Source: Burkholderiales bacterium
GTDB taxonomy: Bacteria > Pseudomonadota > Gammaproteobacteria > Burkholderiales > Casimicrobiaceae
Reading direction: 5' to 3'
Length of the DNA: 64,000 nt
Assembly: GCA_015075645.1 (NCBI GenBank)
Contig: JABTUF010000006.1
Span: forward strand, 124,001-188,000
Position numbers and translations under genes: made by a program. Shown in pieces: positions 1 to 64,000 of this stretch. Below the pieces are notes generated by a model. It had not been told where the DNA came from. It worked only from the letters and a program-made list of their open reading frames with translations, and ran no database searches. Each line of letters opens with the position of its first letter. Position 1 is the stretch's first letter.

Positions 1-1
1 G

Positions 2-1648
2 CAGCGCTACGGCCTCACCTCGACGCCGGCCAACCAGGGCGGCAACGACTATGCGGAAGGCGGCGCGCGCGTCGCGTTGCAGCCCGGCGTCCCGCCGAAC
101 TTCCCGCTGACCGCGAACGCGACCCCGGTGCTGACCCAGATCTCGCAGTACCTCGCGACCGGTCCGGCGGATTCCGGCGCGCTCCATTCGGTGTGGGCCG
201 GCGGCAACGACCTGTTCACGCAGTTGTCGATGCTGCAGGCGGGCGCGATCACGCCGCAGCAACTGCAGGCGAACATGACGCTGGCCGCGGGCCAGCTCGT
301 CGGTGGCGTCGCCCAGTTGCAGGCCGCGGGCGCGCGGAACATCCTCGTGTTCAACCTGCCCGACGCCGGCAAGACGCCCGACGGCATCGAATCCGGCAAC
401 GCCGCGTCGATCTCGCAGGTCGTGGGCCTGTACAACGGCGCGATGCAGGCGGGACTGAACCAGATCGGCGGCAACGTCATCCGCGTCAACATCTTCGCCC
501 TGCTGAACGAGGTGATCGCCGACCCGGCGCGCTACGGCTTCGCCAACGTCACCGGCCGCGCGTGCACGAACGACTTCGGCGGGCGTGTCTACGCGCTCTT
601 CTGCACGCCCGACACGCTCGTGTCGCCCGACGCGCCGAACACCTACCTGTTCGCCGACGGCAACCACCCGACGACCGCGGGCATGAACCTGATCGCGCAA
701 CTCGCCGCGAGCATGATCGAGGGACCGCAGAAGATGGCCTCGCTCGGCGAAGCGCCGCTCGCGGTCGAGGCCGCGAACTTCCGGACGCTCGACGGCCGGA
801 TGCAGTCGTCGCTCAACGCGAAGCCCACGTCGGCACGCTTCCAGCCCTGGGTCGCGGTCGACTACGCGAATCCGGACCTCCGCGGCTCGTTCATCTCGGG
901 CGACGCGGACGTGACGACGGTGTCGGTCGGCGGCGACATGATGCCGAATCCGCGCCTGCTCGTCGGCGGCGCGTTCGGCTACACCGAGAACAAGTCCGAC
1001 TTCGGCGGCGGCGGCTTCACGCTCAAGGAGACGACCGGCACGTTCTACGCCGGCTACGGCGAAGGCCCGTGGTACCTCGGGCTGCGCCTGGGCGCCGGCG
1101 ACCTCGACTACGGCGACATCAACCGCGACATCGCGCTCGGCACCACCACGCGGACCGAGACCGGCGAGACGAGCGGCTACACCTACTTCGGCAGCCTCGT
1201 CGGCGGGTGGTGGTTCGGCACGAAGAGCGGCATCGTGCACGGACCGTACGCGCGGCTCACCTACCAGCGCGCGATCGTCCGGCAGTTCTCGGAGGCGAGC
1301 CGCGATTCGACCGCGCTCACCTACGGCCAGCAGGAGCGCGAATCGCTGCAGTCCTCGCTCGGATGGCAGCTCTCCGGCAATCTCGCCGGCATCCGTCCGT
1401 TCGGCCGCGTGACCTGGGAATACGATTCGAAGGCCGATGCGCGTTCGGTCGAGGCGACGCCGGTCCTGCTGGGCGGCACCTATTCGGTCGGCGCCTACGT
1501 GCCGGACGACGACTACTGGCTGTTCAACCTCGGCGCGTCGACCGACTTCGCGCGCGGCACCGTGTTCCTCACCGGCTCGGGGACCGCCAGCAAGGACGAC
1601 GGCAACTACTGGGCGGTCACGCTGGGCGTGCGTATCCCGATCGAGTGA
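2..1648 (+). CDS. GDSL-type autotransporter esterase, 5'-truncated by window edge
   Basis: The frame is open from base 2, so the start lies outside the window; about 548 residues are visible. The N-terminal half is an SGNH/GDSL hydrolase: the NDYAEGGARV block near the window edge, VWAGGNDL carrying the oxyanion-hole Asn, and DGNHPT carrying the Asp and His of the catalytic dyad just upstream of the linker. The last roughly 265 residues are Gly/aromatic-rich amphipathic strands, as in an autotransporter beta-barrel. By family knowledge (EstA/EstP type) the enzyme stays anchored in the outer membrane with the esterase displayed outside. The nucleophile Ser block (GDSL) is off the window, so activity cannot be fully confirmed. 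It converges on the minus-strand gene that ends at 1870. Confidence 0.88.
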   Translation, partial: QRYGLTSTPANQGGNDYAEGGARVALQPGVPPNFPLTANATPVLTQISQYLATGPADSGALHSVWAGGNDLFTQLSMLQAGAITPQQLQANMTLAAGQLVGGVAQLQAAGARNILVFNLPDAGKTPDGIESGNAASISQVVGLYNGAMQAGLNQIGGNVIRVNIFALLNEVIADPARYGFANVTGRACTNDFGGRVYALFCTPDTLVSPDAPNTYLFADGNHPTTAGMNLIAQLAASMIEGPQKMASLGEAPLAVEAANFRTLDGRMQSSLNAKPTSARFQPWVAVDYANPDLRGSFISGDADVTTVSVGGDMMPNPRLLVGGAFGYTENKSDFGGGGFTLKETTGTFYAGYGEGPWYLGLRLGAGDLDYGDINRDIALGTTTRTETGETSGYTYFGSLVGGWWFGTKSGIVHGPYARLTYQRAIVRQFSEASRDSTALTYGQQERESLQSSLGWQLSGNLAGIRPFGRVTWEYDSKADARSVEATPVLLGGTYSVGAYVPDDDYWLFNLGASTDFARGTVFLTGSGTASKDDGNYWAVTLGVRIPIE

Positions 1649-1672
1649 ACGGTAGTTGATCCACGCGAAATC

Positions 1673-1861
1673 CGTCGGGCTGAAGCCCGACCCACCACCC
1701 TCCCCGTGGGTCGGCCTTCAGGCCGACACGATCCATCGCATCACCACCCGCCCCGTCGGGCTGAAGCCCGACCCACAGGGAAGGCGAAAGCCGCGGATCG
1801 CTCGTAGGTACGGCTTCAGCCGGACGATTCTCCCGCCGCCACCGGATACTCCGGCGCCGCC
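1673..1861. repeat. REP-like palindrome cluster with one terminal module
   Basis: Between the convergent ends of two genes lie three GTGG-type palindromes: reverse 1673-1695, forward 1706-1729, reverse 1754-1776. A GTAG-headed copy follows at 1804-1826. Each is a head (GTGGG or GTAGG) plus a palindrome of the type TCGGGCTTCAGCCCGA. Bases 1832-1861 (CGCCGCCACCGG then ACTCCGGCGCC) match the right-hand terminal module of the composite element at 52085-52126. This looks like a decayed relative of the elements at 48154 and 51887. REP-like sequences commonly sit at converging 3' ends. Confidence 0.8.
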
Positions 1862-1869
1862 GCCAGCGG

Positions 1870-2595
1870 TCAACGGGTTCCTGACCGGAACCGCGCGAGC
1901 GCGCGCAACCCCTCGATCGAACGCGAGCCGTACCACGACGTCCACTCCCCGTCGATGAGGTCGACGCGCTTGCCGTACGTCGCGGCGAGCGCGTCGCGGT
2001 CGCGCGGGCGGAACGCGTAGGGCTCGGTCGAGAGCAGGATGCGGTCGGCGTCGCGCCACGCCGCATCGTCGTCGCCGATCCGCGGATAGCGCGAGTCGGC
2101 GTCCTCGGGCAGCGTGTCGAATCCCGCGCGTGCGAGCGTGGCGGACACGTAGGTGTCGCGCGCCACCGTCATCCACGGGGCTTTCCAGATCAGATAGAGG
2201 ACGCGTTCGCGCGGCAGGCCGGCGGTGGCACGGGCGAGTTCGCCGAGCGCCGCGTCGAACTCCGCGGCGAGGGCGCGCGCGGCCGCCTCGCGATCGAAGA
2301 CCGCGCCGAAGAGCGCGTAGAGCCTCCGGTTGTCCTCGGGGACGAGTGGATGGGTGACGATCACCGCCGGCACGAACGCGCGCGCCGCGTCGACGTCCTC
2401 GCGCCGGTTCTCGTCGACGTTGACGACGAGGTGCGTCGGTCGCGTCGCCGCGAGCGCCTCGAGATCGACGTCCTTGGTGCCGCCGACCTTCGGCACCCGC
2501 CGCACGGCGTCGCGAGGGTGCACGCAGAATCCGGTCCTCGCGACGACACGGTCGCCGAGTCCCAGCGCGAACAGGAGTTCGGTGAGGCTCGGCAC
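1870..2595 (-). CDS. Cobalamin-binding (BtuF-like) periplasmic-type substrate-binding protein
   Basis: The 241-residue product has the helical-backbone substrate-binding fold typical of BtuF-like proteins: VPSLTELLFALGLGDRVVA at the start, then VGGTKDVDLEALAATRPTHL and RERVLYLIWKAPWMTVARDT. Proteins of this type bind cobalamin or related corrinoids or metal chelates. No signal peptide is visible. Coding similarity clearly begins upstream of the GTG at 2595: the in-frame residues RIASL precede it, and the frame stays open back to at least 2667, overlapping the SDR stop codon, but offers no ATG. The true start may be a rare codon near 2667 or the GTG at 2595. No transporter permease or ATPase genes adjoin it, so the ligand is inferred from family only. 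Confidence 0.72.
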   Translation of the reverse strand: MPSLTELLFALGLGDRVVARTGFCVHPRDAVRRVPKVGGTKDVDLEALAATRPTHLVVNVDENRREDVDAARAFVPAVIVTHPLVPEDNRRLYALFGAVFDREAAARALAAEFDAALGELARATAGLPRERVLYLIWKAPWMTVARDTYVSATLARAGFDTLPEDADSRYPRIGDDDAAWRDADRILLSTEPYAFRPRDRDALAATYGKRVDLIDGEWTSWYGSRSIEGLRALARFRSGTR

Positions 2596-2663
2596 CAGCG
2601 ACGCGATGCGCGGCGCGCCGTCGAAGCGCCGGTGCCGCGCGCCGGACCAGTCGGTCGCGCCGC

Positions 2664-3428
2664 TCAGGGCTGCCTCGGCTTGCGCGGCGCGCGAGCGAAC
2701 GCGCGGTCGTAGATCGCCCGCGGCAACGCGGCGAGCACGCGCCCGACGATCGCCATCGGCCAGGGCAGCACGTGGAAGCGCTTGCGGCGCGCGATCGCGC
2801 GCGCGATCGACGCCGCGGCGCTGTCCGCGTCCATCAGGAACGGCATCCGGTAGGGATTGCGCGCGGTCATCGGGGTGGCGACGTAGCCGGGGCAGATCGT
2901 GACGACCGCGACGCCGGAAGGCGCGAGTTCGACGCGCAGCGCCTCGAGCACCCTGATCGCCGCCGCCTTCGACGCCGAATACCCGGCCGATCCGGGCAGG
3001 CCGCGGAAACCCGCGACGCTGGCGATCCCCGCGAGCGTGCCGCGCCCGGCCTCGCGCATCGGCGCGACGAACGGGTGGAACGTGTGGAAGAGCCCGGCGA
3101 CGTTCGTGTCCATGACCGCGCGGAACGCGGCGAGGTCCTCGGCGTGCTCGACCATCGTGCCGCGCGAGACGCCGGCATTGGCGATCACGACGTCGGGGAC
3201 GCCGTGCTTCGCGATGAAGTCACGGCCCGCGGCGATCATCGCGTCGGCGTCGCGCACGTCGGCGGCGTAGGTTTCGACGGTCGCGGTGCCGAGGGCGGCT
3301 TGCACGCGCGCGAGTTCGTCCGCGCGCCGCGCGACGAGGCCGAGCGTCGCACCGTCGCGCGCGTAGTGCTTCGCGAGCGCTTCGCCGAGCCCCGACGAGG
3401 CGCCGGTCAGGAAGACTTTGAGCGCCAA
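2664..3428 (-). CDS. Short-chain dehydrogenase/reductase (SDR)
   Basis: The 254-residue protein is a classical SDR: TGASSGLG at residues 8-15 binds the dinucleotide, NAG lies at 84-86, and the catalytic set is S137 (IASVAG), Y150 and K154 (YSASK). PGYVATPM follows as in the family. An Arg pair after the first beta-alpha unit (VARRADEL) suggests NADP preference; this is inference. The substrate cannot be told from sequence. It lies downstream of dsbA on the same strand, separated by 299 bp of repeat-bearing sequence, and its stop overlaps the open frame of the next gene. The SDR-dsbA-SPOR-argS neighbourhood is common in betaproteobacteria. Confidence 0.85.
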   Translation of the reverse strand: MALKVFLTGASSGLGEALAKHYARDGATLGLVARRADELARVQAALGTATVETYAADVRDADAMIAAGRDFIAKHGVPDVVIANAGVSRGTMVEHAEDLAAFRAVMDTNVAGLFHTFHPFVAPMREAGRGTLAGIASVAGFRGLPGSAGYSASKAAAIRVLEALRVELAPSGVAVVTICPGYVATPMTARNPYRMPFLMDADSAAASIARAIARRKRFHVLPWPMAIVGRVLAALPRAIYDRAFARAPRKPRQP

Positions 3429-3727
3429 CGACGTCTCGCCGCCCGCGTCGCTACGCCGCCTGCGCTGCGAAGCGCGCGAGCGGTTCCGCGATGCCCGACG
3501 ACGTGCCGGTCGGGTGCGCCTCGAACATCACGCCGCCTCGCTTTCTGCGTCGCTGCACCGCGCATACCACGCATACCACGCATACCACGCATACCACGCA
3601 TACCGCTCCTGCCGCTCCTACGCTTCTATCGTATCCACCGCCTGCGCTGCGGAGCGCGTGAGCGGCGGTCGCGCAGCGAACGTCCGCTCGACGCCGCTCC
3701 CGGTCGCGCCGCCGCCCGTTCGAAGCT
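3429..3727. other. Intergenic region with short repeats
   Basis: No convincing gene lies between the SDR and dsbA. The region holds a 27-bp imperfect direct repeat (3457-3483 and 3639-3665, two mismatches) and, between the copies, five tandem copies of a 9-bp unit at 3561-3605. The direct repeats could mark a decayed insertion or local duplication. No clear terminator is seen after dsbA. Confidence 0.6.
3561..3605. repeat. 9-bp tandem repeat, five copies
   Basis: The unit CGCATACCA is repeated four times exactly (3561, 3570, 3579, 3588) and a fifth time with a final G (3597-3605). It lies in non-coding sequence downstream of dsbA. A short perfect array like this is likely to vary in copy number by slippage. 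Confidence 0.95.
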
Positions 3728-4396
3728 CTAAGATTTCGGGCGTTCGGCGCGCGCGACGGCGATCGCCGCGTCGATCGTCGCCGGCACGTTCGGGTGCCCG
3801 CCCGCGGTGCCCGAGGTGAGCTGGAACTTGCCGTCGACGATGATCGTCGGCACCGACTGGATGTTGTACGCCTGCGCGATCTGCTTGGCGCGACCGACCT
3901 TGCCGGAGACGCCGAACGACTTGTAGATCTCCTCGACCTTCTTGCGGTCGAGCCCCTTCTTCGCCGCCCAGTCGAAGAACTTGTCCTCCTTCGCCAGGTT
4001 GTCGCGCGCGGGGCCATGGATCGCGAGGAACACCTCGGGCGTGAGCTTCGCGTCCTCGCCCAGCGCCTCGAGCGTGTAGTACACCTTGGCGAGGTTCTCC
4101 CAGGGCGCGAAGAACGCGACCGGCACGCGGCGGAACTGCACGTCGGGCGGCAGCTTCTTCATCCACGCCTGCATGTGCGGCTCGAGGTCCGCGCAATGCG
4201 GGCAGCCGTAGGAGAAGAACTCGATCACCTCGATCTTCTTGCCGGTTTCGACCGGATGCGCCACCTTGAAGCGCAGGAATTCCTTGCCTTCGGCCTGGGC
4301 CGACGCGTGGCCCGCGAACGCGAACGCGGCCGCGAACGCGATGGCCAGGCGGGCGGCGGCGCGAAGGCCGGGAAACATCGATGCTGCGGTCGTCAT
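3728..4396 (-). CDS. dsbA: Periplasmic thiol:disulfide interchange protein DsbA
   Basis: DsbA is the soluble periplasmic oxidase that introduces disulfide bonds into exported proteins. The 222-residue product has a signal peptide (hydrophobic core about residues 12-30, cleavage after ASA near residue 33), the redox motif CPHC at 65-68 in EFFSYGCPHC, and the cis-proline loop SVPT in the C-terminal half. I chose the ATG at 4396 because AAGGGAAG sits just upstream and the signal peptide then starts normally; the frame stays open to an ATG at 4447 but that would overlap the SPOR gene's end. It follows the SPOR gene by 47 nt, so argS-SPOR-dsbA probably form one transcript. Confidence 0.93.
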   Translation of the reverse strand: MTTAASMFPGLRAAARLAIAFAAAFAFAGHASAQAEGKEFLRFKVAHPVETGKKIEVIEFFSYGCPHCADLEPHMQAWMKKLPPDVQFRRVPVAFFAPWENLAKVYYTLEALGEDAKLTPEVFLAIHGPARDNLAKEDKFFDWAAKKGLDRKKVEEIYKSFGVSGKVGRAKQIAQAYNIQSVPTIIVDGKFQLTSGTAGGHPNVPATIDAAIAVARAERPKS

Positions 4397-4443
4397 GGAC
4401 TTCCCTTTCCGGATTCGGCCCGGAGGCGACGCGATGGCTCGCG

Positions 4444-5160
4444 TCACTCCCGGATCACCGCGACGTCGAAACCGCGACGCGCGAGTTCATTCTTGACCCG
4501 GGCGAGTTCGTCCGGGTTGTCGTAGGGCCCGAGGCGCACGCGGTAGCGCACCGACTTGTCCTGGAGCGTTCCCGTCTGCACCCGAGCCTCCCAGCCGGAG
4601 AGCGCGAGGCGTGCCTTCAGGTTCTCGGCATCGGGTTCCTGCGTGAACGAACCCGCCTGCAGCCAGAGGCGATCGCCGGGTTTGGCGCTCTTCGGCGCAG
4701 AAGGTTCCGTGGCCGCGCTCCGTTCGGCCGGACGCTCTGCCTTCCCAGGCTCCGTGGGCTTTCCCGGTTCCGCCGCTTTCGTGGGCTCCGTCGATTTCGC
4801 GACGGATGCCGGCGGCCGCTCCGGCGCCTTCGGGGCGCCGAGCTTCGCCTCCTCCCCACCGGGAAGGATGCGGTAGAAGTCGAACCGGCCCTTGTCCTCG
4901 CCGCCCGCCTTCGCGCCTTTCGCGTCGCGCGGCGCGGAGGGCGCGTCCGCAGCCCCCTTGGTCGGCGCGACGGCCCGCCCGCCCATCAGCGTCCACGCGA
5001 TGCCCGCGGCGAGCGCGATGCCGAGCGCGAGCCCGATGAAGATGCCGAGCAGCGTTCCGCCCGCGCCGCTGCGCCTCGCGGAGCGCGCCTTCGGCCTCGC
5101 CGCGGCGCCCTTCCCGGCCGTGCGGGCGCCGCCGGGCGGGTACTTCGCCGCGCGGCTCAC
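4444..5160 (-). CDS. SPOR-domain membrane protein
   Basis: The 238-residue protein has a basic cytoplasmic N-terminus, one transmembrane segment at about residues 35-59 ([18 protein letters not shown]), a long Pro/Ala/Lys-rich linker, and a C-terminal SPOR domain from about residue 160 (LWLQAGSF ... [19 protein letters not shown]). SPOR domains bind peptidoglycan stripped of stem peptides at division septa. It starts with GTG inside the argS stop (ATGTGA overlap), which fixes the start and argues for translational coupling. Its specific role in division or envelope maintenance is inferred from family. Confidence 0.88.
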
Positions 5161-6824
5161 ATCTGCTCCGGCGCGCCGATGCCGAGCAGCGCGAGCGCGT
5201 TGCGGAGCACCTCGCCGGTCGCGACCGCCTGCGCGAGGCGCGCGTCGCGCACCTTCGCATCGTCGACGAGGAAGCGCTCGGCGTTGTACCAGCCGTGGAA
5301 CGCGCCCGCGAGGTCCTTCAGGTACGCGGCGAGCCGGTGCGGCGCGAACTCGCACGACGCCTCGCGGACCTCGCCCGGATAGTCGGCGAGCAGGTTCTGC
5401 AGCGCGCGCTCGTGGCTGCCGTCGAGCGGCGAGAGGTCGGTCGCGGCCGCGCGCGCGACCACCTCGTCGCGCCCGACGCCCGCCTGGCGCAGCACCGAGG
5501 CCACGCGCGCGTGCGCGTACTGCACGTAGTAGACCGGATTCTCCTCGGACTGCGACCGCGCGAGGTCGATGTCGAAGGTGAACTCGCTGTCGGCCTTGCG
5601 CGCGACGAGGAAGAAGCGCACGGCGTCGCGGCCGGTCTCGTCGATCAGGTCGCGCAGCGTGACGTAGCTGCCGGCGCGCTTGCTGATCTTCACCTCCTCG
5701 CCGCCGCGCATCACCGTCACCATCTTGTGCAGCACGTAGTCGGGATAACCCGCCGGGATGCCCGCGCCGAGCGCCTGCAGGCCGGCGCGCACCCGCGTGA
5801 TCGTGCTGTGGTGGTCGGAGCCCTGGACGTTGACGACGCGCGCGAATCCGCGCTCCCATTTGGTCACGTGGTAGGCGACGTCGGGGACGAAATAGGTGTA
5901 GCCGCCGTCCGACTTCCGCATCACGCGGTCCTTGTCGTCGCCGAAATCGGTGGTGCGGAGCCAGGTCGCGCCCTCGCTCTCGTAGACGTGCCCCGAGGCC
6001 CTCAGCCGCGCGACCGTCGACTCGACGCGGCCGTCGGTGTAGAGCGAGCTCTCCAGATAGTAGTTGTCGAAGGCGACGCCGAACGCCTGCAGGTCGCGGT
6101 CCTGCTCCTTGCGGAGTTCCGCGACCGCGAAGCGGCGGATCGCCTCGACGTCCGACAGGTCGTGGCCGACCTCGTCCAGGTAGCGCTGCGCGAGCTCGCG
6201 GATGTACTCGCCGCGGTAGCCGTCCTCGGGGAACGCGCCCGACTCGCCGAGGATCTCCTTCGCGCGTGCGCGGACCGACACCGCGAGGTTCTCGATCTGC
6301 TGGCCCGCGTCGTTGTAGTAGAACTCGCGCGTGACGCTCGCGCCCTGGCTTTCGAGCAGCGCGGCGATCGCGTCGCCGAGCGCCGCCTGCCGGCCGTGGC
6401 CCACGTGCAGCGGACCGGTCGGATTGGCCGAGACGAACTCGACCATGATCCGCTCGCCGGCGAGGCGCCGCGACCTTCCGTAGTCGCCGCGCTCGCGCAG
6501 GATGCGCGACACGACCGACTGGCGCGCCTCGGGCGTGAGCCTGAGGTTCACGAACCCGGGACCCGCGACGTCGAGCGATTCGGCGAGCGCGCGCACCGCG
6601 GGATCGCCCGCCGCGCGGGCGCAGAACGCCTGCGCGATCTCGCGCGGCGGACGCTTCTGCGCCTTCGCGCCGGTGAGCGCGACGTTGGTCGCGAAGTCGC
6701 CGTGCGCGGCCTCGCGCGGACGCTCGAGCGTCACCTCGACGTCCGGGAGCGCCGTCATCGTGGCGCGCGCGTGCCCGGTGAGCAGGCGTTCGAGGTCGGA
6801 TTTCGGGTCGGAAACGTGCGTCAT
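5157..6824 (-). CDS. argS: Arginyl-tRNA synthetase
   Basis: This class I aminoacyl-tRNA synthetase charges tRNA-Arg. The 555-residue length is normal for the family. An N-terminal Add-1 domain leads into the Rossmann domain with [12 protein letters not shown] (HIGH-type motif at 140-143). The KMSKS position reads ISKRAG, a replacement usual in bacterial ArgS. The C-terminal helical anticodon-binding domain ends in the family-typical PEQM. The ATG at 6824 has a TAGAAT -10 element about 22 nt upstream. The stop overlaps the SPOR gene's GTG. Confidence 0.97.
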
Positions 6825-6845
6825 CGGCGGTAGGCAGGGCGCGCC

Positions 6846-6851
6846 ATTCTA
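6846..6851 (-). promoter_or_regulatory. Putative -10 element of argS operon
   Basis: On the minus strand the sequence TAGAAT lies 21 nt upstream of the argS ATG in the short priA-argS gap. The -35 region is poor. The same TAGAAT/TACAAT/TATAAT hexamers recur before priA, aroK, the WaaE-type gene and dusB in this window, which supports the call. Confidence 0.45.
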
Positions 6852-6882
6852 GCGTGAGGCGGGCGTCCGCCGCCGCGGGCGA

Positions 6883-9060
6883 TCACAGCGCCGCCGGATC
6901 GACGTCGAGCCCCCAGCGCACGCGGGGGTGCCGCAACGTCTCGAGCGCGGGCAGGAAGCCGTCCAGGAAGCGCGACAACGAGCCGCGGCGCGCCGACTGC
7001 ACGACGAGCTGGCCGCGCTCGCAGCCCGCGCGGCGCGCGAGGAGTGCGGGTACCGGGCCGTGGATCTCGACGTCGGCGCCGATGCGACTCCGGGTCGTGG
7101 CGGCTTCGATCGCCGCGGCGGCGAGGAACGCATCGACGTCCGCTCGCGCCGGGGCCTCGGCGCCGAGGAGCACGAGGAACGCGTACGGCGGAAGGGCTGC
7201 GGCGCGGCGCTCGTCGAGGAGCGCGCGCGCGAAGGTCGCGTAGTCCTGCGAGGCGAGCGCGCGATGCACCGCGTGCTGCGGAAACGACGTCTGCACGATC
7301 ACCTCTCCCGGCAGCGCCGACCGTCCGGCGCGTCCGGCGACCTGGAACAGGAGCGCGGCCAGGCGCTCGGTCGCCCGGAAGTCGGCGCTGTAGAGCGCGT
7401 GGTCGGCGCCGACCACGCCGACGAGCGTCAGGCGCGGGAAGTCGTGGCCCTTGGCGAGCATCTGGGTCCCGACGAGGATGTCGACCGCGTCCGCGGCGAC
7501 GCGCTCGCGCACCGAATCGAACGCGCCGCGCGTGCGCGTGGTGTCGCGGTCGACACGCTCGATCCGCGCGGCGGGGAACGCCGAGGCGAGCGCGGCCTCG
7601 AGGCGCTGCGTGCCCAGGCCCCGCGGCGCGAGATCGACGTTGCCGCAGGACGGGCAGGCGCGCGGCATCGGCTCGTCGTGGCCGCAGTGGTGGCAGCGCA
7701 ACCGCGGAGGCTTGCGGTGCACGACGAGCCGGGCGCTGCAGTTCGGGCACCCCGACTCCCATGGGCACGCGGTGCACTTGAGCGACGGCGCGAAGCCGCG
7801 GCGATTGACGAACACCAGCGACTGCTCGCCGCGCGACAGGCGATCCGCGATGCCGGCCACGAGCGGCCCGGCGAGGCCCTCGCGCGCGGACGGGTCGTCC
7901 GGCGGCACGAACCGGATCGACGGCGGCCGCGCGCGCGGATCGGCGCGCCGCGGCAGCGCGACGCGCGCATAGCGGCCGGCCTCGACCTGAGCGAGGCTTT
8001 CGAGCGACGGCGTCGCGCTCGCCAGCACGATCGGCACGAACCGCGAGCGCGCGCGGACGATCGCGAGATCGCGCGCGTGGTAGCGGACGCCGTCCTGCTG
8101 CTTGTACGACGCGTCGTGCTCCTCGTCGACGATCACGAGCGCGAGGCGCGGCAGCGGAGCGAAGACTGCGAGCCGCGTGCCGACCACGAGTCCGGCCTCC
8201 CCCGCCGCCGCGCTGCGCCAGTGGCCGAGCCGCTCGCCGTCGGTGAGCCCGCTGTGCAGCGTGGCGATGCGCACGCCGGGCAGCGCGGCGGCGAAGCGCG
8301 CGGTCAATTGCGGCGTCAGGTTGATCTCCGGCACGAGCAGCAGCACCTGTCCGCCCCGCGCGATCGCCAGCCCCGCGGCGGCGGCGCACACGTCGGTCTT
8401 GCCGCTGCCGGTCACGCCGTCGAGCAGCGTGACCGCGAACCGGCCGGCGGCCGCGTCGATCACCGCCACGGCATTGCGCTGATCCGCGTTGAGTTCGCGT
8501 GGTCCGGACGTTCCCGCGCGCACCGGCTCCGCGACCCAGCCCGCGCGCCTCCAGGCCGCAAGTCGACGGCGTTCGGACTCCGGCAGCGCCGCGATCGCGT
8601 CGCGATCGAGCCCTTCGGCCCGGGCTGCGTCGAGGCGGGCGACGAGTGCGGCGACGGCGGGCGCCTGCGCGATGCGCGCGGCGAGCGCTGCGCGCCCCTG
8701 TTCGGTCAGCACGAGGGCGAGCGGAGGCGCCGGAGACCGCCGCGGCGCACCCCGGCCGACCGGCGGCACGGCGACCGCGAGGGCGAGCCCCAGGGGCTCA
8801 CGGTAGTACGCCGATACGAACTCGGCGAGCGCGACGACGTCCTCCGGCAGCGGCGGCAACGCCACGACGTCTTCGATCGGCTGGATGCGCTCGCGCTCGA
8901 TGCCGGCGGACGCCTGCACGCCGACGACGACGCCCACGCAGCGTCGACGAGAGAACTTCACGCGAACGAGGGAGCCGCGCACGAGACCGACGCCGTCGGG
9001 CGCCCAGTAGTCGAACGTGCTGCCGGTCGCCGCGGGGACCGCGATGCGGGCGATCGTCAT
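6883..9060 (-). CDS. priA: Primosomal protein N' (replication-restart helicase PriA)
   Basis: PriA recognises stalled or collapsed forks and reloads the replicative helicase. The 725-residue protein shows the N-terminal DNA-binding domain, Walker A GVTGSGKT at 215-222, Walker B DEEH at 312-315, and two zinc-binding cysteine clusters (CTACPWESGCPNC and CHHCGHDEPMPRACPSCG) inserted between the helicase lobes. QVAGRAGR is helicase motif VI. Length and order are normal. A TACAAT hexamer lies about 30 nt before the start, and two perfect DnaA boxes lie further upstream between hemE and priA. Confidence 0.96.
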   Translation of the reverse strand: MTIARIAVPAATGSTFDYWAPDGVGLVRGSLVRVKFSRRRCVGVVVGVQASAGIERERIQPIEDVVALPPLPEDVVALAEFVSAYYREPLGLALAVAVPPVGRGAPRRSPAPPLALVLTEQGRAALAARIAQAPAVAALVARLDAARAEGLDRDAIAALPESERRRLAAWRRAGWVAEPVRAGTSGPRELNADQRNAVAVIDAAAGRFAVTLLDGVTGSGKTDVCAAAAGLAIARGGQVLLLVPEINLTPQLTARFAAALPGVRIATLHSGLTDGERLGHWRSAAAGEAGLVVGTRLAVFAPLPRLALVIVDEEHDASYKQQDGVRYHARDLAIVRARSRFVPIVLASATPSLESLAQVEAGRYARVALPRRADPRARPPSIRFVPPDDPSAREGLAGPLVAGIADRLSRGEQSLVFVNRRGFAPSLKCTACPWESGCPNCSARLVVHRKPPRLRCHHCGHDEPMPRACPSCGNVDLAPRGLGTQRLEAALASAFPAARIERVDRDTTRTRGAFDSVRERVAADAVDILVGTQMLAKGHDFPRLTLVGVVGADHALYSADFRATERLAALLFQVAGRAGRSALPGEVIVQTSFPQHAVHRALASQDYATFARALLDERRAAALPPYAFLVLLGAEAPARADVDAFLAAAAIEAATTRSRIGADVEIHGPVPALLARRAGCERGQLVVQSARRGSLSRFLDGFLPALETLRHPRVRWGLDVDPAAL

Positions 9061-9090
9061 CGACGCGCGATCCCGCCCGACTCACGCGCG

Positions 9091-9096
9091 ATTGTA
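9091..9096 (-). promoter_or_regulatory. Putative -10 element of priA
   Basis: TACAAT on the minus strand, 30 nt before the priA ATG; no good -35 hexamer is present at 16-18 nt spacing, so this is only a partial promoter match. Confidence 0.4.
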
Positions 9097-9179
9097 GTGT
9101 TCGAATTCCTCATGCCCAGACAGAGCAAAGCGAGACAAGTTCTTCATTTTTCAGCAGTTGGACTTTCGTTCCCGGCGAA

Positions 9180-9188
9180 TGTGGATAA
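9180..9188 (-). promoter_or_regulatory. DnaA box
   Basis: On the minus strand this reads TTATCCACA, the exact high-affinity DnaA box. Immediately beside it (9191-9199) is a one-mismatch box. It lies upstream of priA. Confidence 0.65.
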
Positions 9189-9358
9189 CTGTGTGCACAA
9201 ATGATGCGCCCATCGTGCGCCGCGCACGAGCGTACGCTCAGCCCTCCTCGGCCCCCCGTGGAATCCATCAGAATTTCTTCTGACCAATCAGGCGCTTGCA
9301 AGACCTTCGCCCGGGGCCTCCCGGACAGGCGACTCGGGCCGTCGCCGGGCAGGGGATT

Positions 9359-9367
9359 TGTGCATAA
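9359..9367 (-). promoter_or_regulatory. DnaA box
   Basis: On the minus strand this reads TTATGCACA, matching the consensus TTATNCACA exactly. It lies 170 bp from the other box, in the same orientation, just after the hemE stop codon. Confidence 0.6.
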
Positions 9368-9398
9368 CTGTGCCCCGCACACCGGAAATCGAACCTTG

Positions 9399-10511
<1,113 letters not shown>

Positions 10512-10564
10512 GCACGGCGATCCGCGCCCGCGCCCCGCGTCAGCGGGGAGCGGGTCCGGAAGTC

Positions 10565-10599
10565 AGGCGACGTCGAACGCTCGACGACGAACGTCGAAC
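10565..10599. repeat. Heptamer array after gltD
   Basis: Seven-base units AGGCGAC, GTCGAAC, GCTCGAC, GACGAAC, GTCGAAC run in register and end 5 nt before the gltD stop codon (10605-10607). An inverted counterpart (GTTCGAC, GTCGGAC, GTTCGAC) lies at about 10485-10507 across the hemE start. Between them is a small hairpin with arms CCCCGC and GCGGGG. The layout recalls the heptamer-flanked elements at 48154 and 51887 but the inner sequence differs. Confidence 0.6.
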
Positions 10600-10604
10600 C
10601 CGGG

Positions 10605-12041
10605 TCATCGCGGCAGCGACGAAGCGCCCATCAGGAACGCATCGACCGATCGCGCGCACTGCCGGCCTTCGCGAATCGCCCAGACGACGAGCGACTGGCC
10701 GCGGCGCATGTCGCCGGCGGCGAACACCTTGTCGGCGCTGGTGCGGTAGAGGTCGGTATCCGCGGCCACGTTGCTCCGCGCGTCGCGCGCGACGCCGAAG
10801 CGTTCGAGCATCGGGGCCGATCCCGGTCCGGTGAAGCCCATCGCGAGCAGCACCAGGTCGGCCTTCATCTCGAACTCGCTGCCGGTCACCTCGGTCATCT
10901 TCATCTGGCCGTCGGCCGCGCGCGACCACTCGAGCCGCGCCGCGACGAGCCTCTCCACCCTGCCGTCGCGGCCTTCGAACCGCTTCGTCGCGACCGACCA
11001 GTCGCGCTGGCAGCCTTCCTCGTGCGAGGACGAGGTGCGAAGCTTCAGCGGCCAGTACGGCCACACGAGCGGCTTGTCCTCGTGCTCCGGCGGCCGCGGC
11101 AGCAGTTCGAACTGGGTGACCGACGCCGCGCCCTGGCGGTTCGACGTGCCGACGCAGTCCGAACCGGTGTCGCCGCCGCCGATCACGACGACGTGCTTTC
11201 CGGTCGCGAGGATCTGATCGGCGACGCGGTCGCCGGCGACGACCCGGTTCTGCTGCGGCAGGAATTCCATCGCGTAGTGGACGCCCGCGAGTTCGCGGCC
11301 GGGCACCGGCAGGTCGCGCGGCTTCTCGGCGCCGCCCGCGAGCACCACCGCGTCGAACTCGTCGATCAGCGCGCGCGGATCGGCGTCGCGGCCGATCTCG
11401 ACGCCGGGGCGGAAGACCACGCCCTCGGCCGACATCTGCGCCATCCGCCGGTCGATCGCCGCCTTCTCGAGCTTGAAGTCGGGGATGCCGTAGCGGAGCA
11501 GCCCGCCGATCCGGTCGTTCTTCTCGAAGACGACGACATCGTGACCCGCGCGCGCGAGTTGCTGCGCGCAGGCGAGGCCCGCCGGTCCCGAACCCACGAC
11601 CGCGACGCGCCGGCCGGTCCGTACCGCGGCCGGGCGCGGCTCGACCCAGCCTTCCTCCCAGCCCTTGTCGATGATGAAGTGCTCGATCGACTTGATGCCG
11701 ACCGGCTGGGCGTTGATGTTGAGCGTGCACGCCGCCTCGCAGGGCGCCGGGCACACGCGGCCGGTGAACTCGGGAAAGTTGTTGGTCGAGTGCAACGATT
11801 CGAGCGCGGCCCGCCACGAGCGCCGGTACACGAGATCGTTCCAGTCGGGGATGACGTTGTTGACCGGGCAGCCCGAATGGCAGAACGGGATGCCGCAGTC
11901 CATGCAGCGCGCGCCCTGCTTCGACGCCGCGTCGTCGGTGAGCGCCAGCACGAACTCGCGGTAGTGCCGCACCCGCTCGCGCGTGGGCTCGGCCACCTCG
12001 GCGATGCGCTCGTATTCCAGGAATCCGGTGATCTTGCCCAT
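10605..12041 (-). CDS. gltD: Glutamate synthase (NADPH) small subunit
   Basis: GltD takes electrons from NADPH through FAD and iron-sulfur centres to the large subunit. The 478-residue protein starts [12 protein letters not shown]. Near the N-terminus are the cysteine clusters [14 protein letters not shown] and CPAPCEAAC for two 4Fe-4S centres, then the FAD fingerprint [15 protein letters not shown] and the NADPH site [13 protein letters not shown]. The frame is open upstream to 12134 but those residues are low-complexity and overlap gltB; the ATG at 12041, 22 nt after the gltB stop, gives the family N-terminus. gltB-gltD are clearly one operon. Confidence 0.96.
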
Positions 12042-12063
12042 GCGTGTGCGTGTTGCGAAGGGT

Positions 12064-16824
<4,761 letters not shown>

Positions 16825-17186
16825 CTTCGAGGTCCCCGTCGAGGTCCCACCACCGGCGCTCCACGGCCTCGAGCCGCGGTCCGGCGGGTCGTTTCGACCG
16901 ACCGGCACGGGCGCGAAGCTTGCTCGTGCGAACGGGTGGCGAAACCTTGGAATCCTACCCGGCTTGCTGCGTTGCGACAAGAAATGCCGGTCGTCCCCTG
17001 CCGATCTGCGCGCAACAGCGCCCGCCTGACGGCGGCCTGCGACCGCCTGAAAACCTTGCAGTGGCCCGCGACTTGGGCTCTAATCTGAACAGTTTGGGCT
17101 ATCTCGTTGTTGCAGCGTCCAAATCGGCCTTTTGGCGCCATCGCCTCCGGCCCCGCCCTCAAGACAACGTCATCAGGAATCGCGCC
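16825..17186. other. Divergent intergenic region, gltB / Ig-like lipoprotein
   Basis: Leader region for both flanking genes. Apart from the plus-strand promoter at 17056-17084 I see no gene, repeat or riboswitch. The part nearest gltB stays open in the gltB frame and may partly be coding if gltB starts further upstream. Confidence 0.5.
17056..17084 (+). promoter_or_regulatory. Sigma-70-type promoter of Ig-like lipoprotein
   Basis: TTGCAG (17056-17061) and TCTAAT (17079-17084) are separated by exactly 17 nt, each one mismatch or two from consensus. Transcription would begin near 17091, giving a leader of about 95 nt. Confidence 0.6.
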
Positions 17187-18566
17187 ATGTCCCAAACCCG
17201 CCTCACCGGATGGTTGCGCCCGGTCGCCGCCCTCATCGTCCTGGCCGGCACGCTCGCCCTCTCCGCCTGCGGCGGCGGCAGCGGCAGCGTCAACAATCCG
17301 AGCACGCCGACCCAGCCCGACCCGGTCCCGACGCTCCAGACCTTGCCAGCCGGCATCATCACCGCCTATTCGGGCATCCCGACGACGCTCCAGATCCTCG
17401 GCGGCCTGCCACCCTACACCGCGGTCACCAACGATTCGGCCGTCCTTCCGGTGCCGTTCAACGTCGCCGGCAGCACCCTCGTCCTGGTCGCCAATCCGGT
17501 CGCGGTCGGCACCGATGTTCCGGTCCAGGTCACGGTGGCCGACCAATCCGGCCAGAAGGTGATCGCCAACGTCATCGTCCGCTTCGCCCCGCTGTTCCAG
17601 AACGGTCTCACGATCACGCCGTCGAACTCGACCTGCGGCTCGAACGTCTGCGACGGGGACACCGCGGCCGTGACGGTCGTCGCCACCGGCATCGGCGGAG
17701 CGCCGCTCCCGGGGCGCCAGATCCGGTTCGACGCGGTCTTCGGCCCGTTCGCCATCATGACGAGCAATCCGGGCACGCCGCTCGCGCCGACGCTCACCGT
17801 CGTCACCGACGGCACCGGCACCGCCACGGTCCAGATCCTCGCGACCGCCAACGCGCCTACGCAGGCCGCGCAGATCCGCGCGACCGACGTCGCGACCGGG
17901 CAGACGCAGAACGGCAACTTCGTGGTCGAGCGGACGACGAACGGGGACAACCTGTCGGTGATCCCGCCGTCCGCGACGATCCAGACGCTCTACAACAACT
18001 CGTGCTCGACCGGCTTCCTGATCGACTACTACATCTTCGGCGGCGTGCCGCCGTACACGATCACCGCTTCGTTCCCGACCGGCGTCACGTTCGCGCCGAA
18101 CGTCGTGGCGGCGAGCGGCGGCTTCTTCCGTGCCGCCACCAACGGAACCTGCGTCAATCCGCTCACGTTCGCGATCGTCGACTCCGCGGGCAAGACGACC
18201 ACGGCGACCCTCAACAACGTCCCGGGGACCGAGGATCCGCCATCCGGTGGCGGCGGTGGCGGTGGCGGCGGAGGCGGAGGCGCGCCGGTGCTCGCGGTCA
18301 CGCCGAACAGCGCCGGCCCGGCCGCCTGTCTCGGCCAGACCTTCGGACCGTTCGTGATCACCGGCGGCACGCCCCCGTACAACATCGCGACGTTGACGTC
18401 GCTGGCGGGCGACGCGCCTTCCTTTGCTCCGTCGCCGCTCATCACCAGCGAAGGCGGATCGGTCTCGATCAGCGGCCTCAGCGCCACCGCGGGCGACCGG
18501 GTCTTCAGGATCAACGACGGGGGATTCCCGGCGCAATCCCGGCTGGTGACGATCTCCTGCAACTAG
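17187..18566 (+). CDS. Lipoprotein with Ig-like and GGxPPY repeat modules
   Basis: The 459-residue protein has a lipoprotein signal (LALSAC, lipidated Cys 28) followed by a Gly/Ser/Asn stretch, so it is probably anchored in the outer membrane. Three modules begin with a similar turn: GGLPPYTAV, GGVPPYTIT and GGTPPYNIA. Between the first and second is a stretch resembling a bacterial Ig-like (Big_1/invasin) domain (ITPSNSTCG ... VVTDGTGTATVQI). A run of about twelve Gly precedes the last module. Paired cysteines in and after the modules could form disulfides. AGGAA lies 8 nt before the ATG. The role is unknown; adhesion or cell-surface structure is a guess from the Ig-like folds. Confidence 0.75.
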   Translation: MSQTRLTGWLRPVAALIVLAGTLALSACGGGSGSVNNPSTPTQPDPVPTLQTLPAGIITAYSGIPTTLQILGGLPPYTAVTNDSAVLPVPFNVAGSTLVLVANPVAVGTDVPVQVTVADQSGQKVIANVIVRFAPLFQNGLTITPSNSTCGSNVCDGDTAAVTVVATGIGGAPLPGRQIRFDAVFGPFAIMTSNPGTPLAPTLTVVTDGTGTATVQILATANAPTQAAQIRATDVATGQTQNGNFVVERTTNGDNLSVIPPSATIQTLYNNSCSTGFLIDYYIFGGVPPYTITASFPTGVTFAPNVVAASGGFFRAATNGTCVNPLTFAIVDSAGKTTTATLNNVPGTEDPPSGGGGGGGGGGGGAPVLAVTPNSAGPAACLGQTFGPFVITGGTPPYNIATLTSLAGDAPSFAPSPLITSEGGSVSISGLSATAGDRVFRINDGGFPAQSRLVTISCN

Positions 18567-18582
18567 GCGACGGCCGCAACGG

Positions 18583-18617
18583 CGACGACGGCGATCCCCG
18601 GATCGCCGTCGTCGTTT
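18583..18617 (+). terminator. Intrinsic terminator after lipoprotein gene
   Basis: A 15-bp perfect stem (left arm 18583-18597, right arm 18600-18614, two-base loop) is followed by TTT. It lies between the convergent ends of the lipoprotein gene and aroB and could serve both, with the T run on the plus side. Confidence 0.75.
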
Positions 18618-18633
18618 CAGCGCGAAGGAAACG

Positions 18634-19701
18634 TCAGCCGACGACGGCGGCGATGTCGCGCTCGGCGACGTCCGCGCGGACGACCGCCCGGCCCAACGCT
18701 TCGAGCACGACGAAGCGCATGCGTCCGTGCTCGACTTTCTTGTCGCGACCCATGAGGTCGAGCCAGCGTTCGAGTCCGAGCTTCGGCGCGGCGGTGGGCA
18801 AGCCCGCGGCCGCGACCAGTGCCTCGACGCGCCCGCGTTCGCCCGCGGGAAGGCCGCTCACGCGCTCCGACAGCCGCGACGCGAGCACCATCCCGGCACC
18901 GACCGCCTCGCCGTGGAGCCAGGTTCCGTAGCCGGTCGCCGTCTCGATCGCGTGTCCGAAGGTGTGTCCGAAATTGAGGAGCGCGCGCTCGCCGGTCTCG
19001 CGCTCGTCCGCGGCGACGATCTCCGCCTTGATGCGGCAACTCTCGAAGATCGCGTGGACGAGCGCGTCGTCGTCGCGTGCGTTGAGCGCGGGCATCGCGC
19101 GCTCGAGCCAGGCGAAGAAGTCGGCGTCGCGGATCGCGCCGTACTTGACGACCTCCGCCAGGCCCGCGACGACCTCGCGCGGCGGCAGCGTCGCGAGGCA
19201 CGCCGTGTCGATCGCCACCGCCATCGGCTGGTGGAACGCGCCGATCATGTTCTTGCCGAGCCGGTGGTTGACCGCCGTCTTGCCGCCGACCGACGAGTCG
19301 ACCTGCGCGAGCAGTGTCGTCGGCACCTGGACGAACGGAACGCCGCGCTGGTAGACCGCGGCGGCGAAGCCCGCGAGGTCGCCGATCACGCCGCCGCCCA
19401 GCGCCACGAGCGGCGTCGTCCGGTCGGCCCGAAGTTCGAGGAGTCGCGTCAGGAGGTCGTTGAGCGTTTCCCAGTTCTTGTGCGCCTCGCCGTCGGGAAT
19501 CAGCACGACGTCCGACGCGACGCCGGCCCGTTCGAGGCCGGCGCGGAGCGTGGCCAGGTGAAGCGCGGCCACCGTGGCGTTGGACACGACGACCGCTCGG
19601 GTCGATCGCGCCGCGATCGACTGCCCCACCTCCGAAAGCGCGCCGCGCCCGATCCGGATCGGGTAGCTCCGCTCGCCGAGCGCGACCACGAGTTCCTTCA
19701 C
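18634..19701 (-). CDS. aroB: 3-dehydroquinate synthase
   Basis: AroB converts DAHP to 3-dehydroquinate, the second step of the shikimate pathway. The 355-residue protein shows the NAD-binding GGGVIGDLAGFAAAVYQRG, VPTTLLAQVDSSVGGKTAVN, and the metal-binding histidines in NFGHTFGHAIE. The GTG at 19701 overlaps the aroK stop by four bases (GTGA) and gives the normal N-terminus (KELVVALGERSYPI); a longer frame to 19740 overlaps aroK. aroK-aroB form a coupled pair, as in many proteobacteria. Confidence 0.95.
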   Translation of the reverse strand: MKELVVALGERSYPIRIGRGALSEVGQSIAARSTRAVVVSNATVAALHLATLRAGLERAGVASDVVLIPDGEAHKNWETLNDLLTRLLELRADRTTPLVALGGGVIGDLAGFAAAVYQRGVPFVQVPTTLLAQVDSSVGGKTAVNHRLGKNMIGAFHQPMAVAIDTACLATLPPREVVAGLAEVVKYGAIRDADFFAWLERAMPALNARDDDALVHAIFESCRIKAEIVAADERETGERALLNFGHTFGHAIETATGYGTWLHGEAVGAGMVLASRLSERVSGLPAGERGRVEALVAAAGLPTAAPKLGLERWLDLMGRDKKVEHGRMRFVVLEALGRAVVRADVAERDIAAVVG

Positions 19702-20234
19702 CTTGCGTCCTCCGCCGCCGGCTGCCCGGCGGCCTCCCATCCGCGAACGAACCGCATCACGACCTCGCGGTCGGACGCCACGACGTGGTCGGCGATCGAA
19801 CGGTACAGCGGATCGCGCTGCGCGTAGAGTTCGGCGATGCGCGCGGCGGGATCGGCGGCCCGCAGCATCGGCCGGTGGCGGCTGTGCCGCACGCGCTCGT
19901 AGAGCGTCGCGGGATCGGCGTGCAGGTACACGACCGTGCCCCCTTCCTTCAGCCGCCGCCGGCTCGCCTCGCGCAGCACCGCGCCGCCTCCGGTGCCGAG
20001 CACGATGTTCTCGAGCCCGGCGAGTTCGGCGATCAGCGCCTCCTCGCGGTCGCGGAACGAAGCTTCGCCTTCGATCTCGAAGATCGTGGGAATGTTGACG
20101 CCGAGACGCTCCTCGAGTTCGTGATCGGCGTCGACGAACCGCTTGGCGAGGCGCCGCGCGAGCTGGCGGCCGAGCGTCGTCTTGCCGGCGCCCATCAGCC
20201 CGACGAGGAAGAGATTGCCGCGGTGGAGCAGCAT
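19698..20234 (-). CDS. aroK: Shikimate kinase
   Basis: AroK phosphorylates shikimate with ATP. The 178-residue protein has the P-loop GLMGAGKTT, the shikimate-binding DADHELEER, EASFRDRE and GTGGGAV motifs, and the lid Arg in RHRPML. Length is typical. The ATG at 20234 follows TACAAT by six bases, so a transcript from that -10 element would begin at the start codon itself (leaderless). In many relatives aroK follows pilQ; here it lies 158 bp downstream of pilQ on the same strand with a hairpin between. Confidence 0.94.
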   Translation of the reverse strand: MLLHRGNLFLVGLMGAGKTTLGRQLARRLAKRFVDADHELEERLGVNIPTIFEIEGEASFRDREEALIAELAGLENIVLGTGGGAVLREASRRRLKEGGTVVYLHADPATLYERVRHSRHRPMLRAADPAARIAELYAQRDPLYRSIADHVVASDREVVMRFVRGWEAAGQPAAEDAR

Positions 20235-20240
20235 GACGGC

Positions 20241-20246
20241 ATTGTA
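20241..20246 (-). promoter_or_regulatory. Putative -10 element of aroKB
   Basis: TACAAT on the minus strand ends 6 nt before the A of the aroK ATG, the usual distance from -10 to the transcription start. The -35 region is weak. Confidence 0.45.
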
Positions 20247-20345
20247 GCGGGAGCAGCGATGCGGCCCGCCAGGGTGCGCGGGGCGCCGAACGCGGAGGTG
20301 CCGCGGTTGCTCGACGCGGCGGTGCGCCGCGGGCGCACCAGCGAA

Positions 20346-20368
20346 AGGGCCGCCCCTCGGGCGGCCCT
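20346..20368 (-). terminator. Hairpin terminator after pilQ
   Basis: Arms AGGGCCGCCC and GGGCGGCCCT with a 3-nt loop form a perfect 10-bp stem 25 nt after the pilQ stop; on the minus strand it ends in CCCTTTC. It probably ends the pilMNOPQ transcript, though the T run is short. Confidence 0.65.
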
Positions 20369-20392
20369 CGTGTCGCCCTCTCGCGCGTGACG

Positions 20393-22657
20393 TTACTTCA
20401 CCGCGTTCACCGTCTCCTTGACGATCCGCGGCGTGAGGAAGATCAGCAGTTCGGTCTTGTCGCTCGACCGGCCGGTCTGCTTGAACAGGTAGCCGAAGAG
20501 CGGGATGTCGCCGAGGTAGGGCACCTTGTCGACGTCGTTGCGGATCGTCTCCTCGTAGATCCCGCCGATGACCGCGGTGTCGCCGTTGTTGACCGCGATC
20601 TGCGTGAGCACGTTCTTCGTGTCGATCGAGGGCACCTGGAAGCCGCCGCCGAGCTGCACGAACTGGCCGACCGAATCCTTGCGCACCTCGACCGTCATGA
20701 TGATCCGGTTGTCCGGCGTGATCTGCGGCGTCACGTCGAGCAGCAGCACCGCCTTCTTGAACTGCACGGTCGCCGGATTGTTGGCCGAGCCCGGCGTGAC
20801 GTAGGGGATCTCGGTGCCCTGTTCGATGCGGGCCTTCTGGTTGTCCGCGGTGATCACGCGCGGGCTCGACACCACCTTGCCGCGGTTCTCGGCCTCGAGC
20901 GCCGTCAGCTCGAGGTTGATGAGGTTGCCGCTGCCGAGGTTGATCAGCGTCATCGCGAGCGAGCCGGCGGCGTTCAGCACCGGCAGGTTGATGTTGAGCG
21001 CCTGCGGATCCGAGTAGCCCGGGTAGCCGTAGGGCGCGACCGTGGGCGACGCGATCTCGAACGGCGTCGGCGTACGCGTGTCGCGCACGATGCGGTCGCC
21101 CTCCGTGCGGACCACCGGCTGCGTGTTGAGCGATCCGGTCGAGCCGACCGAGTAGCGGCCGCGGTTGAACGTGAACCCGGTCTGCTGCCCGAAGCGCACG
21201 CCCAACTGGCGGCTGAACTTGTCGCTCGCGATCACGATCCGCGCCTCGATCAGCACCTGCCGGACCGGGATGTCCAGCTGGCGGATCATCTTGCGGACCT
21301 CCTCGAGCTTCGCCGGCGTGTCCTGCACGAAGAGCACGTTGGACCGCGGGTCGACGAACGCGACGCCGCGCCGCGACAGGATCGAGCCCTGCCCGCCGGT
21401 CGTCGGCGTCTGGCCGGCGCCCAGCCCGAACTGCTGCTGGCGGTTCGTCGACAGCATGTTGGCGAAGTCCGACGCCTTCATGTAGTTCAACTGGAACGAC
21501 TCGACCTGCAGCGGCTCGAGATCGCTGATCTGCGCCTGCGACTCGAACTGCTGCTTCTCCTTGAGCGCGAGTTCCTCGCGCGGCGCGATGAGCACGACAT
21601 TGCCGTTCTTGCGCATGTCGAGCCCCTTGGTCTGCAGGATGATGTCGAGCGCCTGGTCCCAGGGGATGTCCTTCAGGCGCAGCGTGAGCGAGCCCTGCAC
21701 CGTGTCGCTGGTGATGATGTTGAGGCCGGTGAAGTCCGCGATCACCTGCAGCACCGAGCGCACGTCGATGCTCTGGAAGTTGAACGAGACCTTCTCGCCC
21801 TTGTAGCCGCCGCGCGTGCCCTGGGTCAGGCGGTTCGGGTCCTCCTGGATCGGCTTGATCTCGACGATGAACCGGTTGTCGGTCTGGTAGGCCGAGTGCT
21901 CCCACAGGCCCTTCGGCTCGATGACCATCCTCGCGTTCGGCCCCTGCGCGAACGTCTCGACCGAGACCACCGGTGTCGCGAAGTCCGCGACGTCGAGCCG
22001 GCGCTCGAGGTTGCGCGGCACCGAGGTCTTCATGAAGTCGACGATGAGCTGGCGGCCCTGCTGGCGAATGTCGATCCCGGTCGCCGGATCGGACAGGTCG
22101 ACGACGATGCGGCCCTCGCCGTTGCGGCCGCGGCGGAAGTCGACGTCGCGCAGCGCGTGCTGCACGTCGCCCGGTCGGGCCTCGGCGAAGCGCTGGACTT
22201 CCTGGGCGGAGGCGTCGAGCCGGTCGCTCTGGTCGATCAGCGTGACCAGCACCGCGTTGCCCTCGATGTTGGTCTCGTAGGTCTGCGGGCGGTTCAGGTT
22301 GAACACGACGCGCGTGCGCGCACCGGCCTGGATCACGTTCATGCTGCGCAGCCCGGCGTCGTCGACCTGCTTCTGCGTGATGCCGAGGCCGTTCGTCGTC
22401 TCGAGGAAATCGAGCGCGATGCGCGGCGGGCTCGCGATCGCGAACCCGGCCGGCGGGTTCGCCGGCGGATGCTTGAGCTGGAAGCGGACGATCGTGCGGC
22501 CGGAACTCCCCTTCGAGACCGTGACCTGCTCGAGGCTGTTGCCCTGCGACCATGCGGGCGCGGCGAGCGCGAGTGCGCCGATCGCGGCGAGCCCGACCGC
22601 CATGCCGCGAACGGCGGCCGCGGCGCTCCTGGCCCGAGTGGCGAATGTTGCGCTCAT
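20393..22657 (-). CDS. pilQ: Type IV pilus secretin PilQ
   Basis: PilQ forms the outer-membrane ring through which the type IV pilus passes. The 754-residue protein has a signal peptide (cleavage after PAWS/A near residue 38), two N-terminal AMIN domains that bind peptidoglycan (RTIVRFQLKHPP; GEGRIVVDLSDP), a secretin/TonB short N-terminal domain (VSFNFQSIDVRSVLQVIADF), an N1 domain (VESFQLNYMKASDFANML), and the C-terminal secretin beta-barrel (VVSSPRVITADNQKA ... TELLIFLTPRIV). Its ATG overlaps the pilP stop (ATGA). It is the last gene of the pilMNOPQ operon. Confidence 0.96.
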   Translation of the reverse strand: MSATFATRARSAAAAVRGMAVGLAAIGALALAAPAWSQGNSLEQVTVSKGSSGRTIVRFQLKHPPANPPAGFAIASPPRIALDFLETTNGLGITQKQVDDAGLRSMNVIQAGARTRVVFNLNRPQTYETNIEGNAVLVTLIDQSDRLDASAQEVQRFAEARPGDVQHALRDVDFRRGRNGEGRIVVDLSDPATGIDIRQQGRQLIVDFMKTSVPRNLERRLDVADFATPVVSVETFAQGPNARMVIEPKGLWEHSAYQTDNRFIVEIKPIQEDPNRLTQGTRGGYKGEKVSFNFQSIDVRSVLQVIADFTGLNIITSDTVQGSLTLRLKDIPWDQALDIILQTKGLDMRKNGNVVLIAPREELALKEKQQFESQAQISDLEPLQVESFQLNYMKASDFANMLSTNRQQQFGLGAGQTPTTGGQGSILSRRGVAFVDPRSNVLFVQDTPAKLEEVRKMIRQLDIPVRQVLIEARIVIASDKFSRQLGVRFGQQTGFTFNRGRYSVGSTGSLNTQPVVRTEGDRIVRDTRTPTPFEIASPTVAPYGYPGYSDPQALNINLPVLNAAGSLAMTLINLGSGNLINLELTALEAENRGKVVSSPRVITADNQKARIEQGTEIPYVTPGSANNPATVQFKKAVLLLDVTPQITPDNRIIMTVEVRKDSVGQFVQLGGGFQVPSIDTKNVLTQIAVNNGDTAVIGGIYEETIRNDVDKVPYLGDIPLFGYLFKQTGRSSDKTELLIFLTPRIVKETVNAVK

Positions 22658-23193
22658 CGTCTTCCCCCTTGTGCCCGCGCGTCGGGCTGCTGCAGCTGGA
22701 GCGCCGACGACCGTTCGGTCCAGTCGCCCGCGCCGTCCTGCACGAGTTCCTTCAACTTGATCTCGGTGTCGGTGATGCCGGTGACGACGCCGAAGTTCTG
22801 CCCCATGAAGTTGCCCGAACGCACCTGGTAGATGTCCTTCTCCGGCGTGCGAACGAGCGCGTACATCGTCTTGTCCTTCGCGAGCGTGCCGACCATCGAC
22901 AGCGACTCCAGCGGGAAGCTCTCGAGCGGCTCGCGGCGCCGCGCGAGATCGGGCGCGAGCTTGCTGTTGCCCTTCGCCGGCTCGATCTTGCGCGGCTTGA
23001 ACGGGTCGGGCAGGTCGAACGCGTTGTAGGCGAACGGCTCGTAGGGAAGGATCTGCGGCAGCGGCTCGAGCTTGCCCTGCGCGCCCTTGCCCTGATCGTT
23101 CATCCACTGGCGCAGGTCCTGGTGGCTCTCGCCGCCGCACGCGGCTGCGCCCAGCGCGGCGAGAACGATGGCGGTCGCGAGCCGTGCGCTCAT
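22654..23193 (-). CDS. pilP: Type IV pilus lipoprotein PilP
   Basis: PilP is an inner-membrane lipoprotein linking the PilMNO alignment complex to PilQ. The 179-residue protein has lipobox LGAAAC with Cys 19, an unstructured Pro/Lys-rich middle (YEPFAYNAFDLPDPFKP, a family hallmark), and the C-terminal beta-sandwich (LSMVGTLAKDKTMYALV ... YQVRSGNFMGQNFGVV). It overlaps pilO upstream and pilQ downstream by four bases each. Confidence 0.94.
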   Translation of the reverse strand: MSARLATAIVLAALGAAACGGESHQDLRQWMNDQGKGAQGKLEPLPQILPYEPFAYNAFDLPDPFKPRKIEPAKGNSKLAPDLARRREPLESFPLESLSMVGTLAKDKTMYALVRTPEKDIYQVRSGNFMGQNFGVVTGITDTEIKLKELVQDGAGDWTERSSALQLQQPDARAQGGRR

Positions 23194-23825
23194 TTCTTCC
23201 TCGCCTTGTCCTTCGCCTGCTTCGCGAGCGCGCGCTGCCGCTGGACCTCCTCGTCGTCGAGGTAGCGGAAGGTCTTCGCCACCGCGTCCATCCGCAGCGT
23301 GCCCTTGTCGTTCGCGATCGTCACGTCGTTCAGCGTCACGATGCGCGGCAGTTGCGCGACGTCGCTCGCGAACGCCCCCATGTCATGGTAGTTGCCGGTG
23401 ATGCGGATCGCGATCGGCAGTTCGGCGTAGAAGTCGGCCATCTTCTCCTGCGCCGCGGGCTTGAAGAGCTCGAACACGAGGCCCCGCCCGAGACCCGCCT
23501 GGTTGATGTCGGTCAGGAGCGCGTCGATCTCGGAGCGGTTGGGGAGCTGCTTCACCAACGCGCCGAACGATTGCTCGACCTCGGAGAGCTGGGCGCGGTA
23601 GGCTTCGAAATTGATCGCCTTCACCTTCTTCTGCGCGTATTGCTCGCGCAGCTTCCCCTCCTCGACCTGCGCCTGGTCCAGCGTGTCCCACTGGTCCTTC
23701 CAGTCGAGGAGCGCGCCCGCCGCGATGATCGCGACGAACACCAGTCCGAGCACCAGCAGCTTCGGCAGGAGCGGCCAGTTGCCGACGTCGCGCAGCGACA
23801 GCCGGCGCAGTTCGTCGAAGTTCAT
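23190..23825 (-). CDS. pilO: Type IV pilus inner-membrane protein PilO
   Basis: PilO pairs with PilN in the inner membrane and reaches into the periplasm. The 211-residue protein has a short cytoplasmic N-terminus (NFDELRRLSLRDVGNWP), a transmembrane helix at about 22-41, a coiled-coil (QAQVEEGKLREQYAQKK), and a ferredoxin-like domain (ELPIAIRITGNYHDMGAF). It overlaps both pilN and pilP by four bases, indicating tight translational coupling. Confidence 0.94.
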   Translation of the reverse strand: MNFDELRRLSLRDVGNWPLLPKLLVLGLVFVAIIAAGALLDWKDQWDTLDQAQVEEGKLREQYAQKKVKAINFEAYRAQLSEVEQSFGALVKQLPNRSEIDALLTDINQAGLGRGLVFELFKPAAQEKMADFYAELPIAIRITGNYHDMGAFASDVAQLPRIVTLNDVTIANDKGTLRMDAVAKTFRYLDDEEVQRQRALAKQAKDKARKK

Positions 23826-24472
23826 CCGAGGCCTCCCTGCGCCGAGGCCGACTTCGCCGGGACCGGTGCGCCCGCCGGCGGGGCCGGCGGCCTCGTCGGT
23901 TGCACGCGCTTGACCTGGAAATTGAGCGTGAACTCGTTGACCTGCTGCGGTGCCGCGCCGCGCGCGGCGCCCGGCAGCGTCACGAGCTTGATCTCGACCA
24001 GTTCCGGCGACGCGAGCCAGGGGGAAGCCTCGATGTTGCGCATCAGCGTCGAGACCCGGGCATTGGACTGCGCGTAGCCGATCATCTGGACCCGCTCGCC
24101 GGTCTGGTGGATCGACCTGAGGTAGATCCCGTCGGGCAACTGGCGCACCACCTGGTCGATCAGGTGGACCGCCTCGTTGCGGTTCGCCTGCAGGTTCTCG
24201 ACCACCTGCTTGCGGGCGAGCACCTGCTGGATCTGGTCGCGCAGCTTGTCGATCTCCTTGATCTGCTCGTCGAGCTTCGCGATCTCGGTCTTGAGGAGCC
24301 GGTTGCGGTCGTTCTGCTCGTCGATCTTCGCGGTGAACACCATGTGGACGAGTCCGACGACGGCGAGCGCCAGGATCGCGAGCAGCACGCCGAACGACAC
24401 GAACTGGCGCTGGCGTGCCTGCCGCTTCTCCTCGCGGTGCGGGAGCAGGTTGATCCGGACGGCGTTCGCCAT
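23822..24472 (-). CDS. pilN: Type IV pilus inner-membrane protein PilN
   Basis: PilN docks PilM to the membrane through its conserved N-terminal INLLPHREEKR (residues 7-17), seen here. A transmembrane helix at about 26-47 leads to a coiled coil (LLKTEIAKLDEQIKEIDKLR) and a ferredoxin-like domain. The 216-residue length includes a Pro/Ala-rich tail not usual in short homologues. It lies 80 nt downstream of pilM and overlaps pilO. Confidence 0.94.
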   Translation of the reverse strand: MANAVRINLLPHREEKRQARQRQFVSFGVLLAILALAVVGLVHMVFTAKIDEQNDRNRLLKTEIAKLDEQIKEIDKLRDQIQQVLARKQVVENLQANRNEAVHLIDQVVRQLPDGIYLRSIHQTGERVQMIGYAQSNARVSTLMRNIEASPWLASPELVEIKLVTLPGAARGAAPQQVNEFTLNFQVKRVQPTRPPAPPAGAPVPAKSASAQGGLG

Positions 24473-24552
24473 GGCCTAGCTCCGCGCCTCCGGGCTGCGC
24501 CGACGGCCGGTCGAGGCACCCGCGTGCGACCGAAGGACGCTTCGGGGGGACG

Positions 24553-25644
24553 TCACTCGAAACTCCTCATCGCGAGCCCGGTCGCCACGATCAGCATCGG
24601 AGCGTCGGCCGCGAGCTGGCGCGGCCGGATCCGGTCGCTCACCTGCATCGAGGCGAACGGGTTGGCGATGACGGTCGCCACGCCCGCACGCTTCGCGACG
24701 AGTTCGTCGAGCCCGGGGAGCTGCGCGCAGCCTCCGGCGAGCACGATCTGGTCGACCTGGTTGTACGAGGTCGACGTGAAGAAGAACTGCAGCGCGCGCG
24801 TGAGCTCGAGCGCGAGGGTCTCCATGAACGGCTGCAGCACGTCGTTGTCGTAGTTCTCCGGAAGCCCCTGGTTCTTCTTCGCCGACTCGGCCTCCTCGGG
24901 CGACAGGTTGAACGCACGCTGGATGTCGTGGGTCAACTGATTGCCGCCGAAGGCCTGGTCGCGGGAGAACAGGAACTGCCCGTTCCGCAGCACGTAGAAA
25001 TGGGTGATGTGCGCGCCGATGTCGACGAAGGCGATGTTCTGGTCGCGGCCGTTGGCCGGGAGCGACGGCGTGATGAGCCGGAACGCCTCCTGCGTCGCGT
25101 ACGATTCGACGTCCATCACGCGCGGCTTGAGGCCCGCCGCTTCCGCGATGGCGACGCGGTCCTCGACCTTCTCCTTCCGGGACGCGGCGATCAGCACCTC
25201 GACCTCGTCGGGATTGTTCGGCGCGGGTCCCAGGATCTGGAAGTCGAGATTGACCTCGTCCAGGGCGAACGGGATGTACTGGTTCGCCTCGGCCTCGACC
25301 GTCAGTTCGAGCTCCTCCTCCTTCTGGCCGGAGGGCACGATGATCTTCTTGGTGATCACCATCGCGGCGGGCAGCGCGAGGGCGATGTTCCGGTTCCGGC
25401 TGCCCAGACGCTTCCACGCGCGCTTGAGCGCGTCGCTGACTTGGTCCAGATTAGCGATGTTGCCGTCCTGGACCGTATCCTTGGCGAGCGGCTCGATGGC
25501 ATAGCGGTCGAGCCGGTAGCTGCCCTTGCCGGCCTCGGACAGTTCGACGAGTTTGATCGAGGTCGAGGCGACATCGACGCCGATCAGCGTCGGCGCCTTG
25601 GTCTTGAAGACGTCGAGGACCCCTGAGAAATTTTCGGAAAGCAT
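24553..25644 (-). CDS. pilM: Type IV pilus actin-like ATPase PilM
   Basis: PilM is a cytoplasmic actin/FtsA-like protein that binds nucleotides and the PilN tail. The 363-residue product shows LIGVDVASTSIKLVELSE (phosphate 1), VDIGAHITHFYVLRNG (phosphate 2) and VLAGGCAQLPGLDE (adenosine motif). It opens the pilMNOPQ operon, transcribed divergently from ponA across a 151-bp region of lower GC content. This pairing with ponA is widespread in beta- and gammaproteobacteria. Confidence 0.95.
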   Translation of the reverse strand: MLSENFSGVLDVFKTKAPTLIGVDVASTSIKLVELSEAGKGSYRLDRYAIEPLAKDTVQDGNIANLDQVSDALKRAWKRLGSRNRNIALALPAAMVITKKIIVPSGQKEEELELTVEAEANQYIPFALDEVNLDFQILGPAPNNPDEVEVLIAASRKEKVEDRVAIAEAAGLKPRVMDVESYATQEAFRLITPSLPANGRDQNIAFVDIGAHITHFYVLRNGQFLFSRDQAFGGNQLTHDIQRAFNLSPEEAESAKKNQGLPENYDNDVLQPFMETLALELTRALQFFFTSTSYNQVDQIVLAGGCAQLPGLDELVAKRAGVATVIANPFASMQVSDRIRPRQLAADAPMLIVATGLAMRSFE

Positions 25645-25795
25645 GTCCCTGTCGCCGTCAATGCTGACAACTTACATTAAACTCTGGCAGCAACCCACAA
25701 CGATGTCAAACCTTTTGCCTGCCCGGCGCTTCCGGTGTTGCAAGGTTGCCGAAAACCGGGCGGCTCCGGGCTCCTGACGCAACTTTTATTCCCGC
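25645..25795. promoter_or_regulatory. pilM-ponA divergent promoter region
   Basis: This 151-bp region drives two divergent units and is AT-richer than its neighbours. On the minus strand a perfect TTGACA (25703-25698) precedes TTTAAT, but with 22 nt between them, too long for a standard sigma-70 promoter. On the plus strand an AT-rich patch lies just before the ponA GTG. I cannot define the exact promoters. Confidence 0.4.
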
Positions 25796-28120
25796 GTGCT
25801 AAAGCGCTGGCTCCTCTATACCGGGTCCGTCCTGCTTGGACTGGCCGTCGTCGGCGCCCTCCTGGGCGTCTTCGTGCTGGCATTGCTTTATCCGACCCTT
25901 CCGTCGCTGGAGACGCTCACCGATTACCAGCCCAAAGTCCCGCTTCGCGTCGTTTCCGCGGAAGGCGAGCTCCTGGGGGAATTCGGCGAGGAGCGCCGGG
26001 CGGTCGTCAGGATCGCCGAGGTGCCCGACCTGATGAAGCACGCGATCCTGGCCGCCGAGGACGAGCGGTTCTACCAGCATGGCGGCGTCGATTTCGTTTC
26101 GGTGATGCGGGCGGCCCTGTCCAACGTGTTCACGGGCACCCAGCAGGGCGCCGGGACCATCACGATGCAGGTCGCGCGCAACTTCTTCCTCACGCGCGAG
26201 AAGACGCTGAGCCGGAAGCTCCGCGAAGTCCTGCTCGCCTGGAAGATAGAAGGCAGTCTGTCCAAGGACGACATCCTCGAGCTCTACGTCAACCAGATCT
26301 TCCTGGGCCAGCGGGCCTACGGCTTCGCGGCCGCGGCCCAGATCTACTTCGGCAAGCCGCTGAAGGACCTGACGCCCGCCGAGGCGGCCACGCTGGCCGG
26401 CCTGCCGAAGGCGCCTTCGGCCTACAACCCGGTCTCCAACCCCAGGCGGGCCAAGATCCGGCAGCAGTACGTGTTGCGGCGCATGCACGACCTCCGCTAC
26501 CTCTCGGACGCACAGTACGAGGAAGCACGAAACGCGCCACTGGTCACCCGGCCGGGGGTCAAGGCGACGGCGGCTCCGCTGCGCGCCGAGTTCGTCGCCG
26601 AGATGGCCCGGCAGGTCGTCTATGAGGCCTACGGCGACGAGGCCTACACCCGTGGCATCACCGTATGGACGACGATCCGCGCGTCCGACCAGGAAGCGGC
26701 CGTGGCCGCGGTCCGCAAGGGCGTGGTCGACTACGACCGGCGGCACGGATACCGGGGGCCGGAAGCCTACGTGAACTTGCCGGACGACCCGGCGGGCGCC
26801 GAGCTGGCGCAGGAACGAGCGTTCCAGGAGGCGCCCGACAGCGACAACCTGTTCGCGGCCGTCGTCACGTCTACGACCCCGTCGGAGGTCCGCGCGATCC
26901 TGTCGAACGGGGACCTGGTCCAGGTCGAGGGCGAGGGGCTCAAGTTCGCGGCCCGGGCGATCTCCGACAAGACCCCGGCCAACCAGCGCATCCGGCGGGG
27001 CGCGGTCATCCGGGTGTCCCGCGACGACAAGGGCCGGTGGGCGATCACGCAGATGCCGCAGGTGGAGGCGGCGTTCCTCGCGCTGCGGCCCTCGGACGGC
27101 GAGATCACGGCGCTGGTCGGCGGATTCGACTTCGAGCGCAACAAGTTCAACCACGTGACGCAAGCGCAGCGCCAGCCCGGATCGGCGTTCAAGCCGTTCA
27201 TCTATTCGGCCGCGCTCGAGAAGGGCTTCACCCCCGCGACCGTCATCAACGACGCCCCGTTCTTCGTGCCGGCGGAGAAGACCGGCGCCGAGGACTGGGA
27301 ACCCAAGAACTACGACGGCAAGTTCGAAGGCCCGATGCGGCTGCGCCTCGCGCTCGCCAAGTCGAAGAATCTCGTGATGATCCGCGTGCTGCAGGCGATC
27401 GGTCCCCAGTACGCGCAGGACTACATCGCGAGGTTCGGCTTCGACCCCAAGCTGCACCCGGCCTATCTGACGATGGGGCTCGGCGCCGGCACGGTGACAC
27501 CGGTCCAGATGGGCGGCGCGTACGCGGTGTTCGCGAACGGCGGCTTCCGCATCACGCCCTACCTGATCGCGAAGATCACCGACGCGAAAGGCAGCCTGTT
27601 GTCGGAAGCCGAGCCGGTGCGCGCGGGCGACAACGCCGAACAGGCGATCGATCCGCGCAACGCGTTCGTGATGACCACGCTCCTCAAGGACGTCGTCGCC
27701 TTCGGCACCGCGACGCGCGCGCAGTCGCTCGGCCGCAAGGACATCGCCGGCAAGACCGGCACGACCAACGAGAACGTCGACGCGTGGTTCTGCGGCTTCA
27801 CGAGCGCGCTGGTCGGCATCGCGTGGATCGGGTTCGACCAGCCGCGCTCGCTCGGCGCCAACGAAACCGGATCGGTGGCGGCACTGCCGATCTGGATCAG
27901 CTTCATGCAGCGCGCGTTGAAGGGGCTCCCCGAGGAGCCGCTGGAACCTCCTCCGGGAGTGGTCCAGGTCCGCATCAACGACGAGACCGGGCTGCGCGAC
28001 GACGCGAGCAAGACGTCGGACTGGTTCTTCGCCGAGTCGTTGCCGCGTGGACGCGAGGACTCGCTGACGCCGGCGCCCGGCGGGAAGGCCGCGCAGGACG
28101 TGCGCAACCAGCTCTTCTGA
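25796..28120 (+). CDS. ponA: Class A penicillin-binding protein 1A
   Basis: This bifunctional enzyme polymerises glycan strands (glycosyltransferase 51) and cross-links peptides (transpeptidase). The 774-residue protein has an N-terminal membrane anchor (about residues 8-32), catalytic Glu 88 in AAEDERFYQH, GAGTITMQVARNFFL, an OB-fold insert, and the transpeptidase motifs SxxK (S463-K466 in GSAFK), SKN (523-525) and KTGT (653-656). It starts with GTG. It is divergent from the pil operon. Confidence 0.95.
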   Translation: MLKRWLLYTGSVLLGLAVVGALLGVFVLALLYPTLPSLETLTDYQPKVPLRVVSAEGELLGEFGEERRAVVRIAEVPDLMKHAILAAEDERFYQHGGVDFVSVMRAALSNVFTGTQQGAGTITMQVARNFFLTREKTLSRKLREVLLAWKIEGSLSKDDILELYVNQIFLGQRAYGFAAAAQIYFGKPLKDLTPAEAATLAGLPKAPSAYNPVSNPRRAKIRQQYVLRRMHDLRYLSDAQYEEARNAPLVTRPGVKATAAPLRAEFVAEMARQVVYEAYGDEAYTRGITVWTTIRASDQEAAVAAVRKGVVDYDRRHGYRGPEAYVNLPDDPAGAELAQERAFQEAPDSDNLFAAVVTSTTPSEVRAILSNGDLVQVEGEGLKFAARAISDKTPANQRIRRGAVIRVSRDDKGRWAITQMPQVEAAFLALRPSDGEITALVGGFDFERNKFNHVTQAQRQPGSAFKPFIYSAALEKGFTPATVINDAPFFVPAEKTGAEDWEPKNYDGKFEGPMRLRLALAKSKNLVMIRVLQAIGPQYAQDYIARFGFDPKLHPAYLTMGLGAGTVTPVQMGGAYAVFANGGFRITPYLIAKITDAKGSLLSEAEPVRAGDNAEQAIDPRNAFVMTTLLKDVVAFGTATRAQSLGRKDIAGKTGTTNENVDAWFCGFTSALVGIAWIGFDQPRSLGANETGSVAALPIWISFMQRALKGLPEEPLEPPPGVVQVRINDETGLRDDASKTSDWFFAESLPRGREDSLTPAPGGKAAQDVRNQLF

Positions 28121-28197
28121 ACGATGGCGACCGTCGAGTCCCGGGCGTCCGGCTTCCCCATGCAGCCCGGGCTCCGCCCGGTGTCCGGGATCCTCCG

Positions 28198-28839
28198 ATG
28201 AGCCGGCGCGCGCGACCCGCCGCCGTCTTCGAGGCCCGCCGCGCGGAGCGCCGGCAGGGCCTGGGGCCCGACGGCCATGAGCGCACGAGCCTCGCGCAGG
28301 CGGCGGCGCGCCTCATCGCCGAACACGGGATCTCCGACTGGTCGTACGCCAAGCGCAAGGCGGCACGCGAACTCGGCCTCCCGGAGCGCGCGTCGCTGCC
28401 GCGCGACGACGAAGTCGAGGATGCGCTCGCCGAGTACCACGCGATCTTCGGCGGCGACGAGCACCGCGCGATGATCCGCGAGCGGCGCCGCGAGGCGCTC
28501 GAGTGGCTGCGCCGCTTCGCGGACCGCGGCGCGCGGCTCGTGGGCGGCGTCGCCGCGGGCTGGGCCACCGAACACAGCGACATCCGCATCGAGCTGGAGG
28601 AAGACGACGCGAAGTCGATCGAACTCGAACTCATCAACGCGCGCATCGAGTTCCGGCCGCTGCCCGGTGACGAGGACGGCGCCGGCGAGTACTACATCGA
28701 GACGCGGCGCGGCGGCGTCCGTCTCTCGGTGCGAACGCGCGAAGCGCTGCGCTCGCGTCCGCGCCGCGAACGCGGCGGGCGGGCGGTGCTGCGACTCGAC
28801 GCGACGGCGGTGGAGCAGTTGCTGGGGTCGGAACCGTAG
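28198..28839 (+). CDS. Conserved protein of unknown function, possible nucleotidyltransferase-like fold
   Basis: The 213-residue soluble protein has an Arg/Ala-rich N-terminus (RRARPAAVFEARRAERRQG), a helical region (LAQAAARLIAEHGISDWSYAKRKAARE by parts), and a central stretch REALEWLRRFADRG, LVGGVAAGWATEHSDIRIEL, SIELELINARIEFR. The last resembles the glycine-rich strand plus acidic pair (SDI) of minimal nucleotidyltransferases, so such a fold is possible; this is inference. The C-terminus is basic. It sits 77 nt after ponA and may be co-transcribed with it. I do not know its function. Confidence 0.7.
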   Translation: MSRRARPAAVFEARRAERRQGLGPDGHERTSLAQAAARLIAEHGISDWSYAKRKAARELGLPERASLPRDDEVEDALAEYHAIFGGDEHRAMIRERRREALEWLRRFADRGARLVGGVAAGWATEHSDIRIELEEDDAKSIELELINARIEFRPLPGDEDGAGEYYIETRRGGVRLSVRTREALRSRPRRERGGRAVLRLDATAVEQLLGSEP

Positions 28840-28932
28840 TTGTCCCGCGCCGCGTCGCGAGGGCCGGGGTCAGAGTCGCATGTCCGACGACACCGGCCGC
28901 GTCGACGACCGCTTCCCGCGGGCTCCGGGCGA

Positions 28933-30018
<1,086 letters not shown>

Positions 30019-30139
30019 TCATCGGACCGATCGACATCCGGGTCCTCGACCGGCGCCGCGCGCACCGACCCTTTCGACGACGCGGTCATCACCGCATCCG
30101 GTGACGAAACTTTCGTGGAACTCGCGCGCGACTGCATGG

Positions 30140-30260
30140 TCTGAACTTGCGGACGGTGACGTCTCCCGCTTCCCTCCCTGAGCGGGTGTCCGACGCGACC
30201 GGCAAGCCGCGTCGGGCGTTCCAAGGCCCCGGGTCACTCCCCTTGACTCCGGGGCCTTTT
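30140..30260 (+). ncRNA. Candidate small RNA upstream of hemB, opposite strand
   Basis: On the plus strand three hairpins follow in order: CCCGCT/AGCGGG (30165-30186), CCGACGCG/CGCGTCGG (30190-30215) and the terminator stem ending in TTTTCT. The nearest plus-strand gene ends at 28839, before the hemB coding region on the other strand, so the terminator implies a separate transcript. I could not find a good promoter, so the 5' end is a guess, and no RNA family is recognised. Confidence 0.4.
30223..30260 (+). terminator. Strong intrinsic terminator on plus strand
   Basis: Arms AAGGCCCCGG (30223-30232) and CCGGGGCCTT (30249-30258) pair perfectly, the inner GTCA/TGAC extends the stem, and TTTTCT follows. 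Read on the minus strand, toward hemB, there is no T run, so it does not act well as an engB terminator. Confidence 0.75.
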
Positions 30261-30264
30261 CTAT

Positions 30265-30909
30265 TCACGACAGAAAGCGCGCGAGCACCGCGTCCGCTTC
30301 CGCGAGCCCGATCCGCGCGCTCGCGGAGAAGGTGATCACCTCGACCGCCGCGCCCTGATCACCGAAGTGTCGGGTGAGATCGCGCCTGATCGCCGCGGCA
30401 GCCTTCGCCGCGTCGGAACGTGTGAGCTTGTCGGACTTCGTCGCCAGCACCGCGACGGGCCGTCCCGAAGGCAGGTATCCGTCGAGGAGCGCGAGGTCCA
30501 TCGGCTTCAGGCCGTGGCGCGCGTCGATGACCAGCACGAGGCCGACGAGCGTGGGCCGGGTCGAGACGTAGGTCGCGAGCACCTGCTGCCACGAACGCTT
30601 GACCGAGCGCGACACCGCCGCGTAACCGTAGCCCGGCAGGTCGGCGATGATCGCGCCCGACGGCAGGCCGAACAGCACGATCTGCTGCGTGCGTCCCGGC
30701 GTGCGGCTCGCGAAGGCGAGCCGGTTCCGGCCGGCGAGCGCGTTGATCGCGCTCGACTTTCCCGCGTTCGACCGCCCGGCGAACGCCACCTCGGGCGGTC
30801 CGGGCGGCGGCAACTGCCCCAGGGCCGCGGCAGCGATGATGAACTCGGCACCGCGCAGCACCTTGGGATCGGGCGCGGCCTTCTCGGCTACAATGCCGCG
30901 TTTGGTCAT
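30265..30909 (-). CDS. engB: Ribosome biogenesis GTPase EngB (YsxC/YihA)
   Basis: EngB is an essential GTPase in large-subunit ribosome assembly. The 214-residue protein has G1 GRSNAGKSS, G2/G3 GRTQQ and DLPGYGYA, G4 ATKSDKL and G5 FSASARIG. The start MTKRGIVAEKA is the ATG at 30909; the frame continues upstream but through the divergent cytochrome gene. Its 5' coding part overlaps the putative -10 element of the divergent cytochrome gene. Confidence 0.95.
   Translation of the reverse strand: MTKRGIVAEKAAPDPKVLRGAEFIIAAAALGQLPPPGPPEVAFAGRSNAGKSSAINALAGRNRLAFASRTPGRTQQIVLFGLPSGAIIADLPGYGYAAVSRSVKRSWQQVLATYVSTRPTLVGLVLVIDARHGLKPMDLALLDGYLPSGRPVAVLATKSDKLTRSDAAKAAAAIRRDLTRHFGDQGAAVEVITFSASARIGLAEADAVLARFLS
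30889..30894 (+). promoter_or_regulatory. Putative -10 element of cytochrome c4 gene
   Basis: TACAAT on the plus strand within the first codons of divergent engB, 93 nt before the cytochrome ATG. TTGGGA lies upstream but at a 20-nt spacing, so the match is partial. Confidence 0.4.
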
Positions 30910-30987
30910 GCGCCGATGGTGCGCGCGACCGGGCCCGCGTCCTCCCCGGACGGGGTGCCAACGACCAGCAGGGGGAGGATTCCGGAC

Positions 30988-31620
30988 ATGAAACGCACGC
31001 TGCTCCTGGCCGTCGCCATCGGCCTGCCGGCGTTCGCCGTCGCGCAAGCGCCCGCCAAGCCCGACCTCGCGAAGGCGCGCGACACGGTCAACCAGGTGTG
31101 CGCCGCCTGCCACGGCACCGACGGCACGAGCGCCCTTCCCGCGAATCCTTCGCTCGCCGGGATGCCGGCCGACTATATCACCGCCCAACTGGCGCACTTC
31201 AAGAGCGGCGTGCGGCAGAACGCGATCATGCAGGGGTTCGCCTCGACGCTGACCGACGCTGACATGGTGTCGCTCGGCGCGTTTTTCGCGTCGCAGCCGT
31301 CGAAACCGAACATCGCGAAGGATGCCTCGCTGGTGCGTCTCGGCCAGAAGCTGTGGCGCGCGGGCGATGCGGCGACCGGCGTCCCCGCATGCAGCGCGTG
31401 CCACGGACCGACCGGCGCCGGCATCCCGAAGCTCTACCCGCGCATCGGCGGGCAGTGGTCGGACTACACGCTCGTGCAACTCAAGGCGTTCAAGGCCGGC
31501 GAACGCGGCATGGACAAGGCCGGCAAGGACGTGCAGGGCCGCATCATGCACGGCGTCGCCCAGGGCCTCACCGAAGAACAGATGCGCGCGCTCGCGGAGT
31601 ACGCGCAGGGCCTGCGCTGA
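30988..31620 (+). CDS. Cytochrome c4-type dihaem cytochrome
   Basis: The 210-residue protein has a signal peptide (cleavage after AVAQ/A near residue 20) and two class I haem sites: C38-C41-H42 (CAACH) and C135-C138-H139 (CSACH), each followed by a family-typical axial Met region (IMQGFA; IMHGVA). Cytochrome c4 is a periplasmic or membrane-associated electron carrier feeding terminal oxidases. GGGGGAGG forms a strong ribosome-binding site. It is divergent from engB, an arrangement common in betaproteobacteria. Confidence 0.94.
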   Translation: MKRTLLLAVAIGLPAFAVAQAPAKPDLAKARDTVNQVCAACHGTDGTSALPANPSLAGMPADYITAQLAHFKSGVRQNAIMQGFASTLTDADMVSLGAFFASQPSKPNIAKDASLVRLGQKLWRAGDAATGVPACSACHGPTGAGIPKLYPRIGGQWSDYTLVQLKAFKAGERGMDKAGKDVQGRIMHGVAQGLTEEQMRALAEYAQGLR

Positions 31621-31651
31621 TCGCGGGGCGCCGGCGTCCCGCGCAGCCGGC

Positions 31652-32491
31652 ATGGACGCGGCCGTTCGCGCGCTCGCGGTCTACCCGCTGAAGGGCGCCG
31701 CCGGCCTTCCTGTCGACGCGGCGGAAGTGCGCGTCACCGGCCTTGCAACCGACGGGGTCGCCGACCGCGCGTGGATGGCGGTCGATCCGTCGGGTGTGTT
31801 CGTCACGCAGCGCGAACACCCGAGGTTCGCGCTGGTCCGCACCGCGATCGACGCGGGTCGCGTCGTGCTCTCCGCCCCGGGCGTGGCCTCGATCACGCTC
31901 GAGGCCGACGAGCAGCAACCCTCGCGCCCGGTCCGCGTCTGGCAATCACAGGTCCGCGGCTTCGACGCGGGCGACGGCGCCGCGGCGTGGCTCTCCGATC
32001 GCCTCGGGACTCCGGTGCGCGTCGTGCGCTTCGACGCCGCGCATCCGCGGCCGTGCAATCCCGCGTACGCGGGCGACTCCGGCGCCGAGGTGCGCTTCGC
32101 CGACGGCTATCCGGTGCTGGTGATCGGACAGGCCTCGCTCGACCACCTGAACGCGAAGCTCGCCGCGCGCGGGGTCGCCCCGCTCCCGATGAACCGGTTC
32201 CGGCCGAGCCTCGTGCTCGACGGCCTCGAGCCGCACGACGAGGACCACCTCGAGTCGATCGCGATCGGCGACGTGGTGCTGCGACCGGTCAAGCCGTGCA
32301 CGCGTTGCCAGGTCACCACGGTCGACCAGTCGACCGGTCGCGCCGGCGACGAGCCGCTCGTCACGCTCTCGACCTATCGCCGCGACGAACGATTCGACGG
32401 CATCACCTTCGGCATGAACGCGATCGTGACCGCGGGCGCGGGCGCGACGATCGCGGTCGGCGATCGCGCGGCCTGCACGTTGCGCTTCTGA
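31652..32491 (+). CDS. MOSC-domain molybdenum-cofactor protein (YcbX/mARC-like)
   Basis: The 279-residue protein begins with the MOSC N-terminal beta-barrel (VRALAVYPLKGAAGLPVDAA; DRAWM) and continues with the MOSC domain: NRFRPSLVLDG, KPCTRCQVTTVD (C216, C219) and FGMNAIV. The first Cys of KPCTRC is the position that ligates molybdenum in this family. Such proteins reduce N-hydroxylated compounds or transfer sulfur; substrates here are unknown. The C-terminal ferredoxin domain of E. coli YcbX is absent, so electrons must come from a partner. It lies 31 nt after the cytochrome c4 gene, possibly co-transcribed. Confidence 0.88.
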   Translation: MDAAVRALAVYPLKGAAGLPVDAAEVRVTGLATDGVADRAWMAVDPSGVFVTQREHPRFALVRTAIDAGRVVLSAPGVASITLEADEQQPSRPVRVWQSQVRGFDAGDGAAAWLSDRLGTPVRVVRFDAAHPRPCNPAYAGDSGAEVRFADGYPVLVIGQASLDHLNAKLAARGVAPLPMNRFRPSLVLDGLEPHDEDHLESIAIGDVVLRPVKPCTRCQVTTVDQSTGRAGDEPLVTLSTYRRDERFDGITFGMNAIVTAGAGATIAVGDRAACTLRF

Positions 32492-32556
32492 CCGCGCCAT
32501 TCCGTCAGGGTCGCGCGTGCATTGCCGAATGTTCCGTGACCCAACCGGCATTCACG

Positions 32557-32646
32557 ACGGCGCCCGACGCGCCGCCCCTCAAAAACGCTGCCGCGCCTGT
32601 TCCCTGTTCCCTGTTCCCTGTTCCCTGTTCCCTGTTCCCTGTTCCC
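32557..32646. repeat. Solo terminal module plus (TGTTCCC)7 array
   Basis: Bases 32557-32576 (ACGGCGCCCGACGCGCCGCC) match the terminal module of the composite elements at 48934 and 52086 at 17-18 of 20 positions. About 20 nt on, TGTTCCC is repeated seven times without error (32598-32646). The array stops 5 nt before the protease stop codon at 32652-32654. No REP-like palindromes accompany it. Confidence 0.85.
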
Positions 32647-32651
32647 TGGAG

Positions 32652-34559
32652 TCAATACCCGTTCGGCGAGCACATCGCCGGATACAGCGGTCCCGGCCCG
32701 TAGCCTTCCGGTATCCAGCCCCAGGTCGCGTTCAGGTCGTTCGCGACCGTCTGCTCCGCCGGGAAGCGGTGATTGACGACCGACGGGTGGTAGAAGCGGT
32801 AGACCGGATGCGTCCCCGCGCCGCAGGCGCCCGACGACGGATTCGGCAACCCCATGTAGAAGACGTTCGCGCTCTCGAAGGTCCAGTCGGGGAACATGAT
32901 CGCCACCTGCGCGCACTGCGCCGGATCGGCCGAGTAGAAGTGCGAGTTGTTGTCGCGCTGGTAGTAGCGGCACACCGGGCTGCGCCCCGCGCCGGGCCCC
33001 GCGTAGGCGAGGAAACGGAACCCGGTGCGCTGCCAGCCGGGCGGATTGCCGCCGTCGAGGATCGCGATCTCGACCGGGCTCGCCGTCATGAAGTAGTGGT
33101 CGAGCGCCGGGTGGTAGTACTCGACGACCGGCACGAACTCGGAGGGCACGGTGTCCGGCGTCAGGTACTCGCGCACGAGCGGCAGCATCACGCCGACCTG
33201 CGAGAAATAGTCGCTGCCGCTCGGATTGCTGCAGCTCGCGGAACCGCCGAGCAGGCCGCCTCGCACCTCGAGGCTCGTGCCGTTGAACACGCGCAGCGCG
33301 CCGCCGCTCGAACCGCCTTCGGTCGTCCCGAGATCCCAGACGACGCGCGTGAAGAGTCCGCCGCCGCCCGCCGCCGAACCGAAGTCCACCGGCACCTGCA
33401 CGTAGGACGTGCCGCTGCTCCACTTCTTCAGGTCGCCCGACGGGTGATGGAAGATCTCGACCTCGGTCGACGGCTGCACCGTCGCCGAGTTCCACGCGCT
33501 GAACACGACGCCGCCCGGTGGCGCGCCGTTCAACCGCAGCAGCGCCCAGTCCCAGTCGCGGCTTCGCGCGAGGAGCTTCGCGCCGCCGTACTGGACCTGG
33601 TAGGCGCCGGGCGAGAGGCTGTCGCACGACGACGAATCGAAGAACCACCAGACCTCGAGACTCGCCGCCTCGTACGCGCTCTCGAAGCAGTGGCTCGCCG
33701 AGAACAGATAGGGGTTGCCGGATCCGATGGTGTCGTTGAGGAGCGTGCCGGTGCAGCGCGCCGTGCCGCCGCTGTCGGCCGTGAAGACGAGCTTGCCGGT
33801 CGCGGCCGCCGCGTTGTAGGACACCTGGTCCTGAATCGCCGGCGCGCACTTGAAGTCGATGTTGCAGAAGTCCGAATCGCCGATGTCGGACAGCAGCTTC
33901 GCCTCCGCGGGCCGCGACGCCGACGGGCTCACGACGAGGTGCGACAGCCGCGCGACCTCCAGCGTCACGCCGGCGAGCCTCGCCGACACCGGCGCCTCGA
34001 TCTCGATGGCGACGCGCTCGCCGTCGACCACCGGCGACCAGAACTCGCCGAACTGCGCCGTCGCCCGCGCGATCGCGCCGGCCGGGACGGACCGGGGCGC
34101 CTGCGTCGACCCGGGGGCGGCGAAGCGCACGATCGCGTCGGAATCGAATGCCGGCAGCCGCAGCGCGACGCGCAGGCCCGCAGCCCCGGGCGATTCCACC
34201 TCGATGCGCGCCACGCGCCGGCCATCGCCGAGATCGGTCCACCCGAGCGCCGCGAGATCGACGCGACGCGCGGACGCCGGGACCTCGCGCCCATAGCCGA
34301 TGAATTGGGGGCGACCTGGCGCGGCGATCGCCGAGCCGCCGTTCAGCGCGAGGAGCTTGCGCGTTTCCGCGGCTTCCGGCCGCGCGAGCGCGACACGGCG
34401 CGCCGCCGTGAAGGTGTCGAGCCGCATGCGTTGCGACGACGCGTCCTTCGCGACCGCGGGGATCGGCTGGAACTCGTCGGCTCTGGTCGCCGGCGGTCCG
34501 GCATCCGCCGGCATCGCCAGCACCGCGGCGAGGGCCGCCATGGCGAATCGCAATCTCAT
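32652..34559 (-). CDS. Secreted trypsin-like serine protease with C-terminal DUF5648-type repeats
   Basis: The 635-residue protein has a signal peptide (MRLRFAMAALAAVLAMPADA), a propeptide-like region of about 210 residues, and an S1 protease domain with H290 (FSASHCF), D337 (DWDWALLRL) and S418 (EGGSSGG). Paired cysteines and the layout resemble lysyl-endopeptidase-type enzymes. From about residue 475 it carries repeated motifs EYYHPALDHYFMTAS, CRYYQRDNNSHFYSADP and YRFYHPSVVNHRF, characteristic of DUF5648 repeats at the ends of secreted proteins. I chose the ATG at 34559 because it starts the signal peptide; upstream in-frame ATGs exist at 34577 and 34649. It is probably exported and processed. 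Confidence 0.87.
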   Translation of the reverse strand: MRLRFAMAALAAVLAMPADAGPPATRADEFQPIPAVAKDASSQRMRLDTFTAARRVALARPEAAETRKLLALNGGSAIAAPGRPQFIGYGREVPASARRVDLAALGWTDLGDGRRVARIEVESPGAAGLRVALRLPAFDSDAIVRFAAPGSTQAPRSVPAGAIARATAQFGEFWSPVVDGERVAIEIEAPVSARLAGVTLEVARLSHLVVSPSASRPAEAKLLSDIGDSDFCNIDFKCAPAIQDQVSYNAAAATGKLVFTADSGGTARCTGTLLNDTIGSGNPYLFSASHCFESAYEAASLEVWWFFDSSSCDSLSPGAYQVQYGGAKLLARSRDWDWALLRLNGAPPGGVVFSAWNSATVQPSTEVEIFHHPSGDLKKWSSGTSYVQVPVDFGSAAGGGGLFTRVVWDLGTTEGGSSGGALRVFNGTSLEVRGGLLGGSASCSNPSGSDYFSQVGVMLPLVREYLTPDTVPSEFVPVVEYYHPALDHYFMTASPVEIAILDGGNPPGWQRTGFRFLAYAGPGAGRSPVCRYYQRDNNSHFYSADPAQCAQVAIMFPDWTFESANVFYMGLPNPSSGACGAGTHPVYRFYHPSVVNHRFPAEQTVANDLNATWGWIPEGYGPGPLYPAMCSPNGY

Positions 34560-34632
34560 CGATCGTCTCTCGTGCATGCGTGACCTTCGGGGCACTCGTG
34601 GGGATTTCGGAGACCGCAACGTTCCGCGGCGT

Positions 34633-35523
34633 TCATCGGCCGACATCATCGCCGCCCGGGGCCGCCGGCGCTGTCAGACACTCGCGGAGGGAGGCTGACC
34701 ATTCCGGCAGCGAAAAGCCGAACGTGCGCTCGAAGCGCGACGGGTCGAGGACGCTCATCGCCGGGCGTAGCGCGGGAGTCGGATACTCCGCGGTCGTGAT
34801 CGGCGCGATGCGAACCGCCGCGCGATCGGCGAGGATCGCCTTCGCGAAGCCGTACCAGGTCGTCCGGCCGCGCCCGGACAAATGGTAGAGACCGCGGCGC
34901 GCCGCGAGCGCCGCGAGACCGCCGCCGACGATCCGCGCGGTCGCGCGCGCGAGTTCGCGGCTCCAGTTCGGAACGCCGATCTGATCATCGACGACGCGCA
35001 GTTCGCGGCCTTCGTCGGCGAGGCGCTCGATCGTCAGCAGGAAGTTGCGGCCGCGCCTGCCGTACACCCAGCTCGTGCGCAGCACGATCGCGGCCGCGCC
35101 GCTTTCCGCCACCGCACGCTCGCCCGCGAGCTTCGAGCGACCGTAGGCGGAGGCGGGGCGCACCGGATCGTCCTCGACATAGGGTTCGCGGGCCTCGCCG
35201 TCGAACACGTAGTCGGTCGAGTAGTGGATCAGCACCGCGCCGGCCCGTTTCGCCTCCTCGGCCAGCACGCCGGGCGCGACGCCGTTGACCGCATCGGCGA
35301 GCGCGCTCTCCGACTCCGCGCGATCGACCGCGGTGTACGCGCCGGCGTTGACGATCAGCGCGGGGCGCAGCGCGCGCACCGCCGCGACGATCGCCGCGGG
35401 CTGCGCGAGGTCGAGCGTCGCGCGGTCGGTTCCGGTCACCGTCCCGAACGGCGCGAGCGCGTGGACCAGTTCCGCCCCGAGCTGACCGGCCGCGCCGGTG
35501 ACGAGGATCGCGCTCGTGCTCAC
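34633..35523 (-). CDS. rfbD: dTDP-4-dehydrorhamnose reductase
   Basis: RfbD performs the last step of dTDP-L-rhamnose synthesis, reducing the 4-keto sugar with NAD(P)H. The 296-residue protein has the Rossmann motif TGAAGQLG, NAGAYTAVDRAE, the YSTDYVFDG segment with catalytic Thr/Tyr, YGRSKLAGE with the catalytic Tyr-Lys pair, and RTSWVYG. The GTG at 35523 overlaps the rfbC stop (GTGA), fixing the start. It is last in rfbB-A-C-D. Confidence 0.95.
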   Translation of the reverse strand: MSTSAILVTGAAGQLGAELVHALAPFGTVTGTDRATLDLAQPAAIVAAVRALRPALIVNAGAYTAVDRAESESALADAVNGVAPGVLAEEAKRAGAVLIHYSTDYVFDGEAREPYVEDDPVRPASAYGRSKLAGERAVAESGAAAIVLRTSWVYGRRGRNFLLTIERLADEGRELRVVDDQIGVPNWSRELARATARIVGGGLAALAARRGLYHLSGRGRTTWYGFAKAILADRAAVRIAPITTAEYPTPALRPAMSVLDPSRFERTFGFSLPEWSASLRECLTAPAAPGGDDVGR

Positions 35524-36062
35524 GCGTAGGTCGCGGCGGCCGCGAGCGGCGCGCCCGCGGCGTCGCGGGCGGCGATCGTCGGGGGGCCGTCGAGCGGCCA
35601 GTCGATCCCGAGCGCGGGATCGCTCCACAGCAGCGTGCGCTCGTGCTCCGGATGCCAGTAGTCGGTGGTCTTGTAGAGGAAGTCGGCGGACTCCGAGACC
35701 ACGCAGAAGCCGTGCGCGAACCCCGGCGGCACCCAGAGCATCCGCTTGTCGTCGGCCGACAATCGCACCGCGACGTGCCGCCCGAACGTCGGCGAGCTGC
35801 GACGGAGGTCCACCGCGACGTCGAACACCTCGCCTGCGACCACGCGCACGAGCTTGCCCTGCGCGTGCTGCACCTGGTAGTGCAGCCCGCGCAGCACGCT
35901 GCGCGCCGAGCGCGAGTGGTTGTCCTGCACGAACGACGCCGCGATGCCGGCCTCGGCGAGCGCGCGCGCGTTCCAGCTCTCGAAGAAGAAGCCCCGCGCG
36001 TCGCCGAACACGCGCGGCTCGACGAGCTTCACGTCGGGGATCGACGTCGGAACGACGTGCAT
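35520..36062 (-). CDS. rfbC: dTDP-4-dehydrorhamnose 3,5-epimerase
   Basis: RfbC epimerises carbons 3 and 5 of dTDP-4-keto-6-deoxyglucose. The 180-residue cupin protein shows EPRVFGDARGFFFESWN, the catalytic His in LRGLHYQ, QGKLVRVVAGEVFDVAVDLR, and the C-terminal YKTTDYW. Length is typical. It begins 6 nt after the rfbA stop and overlaps rfbD. Confidence 0.96.
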   Translation of the reverse strand: MHVVPTSIPDVKLVEPRVFGDARGFFFESWNARALAEAGIAASFVQDNHSRSARSVLRGLHYQVQHAQGKLVRVVAGEVFDVAVDLRRSSPTFGRHVAVRLSADDKRMLWVPPGFAHGFCVVSESADFLYKTTDYWHPEHERTLLWSDPALGIDWPLDGPPTIAARDAAGAPLAAAATYA

Positions 36063-36068
36063 GGTGCT

Positions 36069-36953
<885 letters not shown>

Positions 36954-36963
36954 CGGCGGACGG

Positions 36964-37111
36964 CGCGCGCGCCGGGCCGCCCCAAGCGCGCGCGCCCCCT
37001 GGGGGGAGGCAACCGAAGGTTGCTTCGGGGGGAGGTCGCCCCGCGCGCGCCGGGCCGCCCCAAGCGCGCGCGCCCCCTCGGGGGAGGCAACCGAAGGTTG
37101 CTTCGGGGGGA
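36964..37111. repeat. 78-bp-period tandem duplication between rfbB and rfbA
   Basis: About 70 bp starting at 36964 (CGCGCGCGCCGGGCCGCCCC) recur at 37042 with a single visible mismatch, giving a 78-bp period. Each copy contains a long G/C stem and a small palindrome GCAACCGAAGGTTGC. It fills almost the whole 165-bp gap between two genes that are otherwise co-oriented. Sequences of this general look are familiar as dispersed repeats in Burkholderiales-type genomes. Confidence 0.85.
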
Positions 37112-37118
37112 CCACATT

Positions 37119-38174
37119 TCAGTGCGCCGGCTCGTACTGCAGCGAGATCCACGACTGGTACTCGCGCGTCTGCACCGCGGCGAGCCACGCCGCGTTGTCG
37201 AGGTACCAGCGCACGGTCTTCGCGATGCCCGAGGCGAAGGTCTCCGACGGCTCCCAGCCGATCTCGCCGCGGATCTTCGTCGGATCGATCGCGTAGCGGC
37301 GGTCGTGGCCGGGGCGGTCCTTGACGTGGGTCACGAGCGATGCGTAGTCGCGGCCCGGACGCTCGCGCGCGAGCACCTGGCAGATCGTGCGCACCACGTC
37401 GAGGTTCTGCATCTCGGCGTTGCCGCCGACGTTGTAGACCTCGCCGGGACGACCGCGCGCGAGCACCGCTCGGATCGCCGAGCAGTGGTCGGAGACGTAG
37501 AGCCAGTCGCGCACCTGCTTCCCGTCGCCGTACACCGGCAGCGGCTTGCCGGCGAGCGCGTTCGCGATCATCAGCGGGATGAGCTTCTCGGGAAACTGCC
37601 GCGGGCCGTAGTTGTTCGAGCAGTTGGTCGTGAGCGTCGGCACCCCGTAGGTGTGGAACATCGCCCGCACGAAGTGGTCGGACGCGGCCTTCGACGCCGA
37701 GTACGGGCTGTTCGGCGCGTAGGGCGTCGTCTCGCAGAAGCCGGGCGCGTCGGGAGCGAGCGTGCCGTAGACCTCGTCGGTCGACACCTGCAGGAAGCGG
37801 AACGCGTCGCGCTCGCCTGCGGGCAGCGCCGTCCAGTGCGCGCGCACCGCTTCGAGGAGTTCGAAGGTGCCGACGACGTTGGTCTGCACGAACGCGTCCG
37901 GCCCGTGGATCGAGCGGTCGACGTGCGTCTCCGCCGCGAAGTTCACGACCGCGCGCGGCCGGTGATCGGCGAGGAGCCGCGCGACCAGCGCGCGGTCGCC
38001 GATGTCGCCGCGCACGAACTCGTGACGCGCGTCGTCGCGCAGCGTCGCGAGGTTCCCGAGGTTGCCCGAGTAGGTGAGCTGGTCGAGATTGACGACCGCC
38101 TCGCCGGTCGCGGCGAGCCAGTCGAGCGTGAAGTTCGAGCCGATGAAGCCGGCGCCGCCGGTGACGAGGATCAT
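37119..38174 (-). CDS. rfbB: dTDP-glucose 4,6-dehydratase
   Basis: RfbB oxidises and dehydrates dTDP-glucose to the 4-keto-6-deoxy sugar, the first committed step toward dTDP-rhamnose. The 351-residue SDR-family protein has TGGAGFIGSN, DQLTYSGN, FAAETHVDRSI, STDEVYG with catalytic Asp-Glu, YSASKAASDH with the Tyr-Lys pair, and NNYGPRQFPEKLIPL. I use the ATG at 38174; an in-frame ATG at 38234 preceded at long range by AGGAGG is an alternative that would add 20 basic residues. Confidence 0.96.
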   Translation of the reverse strand: MILVTGGAGFIGSNFTLDWLAATGEAVVNLDQLTYSGNLGNLATLRDDARHEFVRGDIGDRALVARLLADHRPRAVVNFAAETHVDRSIHGPDAFVQTNVVGTFELLEAVRAHWTALPAGERDAFRFLQVSTDEVYGTLAPDAPGFCETTPYAPNSPYSASKAASDHFVRAMFHTYGVPTLTTNCSNNYGPRQFPEKLIPLMIANALAGKPLPVYGDGKQVRDWLYVSDHCSAIRAVLARGRPGEVYNVGGNAEMQNLDVVRTICQVLARERPGRDYASLVTHVKDRPGHDRRYAIDPTKIRGEIGWEPSETFASGIAKTVRWYLDNAAWLAAVQTREYQSWISLQYEPAH

Positions 38175-38254
38175 CGCGTCGTGGCGTCGCGCCCGCGCGC
38201 GCGCCCTGCGTGGAAGGGACGCGGATTCTACCATCCGCGCGCGCCGTTCCTCCT

Positions 38255-38274
38255 CTGTCGCCGGGCGGCGACAG
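38255..38274 (-). terminator. Hairpin after the epimerase gene
   Basis: CTGTCGCC and GGCGACAG pair perfectly around a 4-nt loop, starting 3 nt after the epimerase stop. There is no T run; AGGAGG follows on the minus strand. It may slow transcription or protect an mRNA end instead of terminating fully. Confidence 0.45.
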
Positions 38275-38277
38275 CGA

Positions 38278-39261
38278 TCAGGTTCCGGTGTAGTCCCGGT
38301 ACCAGCGGACGAAGCGCGCGAGGCCTTCGGCGAGCGGCGTGCGCGGCGCGAATCCGGTCAGCGCGGCGAGCCGTTCGATCGACGCGAAGGTGGCGGGCAC
38401 GTCGCCGGACTGCATCGGCTGCGGGTCGCGGATCGCCTGCCGGTCGAGCAATCGTTCGAGCGTCGCGATGAAGGTCTCGAGTTCGACCGCTTCATGGTTG
38501 CCGATGTTGTAGATCGCCCAGGGCGCGCCGGTCGCGGCGTGCGGCGACGGAGGCCGGTCGAGCACGCGCACCACTCCCTCGACGATGTCGTCGACGTAGG
38601 TGAAGTCGCGCCGCATCCGTCCGTGGTTGAACACGCGGATCGGCTCGCCCGCGAGGATCGCGCGCGTGAACAGCATCGGCGCCATGTCGGGACGGCCCCA
38701 TGGCCCGTAGACGGTGAAGAAGCGCAGCCCGGTCGACGGGAGGCCGTAGAGGTGCGCGTAGCTGTGCGCGAACAGCTCGTCGGCCTTCTTCGTCGCCGCG
38801 TAGAGGCTCACCGGATGGTCGGTCGGCTGGTCCTCCGAGAACGGCAGCGCGTGGTTCGCCCCGTACACCGACGAACTCGACGCGTAGACGAGGTGGCGCG
38901 GCTTCGCGTGGCGGCAGCCTTCGAGCAGGTTGCCGAACGCGACGACGTTCGCGCGCAGGTAGGCGGCCGGGTTCTCGAGCGAATGGCGCACGCCCGCCTG
39001 CGCGGCCAGGTGGACGACCGCATCGAATGCGCCGTCACGGAACAGGCGCGCGGTCGGCTCGGCATCGGCGAGGTCGAGGCGCTCGAACGCGAACCGCGCG
39101 CGGGGCGCGAGCCGCGCGAGCCGAGCTTCCTTGAGCGACACGTCGTAGTACGGATCGAGGTTGTCGACGCCGACGACTTCGTCGCCGCGGTCGAGCAGCG
39201 CGGCGGCCGTGTGCATGCCGATGAATCCGGCGGCGCCGGTGACGAGGACCCTGCGGCTCAT
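38278..39261 (-). CDS. NAD-dependent epimerase, probably UDP-glucuronate 4-epimerase
   Basis: The 327-residue extended SDR shows TGAAGFIGMHTA, VGVDNLDPYYDVSLKEARLA (a strong marker of the UDP-glucuronate 4-epimerase group), HLAAQAGVRHSLENP, SSSSVYG, YAATKKADEL with the Tyr-Lys pair, and FFTVYGPWGRPDMA. The product, UDP-galacturonate, is used in LPS core or surface polysaccharide. Its ATG overlaps the stop of the preceding glycosyltransferase gene (ATGA), tying it to LPS or polysaccharide assembly. Confidence 0.88.
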   Translation of the reverse strand: MSRRVLVTGAAGFIGMHTAAALLDRGDEVVGVDNLDPYYDVSLKEARLARLAPRARFAFERLDLADAEPTARLFRDGAFDAVVHLAAQAGVRHSLENPAAYLRANVVAFGNLLEGCRHAKPRHLVYASSSSVYGANHALPFSEDQPTDHPVSLYAATKKADELFAHSYAHLYGLPSTGLRFFTVYGPWGRPDMAPMLFTRAILAGEPIRVFNHGRMRRDFTYVDDIVEGVVRVLDRPPSPHAATGAPWAIYNIGNHEAVELETFIATLERLLDRQAIRDPQPMQSGDVPATFASIERLAALTGFAPRTPLAEGLARFVRWYRDYTGT

Positions 39262-40022
39262 GATGCCTCTCCGCGCTCGAGCGCCCGGAGCTTCGCGTAC
39301 TTGAGGAAGCTCGCGAACGCCCCGATCGCGATGTGCGCGAAACCCGCCGCGCCGTCGAGGAATCCGAGCTTCAGCACGTAGAAGCGCAGGAACCGCGCCG
39401 CGGGCGACAGCGCGAGGCGGGCGAACCCGGCGCGCTCGCCGCGCGCATGCATCGCTTCGGCCTGCAGCGTCGTGTAGCGGTTCTGTTTCGCCACGTAGTC
39501 CTCGATCGATTCGGCGGACGCGTGCAGGAGGTCGCCTCGAAGCCGGGCGACCGGGGCGTCGGCCACGACGTGCTCGTGCACCGGATCGTCGCTCCAGCGC
39601 GCGCGACGGCGGTCGAAGAGCCGGAGGCTCCAGTCGGGGTAGCCTTCGCCGTGCGCGAGCCAGCGGCCGAGGAAGCGGTTGCGCCGGGCGAACGCGTACG
39701 CGGCCGCGGGCGGCCCCGACGCGAACGCGGAGCGGATCGAGGCCTCGAGTTCCGGCGTCGCGCGCTCGTCCGCGTCGAGGCAGAGCACCCAGTCGTGCCT
39801 CGCCGCGGCGACCGCGAAGTTCTTCTGCGGGCCGAAGCCGCGCCACGCCTCGACGAGCACGCGGGCGCCCGACCGGCGCGCGATTTCCACGGTATCATCG
39901 CGGCTGCCCGAATCGACCACGACGACGTCCGACGCGAACGGCGCGGAGGCGAGGCACTCCGCGAGGCTCTCCGCCGCGTCGCGCGTGATCACCACCAGCG
40001 AAAGAGGCAGCGTGCCGGCCAT
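39258..40022 (-). CDS. Family 2 glycosyltransferase, WaaE/KdtX-like (LPS core)
   Basis: The 254-residue protein opens with the GT-A fold typical of family 2: LPLSLVVITRDAAESLAECL, VVVDSGSRDDTVEIAR, FGPQKNFAVAAARHDWVLCLDADE with the DxD-type metal site. The C-terminal half (WSDDPVHEHV; YTTLQAEAMHARGERA; FLRFYVLKLGFLDG) is characteristic of the WaaE/KdtX group that adds a glucose to inner-core heptose. The acceptor here is inferred. It heads the minus-strand rfb transcript and is divergent from waaC. Confidence 0.86.
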   Translation of the reverse strand: MAGTLPLSLVVITRDAAESLAECLASAPFASDVVVVDSGSRDDTVEIARRSGARVLVEAWRGFGPQKNFAVAAARHDWVLCLDADERATPELEASIRSAFASGPPAAAYAFARRNRFLGRWLAHGEGYPDWSLRLFDRRRARWSDDPVHEHVVADAPVARLRGDLLHASAESIEDYVAKQNRYTTLQAEAMHARGERAGFARLALSPAARFLRFYVLKLGFLDGAAGFAHIAIGAFASFLKYAKLRALERGEAS

Positions 40023-40066
40023 GGCAGGATCGCCTCCGCGATCTCCCCGTCGTTCGTGACGCCGCG

Positions 40067-40072
40067 ATTCTA
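40067..40072 (-). promoter_or_regulatory. Putative -10 element of WaaE-type gene
   Basis: TAGAAT on the minus strand, 44 nt before the ATG at 40022, in the 149-bp region divergent with waaC. The -35 hexamer is unclear. Confidence 0.4.
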
Positions 40073-40171
40073 CGATGGCCCGCGCCGCGGCCGCGAAACG
40101 GCCGGGGGCGGCCTGCCCCCGTCGACGGCCGCGTGTGCACCGCCGGCGGCGCGCGCCGCCGCTCCCGCGGG

Positions 40172-41143
40172 ATGAGCGCCGCCCTGATCGTGCGTCCGTC
40201 GTCGCTCGGCGATGTCGTCTGGGCGCTGGCGGTCGCGCGCGACATCGCGCTCGCCCGGCCCGGCCTCGCGGTCGACTGGGTGGCCGAGGAAGCCTTCGTC
40301 GCCCTGCCGCGGCTGTCGGAGGACGTGCGCCGCGTCGTGCCCATCGCGCTGCGGCGCTGGCGGCGCGAGCCGTTCGCCGTCCGGACCTGGCGGGAGATGC
40401 GCGCCTCGCGCGCGGCGCTCCGCGCGCAGCGCTACGAGGCGATCGTCGATGCGCAGGAACAGGTGAAGGGCGCGGTGATCGCGCGCCTCGCGCGCGGCCG
40501 CCGCCACGGCTTCGACCGCAGGAGCATCCGCGAGCCGGTCGCGACCTGGCTGCACGACGAGCACCACGCGGTCGCGCGCGACGTCCACTTCGCGGTCAAG
40601 TGCCGCCGCCTCGCCGCGGCCGCGGTCGGCTACGCGCTCGATGGCCCGCCGCGCTGGCGCTGGCGCCTGCCCGCTCCGCCCGCGTGCGTGCCCGACGCTC
40701 CGTTCGTCGTCGCCGTGCACGCCACGTCACGGCCGGACAAGCGCTGGCCGGCCGACCGCTGGCACGACCTCCTCGCGGGCGTGGACGCAAGCGGACTGCC
40801 GGTCCTGATCCCGCATGGGAGCGACAGCGAGGAAGCGCAGAGCCGCGCGCTCGCCGCGCAACTTCGACGCGCGATCGTGCCGCCGCGTCTGTCGCTCGAC
40901 GCGATGGCCGCGCTGCTCGCACGCGCGCACGCGGTCGTCGGCGTGGACACCGGCCTCACCCATCTCGCCGCCGCGCTCGGGACGCCGACGCTCGCGCTCT
41001 TCACCGCCACCGACGCGGCGCTCGCGGGCGTTGCGGTCGCGGGCGAACATGCGCGCGACCTCGGCGGCAACGGCGAGGTCCCCACGGCCGATGCGGCGCG
41101 CGCCGCGCTGGGCGGGCTCCTGCGCCGCGCCCCGCGGTGCTGA
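40172..41143 (+). CDS. waaC: LPS heptosyltransferase I
   Basis: WaaC transfers the first L,D-heptose to Kdo of the LPS inner core from ADP-heptose. The 323-residue protein (GT-B fold, family 9) has the N-terminal IVRPSSLGDVVWALAVA, DWVAEEAF, AQEQVKGAVIARLARG, and the C-terminal donor site VVAVHATSRPDKRWP and GVDTGLTHLAAALGTPTLALF. It lies 53 nt upstream of waaA on the same strand. Confidence 0.94.
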   Translation: MSAALIVRPSSLGDVVWALAVARDIALARPGLAVDWVAEEAFVALPRLSEDVRRVVPIALRRWRREPFAVRTWREMRASRAALRAQRYEAIVDAQEQVKGAVIARLARGRRHGFDRRSIREPVATWLHDEHHAVARDVHFAVKCRRLAAAAVGYALDGPPRWRWRLPAPPACVPDAPFVVAVHATSRPDKRWPADRWHDLLAGVDASGLPVLIPHGSDSEEAQSRALAAQLRRAIVPPRLSLDAMAALLARAHAVVGVDTGLTHLAAALGTPTLALFTATDAALAGVAVAGEHARDLGGNGEVPTADAARAALGGLLRRAPRC

Positions 41144-41196
41144 GCCGCCGTGAACGAACCCTGCATCCCCGTCGGACGCCTTCACGGTTGCTGAGC

Positions 41197-42465
41197 ATGC
41201 GATCGCTCTACACGCTCGCCTGGCGCATCGCCGCACCGCTGGCGCCGCTGCGCCTGTGGTGGCGCGGCCGGCGCGAACCCGGATACCGCGAGCACGTCGG
41301 CGAACGCTACGGCCGCTACGACGGCCCGGCGCCGGGCGGCGACGTCGTCTGGGTGCACGCGGTCTCGGTCGGCGAGACGCGCGCGGCCGTTCCGCTCATC
41401 GAACACATCCTGCGCGAGCGTCCGGGCGCGACCGTCGTGCTGACGGCGATGACCGCGACCGGACGCGCGGCCGGACGCGCGCTCTTCGGCGAGCGCGTCG
41501 TGCAGGCGTGGCTGCCCTACGACCTGCCCGGCGCGATGCGCCGGTTCCTCGCGCACTTCCAGCCGTCGTTCGGCCTCCTGATGGAGACCGAGCTGTGGCC
41601 GAACCTCGCGGCCGAGGCGGCGATCGCGAAGGTGCCGCTGTTCCTCGTCAACGGCCGGCTCTCGGAGCGATCCGCGCGCCGCTACGAGCACGTCGGATCG
41701 CTCATCCGGCCGCTCCTCGGATCGCTCGCCGGCATCGCGGCCCAGACCCGCGAGGACGCCGACCGGCTCGAGGCGCTCGGCGCGCACGGCGTCGCGGTCA
41801 CCGGCAACCTCAAGTTCGACCTCGCTCCTCCCGCCGACGCGACGACGCGGGCGGCCGCGCTGCGGGCGCTCTACGGTGCCGCGCGTCCGGTCGTCCTCGC
41901 GGCCTCGACGCGCGAAGGCGAAGAGGCGCTGATCCTCGACGCGCTCGCCCGTCGGCCGCTGCCGCCGCGCGCGCTGCTCGTGATCGTGCCGAGGCATCCG
42001 CAACGTTTCGACGACGTGGCTGCGCTCGTGCGCGCGCGCGGCCACGCGCCGTGGCGGCGCTCGGCGGGAACGCCGCTGCCTGACGACGCCGCGGTCGCGC
42101 TCGGCGACACGATGGGCGAGATGGCCGCGTACTACGGCGCCGCGGACGTGGCGTTCATCGGCGGCAGCCTCGTGCCGCTCGGCGGCCAGAACCTGATCGA
42201 GGCGCTCGCGATGGGCACGCCGGTGCTCGTCGGACCGCACACCTTCAACTTCGCCGACGCCGCGCAGCATGCGATCGACGCCGGTGCCGCGACGCGCGTG
42301 GCCGACGCCGATGCGATGCTCACGCAGGCAGCCGCGTTGCTTCTGGACGACGCGCGGCGCATCGCGATGCGCGCGAACGCGGAGCGCTTCCTCGCCGCGC
42401 ACCGGGGCGCGACCGGGCGAACCTGGTCCTTCGTGTCGGAACGGCTGGCGAAACCGGCGGCCTGA
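41197..42465 (+). CDS. waaA: 3-deoxy-D-manno-octulosonic acid (Kdo) transferase
   Basis: WaaA adds Kdo residues to lipid IVA at the inner face of the inner membrane. The 422-residue protein has an N-terminal hydrophobic helix, EHVGERYGRY, VWVHAVSVGETRAA, METELWPN, LVNGRLSERSARRY, TGNLKFDL and IGGSLVPLGGQNLIEALAMGTPVLVGPHTFNF, all family hallmarks. It is convergent with tolC, 19 nt apart. Confidence 0.96.
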   Translation: MRSLYTLAWRIAAPLAPLRLWWRGRREPGYREHVGERYGRYDGPAPGGDVVWVHAVSVGETRAAVPLIEHILRERPGATVVLTAMTATGRAAGRALFGERVVQAWLPYDLPGAMRRFLAHFQPSFGLLMETELWPNLAAEAAIAKVPLFLVNGRLSERSARRYEHVGSLIRPLLGSLAGIAAQTREDADRLEALGAHGVAVTGNLKFDLAPPADATTRAAALRALYGAARPVVLAASTREGEEALILDALARRPLPPRALLVIVPRHPQRFDDVAALVRARGHAPWRRSAGTPLPDDAAVALGDTMGEMAAYYGAADVAFIGGSLVPLGGQNLIEALAMGTPVLVGPHTFNFADAAQHAIDAGAATRVADADAMLTQAAALLLDDARRIAMRANAERFLAAHRGATGRTWSFVSERLAKPAA

Positions 42466-42484
42466 CCGCCGGAGCCGGGACGCC

Positions 42485-43813
42485 CTACCCGGCGAGCCGC
42501 CGGTTGAGTTCCTCGAGGTCGAGCTCGTTCAGCGTGCCGACCGCGGACTTGAGCCGCAGCGTGTTGATCAGGTAGGCGAAGTACGCCTGCGCGAGGTTGC
42601 GGCGCTGCGTGAACACCGCCTGCTGCACGTTCAGCACGTCGAGGTTGGTGCGCACGCCGACTTCCTGGCCGAGCCGGTTCGACTGCAGCGCGACCTCGGC
42701 GGACTGCACGGCCTGCGCGGTGGCGCGCACCGTCGCCACCGAACTGTTGACGCCGGTGTAGCCCACCTGCGCGTTGAACCGCGCGTTGCGACGCGCGAGC
42801 TCGAGCGTGTCGCGCGCGGAGTCCTGCAGCGCGACCGCCTCGCGGATCTTCGAGTCGACGAAGCCGCCCTGGTAGATCGGCAGGTTCAGCGCGAGGCCGA
42901 TCGCGGCGTTGCGGGCGTGGAAGGTCAGGTCGTTCGCGGTGCTGCCGTTCGCTCCGCTGGCGGCCAGGCTGCCCACGAGGTCGAGCGTCGGCAGGTGTCC
43001 CGCGCGCTGGCGGTCGACTTCGAGGGTGGCGACGTCGAAGTTGACCTGCGCGACGCGCACCGCGAGGTTCTCCTTGAGCGCGCGGTCGAGCCAGACGTCG
43101 AGGGAGTTCGGCTCCGGCGGCGTCGGATCGAACCCGGGGCCGAGCTTCTTCAGCTCGCGCGGCATGCGGCCGATGATCGCGCGGAGCGCCGTGACCTTGT
43201 TGTCGAGGTCGTTGCGCGCCGCGATCTCCTGGGCCGCGATCTGGTCGTAGTTCGCCTGCGCCTCGTTGGTGTCGGTGATCGTCGCGACACCGACCTCGAA
43301 GTTGCGCTTGGCCTGGGCGAGCTGCTCCGACACGGCCGCCTTCTGCGCGACCGACAGCTCGACGTTGAACTGCGCGAGCAGCACGTCGAAGTACGCGACC
43401 GCGACACGGATGATGAGGTCCTGCTGCGCCGAGGCGAGCGTGAAGTCCGCCTGCTCGACGACGCGACGCGCCTGGTCGTAGGCGACGACGTTCTGGACGC
43501 GGTAGATCGGCTGCGTCGCGCTGATCGTCGCGCCCCAGGTCTGGTAGTTGCCCGACGCGACCACCGGCGGCTGGGAGCGCGTGTTGTTGTAGACGTCGTT
43601 CGCGTTCACCGACGCGGAGAACCCCACGTTGGGCAGCAGGCCCGCGCGGGCCTGCGGCGCTTTTTCCTGCACCGCGAGCCAGTTCGCGCGCGCCGCGGCG
43701 AGCACCGGGTCCGCGCGCTGCGCCTCGCGGTAGATGTCCATCAGGTCTTCGCCGGCGGCGGGAAGCGCTGCGAACGCGAGGGGCACGGCGAGGGCGAGCA
43801 GTCGTCGTTTCAT
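42485..43813 (-). CDS. tolC: TolC-family outer membrane channel
   Basis: TolC forms the trimeric outer-membrane duct for efflux pumps and type I secretion. The 442-residue protein has a signal peptide (cleavage after LPAAG near 21), LMDIYREAQRADPVLAAAR, the two-fold repeated helix/strand plan (QPIYRVQNVVAYDQAR and LPIYQGGFVDSKIREA), and TNLDVLNVQQAVFTQRRNL. It is third in pcm-rhodanese-tolC, and the RND pump plus fusion protein lie immediately upstream on the same strand, so it is the likely partner channel. Confidence 0.94.
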   Translation of the reverse strand: MKRRLLALAVPLAFAALPAAGEDLMDIYREAQRADPVLAAARANWLAVQEKAPQARAGLLPNVGFSASVNANDVYNNTRSQPPVVASGNYQTWGATISATQPIYRVQNVVAYDQARRVVEQADFTLASAQQDLIIRVAVAYFDVLLAQFNVELSVAQKAAVSEQLAQAKRNFEVGVATITDTNEAQANYDQIAAQEIAARNDLDNKVTALRAIIGRMPRELKKLGPGFDPTPPEPNSLDVWLDRALKENLAVRVAQVNFDVATLEVDRQRAGHLPTLDLVGSLAASGANGSTANDLTFHARNAAIGLALNLPIYQGGFVDSKIREAVALQDSARDTLELARRNARFNAQVGYTGVNSSVATVRATAQAVQSAEVALQSNRLGQEVGVRTNLDVLNVQQAVFTQRRNLAQAYFAYLINTLRLKSAVGTLNELDLEELNRRLAG

Positions 43814-43834
43814 CGAACGGACCTTCGAATCGGA

Positions 43835-44161
43835 TCAGTAGCGCGGCATCGCCGGATCCACGTCGTCGGCCCAGGCCGCGATGCCGCCCGCCAGGTTCCA
43901 CACCGGCGCGAAACCCGCGCGGGCGAGGAAGGTCGCGGCGAGCCGGCTGCGGACGCCGTGGTGGCACAGCACGACGAGGTCGCGATCGCGCGGCAGTTCG
44001 TCGAGCCGGCCGGGAAGTTCGTGCATCGGGACATGGATCACGTCGGACAACGCGCAACGCTCGAGTTCCCAGGGCTCGCGCACGTCGACGACCGCAGGCG
44101 CGCGTCGTTCCGCGTCCGCGCGCCAGCGGAGAAGCTCGGAAGGCGCGAGGTCGCGGATCAA
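43835..44161 (-). CDS. Rhodanese-domain sulfurtransferase (single domain)
   Basis: The 108-residue cytoplasmic protein is one rhodanese domain: PAVVDVREPWELERCAL, IPM-like VPMHELPGRLDELP, and the active-site loop VVLCHHGVRS with catalytic Cys 66. Small rhodaneses of this CHHGxRS type transfer sulfane sulfur from thiosulfate or persulfides. The only plausible start is a TTG overlapping the pcm stop (TTGA), in keeping with the tight coupling of the cluster. The pcm-rhodanese-tolC order recurs in betaproteobacteria; the functional link is unknown. Confidence 0.85.
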   Translation of the reverse strand: MIRDLAPSELLRWRADAERRAPAVVDVREPWELERCALSDVIHVPMHELPGRLDELPRDRDLVVLCHHGVRSRLAATFLARAGFAPVWNLAGGIAAWADDVDPAMPRY

Positions 44162-44808
44162 AACGCGAAGCGCGCCGGCGCGGGCGCGTTGACGAGCGGC
44201 TTCACCACGGTTTCGAACAGCGAGGTGACGGCGCAGGCTCCCGGGGCGCTGAAGCGGAAGAGCTTGGCGGTCATCGCGGGGGCGTCGCCGACGATCGCGA
44301 ACACGCGACCGCCGGGCTTCAACTGGCGGAAGAACGCCTCGTGCAGGATCGGCGTGGAGCCGGAGAGCAGGATGGCGTCGTAGCTGTCGTTGCCGAAGCC
44401 CCGCGAACCGTCGCCGACCACGAGTTCGACGTTGTCGATCGCGGCGCGCCGAAGCCGGCCTGCCGCTTCGCGCGAGAACCTCCCGTGGATCTCGACGCTG
44501 GTCACATGCCCGGCGAGGCTCGCGATCAGGGCGGTCAGGTAGCCGCTGCCGGTACCGATCTCGAGCACCGTCTCGCCGCGCCTGGGTGCGAGTTCCTGCA
44601 GCGCGCGCGCCTCGAGCTTCGGCGCCCACATCGACTCGCCCTCGCCGATCGGAATCTCGAGGTCGGCGAACGCGAGCGCTCGGTACGCGGAGGGGACGAA
44701 CTCCTCGCGCCGGACCGTGAAGAGGAGGTCGAGCACGGCGGGATCGAGCACCTCCCACGGCCGGATCTGCTGCTCGACCATGTTGAAACGCGCTTGCTCG
44801 ACGTCCAT
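44158..44808 (-). CDS. pcm: Protein-L-isoaspartate O-methyltransferase family protein
   Basis: The 216-residue SAM-dependent methyltransferase shows MVEQQIRPWEVLDP, REEFVPSAYRALAFADLEIPIGEG, the SAM site VLEIGTGSGYLTALIA, and VVGDGSRG. Classical Pcm repairs isoaspartyl residues; this tolC-linked subgroup differs somewhat (IGEGESMW instead of the usual IGHGQTIS region), so substrate is less certain. The ATG at 44808 gives the family N-terminus. A strong promoter and palindrome lie about 100 nt upstream. Confidence 0.87.
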   Translation of the reverse strand: MDVEQARFNMVEQQIRPWEVLDPAVLDLLFTVRREEFVPSAYRALAFADLEIPIGEGESMWAPKLEARALQELAPRRGETVLEIGTGSGYLTALIASLAGHVTSVEIHGRFSREAAGRLRRAAIDNVELVVGDGSRGFGNDSYDAILLSGSTPILHEAFFRQLKPGGRVFAIVGDAPAMTAKLFRFSAPGACAVTSLFETVVKPLVNAPAPARFAF

Positions 44809-44896
44809 GGGTTTCGCTCGTGGGGTATCCGGGGAATCGCGCCGAGGCCGTGCCGCCCGACCTCGGCCGATGGGCGCCGATGGCGCCCGGCCGAAC

Positions 44897-44915
44897 AACT
44901 GACCGCGGGTCAGTT
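44897..44915. promoter_or_regulatory. Perfect 19-bp palindrome, probable repressor operator
   Basis: AACTGACC and GGTCAGTT flank GCG in perfect symmetry. On the minus strand it begins directly after the -10 hexamer of the pcm promoter and covers the likely transcription start. Such TGACC/GGTCA palindromes are typical of TetR-type or similar dimeric repressors. No regulator gene is nearby. Confidence 0.6.
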
Positions 44916-44945
44916 ATTATGCCGTCGTCGATTATCCCATGTCAA
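44916..44945 (-). promoter_or_regulatory. Sigma-70 promoter of pcm-rhodanese-tolC
   Basis: On the minus strand TTGACA (44945-44940, perfect) and CATAAT (44921-44916) are 18 nt apart. Transcription would begin near 44909, inside the palindrome, leaving a leader of about 100 nt before pcm. It separates pcm-tolC from the RND gene that ends at 45022. Confidence 0.7.
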
Positions 44946-45021
44946 ATGAACCTCGGCCCCGGCGCGCGCGGCGAGCCCGCACGCGTACGCCCGGATTCGG
45001 TTCTCGCGGATCGCCCCCGCA

Positions 45022-48000
45022 TCAGTCCGCGGTTCCCGGATCGGCGGCCGGCGCGCTCGCCGCCTGCGCGGTGCGGCGAGCAGCTCGACGCTCGCGCCTC
45101 GCGCGTCGCGCCTCGTGCCAGCGGTCGAGCCAGGCGTAGAGCACCGGCACGACGACGAGCGTCAGGAGCGTCGAGGTGATGACCCCGCCGATGATCGCCC
45201 GGCCCATCGGCGCCTGCGTCTCGCCGCCTTCGCCGATGCCCATCGCGAGCGGCAGCATCCCGCCGATCATCGCCGCCGTCGTCATCAGGATCGGCCGCAG
45301 GCGCACCTGCCCGGCGTCGCGCAGCGCGTCGTCGAGACTCGCGCCGGCGCGCCGCGCGCGGTTCGCGAAATCGACCAGCAGGATCGCGTTCTTCGTGACG
45401 AGCCCCATCAGCATGATGAAGCCGATGATCGAGAAGATGTTGAGCGTCGTGCGCGTGACGAGCAGCGCGAGCAGCACCCCGATGAGCGAGAACGGGAGCG
45501 AGGCCATGATCGCGACCGGCTGCGTGAAGCTCGCGAACTGCGAGGCGAGGATCAGGTAGATGAAGATGATCGCGAGGCCCAGCGCGCCGAGCGCGGCCTG
45601 GAAGGATTCCTGCATGTCCTGCTGCTGGCCGGCCGCGGCGAGCCGGTAGCCCGCCGGAAGCTGCATGCCGTCGGCGACCTTCTGCACGTCGCTCCCGACG
45701 TCGCCGGACGGCCGCCCCTCGACGTTGGCGTAGATGCCGATGCGCCGCTGCAGGTCCTGACGCTTGATGATCTGCGGGCTGCTGGTCTCGACGAGTTCCG
45801 CCACCTGTCGCAGCGGCACCATGCGCAGCTGGCCGTCGGGACCGCGGCGGCTCGTCGACAGGTAGAGGTTGCCGAGGTCGGACACGAGCCGGCGGCTGTC
45901 CTTCGGCAACTGGACGTTCACCTCGTAGTTCTGGCCGTCGGGCGCGAGCCAGTAGCTCACCGTGTCGCCGGCGACCAGCGGGCGGATCGTCGCGCCGACC
46001 TGCTGCACCGTGATGCCCAGGTCCGCGGCGACGTCGTTGTTGAGCCGGATCGACAGCGCGGGATTCGCGGCCTTGTCGGAGGTTTCGAGGTCGGCGATCC
46101 CGGGCACCCTGGCCACCCGGTCCGAGAACTCCTTCGCGATGCGCGAGAGCGTGTCGGGGTCGGGCCCGAGCAGGTTGAACCAGATCGGGCGGTCGTAGCC
46201 GATCGCGAGTTCGATCCCCGGGATCGGCTTCAGCGTCGCGCGGATCGCGGTCTCGACGTCGCGCTGCGAGCGGGCGCGGTGCGCGCGGTCGACGAGCTTC
46301 AGGTTCACGCGCGCGTAGTTGCGGCCGTCCTCGGTGCCGACCGTCGTCATCGCGAGCTCGATTTCGGGAAACGCCTTCAGCGCCTCCTCGACCTGGCGCA
46401 CCTTGCCGTCGGTGTATTCGAGGCTCGATCCGACCGGCGTGTTGAGCCGCAGCGAGATGAAGCTCTCGTCGGCCTGCGGGATGAACTCGGTCCCGACGAG
46501 CGGCACGACGAGGAAGCTCGCGAGGAACGTCGTGAGCGCGATCGCCACGACGCTCTTGCGGTGGCCGAGCGCCCAGTCGAGGATCCGGCCGTAGAGGACG
46601 TGCACCGCGTCGATGCCGCGCTCGACGCGGTCCATGAAGCGGCCGAGCCAGGGGACGCGGCGGAAGCGCGAGCCCGGCGGGTCGTGCCACACCGACGAGA
46701 GCATCGGGTCGAGCGTGAAGCTGATGAACAGCGACACCAGCACGGCGACCGCGACCGTCATGCCGAACTGGAAGAAGAACCGGCCGATGATCCCGCTCAT
46801 GAACGCGATCGGCACGAACACCGCCACGATCGCGAAGGTCGTCGCCATCACGGCGAGGCCGATCTCGTCGGTGCCCTCCATCGCGGCCCGGCGGTGGTCC
46901 TTGCCCATCGCCAGGTGCCGCACGATGTTCTCGCGCACGACGATGGCGTCGTCGATCAGGAGGCCGATGCACAGCGACAGCGCCATCAGCGTCAGGAAGT
47001 TGAGCGTGAAGCCGAACGCGTAGAGCGCGATGAAGGTCGCGACCACGGCGATCGGCAGCGTGAGCCCGGTGATGACGGTGCTGCGCCAGCTGTGCAGGAA
47101 CAGGAAGACGATCAGCACCGTCAGGAGCGCGCCCTCGACGATCGTGCTCTTGACCCGGTTGACGCTCTTCTCGACGTTGTCGGCGGTCGAGTTCACCACC
47201 CGGACCTCGACGTCGGAGGGCAGCCGGTCCTTGAGCGAGGCGACCGCCTCGCGCACGTTGCGCCCGGTCTCGACGATGTTCGCGTCCTGCGCCTTGCGCA
47301 CGTCGATGGTGATCGCCGGACGGCCGTTGATGCGCGCGTAGCTCGACGGCTCCTTCTCGCCGTCGACGACGTCGGCCACCTGGTTCAGGTAGACCGGCGC
47401 CCCGCCCTGCTGCGTGACGATGATGCGGCTGAACTGCTCGGGATCCTTGATCCTGCCCTCGACCCGCACGACCGCGTCGGACGCGCCGCTGGTGAGGCGC
47501 CCGGCCGGCACGTCCTGGTTCGCCTCGCGGATCGCGTTCATCACCTGGTCGACCGAGATCCCGAGCGCGGTGAGCGCGTGCGGCTTGATCTGGACCAGGA
47601 TCTGGCGCGTGAGCCTCCCGTTGACGTCGATGCGCGCGACGCCCGGGAGGTTCTCCAGCGCCTTGACGATCGTCTGGTCGGTGAGCGAGGTCAGTTCGCG
47701 CAGTCCGGTCGAGGGCGACAGCACGGCGAGCGAGACGATCGGGGCGTCGTTCTCGTTGTCCGCCCGGATGACCAGCGGATCCTTGACGTCGCGCGGGAAG
47801 CCGGGGCGCACCGTCGCGATCTTGTCGCGCACGTCCTGGATCGCCTGCGCCACGTCGGTCGACATGCGGAACTCGACGAACACCTGGCTCGAGCCCTCGC
47901 GCGAGTTGCTGAACATGCGCTTGACGCCCGCGACCTGGTTGACCGCGTACTCGATCGGCTTGGTGACGTCGTTCTCGACCGCCTCGGGCGCCGCGCCCGG

Positions 48001-48153
48001 GTAGTTCGTGAGGACCATCACGAACGGCAGGCTCACCTCGGGCATCTGTTCGACGCGCAGCCGCTGGTACGAGAACACGCCGAGCACGGTGATGCCGACC
48101 ATCACCATGGTGGCGAACACCGGGTTGCGTATCGAGGTTCTGGTGATCCACAT
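45022..48153 (-). CDS. RND-family multidrug efflux transporter (inner-membrane pump)
   Basis: The 1,043-residue protein has the full RND layout: N-terminal helix and first porter domain ([18 protein letters not shown]), TM2-7, a second porter domain from about 540, and TM8-12. The proton-relay pair is present in [13 protein letters not shown] (the two Asp of TM4), which with the sequence style places it in the drug/hydrophobe (HAE-1-like) group and not the metal exporters. It works with the fusion protein encoded upstream and probably TolC downstream. Its ATG is directly abutted by a repeat element; no ribosome-binding site is visible. Confidence 0.94.
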
Positions 48154-49001
48154 CTCAGGAATCAGGAATCAGAGGACAGGGAACAGATGCGGCGGTGATT
48201 TCGGTGGCGGCGCATCGAGCGCCGATGGGCGATCCCTGTGGGTCGGGCTTCAGCCCGACACGGTTCGCGCCGAGGCCGCGCAACGGCGTCGGCCTGAAGG
48301 CCGACCCACCGCCGCTCCCCCGTGGGTCGGGCTTAAGCCCGACACGGTTCGCGCCGAGGCGATGGAAGGGCGTCGGCCTGAAGGCCGACCCACCGCCGCT
48401 CCCCCGTGGGTCGGGCTTCAGCCCGACACGGTTCGCGCCGAGGCCGCGCAACGGCGTCGGCCTGAAGGCCGACCCACCGCCGCTCCCCCGTGGGTCGGGC
48501 TTCAGCCCGACGCGGTTCGCGCGCCGAGGCGATGGAAGGCGTCGGCCTCAAGGCCGACCCACCACCGCTCCCCCGTGGGTCGGGCTTGAGCCCGACACGG
48601 TTCGCGCCGAGGCGCGGCAACGGCGTCGGCCTCAAGGCCGACCCACGCACGCTCCCCCGTGGGTCGGGCTTCAGCCCGACAACGCTCGCGCCGAGGCCGC
48701 GCGCAACGGCGTCGGCCTGAAGGCCGACCCACCGCGCTCCCTCGCGGCCGGCTTCAGCCCGGGCGCGCATCGCGCCGAGCCACGCGCACGGCGTCGGCCT
48801 GAAGGCCGACCCACCACCTGACGGGGTTCGCCGCGTCGATGCAGTTTCCTTGTAGGTCAGGCTTTCAGCCTGACGCCCGTGGGAGGACCGTGGCGCAAGG
48901 CGTCCGGCTGAAGCCGGACCCACGAGGTGGCTGCAACGGCGCTTCATGCGCCGCCACCGTAAACACCGCCGTGACTGACAACTGTCAACTGCCAACTGAC
49001 T
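48154..49001. mobile_element. Composite palindromic element 1 (heptamers, terminal inverted modules, REP array)
   Basis: From outside in: heptamers (GGAATCA, GGAATCA, GAGGACA, GGGAACA at 48158-48185) touching the RND start codon; a module at 48189-48227; an array of REP-like palindromes (48238-48923); an inverted module (48934-48972); heptamers (ACTGACA, ACTGTCA, ACTGCCA, ACTGACT at 48974-49001) that contain the stop codon of the fusion-protein gene. The two modules agree at about 32 of 39 positions when one is inverted. No coding sequence is present, so it is non-autonomous if mobile. Element 2 at 51887 shares the design. Confidence 0.7.
48238..48923. repeat. REP/BIME-type array, eight inverted pairs, ~84-bp period
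   Basis: Forward copies GTGGGTCGGGCTTCAGCCCG start at 48238, 48322, 48406, 48490, 48575, 48659, with a degenerate one near 48744 and a GTAG-headed one at 48852. Reverse copies (CGTCGGCCTGAAGGCCGACC..) start at 48287, 48371, 48455, 48540, 48624, 48710, 48792 and 48901. Spacers are also conserved (GGTTCGCGCCGAGG; CGCCGCTCCCCC). Loop changes such as TTAA, TTGA and CTCA keep the palindromes intact. This is a bacterial interspersed mosaic element array amplified as a unit. Confidence 0.93.
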
Positions 49002-50166
49002 TCTGCTTGACCGCACGCGCCTCGGACGTCGGCGCCGGCGCCTTCACGAGCGCCGGCGCGCCCTCCTTGAGATTCTCGAAGCGCGTCGCGAGCACCGGCA
49101 GGTCCTTCGGGAGCGGCGTCTTCACTTCGACCAGACCCGCATCGTCGTCGCGCCGCCCGATCGTCACGATGCGGCGCGCGAGCTTCCCGCCGTCGACCAC
49201 CCAGACGTAGCTCTGCCCGGCCTCGGTGCGGACCGCGGAGGCGGGCAGCGTCGCCATCGGCGCGCTGGCGGCGAGCGCGATGCGGCCGTTGGCGAACATG
49301 CCGCTGCGCAGCGCCGCGTCCGGATTGCGCAGCGCGACGTAGACCATGATCGCGCGCGTGCCGGGTTCGGTCGCCGGATTGATGCGCGCGATGCGCCCGG
49401 CGAACTTGCGCTCGCCGAAGCCGTCGACCGCGAGTTCGACCGCCATGCCCGCCGCCAGCCCGGGCACGTCCACCGCGGGCACCAGCGCCTGCAACTCGAG
49501 GTCCGACAGGTCGACGACGGTCACGAGCGGCGCGTCCTGCGCGACCTTCTCGCCGCCCTGCACGTGCCGCTTGCCGACGATGCCCGCGATCGGCGCCACG
49601 ACCGTCGCGTCCTTGATGGCGTTGCGCGCGAGCAGCACCTGCGCTTCCATGCTCTTGACGTTGCCTTTCGCGACGTCGTAGCCGGATTGCGAACTGTCGA
49701 ACGCGGTCTGCGAGATGAACTTCTCGTTCAGCAGCTTGACGTTGTTGGCGCGGGTCTTCTCGGCGAGCGCCATCTGCGCCTTCGCGCTCTCGAGCGCGCC
49801 CTGGCGTTCGATCAGCTTCGCGTCGAGATCGGCGGTGTCGATGCGAGCGAGCACCTGCCCGGCCCGCACGGCCTCGCCTTCGCGCACCAGCACCTCCCGG
49901 ACATCGCCCGGGACCTTGGCTTTCACCGTCGCCTGGTGGACCGGCGTCAGCGTTCCGGAGATCGGCAGCCAGCGCGACATCGCCGCCGGCGTCAGGTAGG
50001 CGAGGTCACCCTCGCCGAACTGCAGCGGCACCGGCGGGCCGCTGGCGGCCTTCGCGGACGTGCCCGGCGCCTTCACCCACGGCCGCGCCGCGAACAGGGC
50101 GGCCGAGGCCGCCGCCACGATGGCGAGTACGACGAGCGCGCGGCGCCCGGTGATGCGCAGACCCAT
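48985..50166 (-). CDS. RND efflux membrane-fusion protein (periplasmic adaptor)
   Basis: The 393-residue protein has an N-terminal membrane anchor (ALVVLAIVAAASAALFAA), a barrel-sandwich half (VKAKVPGDVREVLVREGEAVRAGQVLARIDTADLDAKL), an alpha-helical hairpin (residues about 95-170), the second lipoyl half (IVGKRHVQGGEKVAQDAPL), a beta-barrel (INPATEPGTRAIMVYVAL) and a membrane-proximal domain. It bridges the RND pump to TolC. The final residues SVGS and the stop codon are read from a 7-bp repeat array, so the native C-terminus may have been replaced. It is separated from its pump gene by an 831-bp repeat element. Confidence 0.92.
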   Translation of the reverse strand: MGLRITGRRALVVLAIVAAASAALFAARPWVKAPGTSAKAASGPPVPLQFGEGDLAYLTPAAMSRWLPISGTLTPVHQATVKAKVPGDVREVLVREGEAVRAGQVLARIDTADLDAKLIERQGALESAKAQMALAEKTRANNVKLLNEKFISQTAFDSSQSGYDVAKGNVKSMEAQVLLARNAIKDATVVAPIAGIVGKRHVQGGEKVAQDAPLVTVVDLSDLELQALVPAVDVPGLAAGMAVELAVDGFGERKFAGRIARINPATEPGTRAIMVYVALRNPDAALRSGMFANGRIALAASAPMATLPASAVRTEAGQSYVWVVDGGKLARRIVTIGRRDDDAGLVEVKTPLPKDLPVLATRFENLKEGAPALVKAPAPTSEARAVKQKSVGS

Positions 50167-50493
50167 GGTTTCCCTTTCCCCCGGTCCGGTGTTGCCGGCC
50201 GCTGGTGATTCCCGACGTCCGGCCCGTTCCTGGCGGTTGGACGCGGCAGGACCGCCGTCCGGATTCAGGCTCCGGCGGCGCCCGTCAATGTCGCATTGCT
50301 GCGCCCCGACGCCCAGCCGCAGCGACGAGGCGCCCCGGGGCCCGACCGAGCGCGCCCGGCCCCGACGGGTCGCGCCGGTGCCCGGGCCGCTCGCCGGCCT
50401 TCGGAACCGCCATTTGACACCAGAAATGGCCCCTGCGACAATTTTATGTTTCCCCTTTCCACCTGTTCCGGACATCTCCGGAGGAGCCCCCAG
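50167..50493. other. Divergent region, membrane-fusion protein / livK
   Basis: A GC-rich non-coding region carrying the leaders of both genes. GGGAAAGGGAAACC precedes the fusion-protein ATG. Apart from the livK promoter I see nothing that can be named. Confidence 0.5.
50414..50442 (+). promoter_or_regulatory. Sigma-70 promoter of livK
   Basis: TTGACA (50414-50419, perfect) and GACAAT (50437-50442) are separated by 17 nt, in a locally AT-rich patch 52 nt before the livK ATG. Confidence 0.65.
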
Positions 50494-51777
50494 ATGAACA
50501 CCCCGAAGAAGCTCGGCCTGACGCTCATCGCGGCCGCGCTCGTCACCGTCTACGGCTGCGGCAAGAAGGAAGAGCCGAAGAAGGCCGAAGCCCCGAAAGC
50601 CGCGGTCGAAGACGTCGTCGTCGTCAAGATCGGCCATGCCGGCCCGCTGACCGGCGGCATCGCGCACCTCGGCAAGGACGACGAGAACGGCGCCCATCTC
50701 GCGGTCGACGAAGCCACCGCGAAGAAGCTCAAGATCGGCGGCAAGACGGTCAAGTTCGAACTGATGAGCGAAGACGACCAGGCCGACCCGAAGATGGGTC
50801 CGACGATCGCCCAGAAGTTCGTCGACGCGAAGGTCGCGGGCGTCGCCGGCCACCTGAACTCCGGCGTCACGATCCCGGCGTCGGCGGTCTACAACCAGGC
50901 CGGCATCCCGATGATCTCGGGCTCGGCGACCAATCCGAAGCTCACCGAACAGGGCTTCAAGAACATCTTCCGCACGGTCGGCCGCGACGACCAGCAGGGC
51001 CCCGCGGTCGCTCAGTACCTCGCCGCGCAGAAGATCAAGAAGATCGCGATCGCCGACGACGCGACGGCGTACGGCGAAGGCCTCGCGAACGAAGTCGAGA
51101 AGACGCTGAAAGCGGCGGGCGTCCAGGTCGTGGCGCGCGAGAAGGCCACCGACAAGACGACCGACTTCAAGGCGATCCTCACCAAGATCAAGGGCAAGTC
51201 GCCCGACGCGGTGTTCTACGGCGGCATGGACGCGACCGGCGGCCCGATGATCAAGCAGGCGCGCGAACTCGGCATCAAGTCGGCGTTCGCGTTCGGCGAC
51301 GGCGCGTGCACCGACGAGATGGCGAAGCTCGCGGGCGCGGCGGCCGAAGGCCTCATCTGCTCGCAGGCGGGCCTGCCGGCATCGGCGGCCAGCAAGGAGT
51401 TCAACGACGCGTTCAAGGCGAAGTACGGCGAAGTGAAGCAGTACGCCCCGTTCTTCTACGACGCGGTGAACCTGATGATCGCCGCGATGCAGAAGGCGGA
51501 CTCGACCGATCCGGCCAAGTACCTGCCCGAACTGCAGAAGATCAGCCACAACGGCGCGACCGGCAAGATCGAGTTCGACGAGAAGGGCGATCGCAAGAAC
51601 GCCGAGATCACGATCTTCCAGCTGAAGAACGGCAAGGTCGAGCCGATCGCCGTCGTCCAGGCCGGCAAGGCCACCCCGTTCGCCGAATTCGTCAGCGCCA
51701 TGGGCTCGGCATCCGCGGCGCCCGCTGCCGCGCCGGCGACCCCGCCGGCGCCGGCCCCCGAGGCGCCGAAGAAGTAA
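50494..51777 (+). CDS. livK: Branched-chain amino acid ABC transporter substrate-binding protein
   Basis: The 427-residue protein has the Leu/Ile/Val-binding fold: VKIGHAGPLTGGIAHLGKDDENG, MSEDDQADPKMGPTIAQKFVD, VAGHLNSGVTIPASAVYNQAGIPMISGSATNP, and FFYDAVNLMIAAM. Its signal ends VTVYGC|GKKEEPKK, so Cys 22 may be lipidated, although the lipobox is not ideal and most Gram-negative LivK are soluble. A Lys/Glu/Pro linker follows, and an Ala/Pro tail ends the protein. GGAGGAG is the ribosome-binding site. It has its own promoter and terminator and is split from livHMGF by a repeat element. Confidence 0.92.
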   Translation: MNTPKKLGLTLIAAALVTVYGCGKKEEPKKAEAPKAAVEDVVVVKIGHAGPLTGGIAHLGKDDENGAHLAVDEATAKKLKIGGKTVKFELMSEDDQADPKMGPTIAQKFVDAKVAGVAGHLNSGVTIPASAVYNQAGIPMISGSATNPKLTEQGFKNIFRTVGRDDQQGPAVAQYLAAQKIKKIAIADDATAYGEGLANEVEKTLKAAGVQVVAREKATDKTTDFKAILTKIKGKSPDAVFYGGMDATGGPMIKQARELGIKSAFAFGDGACTDEMAKLAGAAAEGLICSQAGLPASAASKEFNDAFKAKYGEVKQYAPFFYDAVNLMIAAMQKADSTDPAKYLPELQKISHNGATGKIEFDEKGDRKNAEITIFQLKNGKVEPIAVVQAGKATPFAEFVSAMGSASAAPAAAPATPPAPAPEAPKK

Positions 51778-51795
51778 CCGCGCTTCCCTGCACCG

Positions 51796-51829
51796 AAAGG
51801 CGGCGCCTCGTACAGGCGCCGCTTTTTTT
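51796..51829 (+). terminator. Intrinsic terminator of livK
   Basis: GCGGCGCCT and AGGCGCCGC pair around CGTAC, the flanking AAAG pairs into the T run, and seven T follow. Transcription from the livK promoter should largely end here, so livHMGF needs another promoter or read-through. Confidence 0.9.
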
Positions 51830-51886
51830 CGCCTGCCGGTGTTGCCGGCGGCGCGGGCTCGCTCCACAATCGCGCGGTTGTCGGGA

Positions 51887-52160
51887 GTCAGTTGGCAGTT
51901 GACAGTTGACAGTCGACAGTAGCGTCGGCGATTCCGGTGGCGGCGCATTGAGCGCCGATGCAGTGTCCTGGTAGGTCAGGCTTCAGCGCCGATGCAGTGT
52001 CCTGGTAGGTCAGGCTTCAGCCTGACGGGGTTCGCCCCACCGATGAGATAGACGTCCGGCTGAAGCCGGACCTACGACCAACGCGCAACGGCGCTCGATG
52101 CGCCGCCATCGAAGACTCCGGCGCCACTGACAACTGCCAACTGACAACTGTCAACTGAAC
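51887..52160. mobile_element. Composite palindromic element 2
   Basis: Same design as element 1. Left heptamers GTCAGTT, GGCAGTT, GACAGTT, GACAGTC, GACAGTA (51887-51921); left module (CGGTGGCGGCGCATTGAGCG.. at 51935-51960); a GTAG-headed palindrome (52005-52027) and a reverse one (52053-52075); inverted right module (52085-52126); right heptamers ACTGACA, ACTGCCA, ACTGACA, ACTGTCA, ACTGAAC (52126-52160), one base before the livH start codon. A 34-bp tandem duplication (51953-51986, 51987-52020) has copied part of the first palindrome. Non-coding. Confidence 0.7.
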
Positions 52161-52161
52161 C

Positions 52162-53166
52162 GTGGACACCTTCCTGCAGCAGCTCGTGAACGGCCTGACG
52201 CTCGGCAGCGTCTACGCGGTCGTCGCGCTCGGCTACACGATGGTCTACGGGATCATCCAGCTCATCAACTTCGCGCACGGCGAGGTCGTGATGATCGGGG
52301 CGATGACGGCGTATTCGGTGATCGTCGCGCTGACCGGCGCCCAGGTGCCGCTCCCGGCGGTCGCGATCGTGCTGCTGGGCGCGATGGCGGCGATCCCCGT
52401 GTGCATGGCGATCGGCTACACGCTCGAGCGCACCGCCTACCGGCCGCTGCGCAACGCCCCGCGGCTCGCGCCGCTCATCACCGCGATCGGCCTGTCGATC
52501 ATCCTGCAGCACCTCGCGATGCTCGTCTGGAGCCGCAATCCGCTGTCCTATCCGCAGATCATCAAGCAGGTCCCGATCCACCTGACCGCGAACCCCGACG
52601 GCGCGACGATCACCAACGTGCAGGTCGCGATCATCGTGACGTCGATCGCGATGATGGCCGGGCTCCTCGCGCTCGTGTACCGGACGAAGTTCGGCATCGC
52701 GATGCGGGCGGTCGCGCAGAATCCGTCGATCGCCGGGCTGATGGGCATCGACATCAACCGGATCATCGCGCTGACCTTCGTCGTCGGCGCCGGGCTGGGC
52801 GCCGTCGCCGGCGTCATGGTCGGCAGCTACTACGGCATCGCGCACTACCAGATGGGCGCCCTGCTCGGGCTGAAGGCGTTCTCGGCCGCGGTGCTGGGCG
52901 GCATCGGCAACCTCGCCGGCGCGATGCTGGGTGGCGTGCTGCTCGGCGTCATCGAGGCGCTCGGCGCCGGCTACGTCGGAGAACTCACCAACCTGTGCCG
53001 GCTGTCGGGGTGGTTCGACGCGCTCGCCCAGCGCTGCGCGAGCGATCCCAACGTCACGCTGTTCGGCTCGAACTACCAGGACGTGTTCGCGTTCATCGTG
53101 CTGATCCTGGTCCTCGTCTTCCGGCCGTCGGGCCTTCTCGGCGAACGCGTGTCCGACCGGGCCTGA
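52162..53166 (+). CDS. livH: Branched-chain amino acid ABC transporter permease LivH
   Basis: LivH is one of two inner-membrane permeases. The 334-residue protein has about eight transmembrane segments, the N-terminal FLQQLVNGLTLGSVYAVVAL and GYTMVYGIIQLINFAHGE, the coupling region MRAVAQNPSIAGLMGIDI, and FSAAVLGGIGNLAGAMLGG. The GTG at 52162 gives the usual family start, but the preceding bases are a 7-bp repeat array and offer no ribosome-binding site. It leads livHMGF. Confidence 0.94.
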   Translation: MDTFLQQLVNGLTLGSVYAVVALGYTMVYGIIQLINFAHGEVVMIGAMTAYSVIVALTGAQVPLPAVAIVLLGAMAAIPVCMAIGYTLERTAYRPLRNAPRLAPLITAIGLSIILQHLAMLVWSRNPLSYPQIIKQVPIHLTANPDGATITNVQVAIIVTSIAMMAGLLALVYRTKFGIAMRAVAQNPSIAGLMGIDINRIIALTFVVGAGLGAVAGVMVGSYYGIAHYQMGALLGLKAFSAAVLGGIGNLAGAMLGGVLLGVIEALGAGYVGELTNLCRLSGWFDALAQRCASDPNVTLFGSNYQDVFAFIVLILVLVFRPSGLLGERVSDRA

Positions 53167-53209
53167 AACGCCCGGCACCCAGGCCCTTCCGCGAGGCATC
53201 GAAGCGACC

Positions 53210-54292
53210 ATGCACCCGATCGTCGACGTGAAGGGACGCCCGGCCCTCGCGCTCGCGGGACTCGCGATGATCGCGATCGCGCTCGTCGTGCTGCCGTTCG
53301 TGCTGACCGGGATCGGCACGTTCTGGGTGCGGATCACCAATCTCGCGATCCTGTTCTGCCTCCTCGCGCTCGGCCTCAACATCGTCGTCGGTTTCGCGGG
53401 CCTGCTGGACCTGGGCTACATCGCGTTCTACGCGGTCGGCGCCTACGTCTACGCGCTGCTCGCGAGTCCGCACTTCAATGTCCACCTGCCGTTCTGGGTC
53501 ATCCTGCCGATCGGCGCGGCGATCGCCTGCGTGTTCGGCGTCCTGCTCGGGGCGCCGACGCTCAAGCTGCGCGGCGACTACCTCGCGATCGTCACGCTGG
53601 GCTTCGGCGAGATCATCCGGATCTTCCTCAACAACCTCTCGCAGCCGGTCAACATCACCAACGGGCCTCAGGGCATCTACCGGATCGACCCGGTGCGCAT
53701 CGCCGGCATCGACTTCTCGCGCACCTCGCAGATCGCCGGGATGACCTTCACCGGCCCGATGAAGTACTACTACCTGCTCCTGGCCGTGCTCGTCGCGGTG
53801 ATCGCGATCAACCTGCGCCTGCAGGATTCGCGCATCGGCCGGGCGTGGGAGGCGATCCGCGAGGACGAGGTCGCGGCCCGCGCGATGGGCATCAACACGC
53901 GGAACATGAAGCTCCTCGCGTTCGCGATGGGCGCGTCGTTCGGCGGCGTCTCGGGCGGCATCTTCAGCGCGATGCAAGGCTTCATCAGCCCCGAGAGCTT
54001 CATCCTGGTCGAGAGCATCATGGTGCTCGCCATGGTCGTGCTGGGCGGCATGGGCAACGTGTGGGGCGTCGTGATCGGCGCGGTGCTGCTGTCGTTCGTG
54101 CCGGAACTGTTGCGCGAATGGGTGGGGCCGGTGCAGCAGGCGCTGTTCGGGCGCACGCTGATCGACCCCGAGGTCATCCGCATGCTGCTGTTCGGCCTCG
54201 CGCTCGTGCTGATGATGCTGTTCCGGCCCGCGGGCATCCTGCCCTCCGCGCTGCGCAAGCGCGAACTCGAGACGCGCCGCGCCGCCGGCTGA
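53210..54292 (+). CDS. livM: Branched-chain amino acid ABC transporter permease LivM
   Basis: LivM pairs with LivH in the membrane. The 360-residue polytopic protein shows LGLNIVVGFAGLLDLGYIAFYAVGAY in segments, PTLKLRGDYLAIVTLGFGEI, WEAIREDEVAARAMGINTRNMKLLAFAMGA and MVVLGGMGNVWGVVIGA. Length is within the normal range. It starts 43 nt after livH and ends 4 nt before livG. Confidence 0.95.
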   Translation: MHPIVDVKGRPALALAGLAMIAIALVVLPFVLTGIGTFWVRITNLAILFCLLALGLNIVVGFAGLLDLGYIAFYAVGAYVYALLASPHFNVHLPFWVILPIGAAIACVFGVLLGAPTLKLRGDYLAIVTLGFGEIIRIFLNNLSQPVNITNGPQGIYRIDPVRIAGIDFSRTSQIAGMTFTGPMKYYYLLLAVLVAVIAINLRLQDSRIGRAWEAIREDEVAARAMGINTRNMKLLAFAMGASFGGVSGGIFSAMQGFISPESFILVESIMVLAMVVLGGMGNVWGVVIGAVLLSFVPELLREWVGPVQQALFGRTLIDPEVIRMLLFGLALVLMMLFRPAGILPSALRKRELETRRAAG

Positions 54293-54296
54293 CGCG

Positions 54297-55094
<798 letters not shown>

Positions 55095-55097
55095 CCG

Positions 55098-55829
55098 ATG
55101 ACGAGCACCGCGCCCCCGCTCCTCGCGCTCGAAGGCCTCAAGGTCGCCTACGGCGGCATCCAGGCGGTGAAGGGCATCGACCTCGTCGTCGGCAAGGGCG
55201 AACTCGTCTGCCTGATCGGCGCGAACGGCGCCGGCAAGACCACGACGCTGAAGGGCGTCACCGGCCTGCAGCCGGTCAGCGGCGGCAGCGTGCGCTACGA
55301 CGGCGAGGACGTGACCGGCAGGCCGGCGTTCGAACTCGTCCGCCGCGGGCTCGCGATGGTGCCGGAGGGCCGCGGCGTGTTCGGCGCGCTCACGATCGAG
55401 GAGAACCTCGCGATGGGCGCCTACATCCGCAACGACAAGGCCGGCATCGCGAGCGACATCGAGCGCGCGTTCACGCTGTTCCCGCGCCTCAAGGAGCGGC
55501 GCCGGCAGACCGCGGGCACGCTGTCGGGCGGCGAGCAGCAGATGCTCGCGATGGCGCGGGCGATGATGTCGCGTCCGCGCCTGCTCCTGCTCGACGAACC
55601 GTCGATGGGCCTCGCGCCGCTCATGGTGCAGCGGGTGTTCGAGACCGTCATGACGGTGAGCCGCGAGGGCGTGACCATCCTGCTGATCGAGCAGAACGCG
55701 AAGCTCGCGCTCGAGGTGAGCCACCGCGGCTACGTGATGGAATCCGGCGAGATCACGCTCGCCGGCGAGGCGAAGGCCTTGCTGCACGACCCCAAGGTGC
55801 GCGCCGCCTACCTCGGCGTCGGCGCGTGA
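55098..55829 (+). CDS. livF: Branched-chain amino acid ABC transporter ATPase LivF
   Basis: The 243-residue second ATPase has Walker A GANGAGKTT, VPEGRGVFGALTIEENLAMG, the signature LSGGEQQMLAMARAMM, Walker B LLLLDEPSMGLAP and LLIEQN with Gln at the switch position, as is usual in LivF. It starts 3 nt after livG and ends the liv operon. Confidence 0.95.
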   Translation: MTSTAPPLLALEGLKVAYGGIQAVKGIDLVVGKGELVCLIGANGAGKTTTLKGVTGLQPVSGGSVRYDGEDVTGRPAFELVRRGLAMVPEGRGVFGALTIEENLAMGAYIRNDKAGIASDIERAFTLFPRLKERRRQTAGTLSGGEQQMLAMARAMMSRPRLLLLDEPSMGLAPLMVQRVFETVMTVSREGVTILLIEQNAKLALEVSHRGYVMESGEITLAGEAKALLHDPKVRAAYLGVGA

Positions 55830-55893
55830 CGCGGCCTTGTCGCCCCTGGCGCGCGCCGGTGTCGCGCGCGTCCCGCGCCCCGGAGTTCGTCGG

Positions 55894-56604
55894 TTGAGCG
55901 CGCAGACGACCATCGTCACGGTCCCGGCTTCGCGTGCGCTCGCCTGGTACGGCGACGCGATGCGCCTGTGGAAGCGCGGTCCGGTCGTGATGTCGGCGCT
56001 CGGCGCGATCACGATCCTGTCGCAGTTCGTCTTCGAGCTGTGGCCGGAGGCGGGCTCGCTCCTCGCGAAGCTCGCGGTGCCGCTCATCGCCTGCGGCATG
56101 CTCTACGCGGCCCAGGCGACCGAGCGCGGCGAACGGGCGCGCCTCGCGCACGCGCTCTACGCGTTTCGCGCCGGTGCGGGCGCGATCGGCGCGATCATCG
56201 TGTCGTCGGCCATCACGTTCCTGGCCGAATGGGCGGCCGCCGACAGCCTCGCGGGCGTCGACCTGATGCGTCCGGGCTCGCCCGCGCCCGACCTGGACCT
56301 CGCGACCGTGCTCGCGATCTACGCCGTCGGCATCCTCGCGTCGCTGCCGATGTCGCTGGTACCGCTCGCCGCGCTCTTCGGCGGCGAGGGCTTCGCCCGC
56401 TCGTTCGCCACGTCGCTGCGGGCGTTCGCGCGCAACCCCGGCGCGTTCCTCGTCTACGGCGTCGTCGCGCTCGCGCTCCTCGCGATCGGCCTCGCCACGA
56501 TGGGCATCGGGCTCGTCATCGCGCTGCCGCTCATCGCCTGCGCGACCTTCGCGGCGTGGCGGGAGGTGTGTCCGGGCGAAGCTACGCCGTCGGCGCCTGC
56601 CTGA
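55894..56604 (+). CDS. Polytopic membrane protein, BPSS1780-like family
   Basis: The 236-residue protein starts VPASRALAWYGDAMRLWKRGP and contains about six hydrophobic segments (for example MSALGAITILSQFVFEL; LYGVVALALLAIGLATMGIG by parts). This N-terminal pattern is typical of the betaproteobacterial BPSS1780 family of unknown function. I chose TTG at 55894 because GGAG lies 8 nt before it; a GTG at 55837 is in frame but adds unlike sequence. Its function is unknown. Confidence 0.72.
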   Translation: MSAQTTIVTVPASRALAWYGDAMRLWKRGPVVMSALGAITILSQFVFELWPEAGSLLAKLAVPLIACGMLYAAQATERGERARLAHALYAFRAGAGAIGAIIVSSAITFLAEWAAADSLAGVDLMRPGSPAPDLDLATVLAIYAVGILASLPMSLVPLAALFGGEGFARSFATSLRAFARNPGAFLVYGVVALALLAIGLATMGIGLVIALPLIACATFAAWREVCPGEATPSAPA

Positions 56605-56860
56605 ACCCCGCGAGGCCGGGGTCGGCCTCGACTTCCCCCACCTCGACCCGCGCGACGCGCGCGGTCGGCGGCCCGCGCCGCGCCCAGTCGATCGCGCGCA
56701 GGACGGCGTCCTCCGGCCCCTGCAGCCACGCCTCGACGGTGCCGTCGCGCCGGTTGCGTACCCAGCCGTCGACTCGGAGTCCGCGCGCGGCCTCGACGGT
56801 CGCGAAGCGGAATCCGACGCCCTGCACGCGCCCGTGGACGACGATGCGGCGCGCGATCAC
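56582..56860 (-). CDS. acyP: Acylphosphatase
   Basis: Acylphosphatase hydrolyses carboxyl-phosphate bonds such as acetyl phosphate. The 92-residue protein has the phosphate loop GRVQGVGFR with catalytic Arg 18 and the catalytic Asn 36 in GWVRNRRDGTVEA. Its GTG start overlaps the Nudix gene's stop (GTGA). The 3' end overlaps the convergent membrane-protein gene by 23 bp. Confidence 0.92.
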   Translation of the reverse strand: MIARRIVVHGRVQGVGFRFATVEAARGLRVDGWVRNRRDGTVEAWLQGPEDAVLRAIDWARRGPPTARVARVEVGEVEADPGLAGFRQAPTA

Positions 56861-57423
56861 CCGAGTTCGCCGCGCCGCGCGAGGAAGAACAGCGCGGCGA
56901 GCGTCTTTCCGTCGGTGATCGCGCCACGCTCCGCCAGCTCCAGCAACTCGCCGCCGGTCATCGTGACGATGTCGAGGTGCTCGTCCTCGTCGAGCCGGCG
57001 GCCGACGTGCGTGAGCGCGTCGGCGAACCACAGCTCGATCGCCTCGTCGGTGTAGCCGACGCCGGGGTGGATGACGCCGAGGCGGCTCCAGTGCGCCGCT
57101 CGGTAACCGGCCTCCTCCTCGAGTTCGCGCTTGCCGGTGTCGAGCGCCGCCTCGCCCCGATCGCGCTTGCCCGCCGGGAACTCGACGATCACCTGCCCGA
57201 CCGGATAGCGGAACTGGCGCTCGACGATCCAGCGCCGGTCGGGAAGCCTCGGCGCCACGAGCACGGCGCCCGGGTGCACGATGTACTCGCGGGTCGCGAG
57301 ATGGCCGTTGGGCAGGCGCACGGTGTCCTTGCGCACGTGCAGGAGCGCGCCGTCGAACACCCGCGTCGAGTCGACGCCGACTTCGATGAGGTGCGCGTCC
57401 CGCGCGGATGGGTCTTCGCTCAT
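56857..57423 (-). CDS. Nudix hydrolase, probably ADP-ribose pyrophosphatase
   Basis: The 188-residue protein contains the Nudix box GEAALDTGKRELEEEAGY with the REx2-3EE core, preceded by VEFPAGKRD and followed by HPGVGYTDEAIELWFADAL, as in ADP-ribose/ADP-sugar pyrophosphatases of the NudF type. The ATG at 57423 gives a normal N-terminus; an upstream frame to 57591 overlaps hemF. Substrate is inferred from family. Confidence 0.9.
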   Translation of the reverse strand: MSEDPSARDAHLIEVGVDSTRVFDGALLHVRKDTVRLPNGHLATREYIVHPGAVLVAPRLPDRRWIVERQFRYPVGQVIVEFPAGKRDRGEAALDTGKRELEEEAGYRAAHWSRLGVIHPGVGYTDEAIELWFADALTHVGRRLDEDEHLDIVTMTGGELLELAERGAITDGKTLAALFFLARRGELG

Positions 57424-57481
57424 GTCGCTTCGGTCTCCGTCCCGGCGCATCCTCGCGCTGCGTGGTTCCGTCTCGCGCGGG

Positions 57482-58405
57482 TCACTGGCCCGCGTTCTCC
57501 GCGGCCCAGTCGCGCGGCACCAGGTAGCGCTCGTGGAGTCGCGCCTCCGGCGTGCCGGGCTCGGGATGCCAGTCGTAGCGCCAGCTCGCACTCGGCGGCA
57601 TCGACATCAGGATCGCCTCGGTGCGCCCGTTGCTCTGCAGGCCGAACGCGGTGCCGCGGTCCCACACCAGGTTGAACTCGACGTAGCGGCCGCGCCGGTA
57701 GGACTGGAACTCGCGTTCGCGCTCGCCGTAGGGCTGGTCCTTCCGGCGTTCGAGGATCGGCGCGTAGGCGCCTGAGAACGCGTCGCCGACCGCGCGCAGG
57801 ATCGCGAATGCGCGGTCGAACCCGCCGTCGGCGAGGTCGTCGAAGAAGATGCCGCCGACGCCGCGCGGCTCGCGCCGGTGCTTCAGGTAGAAATAGTCGT
57901 CGCAGGCGCGCTTCCAGCGCGGGTGCAGATCCGCGCCGAACGGCGCGAGCGCGTCGCGGCAGGCGCGGTGGAACGCGATCGCGTCCTCGTCGAAGCCGTA
58001 GATCGGCGTCAGGTCCATGCCGCCGCCGAACCACCACACGGGTTCGGCGCCCTCGCGCGTGGCGACGAACATCCGCACGTTCATGTGCACGGTCGGCGCG
58101 TAGGGATTGCGCGGGTGCACGACGAGCGACACGCCCATCGCCTCCCACGCGCGCCCGGCGAGTTCGGGCCGGCCCGCGCTCGCGGAGGCCGGCAGCGCGG
58201 CGCCGCGCACGTCGGAGAAATTGACGCCGCCGCGCTCGATCACGCGAGCGTCCTCGATCAGCCGCGAAATCCCCCCGCCGCCTTCCGGCCGTTCCCACGC
58301 GTCGCGCAGGAAGGTGCCGCCGTCGACGGCTTCCAGTCGCGCGACGATGCGCTCCTGCAGGCCGGTGAGGTACGAGCGGACAGCACCGACATTCAAAGGT
58401 GTCAT
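57482..58405 (-). CDS. hemF: Oxygen-dependent coproporphyrinogen III oxidase
   Basis: HemF converts coproporphyrinogen III to protoporphyrinogen IX with oxygen, so the organism makes haem aerobically. The 307-residue protein shows [20 protein letters not shown] in parts, [45 protein letters not shown] and [19 protein letters not shown], all diagnostic. The ATG at 58405 directly adjoins an 82-bp inverted repeat, and no ribosome-binding site is visible. Confidence 0.95.
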
Positions 58406-58487
58406 CAAAGGGGTCAGACTCGATTGTTTGGCTTCCTGGAGTTCATGGGCAAGAAGCGCTCCCGATCAATCGAGTCTGACCCCTTTG
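58406..58487. repeat. 82-bp perfect inverted repeat (MITE-like) at hemF start
   Basis: Arms 58406-58426 and 58467-58487 (beginning CAAAGGGGTCAGACTCGATT) are 21-bp perfect inverted copies around a 40-nt centre. The unit fills the purD-hemF gap almost fully, beginning at the base next to the hemF ATG and ending 10 bp from the purD stop. It has no similarity to the REP-like elements. It may be a miniature mobile element or the terminal remnant of one. Confidence 0.85.
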
Positions 58488-58497
58488 GTGTCGGAGC

Positions 58498-59778
58498 CTA
58501 CCGCCGCGCGAGCGCACGATGGCCGATGTCGGTGCGGAACTGCATGCCGTCGAAGCGAATGCCGGCGATCGCCGCGTAGGCCGCACGCTGCGCGAGGCGC
58601 ACCGAATCGCCGAGCGCGGTCACGCACAGCACGCGTCCGCCGCTCGTGACGACGCGATCGCCGTCGAGCGCGGTGCCGGCGTGGAACACCTTGACGTCCG
58701 GATGTTCGGCGTTCGGGCGGTCGAGGCCCTCGATCGCGTCGCCGCGCCGCGGCGCATCGGGGTAGCCGGCCGCGGCGAGCACGACGCCGAGCGCCGCGCG
58801 GCGGTCCCACGTCGCCTCGGCGCGGTCGAGCGTGCCGCGCGCGGCGTGCTCGGCGAGGTCGATCAGGTCGGACGCGAGGCGCACCATGATCGGCTGCGTC
58901 TCGGGGTCGCCCAGCCGGCAGTTGTATTCGAGCACGCGCGGCGTGCCTTCTGCGTCGACCATCACGCCGGCGTAGAGGAATCCGGTGTACGGAATGCCGT
59001 CGGCGGCCATGCCCTCGACCGTCGGCACGATGATCTCGCGCATGATGCGCTTGTGGAGTTCGGGAGTGACGACCGGCGCGGGCGAGTACGCGCCCATGCC
59101 GCCGGTGTTCGGCCCGGTGTCGCCGTCGCGAAGGCGCTTGTGGTCCTGCGAGGACGCGAGCGGCAGCACGGTGCGGCCGTCGGCGAGCACGATGAAGCTC
59201 GCCTCCTCGCCGTCGAGGAAATCCTCGACGACGACGCGCGCGCCCGCCTCGCCCATCGTGTGCCCGACGAGCATCGCGTCGATCGCCGCCTGGGCTTCCG
59301 CGACCGTGGCCGCGACGACGACGCCCTTGCCCGCGGCGAGCCCGTCGGCCTTCACGACGATCGGCGCGCCGCGGTCCGCGACGTACGCCTTCGCCGCGGC
59401 GGCGTCGGTGAAGGTCCGCGACGCGGCGGTCGGGATCTCGTGCCGCGCCATGAACGCCTTGGCGAAGTCCTTCGACGACTCGAGCTGCGCCGCCGCGCGG
59501 GTCGCGCCGACGATCGCAAGACCGGCGGCGCGGAACGCGTCGACGACGCCCGCGGCGAGCGGCGCCTCGGGACCGACGATCGTCATCGCGACGCGCTCGC
59601 GCTTCGCGAACGCGACGAGGTCGTCGATCGCGGTGATCGCGACGTTGACGACACCGGGCTCGCGCGCGGTGCCGGCGTTGCCCGGCGCGACGTAGACCTT
59701 CGCGGCGCGCGGCGACTGCGCGGCCTTCCACGCCAGCGCGTGCTCGCGCCCGCCGCCGCCGATGACGAGCACGTTCAT
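58498..59778 (-). CDS. purD: Phosphoribosylamine-glycine ligase
   Basis: PurD (GAR synthetase) joins glycine to phosphoribosylamine in purine synthesis. The 426-residue ATP-grasp protein shows MNVLVIGGGGREHALAWK, VYVAPGNAGTA, VGPEAPLAAGVVD, VVKADGLAAGKGV, NTGGMGAYSPAP and the signature YNCRLGDPETQ. Length is normal. It is transcribed downstream of pagP and purH. Confidence 0.97.
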   Translation of the reverse strand: MNVLVIGGGGREHALAWKAAQSPRAAKVYVAPGNAGTAREPGVVNVAITAIDDLVAFAKRERVAMTIVGPEAPLAAGVVDAFRAAGLAIVGATRAAAQLESSKDFAKAFMARHEIPTAASRTFTDAAAAKAYVADRGAPIVVKADGLAAGKGVVVAATVAEAQAAIDAMLVGHTMGEAGARVVVEDFLDGEEASFIVLADGRTVLPLASSQDHKRLRDGDTGPNTGGMGAYSPAPVVTPELHKRIMREIIVPTVEGMAADGIPYTGFLYAGVMVDAEGTPRVLEYNCRLGDPETQPIMVRLASDLIDLAEHAARGTLDRAEATWDRRAALGVVLAAAGYPDAPRRGDAIEGLDRPNAEHPDVKVFHAGTALDGDRVVTSGGRVLCVTALGDSVRLAQRAAYAAIAGIRFDGMQFRTDIGHRALARR

Positions 59779-59788
59779 CGGGCGCGGA

Positions 59789-60373
59789 TCACTTGAAGTT
59801 GTAGCGGCCCATCACGTAGAGCACGCTGCCGTTGTTGACCCCCCCGTTCACCGTCGGAATGAAGGTCATCGTGACCACGGCGCGATCGTAGCGGACCGAG
59901 GCGAGCGGCAGCGCGGCCGGGAACGGGATCCCGTTCCAGATGTCGGGCCGCTGGACGATCATCAGCGTGTAGCCGAGCCCCCCCTGCAACCCGCCTTCGG
60001 TCCCCCAGTAGCGGGTCCACGCGTAGCCCACCTGGATCTGCGCGTTGCGGTGCGAGTCCTGGAACGCGAGCCCGTAGACCATGTGCTCGTCGCCCTTCTC
60101 GTCGTAGACCACGCGGCCGTAGCCGCCGCCCCACGAATCGGACTCGAGTTCGTCGCGCTTCTCCTTCGTGTAGGTCCACGGCGTGTGCCACGAGTAGCCC
60201 GACAGCAGCAGCGAGTGCCCGCCGCGCTTCCAGGTGTCGGTGAGGCGGCTGCAGAAGCGCTCGTACCAGGCGAGCGTCTCCGAGGTGGGATCGCCGTGGC
60301 AATCGACGGCGGCGGCGAGCGGCGAGACGACGAGCGCGGCGAGCGCGACGACGAGCTTGAACCCGGTTCGCAT
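59789..60373 (-). CDS. pagP: Lipid A palmitoyltransferase PagP
   Basis: PagP moves a palmitate from phospholipid to lipid A in the outer membrane, altering permeability and immune recognition. The 194-residue protein has a signal peptide (cleavage near AAAV 20-22), an amphipathic helix, then barrel strands: [15 protein letters not shown] with H63, [20 protein letters not shown] with D106 and S107 (the catalytic trio), [16 protein letters not shown] and a C-terminal [14 protein letters not shown] ending in an aromatic. It lies 9 nt after purH and 10 nt before purD, so it is embedded in a purine operon. Confidence 0.93.
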
Positions 60374-60382
60374 GGCGGGGGC

Positions 60383-61954
60383 TCAGTGCCTGAAATGGCG
60401 TACGCCGGTGAACACCATCGCGATGCCGCGCTCGTCGGCCGCGGCGATCACCTCGTCGTCGCGCACGCTGCCGCCCGGCTGGATCACCGCGCCCGCTCCC
60501 TGGTCCGCGACGACGTCGAGCCCGTCGCGGAACGGGAAGAATGCGTCGGAGGCCGCCACCGAGCCGGCGAGGTCGAGCTTCGCGGCGGCCGCCTTCGACG
60601 CCGCGATGCGGGTCGAGTCGACGCGGCTCATCTGGCCGGCGCCGACGCCGAGCGTCGCGCCGTCGCGGCAGTAGACGATCGCGTTCGACTTGACGAACTT
60701 GGCGACGCGCCAGGCGAACATCAGGTCGGCGAGTTCGCGGGCGTCCGGCGCCTTCTTCGTCACCACCCGCAGTTCGCCGGGCGCGACGTTGCGCGCGTCG
60801 CCGGACTGCACCAGCAGCCCGCCGCCGATCCGCTTGAAGTCGAGCTGCGGCGGCGGCGCTTCCTGCGCGAGCGGCACCTCGAGCACGCGGACGTTGCGCT
60901 TCTGGCCGACGATCGAGAGCGCATCGTCGGTGTACGCGGGCGCGACCAGCACCTCGACGAACTGACCGGCCACCGCCTCGAGCGTCGCCGCGTCGACCGG
61001 CCGGTTGAACGCGATGATGCCGCCGAACGCGCTCGTCGGGTCGGTCGCGAACGCGCGCCGGTAGGCTTCCAGCGTCGAGGCGCCGAGCGCGACGCCGCAG
61101 GGATTGGCGTGCTTGACGATGACGCACGCGCTGCCGTCGAACGACTTCACGCACTCCCACGCGGCGTCGGCGTCGGCGATGTTGTTGTACGACAGTTCCT
61201 TGCCCTGCCGCTGGCGGAAGGTGGCGATCGTCCCGGGCGAGGGCGACTCGTCGCGGTAGAACGCGGCGCCCTGGTGCGGATTCTCGCCGTAGCGCAGCGC
61301 CTGCACCCGCTCGCCCGCGTAGCGGAACGATTGCGGAAACGCCTCCGCGGTGCCGTCGGCGGAGCGCGCCGTGAGCCAGTTGGCGATCGCGCCGTCGTAG
61401 GCGGCGGTGTGCGCGAACGCCTTGCGCGCCAATGCGAAACGCGTCGCGTCGGAGAGCAGGTTGCCGCTCCGCGCGAGTTCGACCGCGAGCGCCGCGTAGT
61501 CGGCGGGATCGACCACCACGCCGACGTGCTGCCAGTTCTTCGCCGCGGCGCGCACCATCGCCGGCCCGCCGATGTCGATGTTCTCGATCGCGTCGTCGAG
61601 CGTGCACCCCGGTTTCGCGACCGTCTGCCGGAACGGGTACAGGTTGACGACGACGAGATCGATCGTCGGGATGCCGTGCGCGGCGATGGCGTCCACGTGC
61701 GAGGCGAGGTCGCGGCGCGCGAGGATGCCGCCGTGCACCTTCGGGTGCAGCGTCTTCACCCGCCCGTCGAGCATCTCGGGGAAGCCCGTGTACGCTCCGA
61801 CGTCGGTCACCGGCAGCCCGGCGTCCGCGATGGCCTTCGCGGTGCCGCCGGTCGACAGGAGCTTCACGCCGCGGCCGGCGAGCGTCCGCGCGAACTCGAC
61901 GAGACCCGTCTTGTCCGAGACCGACAGCAGCGCCTGGGCGACCGGCGCCGCCAT
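60383..61954 (-). CDS. purH: Bifunctional AICAR formyltransferase / IMP cyclohydrolase
   Basis: PurH carries out the last two steps to IMP. The 523-residue protein has the N-terminal cyclohydrolase domain ([50 protein letters not shown]) and the C-terminal transformylase ([44 protein letters not shown]). The ATG at 61954 overlaps the fis stop by one base (TGATG). Confidence 0.97.
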
Positions 61955-62208
61955 CACGAGAGCTTGTATTTCGCGAGCTTCGCCCGCAGCGTGTTGCGAT
62001 TGAGGCCGAGCATGTCGGCGGCCTGCGTCTGGTTCTGGCCCGCCCGCTCCATGATCGCGGCGATGAGTGCGCGCTCGACGTGCCCGATCACCATCGCGTA
62101 GACGTTGTGCGCCGGCTCGCCGTCGAGGCGACGGAAATACTCGTCGAGCGAGCGCTCGACGCTGCGGCCGATGTCGTTGCTGCCGTTGAGCTTGACCTTG
62201 CGATTCAC
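61954..62208 (-). CDS. fis: DNA-binding protein Fis
   Basis: Fis is a small nucleoid protein that bends DNA and activates rRNA and other promoters. The 84-residue product has the C-terminal helix-turn-helix [22 protein letters not shown] and a helical dimerisation core ([19 protein letters not shown]). Its GTG start overlaps the dusB stop (GTGA). The dusB-fis order is conserved from beta- to gammaproteobacteria; here purH is joined directly downstream. Confidence 0.95.
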
Positions 62209-63284
62209 GCGGCGAGGGCCTCCCCTGCCCGATGCCTCGAGGATTCGCGCGACAGCGGCGCGCGATCCATGACGGCGGCCTCTGCGGGTCCGCTCGCCTC
62301 CTGCAGGCGCTCGCCGTGGCGGGCGAGCACCTCGAACCAGCGCTCGACCGCGTCGAACTGCGCGAACGTCGTCTCGCACAGGTTCATCGCACGGCGGAAC
62401 GCCTCGCCGCCCGGCAGCCCTTCCGCGTACCAGCCGAGATGCTTGCGCGCGGTGCGCACGCCCGCCTCCGGTCCGTGGAACGCGTGGTGATCGTGCAGGT
62501 GTCCGACCACCAGGTCATGGAATTCGCTCACGAGCGGCGGGAGCAGATGCCTGCCGGTCGCGAGGAAATGCGCGATCTCGCGGAAGATCCAGGGCCGGCC
62601 CTGCGCGGCGCGCCCGATCATCAGGCCGTCGGCGCCGGTGACGGCGAGCACCGCCCGCGCGCGCTCCGGCGAGTCGATGTCGCCGTTGGCGATTACCGGG
62701 ATGCCCACCGAGCGCTTGACCGCGGCGATGGTCGCGTACTCGACCGCTCCGGTGAACGCGCACGCGCGCGTGCGGCCGTGCACCGAGAGCGCGGCGATGC
62801 CGGCGCCCTCGGCGATGCGCGCGATGCGCACCGCGTTGCGGCGCTCGGGCGCGGGACCGGTGCGGAGCTTGAGCGTGACCGGCACGTCGACCGCCGCCAC
62901 GACCGCCTCGAGGATCGCTGCGACGCGCGGCTCGTCGGACAGGAGCGCGGAGCCGGCGGCGACGTTGCACACCTTCTTCGCCGGACAGCCCATGTTGATG
63001 TCGATGATCTGCGCGCCGCGGTCGACGTTGTAGCGCGCGGCATCCGCCATCATCGCCGGATCCGCGCCCGCGATCTGCACCGCGATCGGCGCGGCCTCGC
63101 CCGCGTGATCGACGCGCCGCAGCGATTTCGCGGTCGCGCGGAGCGCGGGATTCGACGCGACCATCTCCGACACCGCGTAGCCGGCGCCCAGCCGCTTGCA
63201 GAGCTGGCGGAACGGCCGGTCGGTGACCCCCGCCATCGGCGCGACGGCGAGAGAGTTCGGCAGCGCGTAGGGACCGATGCGCAC
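62205..63284 (-). CDS. dusB: tRNA-dihydrouridine synthase B
   Basis: DusB is an FMN enzyme reducing uridines in the tRNA D-loop. The 359-residue protein has the TIM-barrel start [19 protein letters not shown], the active Cys in [45 protein letters not shown] and [13 protein letters not shown]. The C-terminus is about 20-25 residues longer than most homologues and polar, ending just over the fis start. Confidence 0.95.
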
Positions 63285-63320
63285 GAGGTTCGCGTTGACG
63301 GGGGTGTCGCGGGGACCGCG

Positions 63321-63326
63321 ATTATA
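63321..63326 (-). promoter_or_regulatory. -10 element of dusB-fis-purH operon
   Basis: A perfect TATAAT on the minus strand 36 nt before the dusB ATG. The -35 region is not conserved, so an activator or extended contacts may be needed. Confidence 0.55.
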
Positions 63327-63413
63327 CCGGCTTTGCCCGACGACCTCAGTCAGGAAATCGCTCGACGGTTCGAGGATCTCGACGAACGCGCGTTCGCGGA
63401 ATGCCGCGCCGCG

Positions 63414-64000
63414 TCAGGCGCCGAAGAGCATCCGTCGCGTGAACGCGCGCTTGAGCGGCGGCGCGGCATCCAGCAACGCGAGTCCGAGACCGCGCGGCCA
63501 GCGGACGAGCGGCGCTCCGGTGCCGAACAGGTGCACGAGCCCGTGCGTGAACGCGACGCCCGCCCAGCGGTCGGTCCGGCGGCGCGCCGCGTAGCCGTCG
63601 AGCGTCGCGCGCGAGCCCGGATCGTCGCCCGACGCCGAGAGGATCGTGCGGCGCAGTTCCCACGCGTCGCGCAGGCCGACGTTGAAGCCCTGTCCGGCGA
63701 CCGGATGGAGCGTCTGCGACGCGTTGCCGATCGCGACGATGCGCGCGGCGACCGGCGGGCGCGCCAGTTCGAGCACGAGCGGGAACGACTTCCGGGCGCG
63801 CACGCTCACGAAATCGGAGCGCCGCCCGCCGAAGTGCGCGGCGAAGCGCGCGACGAACGCCTCGTCCGGCAGGGCCAGCACCTCCTGCGCCGCGGCGGGT
63901 TCCAGCGTCCACACGAAGCCGTACCGGTCGCCTTCGGGCAGCAGCGCGATCGGCCCGTCGGGGGTGAAGCGCTCGTAGGCGAGTCCCGCGTGCGGCGCGC
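63414..64000 (-). CDS. UbiH/UbiF/VisC-type FAD monooxygenase, 5'-truncated by window edge
   Basis: About 195 C-terminal residues are visible; the start lies beyond base 64000. LAYERFTPDGPIALLPEGDRYGFVWT and the FAD-binding signature GNASQTLHPVAGQGFNVGLRDAWEL (each only partly quoted by family) identify the ubiquinone-biosynthesis hydroxylase family. These enzymes hydroxylate the ring of ubiquinone precursors using FAD and NAD(P)H. Which position is modified (UbiH, UbiF or UbiI type) cannot be judged from this part. It reads toward dusB on the same strand with a 129-bp gap. Confidence 0.9.
   Translation of the reverse strand, partial: APHAGLAYERFTPDGPIALLPEGDRYGFVWTLEPAAAQEVLALPDEAFVARFAAHFGGRRSDFVSVRARKSFPLVLELARPPVAARIVAIGNASQTLHPVAGQGFNVGLRDAWELRRTILSASGDDPGSRATLDGYAARRRTDRWAGVAFTHGLVHLFGTGAPLVRWPRGLGLALLDAAPPLKRAFTRRMLFGA

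Follow-up and report, generated by a model that had tools for sequence, protein, structure and literature searches.

The inverted ends of two palindromic elements in the window, by which we mean the whole analysed stretch of 64,000 nt (positions 124001–188000 of contig C6 in a 4.39-Mb genome of 14 contigs), are built from a cassette of about 70 bp, consisting of a hairpin module, a spacer that holds it at a fixed distance, and a heptamer array reading outward. On the evidence set out below, there is about an even chance that this cassette is a non-autonomous dispersed repeat that has repeatedly been placed at gene edges with its array toward the gene. Under such a model, a cassette would come to lie at the edge of a coding sequence with its array directed toward the gene, and two cassettes facing two genes across one intergenic gap would give rise to the inverted "ends" of the window elements. 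REPs, presumably served by the resident RAYT, would sit between the facing cassettes. Movement would probably proceed via a single-stranded hairpin and a putative enzyme, and array units may turn over by slippage and conversion.

The cassette in the window and beyond it

A preliminary description proposed two elements with a nested layout, at 48154–49001 and 51887–52160; both are present, with ends as claimed. On the left of element 1, reading on the minus strand, the hairpin module GGCGCTCGATGCGCCGCC (48206–48223) is followed by a 19-nt spacer (48187–48205) and an array of TTCC, TCCT, ATTC and ATTC units between CTGs (48156–48186). The central REP/BIME cluster, with no assigned strand, comprises GTGGGTCGGGCTTCAGCCCGAC-type palindromes (48234–48923), with an 84-bp unit repeated 6.9 times in tandem at 48234–48815 and an additional REP pair as far as 48923. 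On the right, the module GGCGCTTCATGCGCCGCC (48938–48955), a 19-nt spacer (48956–48974) and the array (48975–49005) follow on the plus strand. Element 1 shows both kinds of gene edge: 2 nt separate the left array from the ATG (48153) of an RND-pump gene, and the right array supplies the in-frame stop codon (48985–48987) of an HlyD-type gene. In element 2, the left end lies on the minus strand (module GGCGCTCAATGCGCCGCC, 51939–51956; 19-nt spacer, 51920–51938; array of 6 units, 51875–51919) and faces the end of a livK-type gene about 100 nt away. The centre (51957–52089) is an unstranded REP pair (GTAGGTC...) that includes a 34-bp partial tandem duplication, and the plus-strand right end (module GGCGCTCGATGCGCCGCC, 52090–52107; 19-nt spacer, 52108–52126; array, 52127–52157) lies 4 nt from the GTG (52162) of a livH-type permease gene.

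Two partial ends had also been described. That at 32557–32646 is in fact a single complete cassette on the plus strand (32559–32648; module GGCGCCCGACGCGCCGCC, 20-nt spacer, seven TGTTCCC-type units), located 3 nt from a stop codon. The other (1832–1861, plus strand) is only a remnant of spacer-like sequence, with no hairpin and no clean array, adjoining a REP cluster. Two further repeats were seen in the window: a GC-rich 78-bp unit containing GGGGGAGGCAACCGAAGGTTGCTTCGGGGGGAGG, in about 2 copies of 98% identity (36964–37111), and the tandem nonamer ACCACGCAT, repeated 5.3 times (3557–3604).

Within the window, the module 18-mer occurs 6 times at up to 3 mismatches versus 2.2 expected, which is weak evidence. 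Genome-wide counts are decisive for a non-chance origin: a pattern of 30 bases, 27 of them specified, gave 88 matches in this genome and 0 with the reversed pattern as control. The same pattern matched 26 times in the relative G001, 11 times in G019 and 0–2 times in other members of the genus, with 0 matches in every genome searched outside the genus. Among the fetched loci of this genome, 84 ends carry the hairpin module together with an array of at least three anchors, a census that combines pattern matches with fetched loci and under-counts copies with more than 2 module mismatches. Thus, the cassette is far commoner than the window suggests, and the recurrence of one layout at 84 ends bears out the earlier view of a defined unit as opposed to chance repeats. 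The stretch between hairpin and array, of sequence type ACCGGAGACTCCGGCGCCA, is GC-rich as described, but its length is 19 nt rather than about 18 nt and is nearly invariant (exactly 19 nt in 77 of 84 ends).

The first 15 nt of the 18-nt module GGCGCTCRATGCGCCGCC form a 5-bp hairpin of the form GGCGC-NNRAY-GCGCC (5-bp stem, 5-nt loop), followed by GCC and preceded by GCAAC/GCATC or CCC. A scan anchored on 175 arrays of the genus, which accepted 5-bp stems with 5-nt loops irrespective of offset and made no use of the module sequence, found 86 perfect stems at offset 22, versus 9 at the next best offset. Among arms that do not start with GGCGC, there were 9 perfect pairings versus a mean of 0.63 and a maximum of 4 in 1000 shuffles; the covarying arms were CGCGC/GCGCG (seven times) and GGCGG/CCGCC (twice). 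Such covariation, together with the peak at a single offset, supports the hairpin as a conserved feature of the module, whether as DNA or as RNA. A second hairpin, in the spacer (CCGGA..TCCGG), was considered as a conserved structure and rejected, as some copies have it and many do not.

Array polarity, gene edges and orthologous sites

The array units are anchored on CTG, with CTGTCAA or CTGTCCT proximal and CTGACTC distal. This order is strongly polarised: 45 arrays begin with a unit in which a letter other than A follows CTG and end with one in which A does, versus 4 with the reverse (p=8e-10). Four units is the commonest length (44 of 80 arrays), and the AA class, which reads CAGTTGA on the G strand and has no G-tracts, accounts for 48 of 79 arrays. 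The heptamer pattern matched 273 times in this genome versus 62 for the control, and heptamer arrays were found in 20 of 22 genomes of the genus, mostly without the hairpin module. Neighbouring arrays diverge from one another far more often than they converge (33 versus 1 in the genus; outside it, 16 versus 0 in Moorena and 4 versus 1 in Xanthomonadales). In the sole convergent case of the genus, two arrays face each other across a gap of about 75 bp whose sequence points to a probable tRNA gene.

Related layouts were seen around other cores. At C1:120691–124946 of this genome (loci L171, L175 and L177), palindromes of about 50 bp, e.g., CGATGCGCAGCGCATCG, adjoin apparent tRNA genes and are bounded by TTA/TAA and outward TGACAAC-type arrays; their array polarity is that of the cassette, and the hairpin differs. 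In Lysobacter sp. SJ66 (L297, 428–684), a long hairpin (GTCATCCCGAGCACAGCGAGGGACCTGC...) lies between diverging heptamer arrays, with an unrelated core and the same array layout.

Genes were called by a simple ORF/GC3 method, which gave a facing gene for 70 ends. A distance of 0–7 nt separates 16 stop-facing ends from their stop codon. Of the start-facing ends, 12 are 7 nt or less away from the start codon, although the choice of start codon is biased toward short distances, a bias from which the stop-facing result is free. In total, about a third of the ends lie 7 nt or less from a start or stop, whereas only about 4% of intergenic bases are expected that near a stop and about 4% that near a start. 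At start and stop sides alike, the C-rich strand of the array reads toward the adjacent ORF.

These gene edges were compared with orthologous sites in relatives, whose assemblies are mostly fragmented, with contig ends often falling within the repeats. The element 1 site is filled in G001 and G019; in most relatives the gap holds neither array nor module, and in many of them it is shorter than 135 nt, down to 15 nt. Arrays also occur at the same spot, against the same ATG, in G010 and G003, whereas their sisters G007 and G009 have none. At the element 2 site, G001 carries one cassette, G019, G002 and G015 carry arrays only, and most others carry nothing. At three further sites (A, C and D), modules or decayed forms of them are found in this genome (G000), G001 and G019; at a fourth (B), they are found in G000 and G019, the contig of G001 being interrupted at this point. 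Clearly empty sites are B in G015 (gap of 30 nt) and D in G002 (gap of 48 nt). Thus, filled sites do have empty counterparts, contrary to what simple descent of the whole region would leave. In a rough tree (about 1.2 kb), G000, G001, G019 and G004 form a group, G010 and G003 fall elsewhere, and G002 and G015 form their own pair. The presence of arrays at the same edges in separate tree groups makes parallel, apparently independent arrival likely. At the element 1 site of G003 (C243, near 17052–17089, L139), the units against that same ATG are of the GGGAATC type, i.e., the Xanthomonas heptamer.

By inspection, the array units at shared sites differ by species (TCAA types in this genome, ATTC/TCCT types in G001), in a manner that looks like unit turnover within each genome. 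Neither a target-site duplication nor an excision product was seen on comparing empty with filled sites, where the intergenic DNA is too diverged for base-exact junctions. At site C, a CGAATCCTGCTAGCCT block between two cassettes is common to G000, G001 and G019; the idea that it is a retained native promoter was left as unproven, since empty relatives show no significant match to it.

Also by inspection, modules at shared sites look nearly unchanged, and most of the intervening DNA cannot be aligned, a pattern that might reflect selection and not mobility. It is therefore worth considering that the cassettes are functional gene-edge features, kept by selection for an effect on mRNA ends or for protein binding, with their spread being secondary. 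The strong gene-edge placement is in keeping with such a role, and regulation has been proposed for the TAACTGA arrays of other bacteria (MacGregor, 2015; PMC4679880). We nevertheless consider a primary function unlikely: one orientation rule holds at starts and stops, so that no single mRNA role fits both, and presence across relatives is patchy. Nor does Rfam contain a corresponding family, the only matches being weak miRNA hits, far below the cutoff, on the REP array. In addition, the arrays are no less structured than shuffled sequence (-3.46 versus -2.59 kcal/mol), a result that also led us to reject the array as an unstructured linker keeping hairpins off the ribosome. Two other roles were discarded, namely G-quadruplex formation, as the commonest array unit lacks G-tracts, and three-frame stop codons, which by inspection hold for TCAA units and fail for TCCT and ACTC units.

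A further alternative gives precedence to the arrays: old heptamer arrays at CDS edges, into or beside which hairpin elements and REPs were later inserted. Arrays without the module, both across most of the genus and in distant phyla, would be explained in this way, as would the array-only element 2 sites. However, an array split by an insertion would retain two halves reading in one direction, and the arrays diverge by 33 to 1; the invariance of the 19-nt spacing argues against it as well. We regard this order of events as highly unlikely.

Cassette pairs, REPs and the resident RAYT

To define the unit, an inverted partner was sought within 400 bp of each of the 84 ends. An inverted module and array were present for 29 ends and an array-only partner for 8; 4 ends were tandem inner copies, and 43 were single, 16 of these having no REP on the inner side. 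Tandem copies are spaced 73 or 66 bp apart, a difference of one heptamer. Because about half of the ends are single and tandem copies recur at these spacings, the cassette of about 70 bp was taken as the unit.

A two-ended unit remains a serious rival. Here, a palindromic MITE (array, hairpin, core, hairpin, array) would move whole, single ends would be its decayed halves, and the core, a REPIN or another sequence, would have been inserted later. The 29 ends whose inverted partner is intact, and spacings that cluster at 98–100 bp in several REP-cored pairs, imply that a two-ended unit may also be amplified. Partner ends tend to share an array class (12 of 15), slightly above expectation (p=0.03 to 0.12), and at the element 1 site the right array of G001 has the same unit order as the left array of G000. 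A precedent exists in Anabaena variabilis, where REP dimers of the GTAG-15 family are nested in long palindromes (Di Nocera et al., 2013; PMC3733652). The resemblance lies in a REP pair inside an outer inverted repeat; unlike the present case, the outer repeat of GTAG-15 is one long palindrome, with no heptamer arrays reported. Against the MITE stand the single ends, the same-direction tandem cassettes, and the two arrays of element 1, which differ from each other in G000. On balance, a two-ended unit is possible, though we think it improbable.

The inner GTGG/GTAG palindromes, described earlier as REP-like, are indeed REPs and have a cognate RAYT: they have a GTAG/GTGG head and an imperfectly palindromic, high-copy sequence arranged in inverted pairs, in agreement with REP/REPIN systems (PMC3116915; PMC3733652; PMC2817692). 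GTRGGTCNGGC-type REPs number 459 in this genome versus 0 for the control, 419 in G019 and 1 in G001. A RAYT gene (PF01797) at C1:34721 lies within a cluster of more than 20 REPs, as RAYT genes do in those systems, and is likely the owner of the REPs here. The outer cassette differs from REPs and REPINs in that it lacks the GTAG-type head and carries a heptamer tail.

The proposal of a single composite of module, heptamers and REP pairs, moved as a unit by the RAYT, fared worse. The REP cluster around C1:34721 does contain one module with its array. However, the 26 modules of G001, several of them arranged with arrays as inverted pairs, coexist with just one REP in the entire genome, which indicates that module and array need no REPs; the single ends without an inner REP are likewise module copies lacking a REP-like core. 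The REPs are judged to be passengers between cassettes. As for a transposase gene flanked by the module, one module does occur beside locus L102, and that is the only case; among the Y1 transposase genes retrieved from G001 and G019, none has a module next to it, and the module is not a terminal repeat of a transposase gene in the loci compared, as it would be in a RAYT-mobilised or TIRtron element. The composite is thus largely refuted, and we find it hard to credit. A second Y1 transposase gene of this genome, at approximately C2:478544–478873 (L101, C2:477044–480373), is flanked by the unrelated inverted repeats AAAGGGGTCAGACTCGATTGA. Y1 transposase genes of G002 and G009 are bordered by similar repeats, and in G015 such a repeat is present on one side.

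Relation to known repeats and significance

The small dispersed repeats (SDRs) of Nostoc are reportedly short, able to form hairpins, frequently located inside heptamer arrays and regarded as mobile. As so described, SDRs are embedded inside arrays, whereas the arrays here lie on one side only, at a fixed distance, which would set the two apart. The open literature searched yielded no description of heptamer arrays accompanied by a hairpin module at a fixed distance. What is new is therefore the combination of hairpin, fixed spacing and polarised array, as gene-facing heptamer arrays themselves are already known.

The closest array counterparts are the GGGNATC and GGGGA(C/T)T heptamers of Xanthomonas and Nostoc (Rehm et al., 2015; PMC4692102). 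According to the available portion of that paper, these arrays are intergenic and near ORFs, most commonly have four units, often form inverted pairs, and lie on the non-coding strand upstream of genes and on the coding strand downstream. The present arrays share the period of 7, the four-unit mode and a C-rich strand directed toward the ORF both upstream and downstream, and the unit CCGATTC differs by one transition from CTGATTC here. Unlike those arrays, as far as that portion describes them, the present ones are accompanied by a fixed-spacing hairpin module and REPs, and the G-quadruplex criterion applied there (a run of at least three G in each unit) fails for the commonest unit, the CAGTTGA strand (Rehm et al., 2015). 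Similarly, TAACTGA direct repeats occur in Beggiatoaceae, Cyanobacteria and Bacteroidetes, where the arrays read toward the start codon and most often end 1 nt before it (MacGregor, 2015; PMC4679880). TAACTGA resembles CAACTGT/CAACTGA of the present arrays, and polarity and gene-edge position are alike. However, the TAACTGA arrays are nearly free of inverted pairs and are mostly start-facing, whereas start and stop edges are about equally represented here; no module is reported for them in the accessible part of that account.

For gene-side heptamer arrays in unrelated bacteria, competing proposals have been put forward (G-quadruplexes, translational control), and no accepted origin was found in the literature. 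We tentatively suggest, as a possibility well short of probable, that the heptamer arrays facing genes in Xanthomonas, Nostoc/Moorena, Beggiatoaceae and the present genus are all tails of one broad class of minute, hairpin-cored mobile cassettes, which would insert specifically at the edges of coding sequences through an undescribed system that may be single-strand-based. The cassette provides a concrete unit to seek in other phyla, as well as a direct test of mobility, and two arrays facing two genes would be a simple explanation of the inverted array pairs already published. A type of repeat known from distant bacteria, and poorly understood there, is thereby extended to a case with a defined, polarised architecture.
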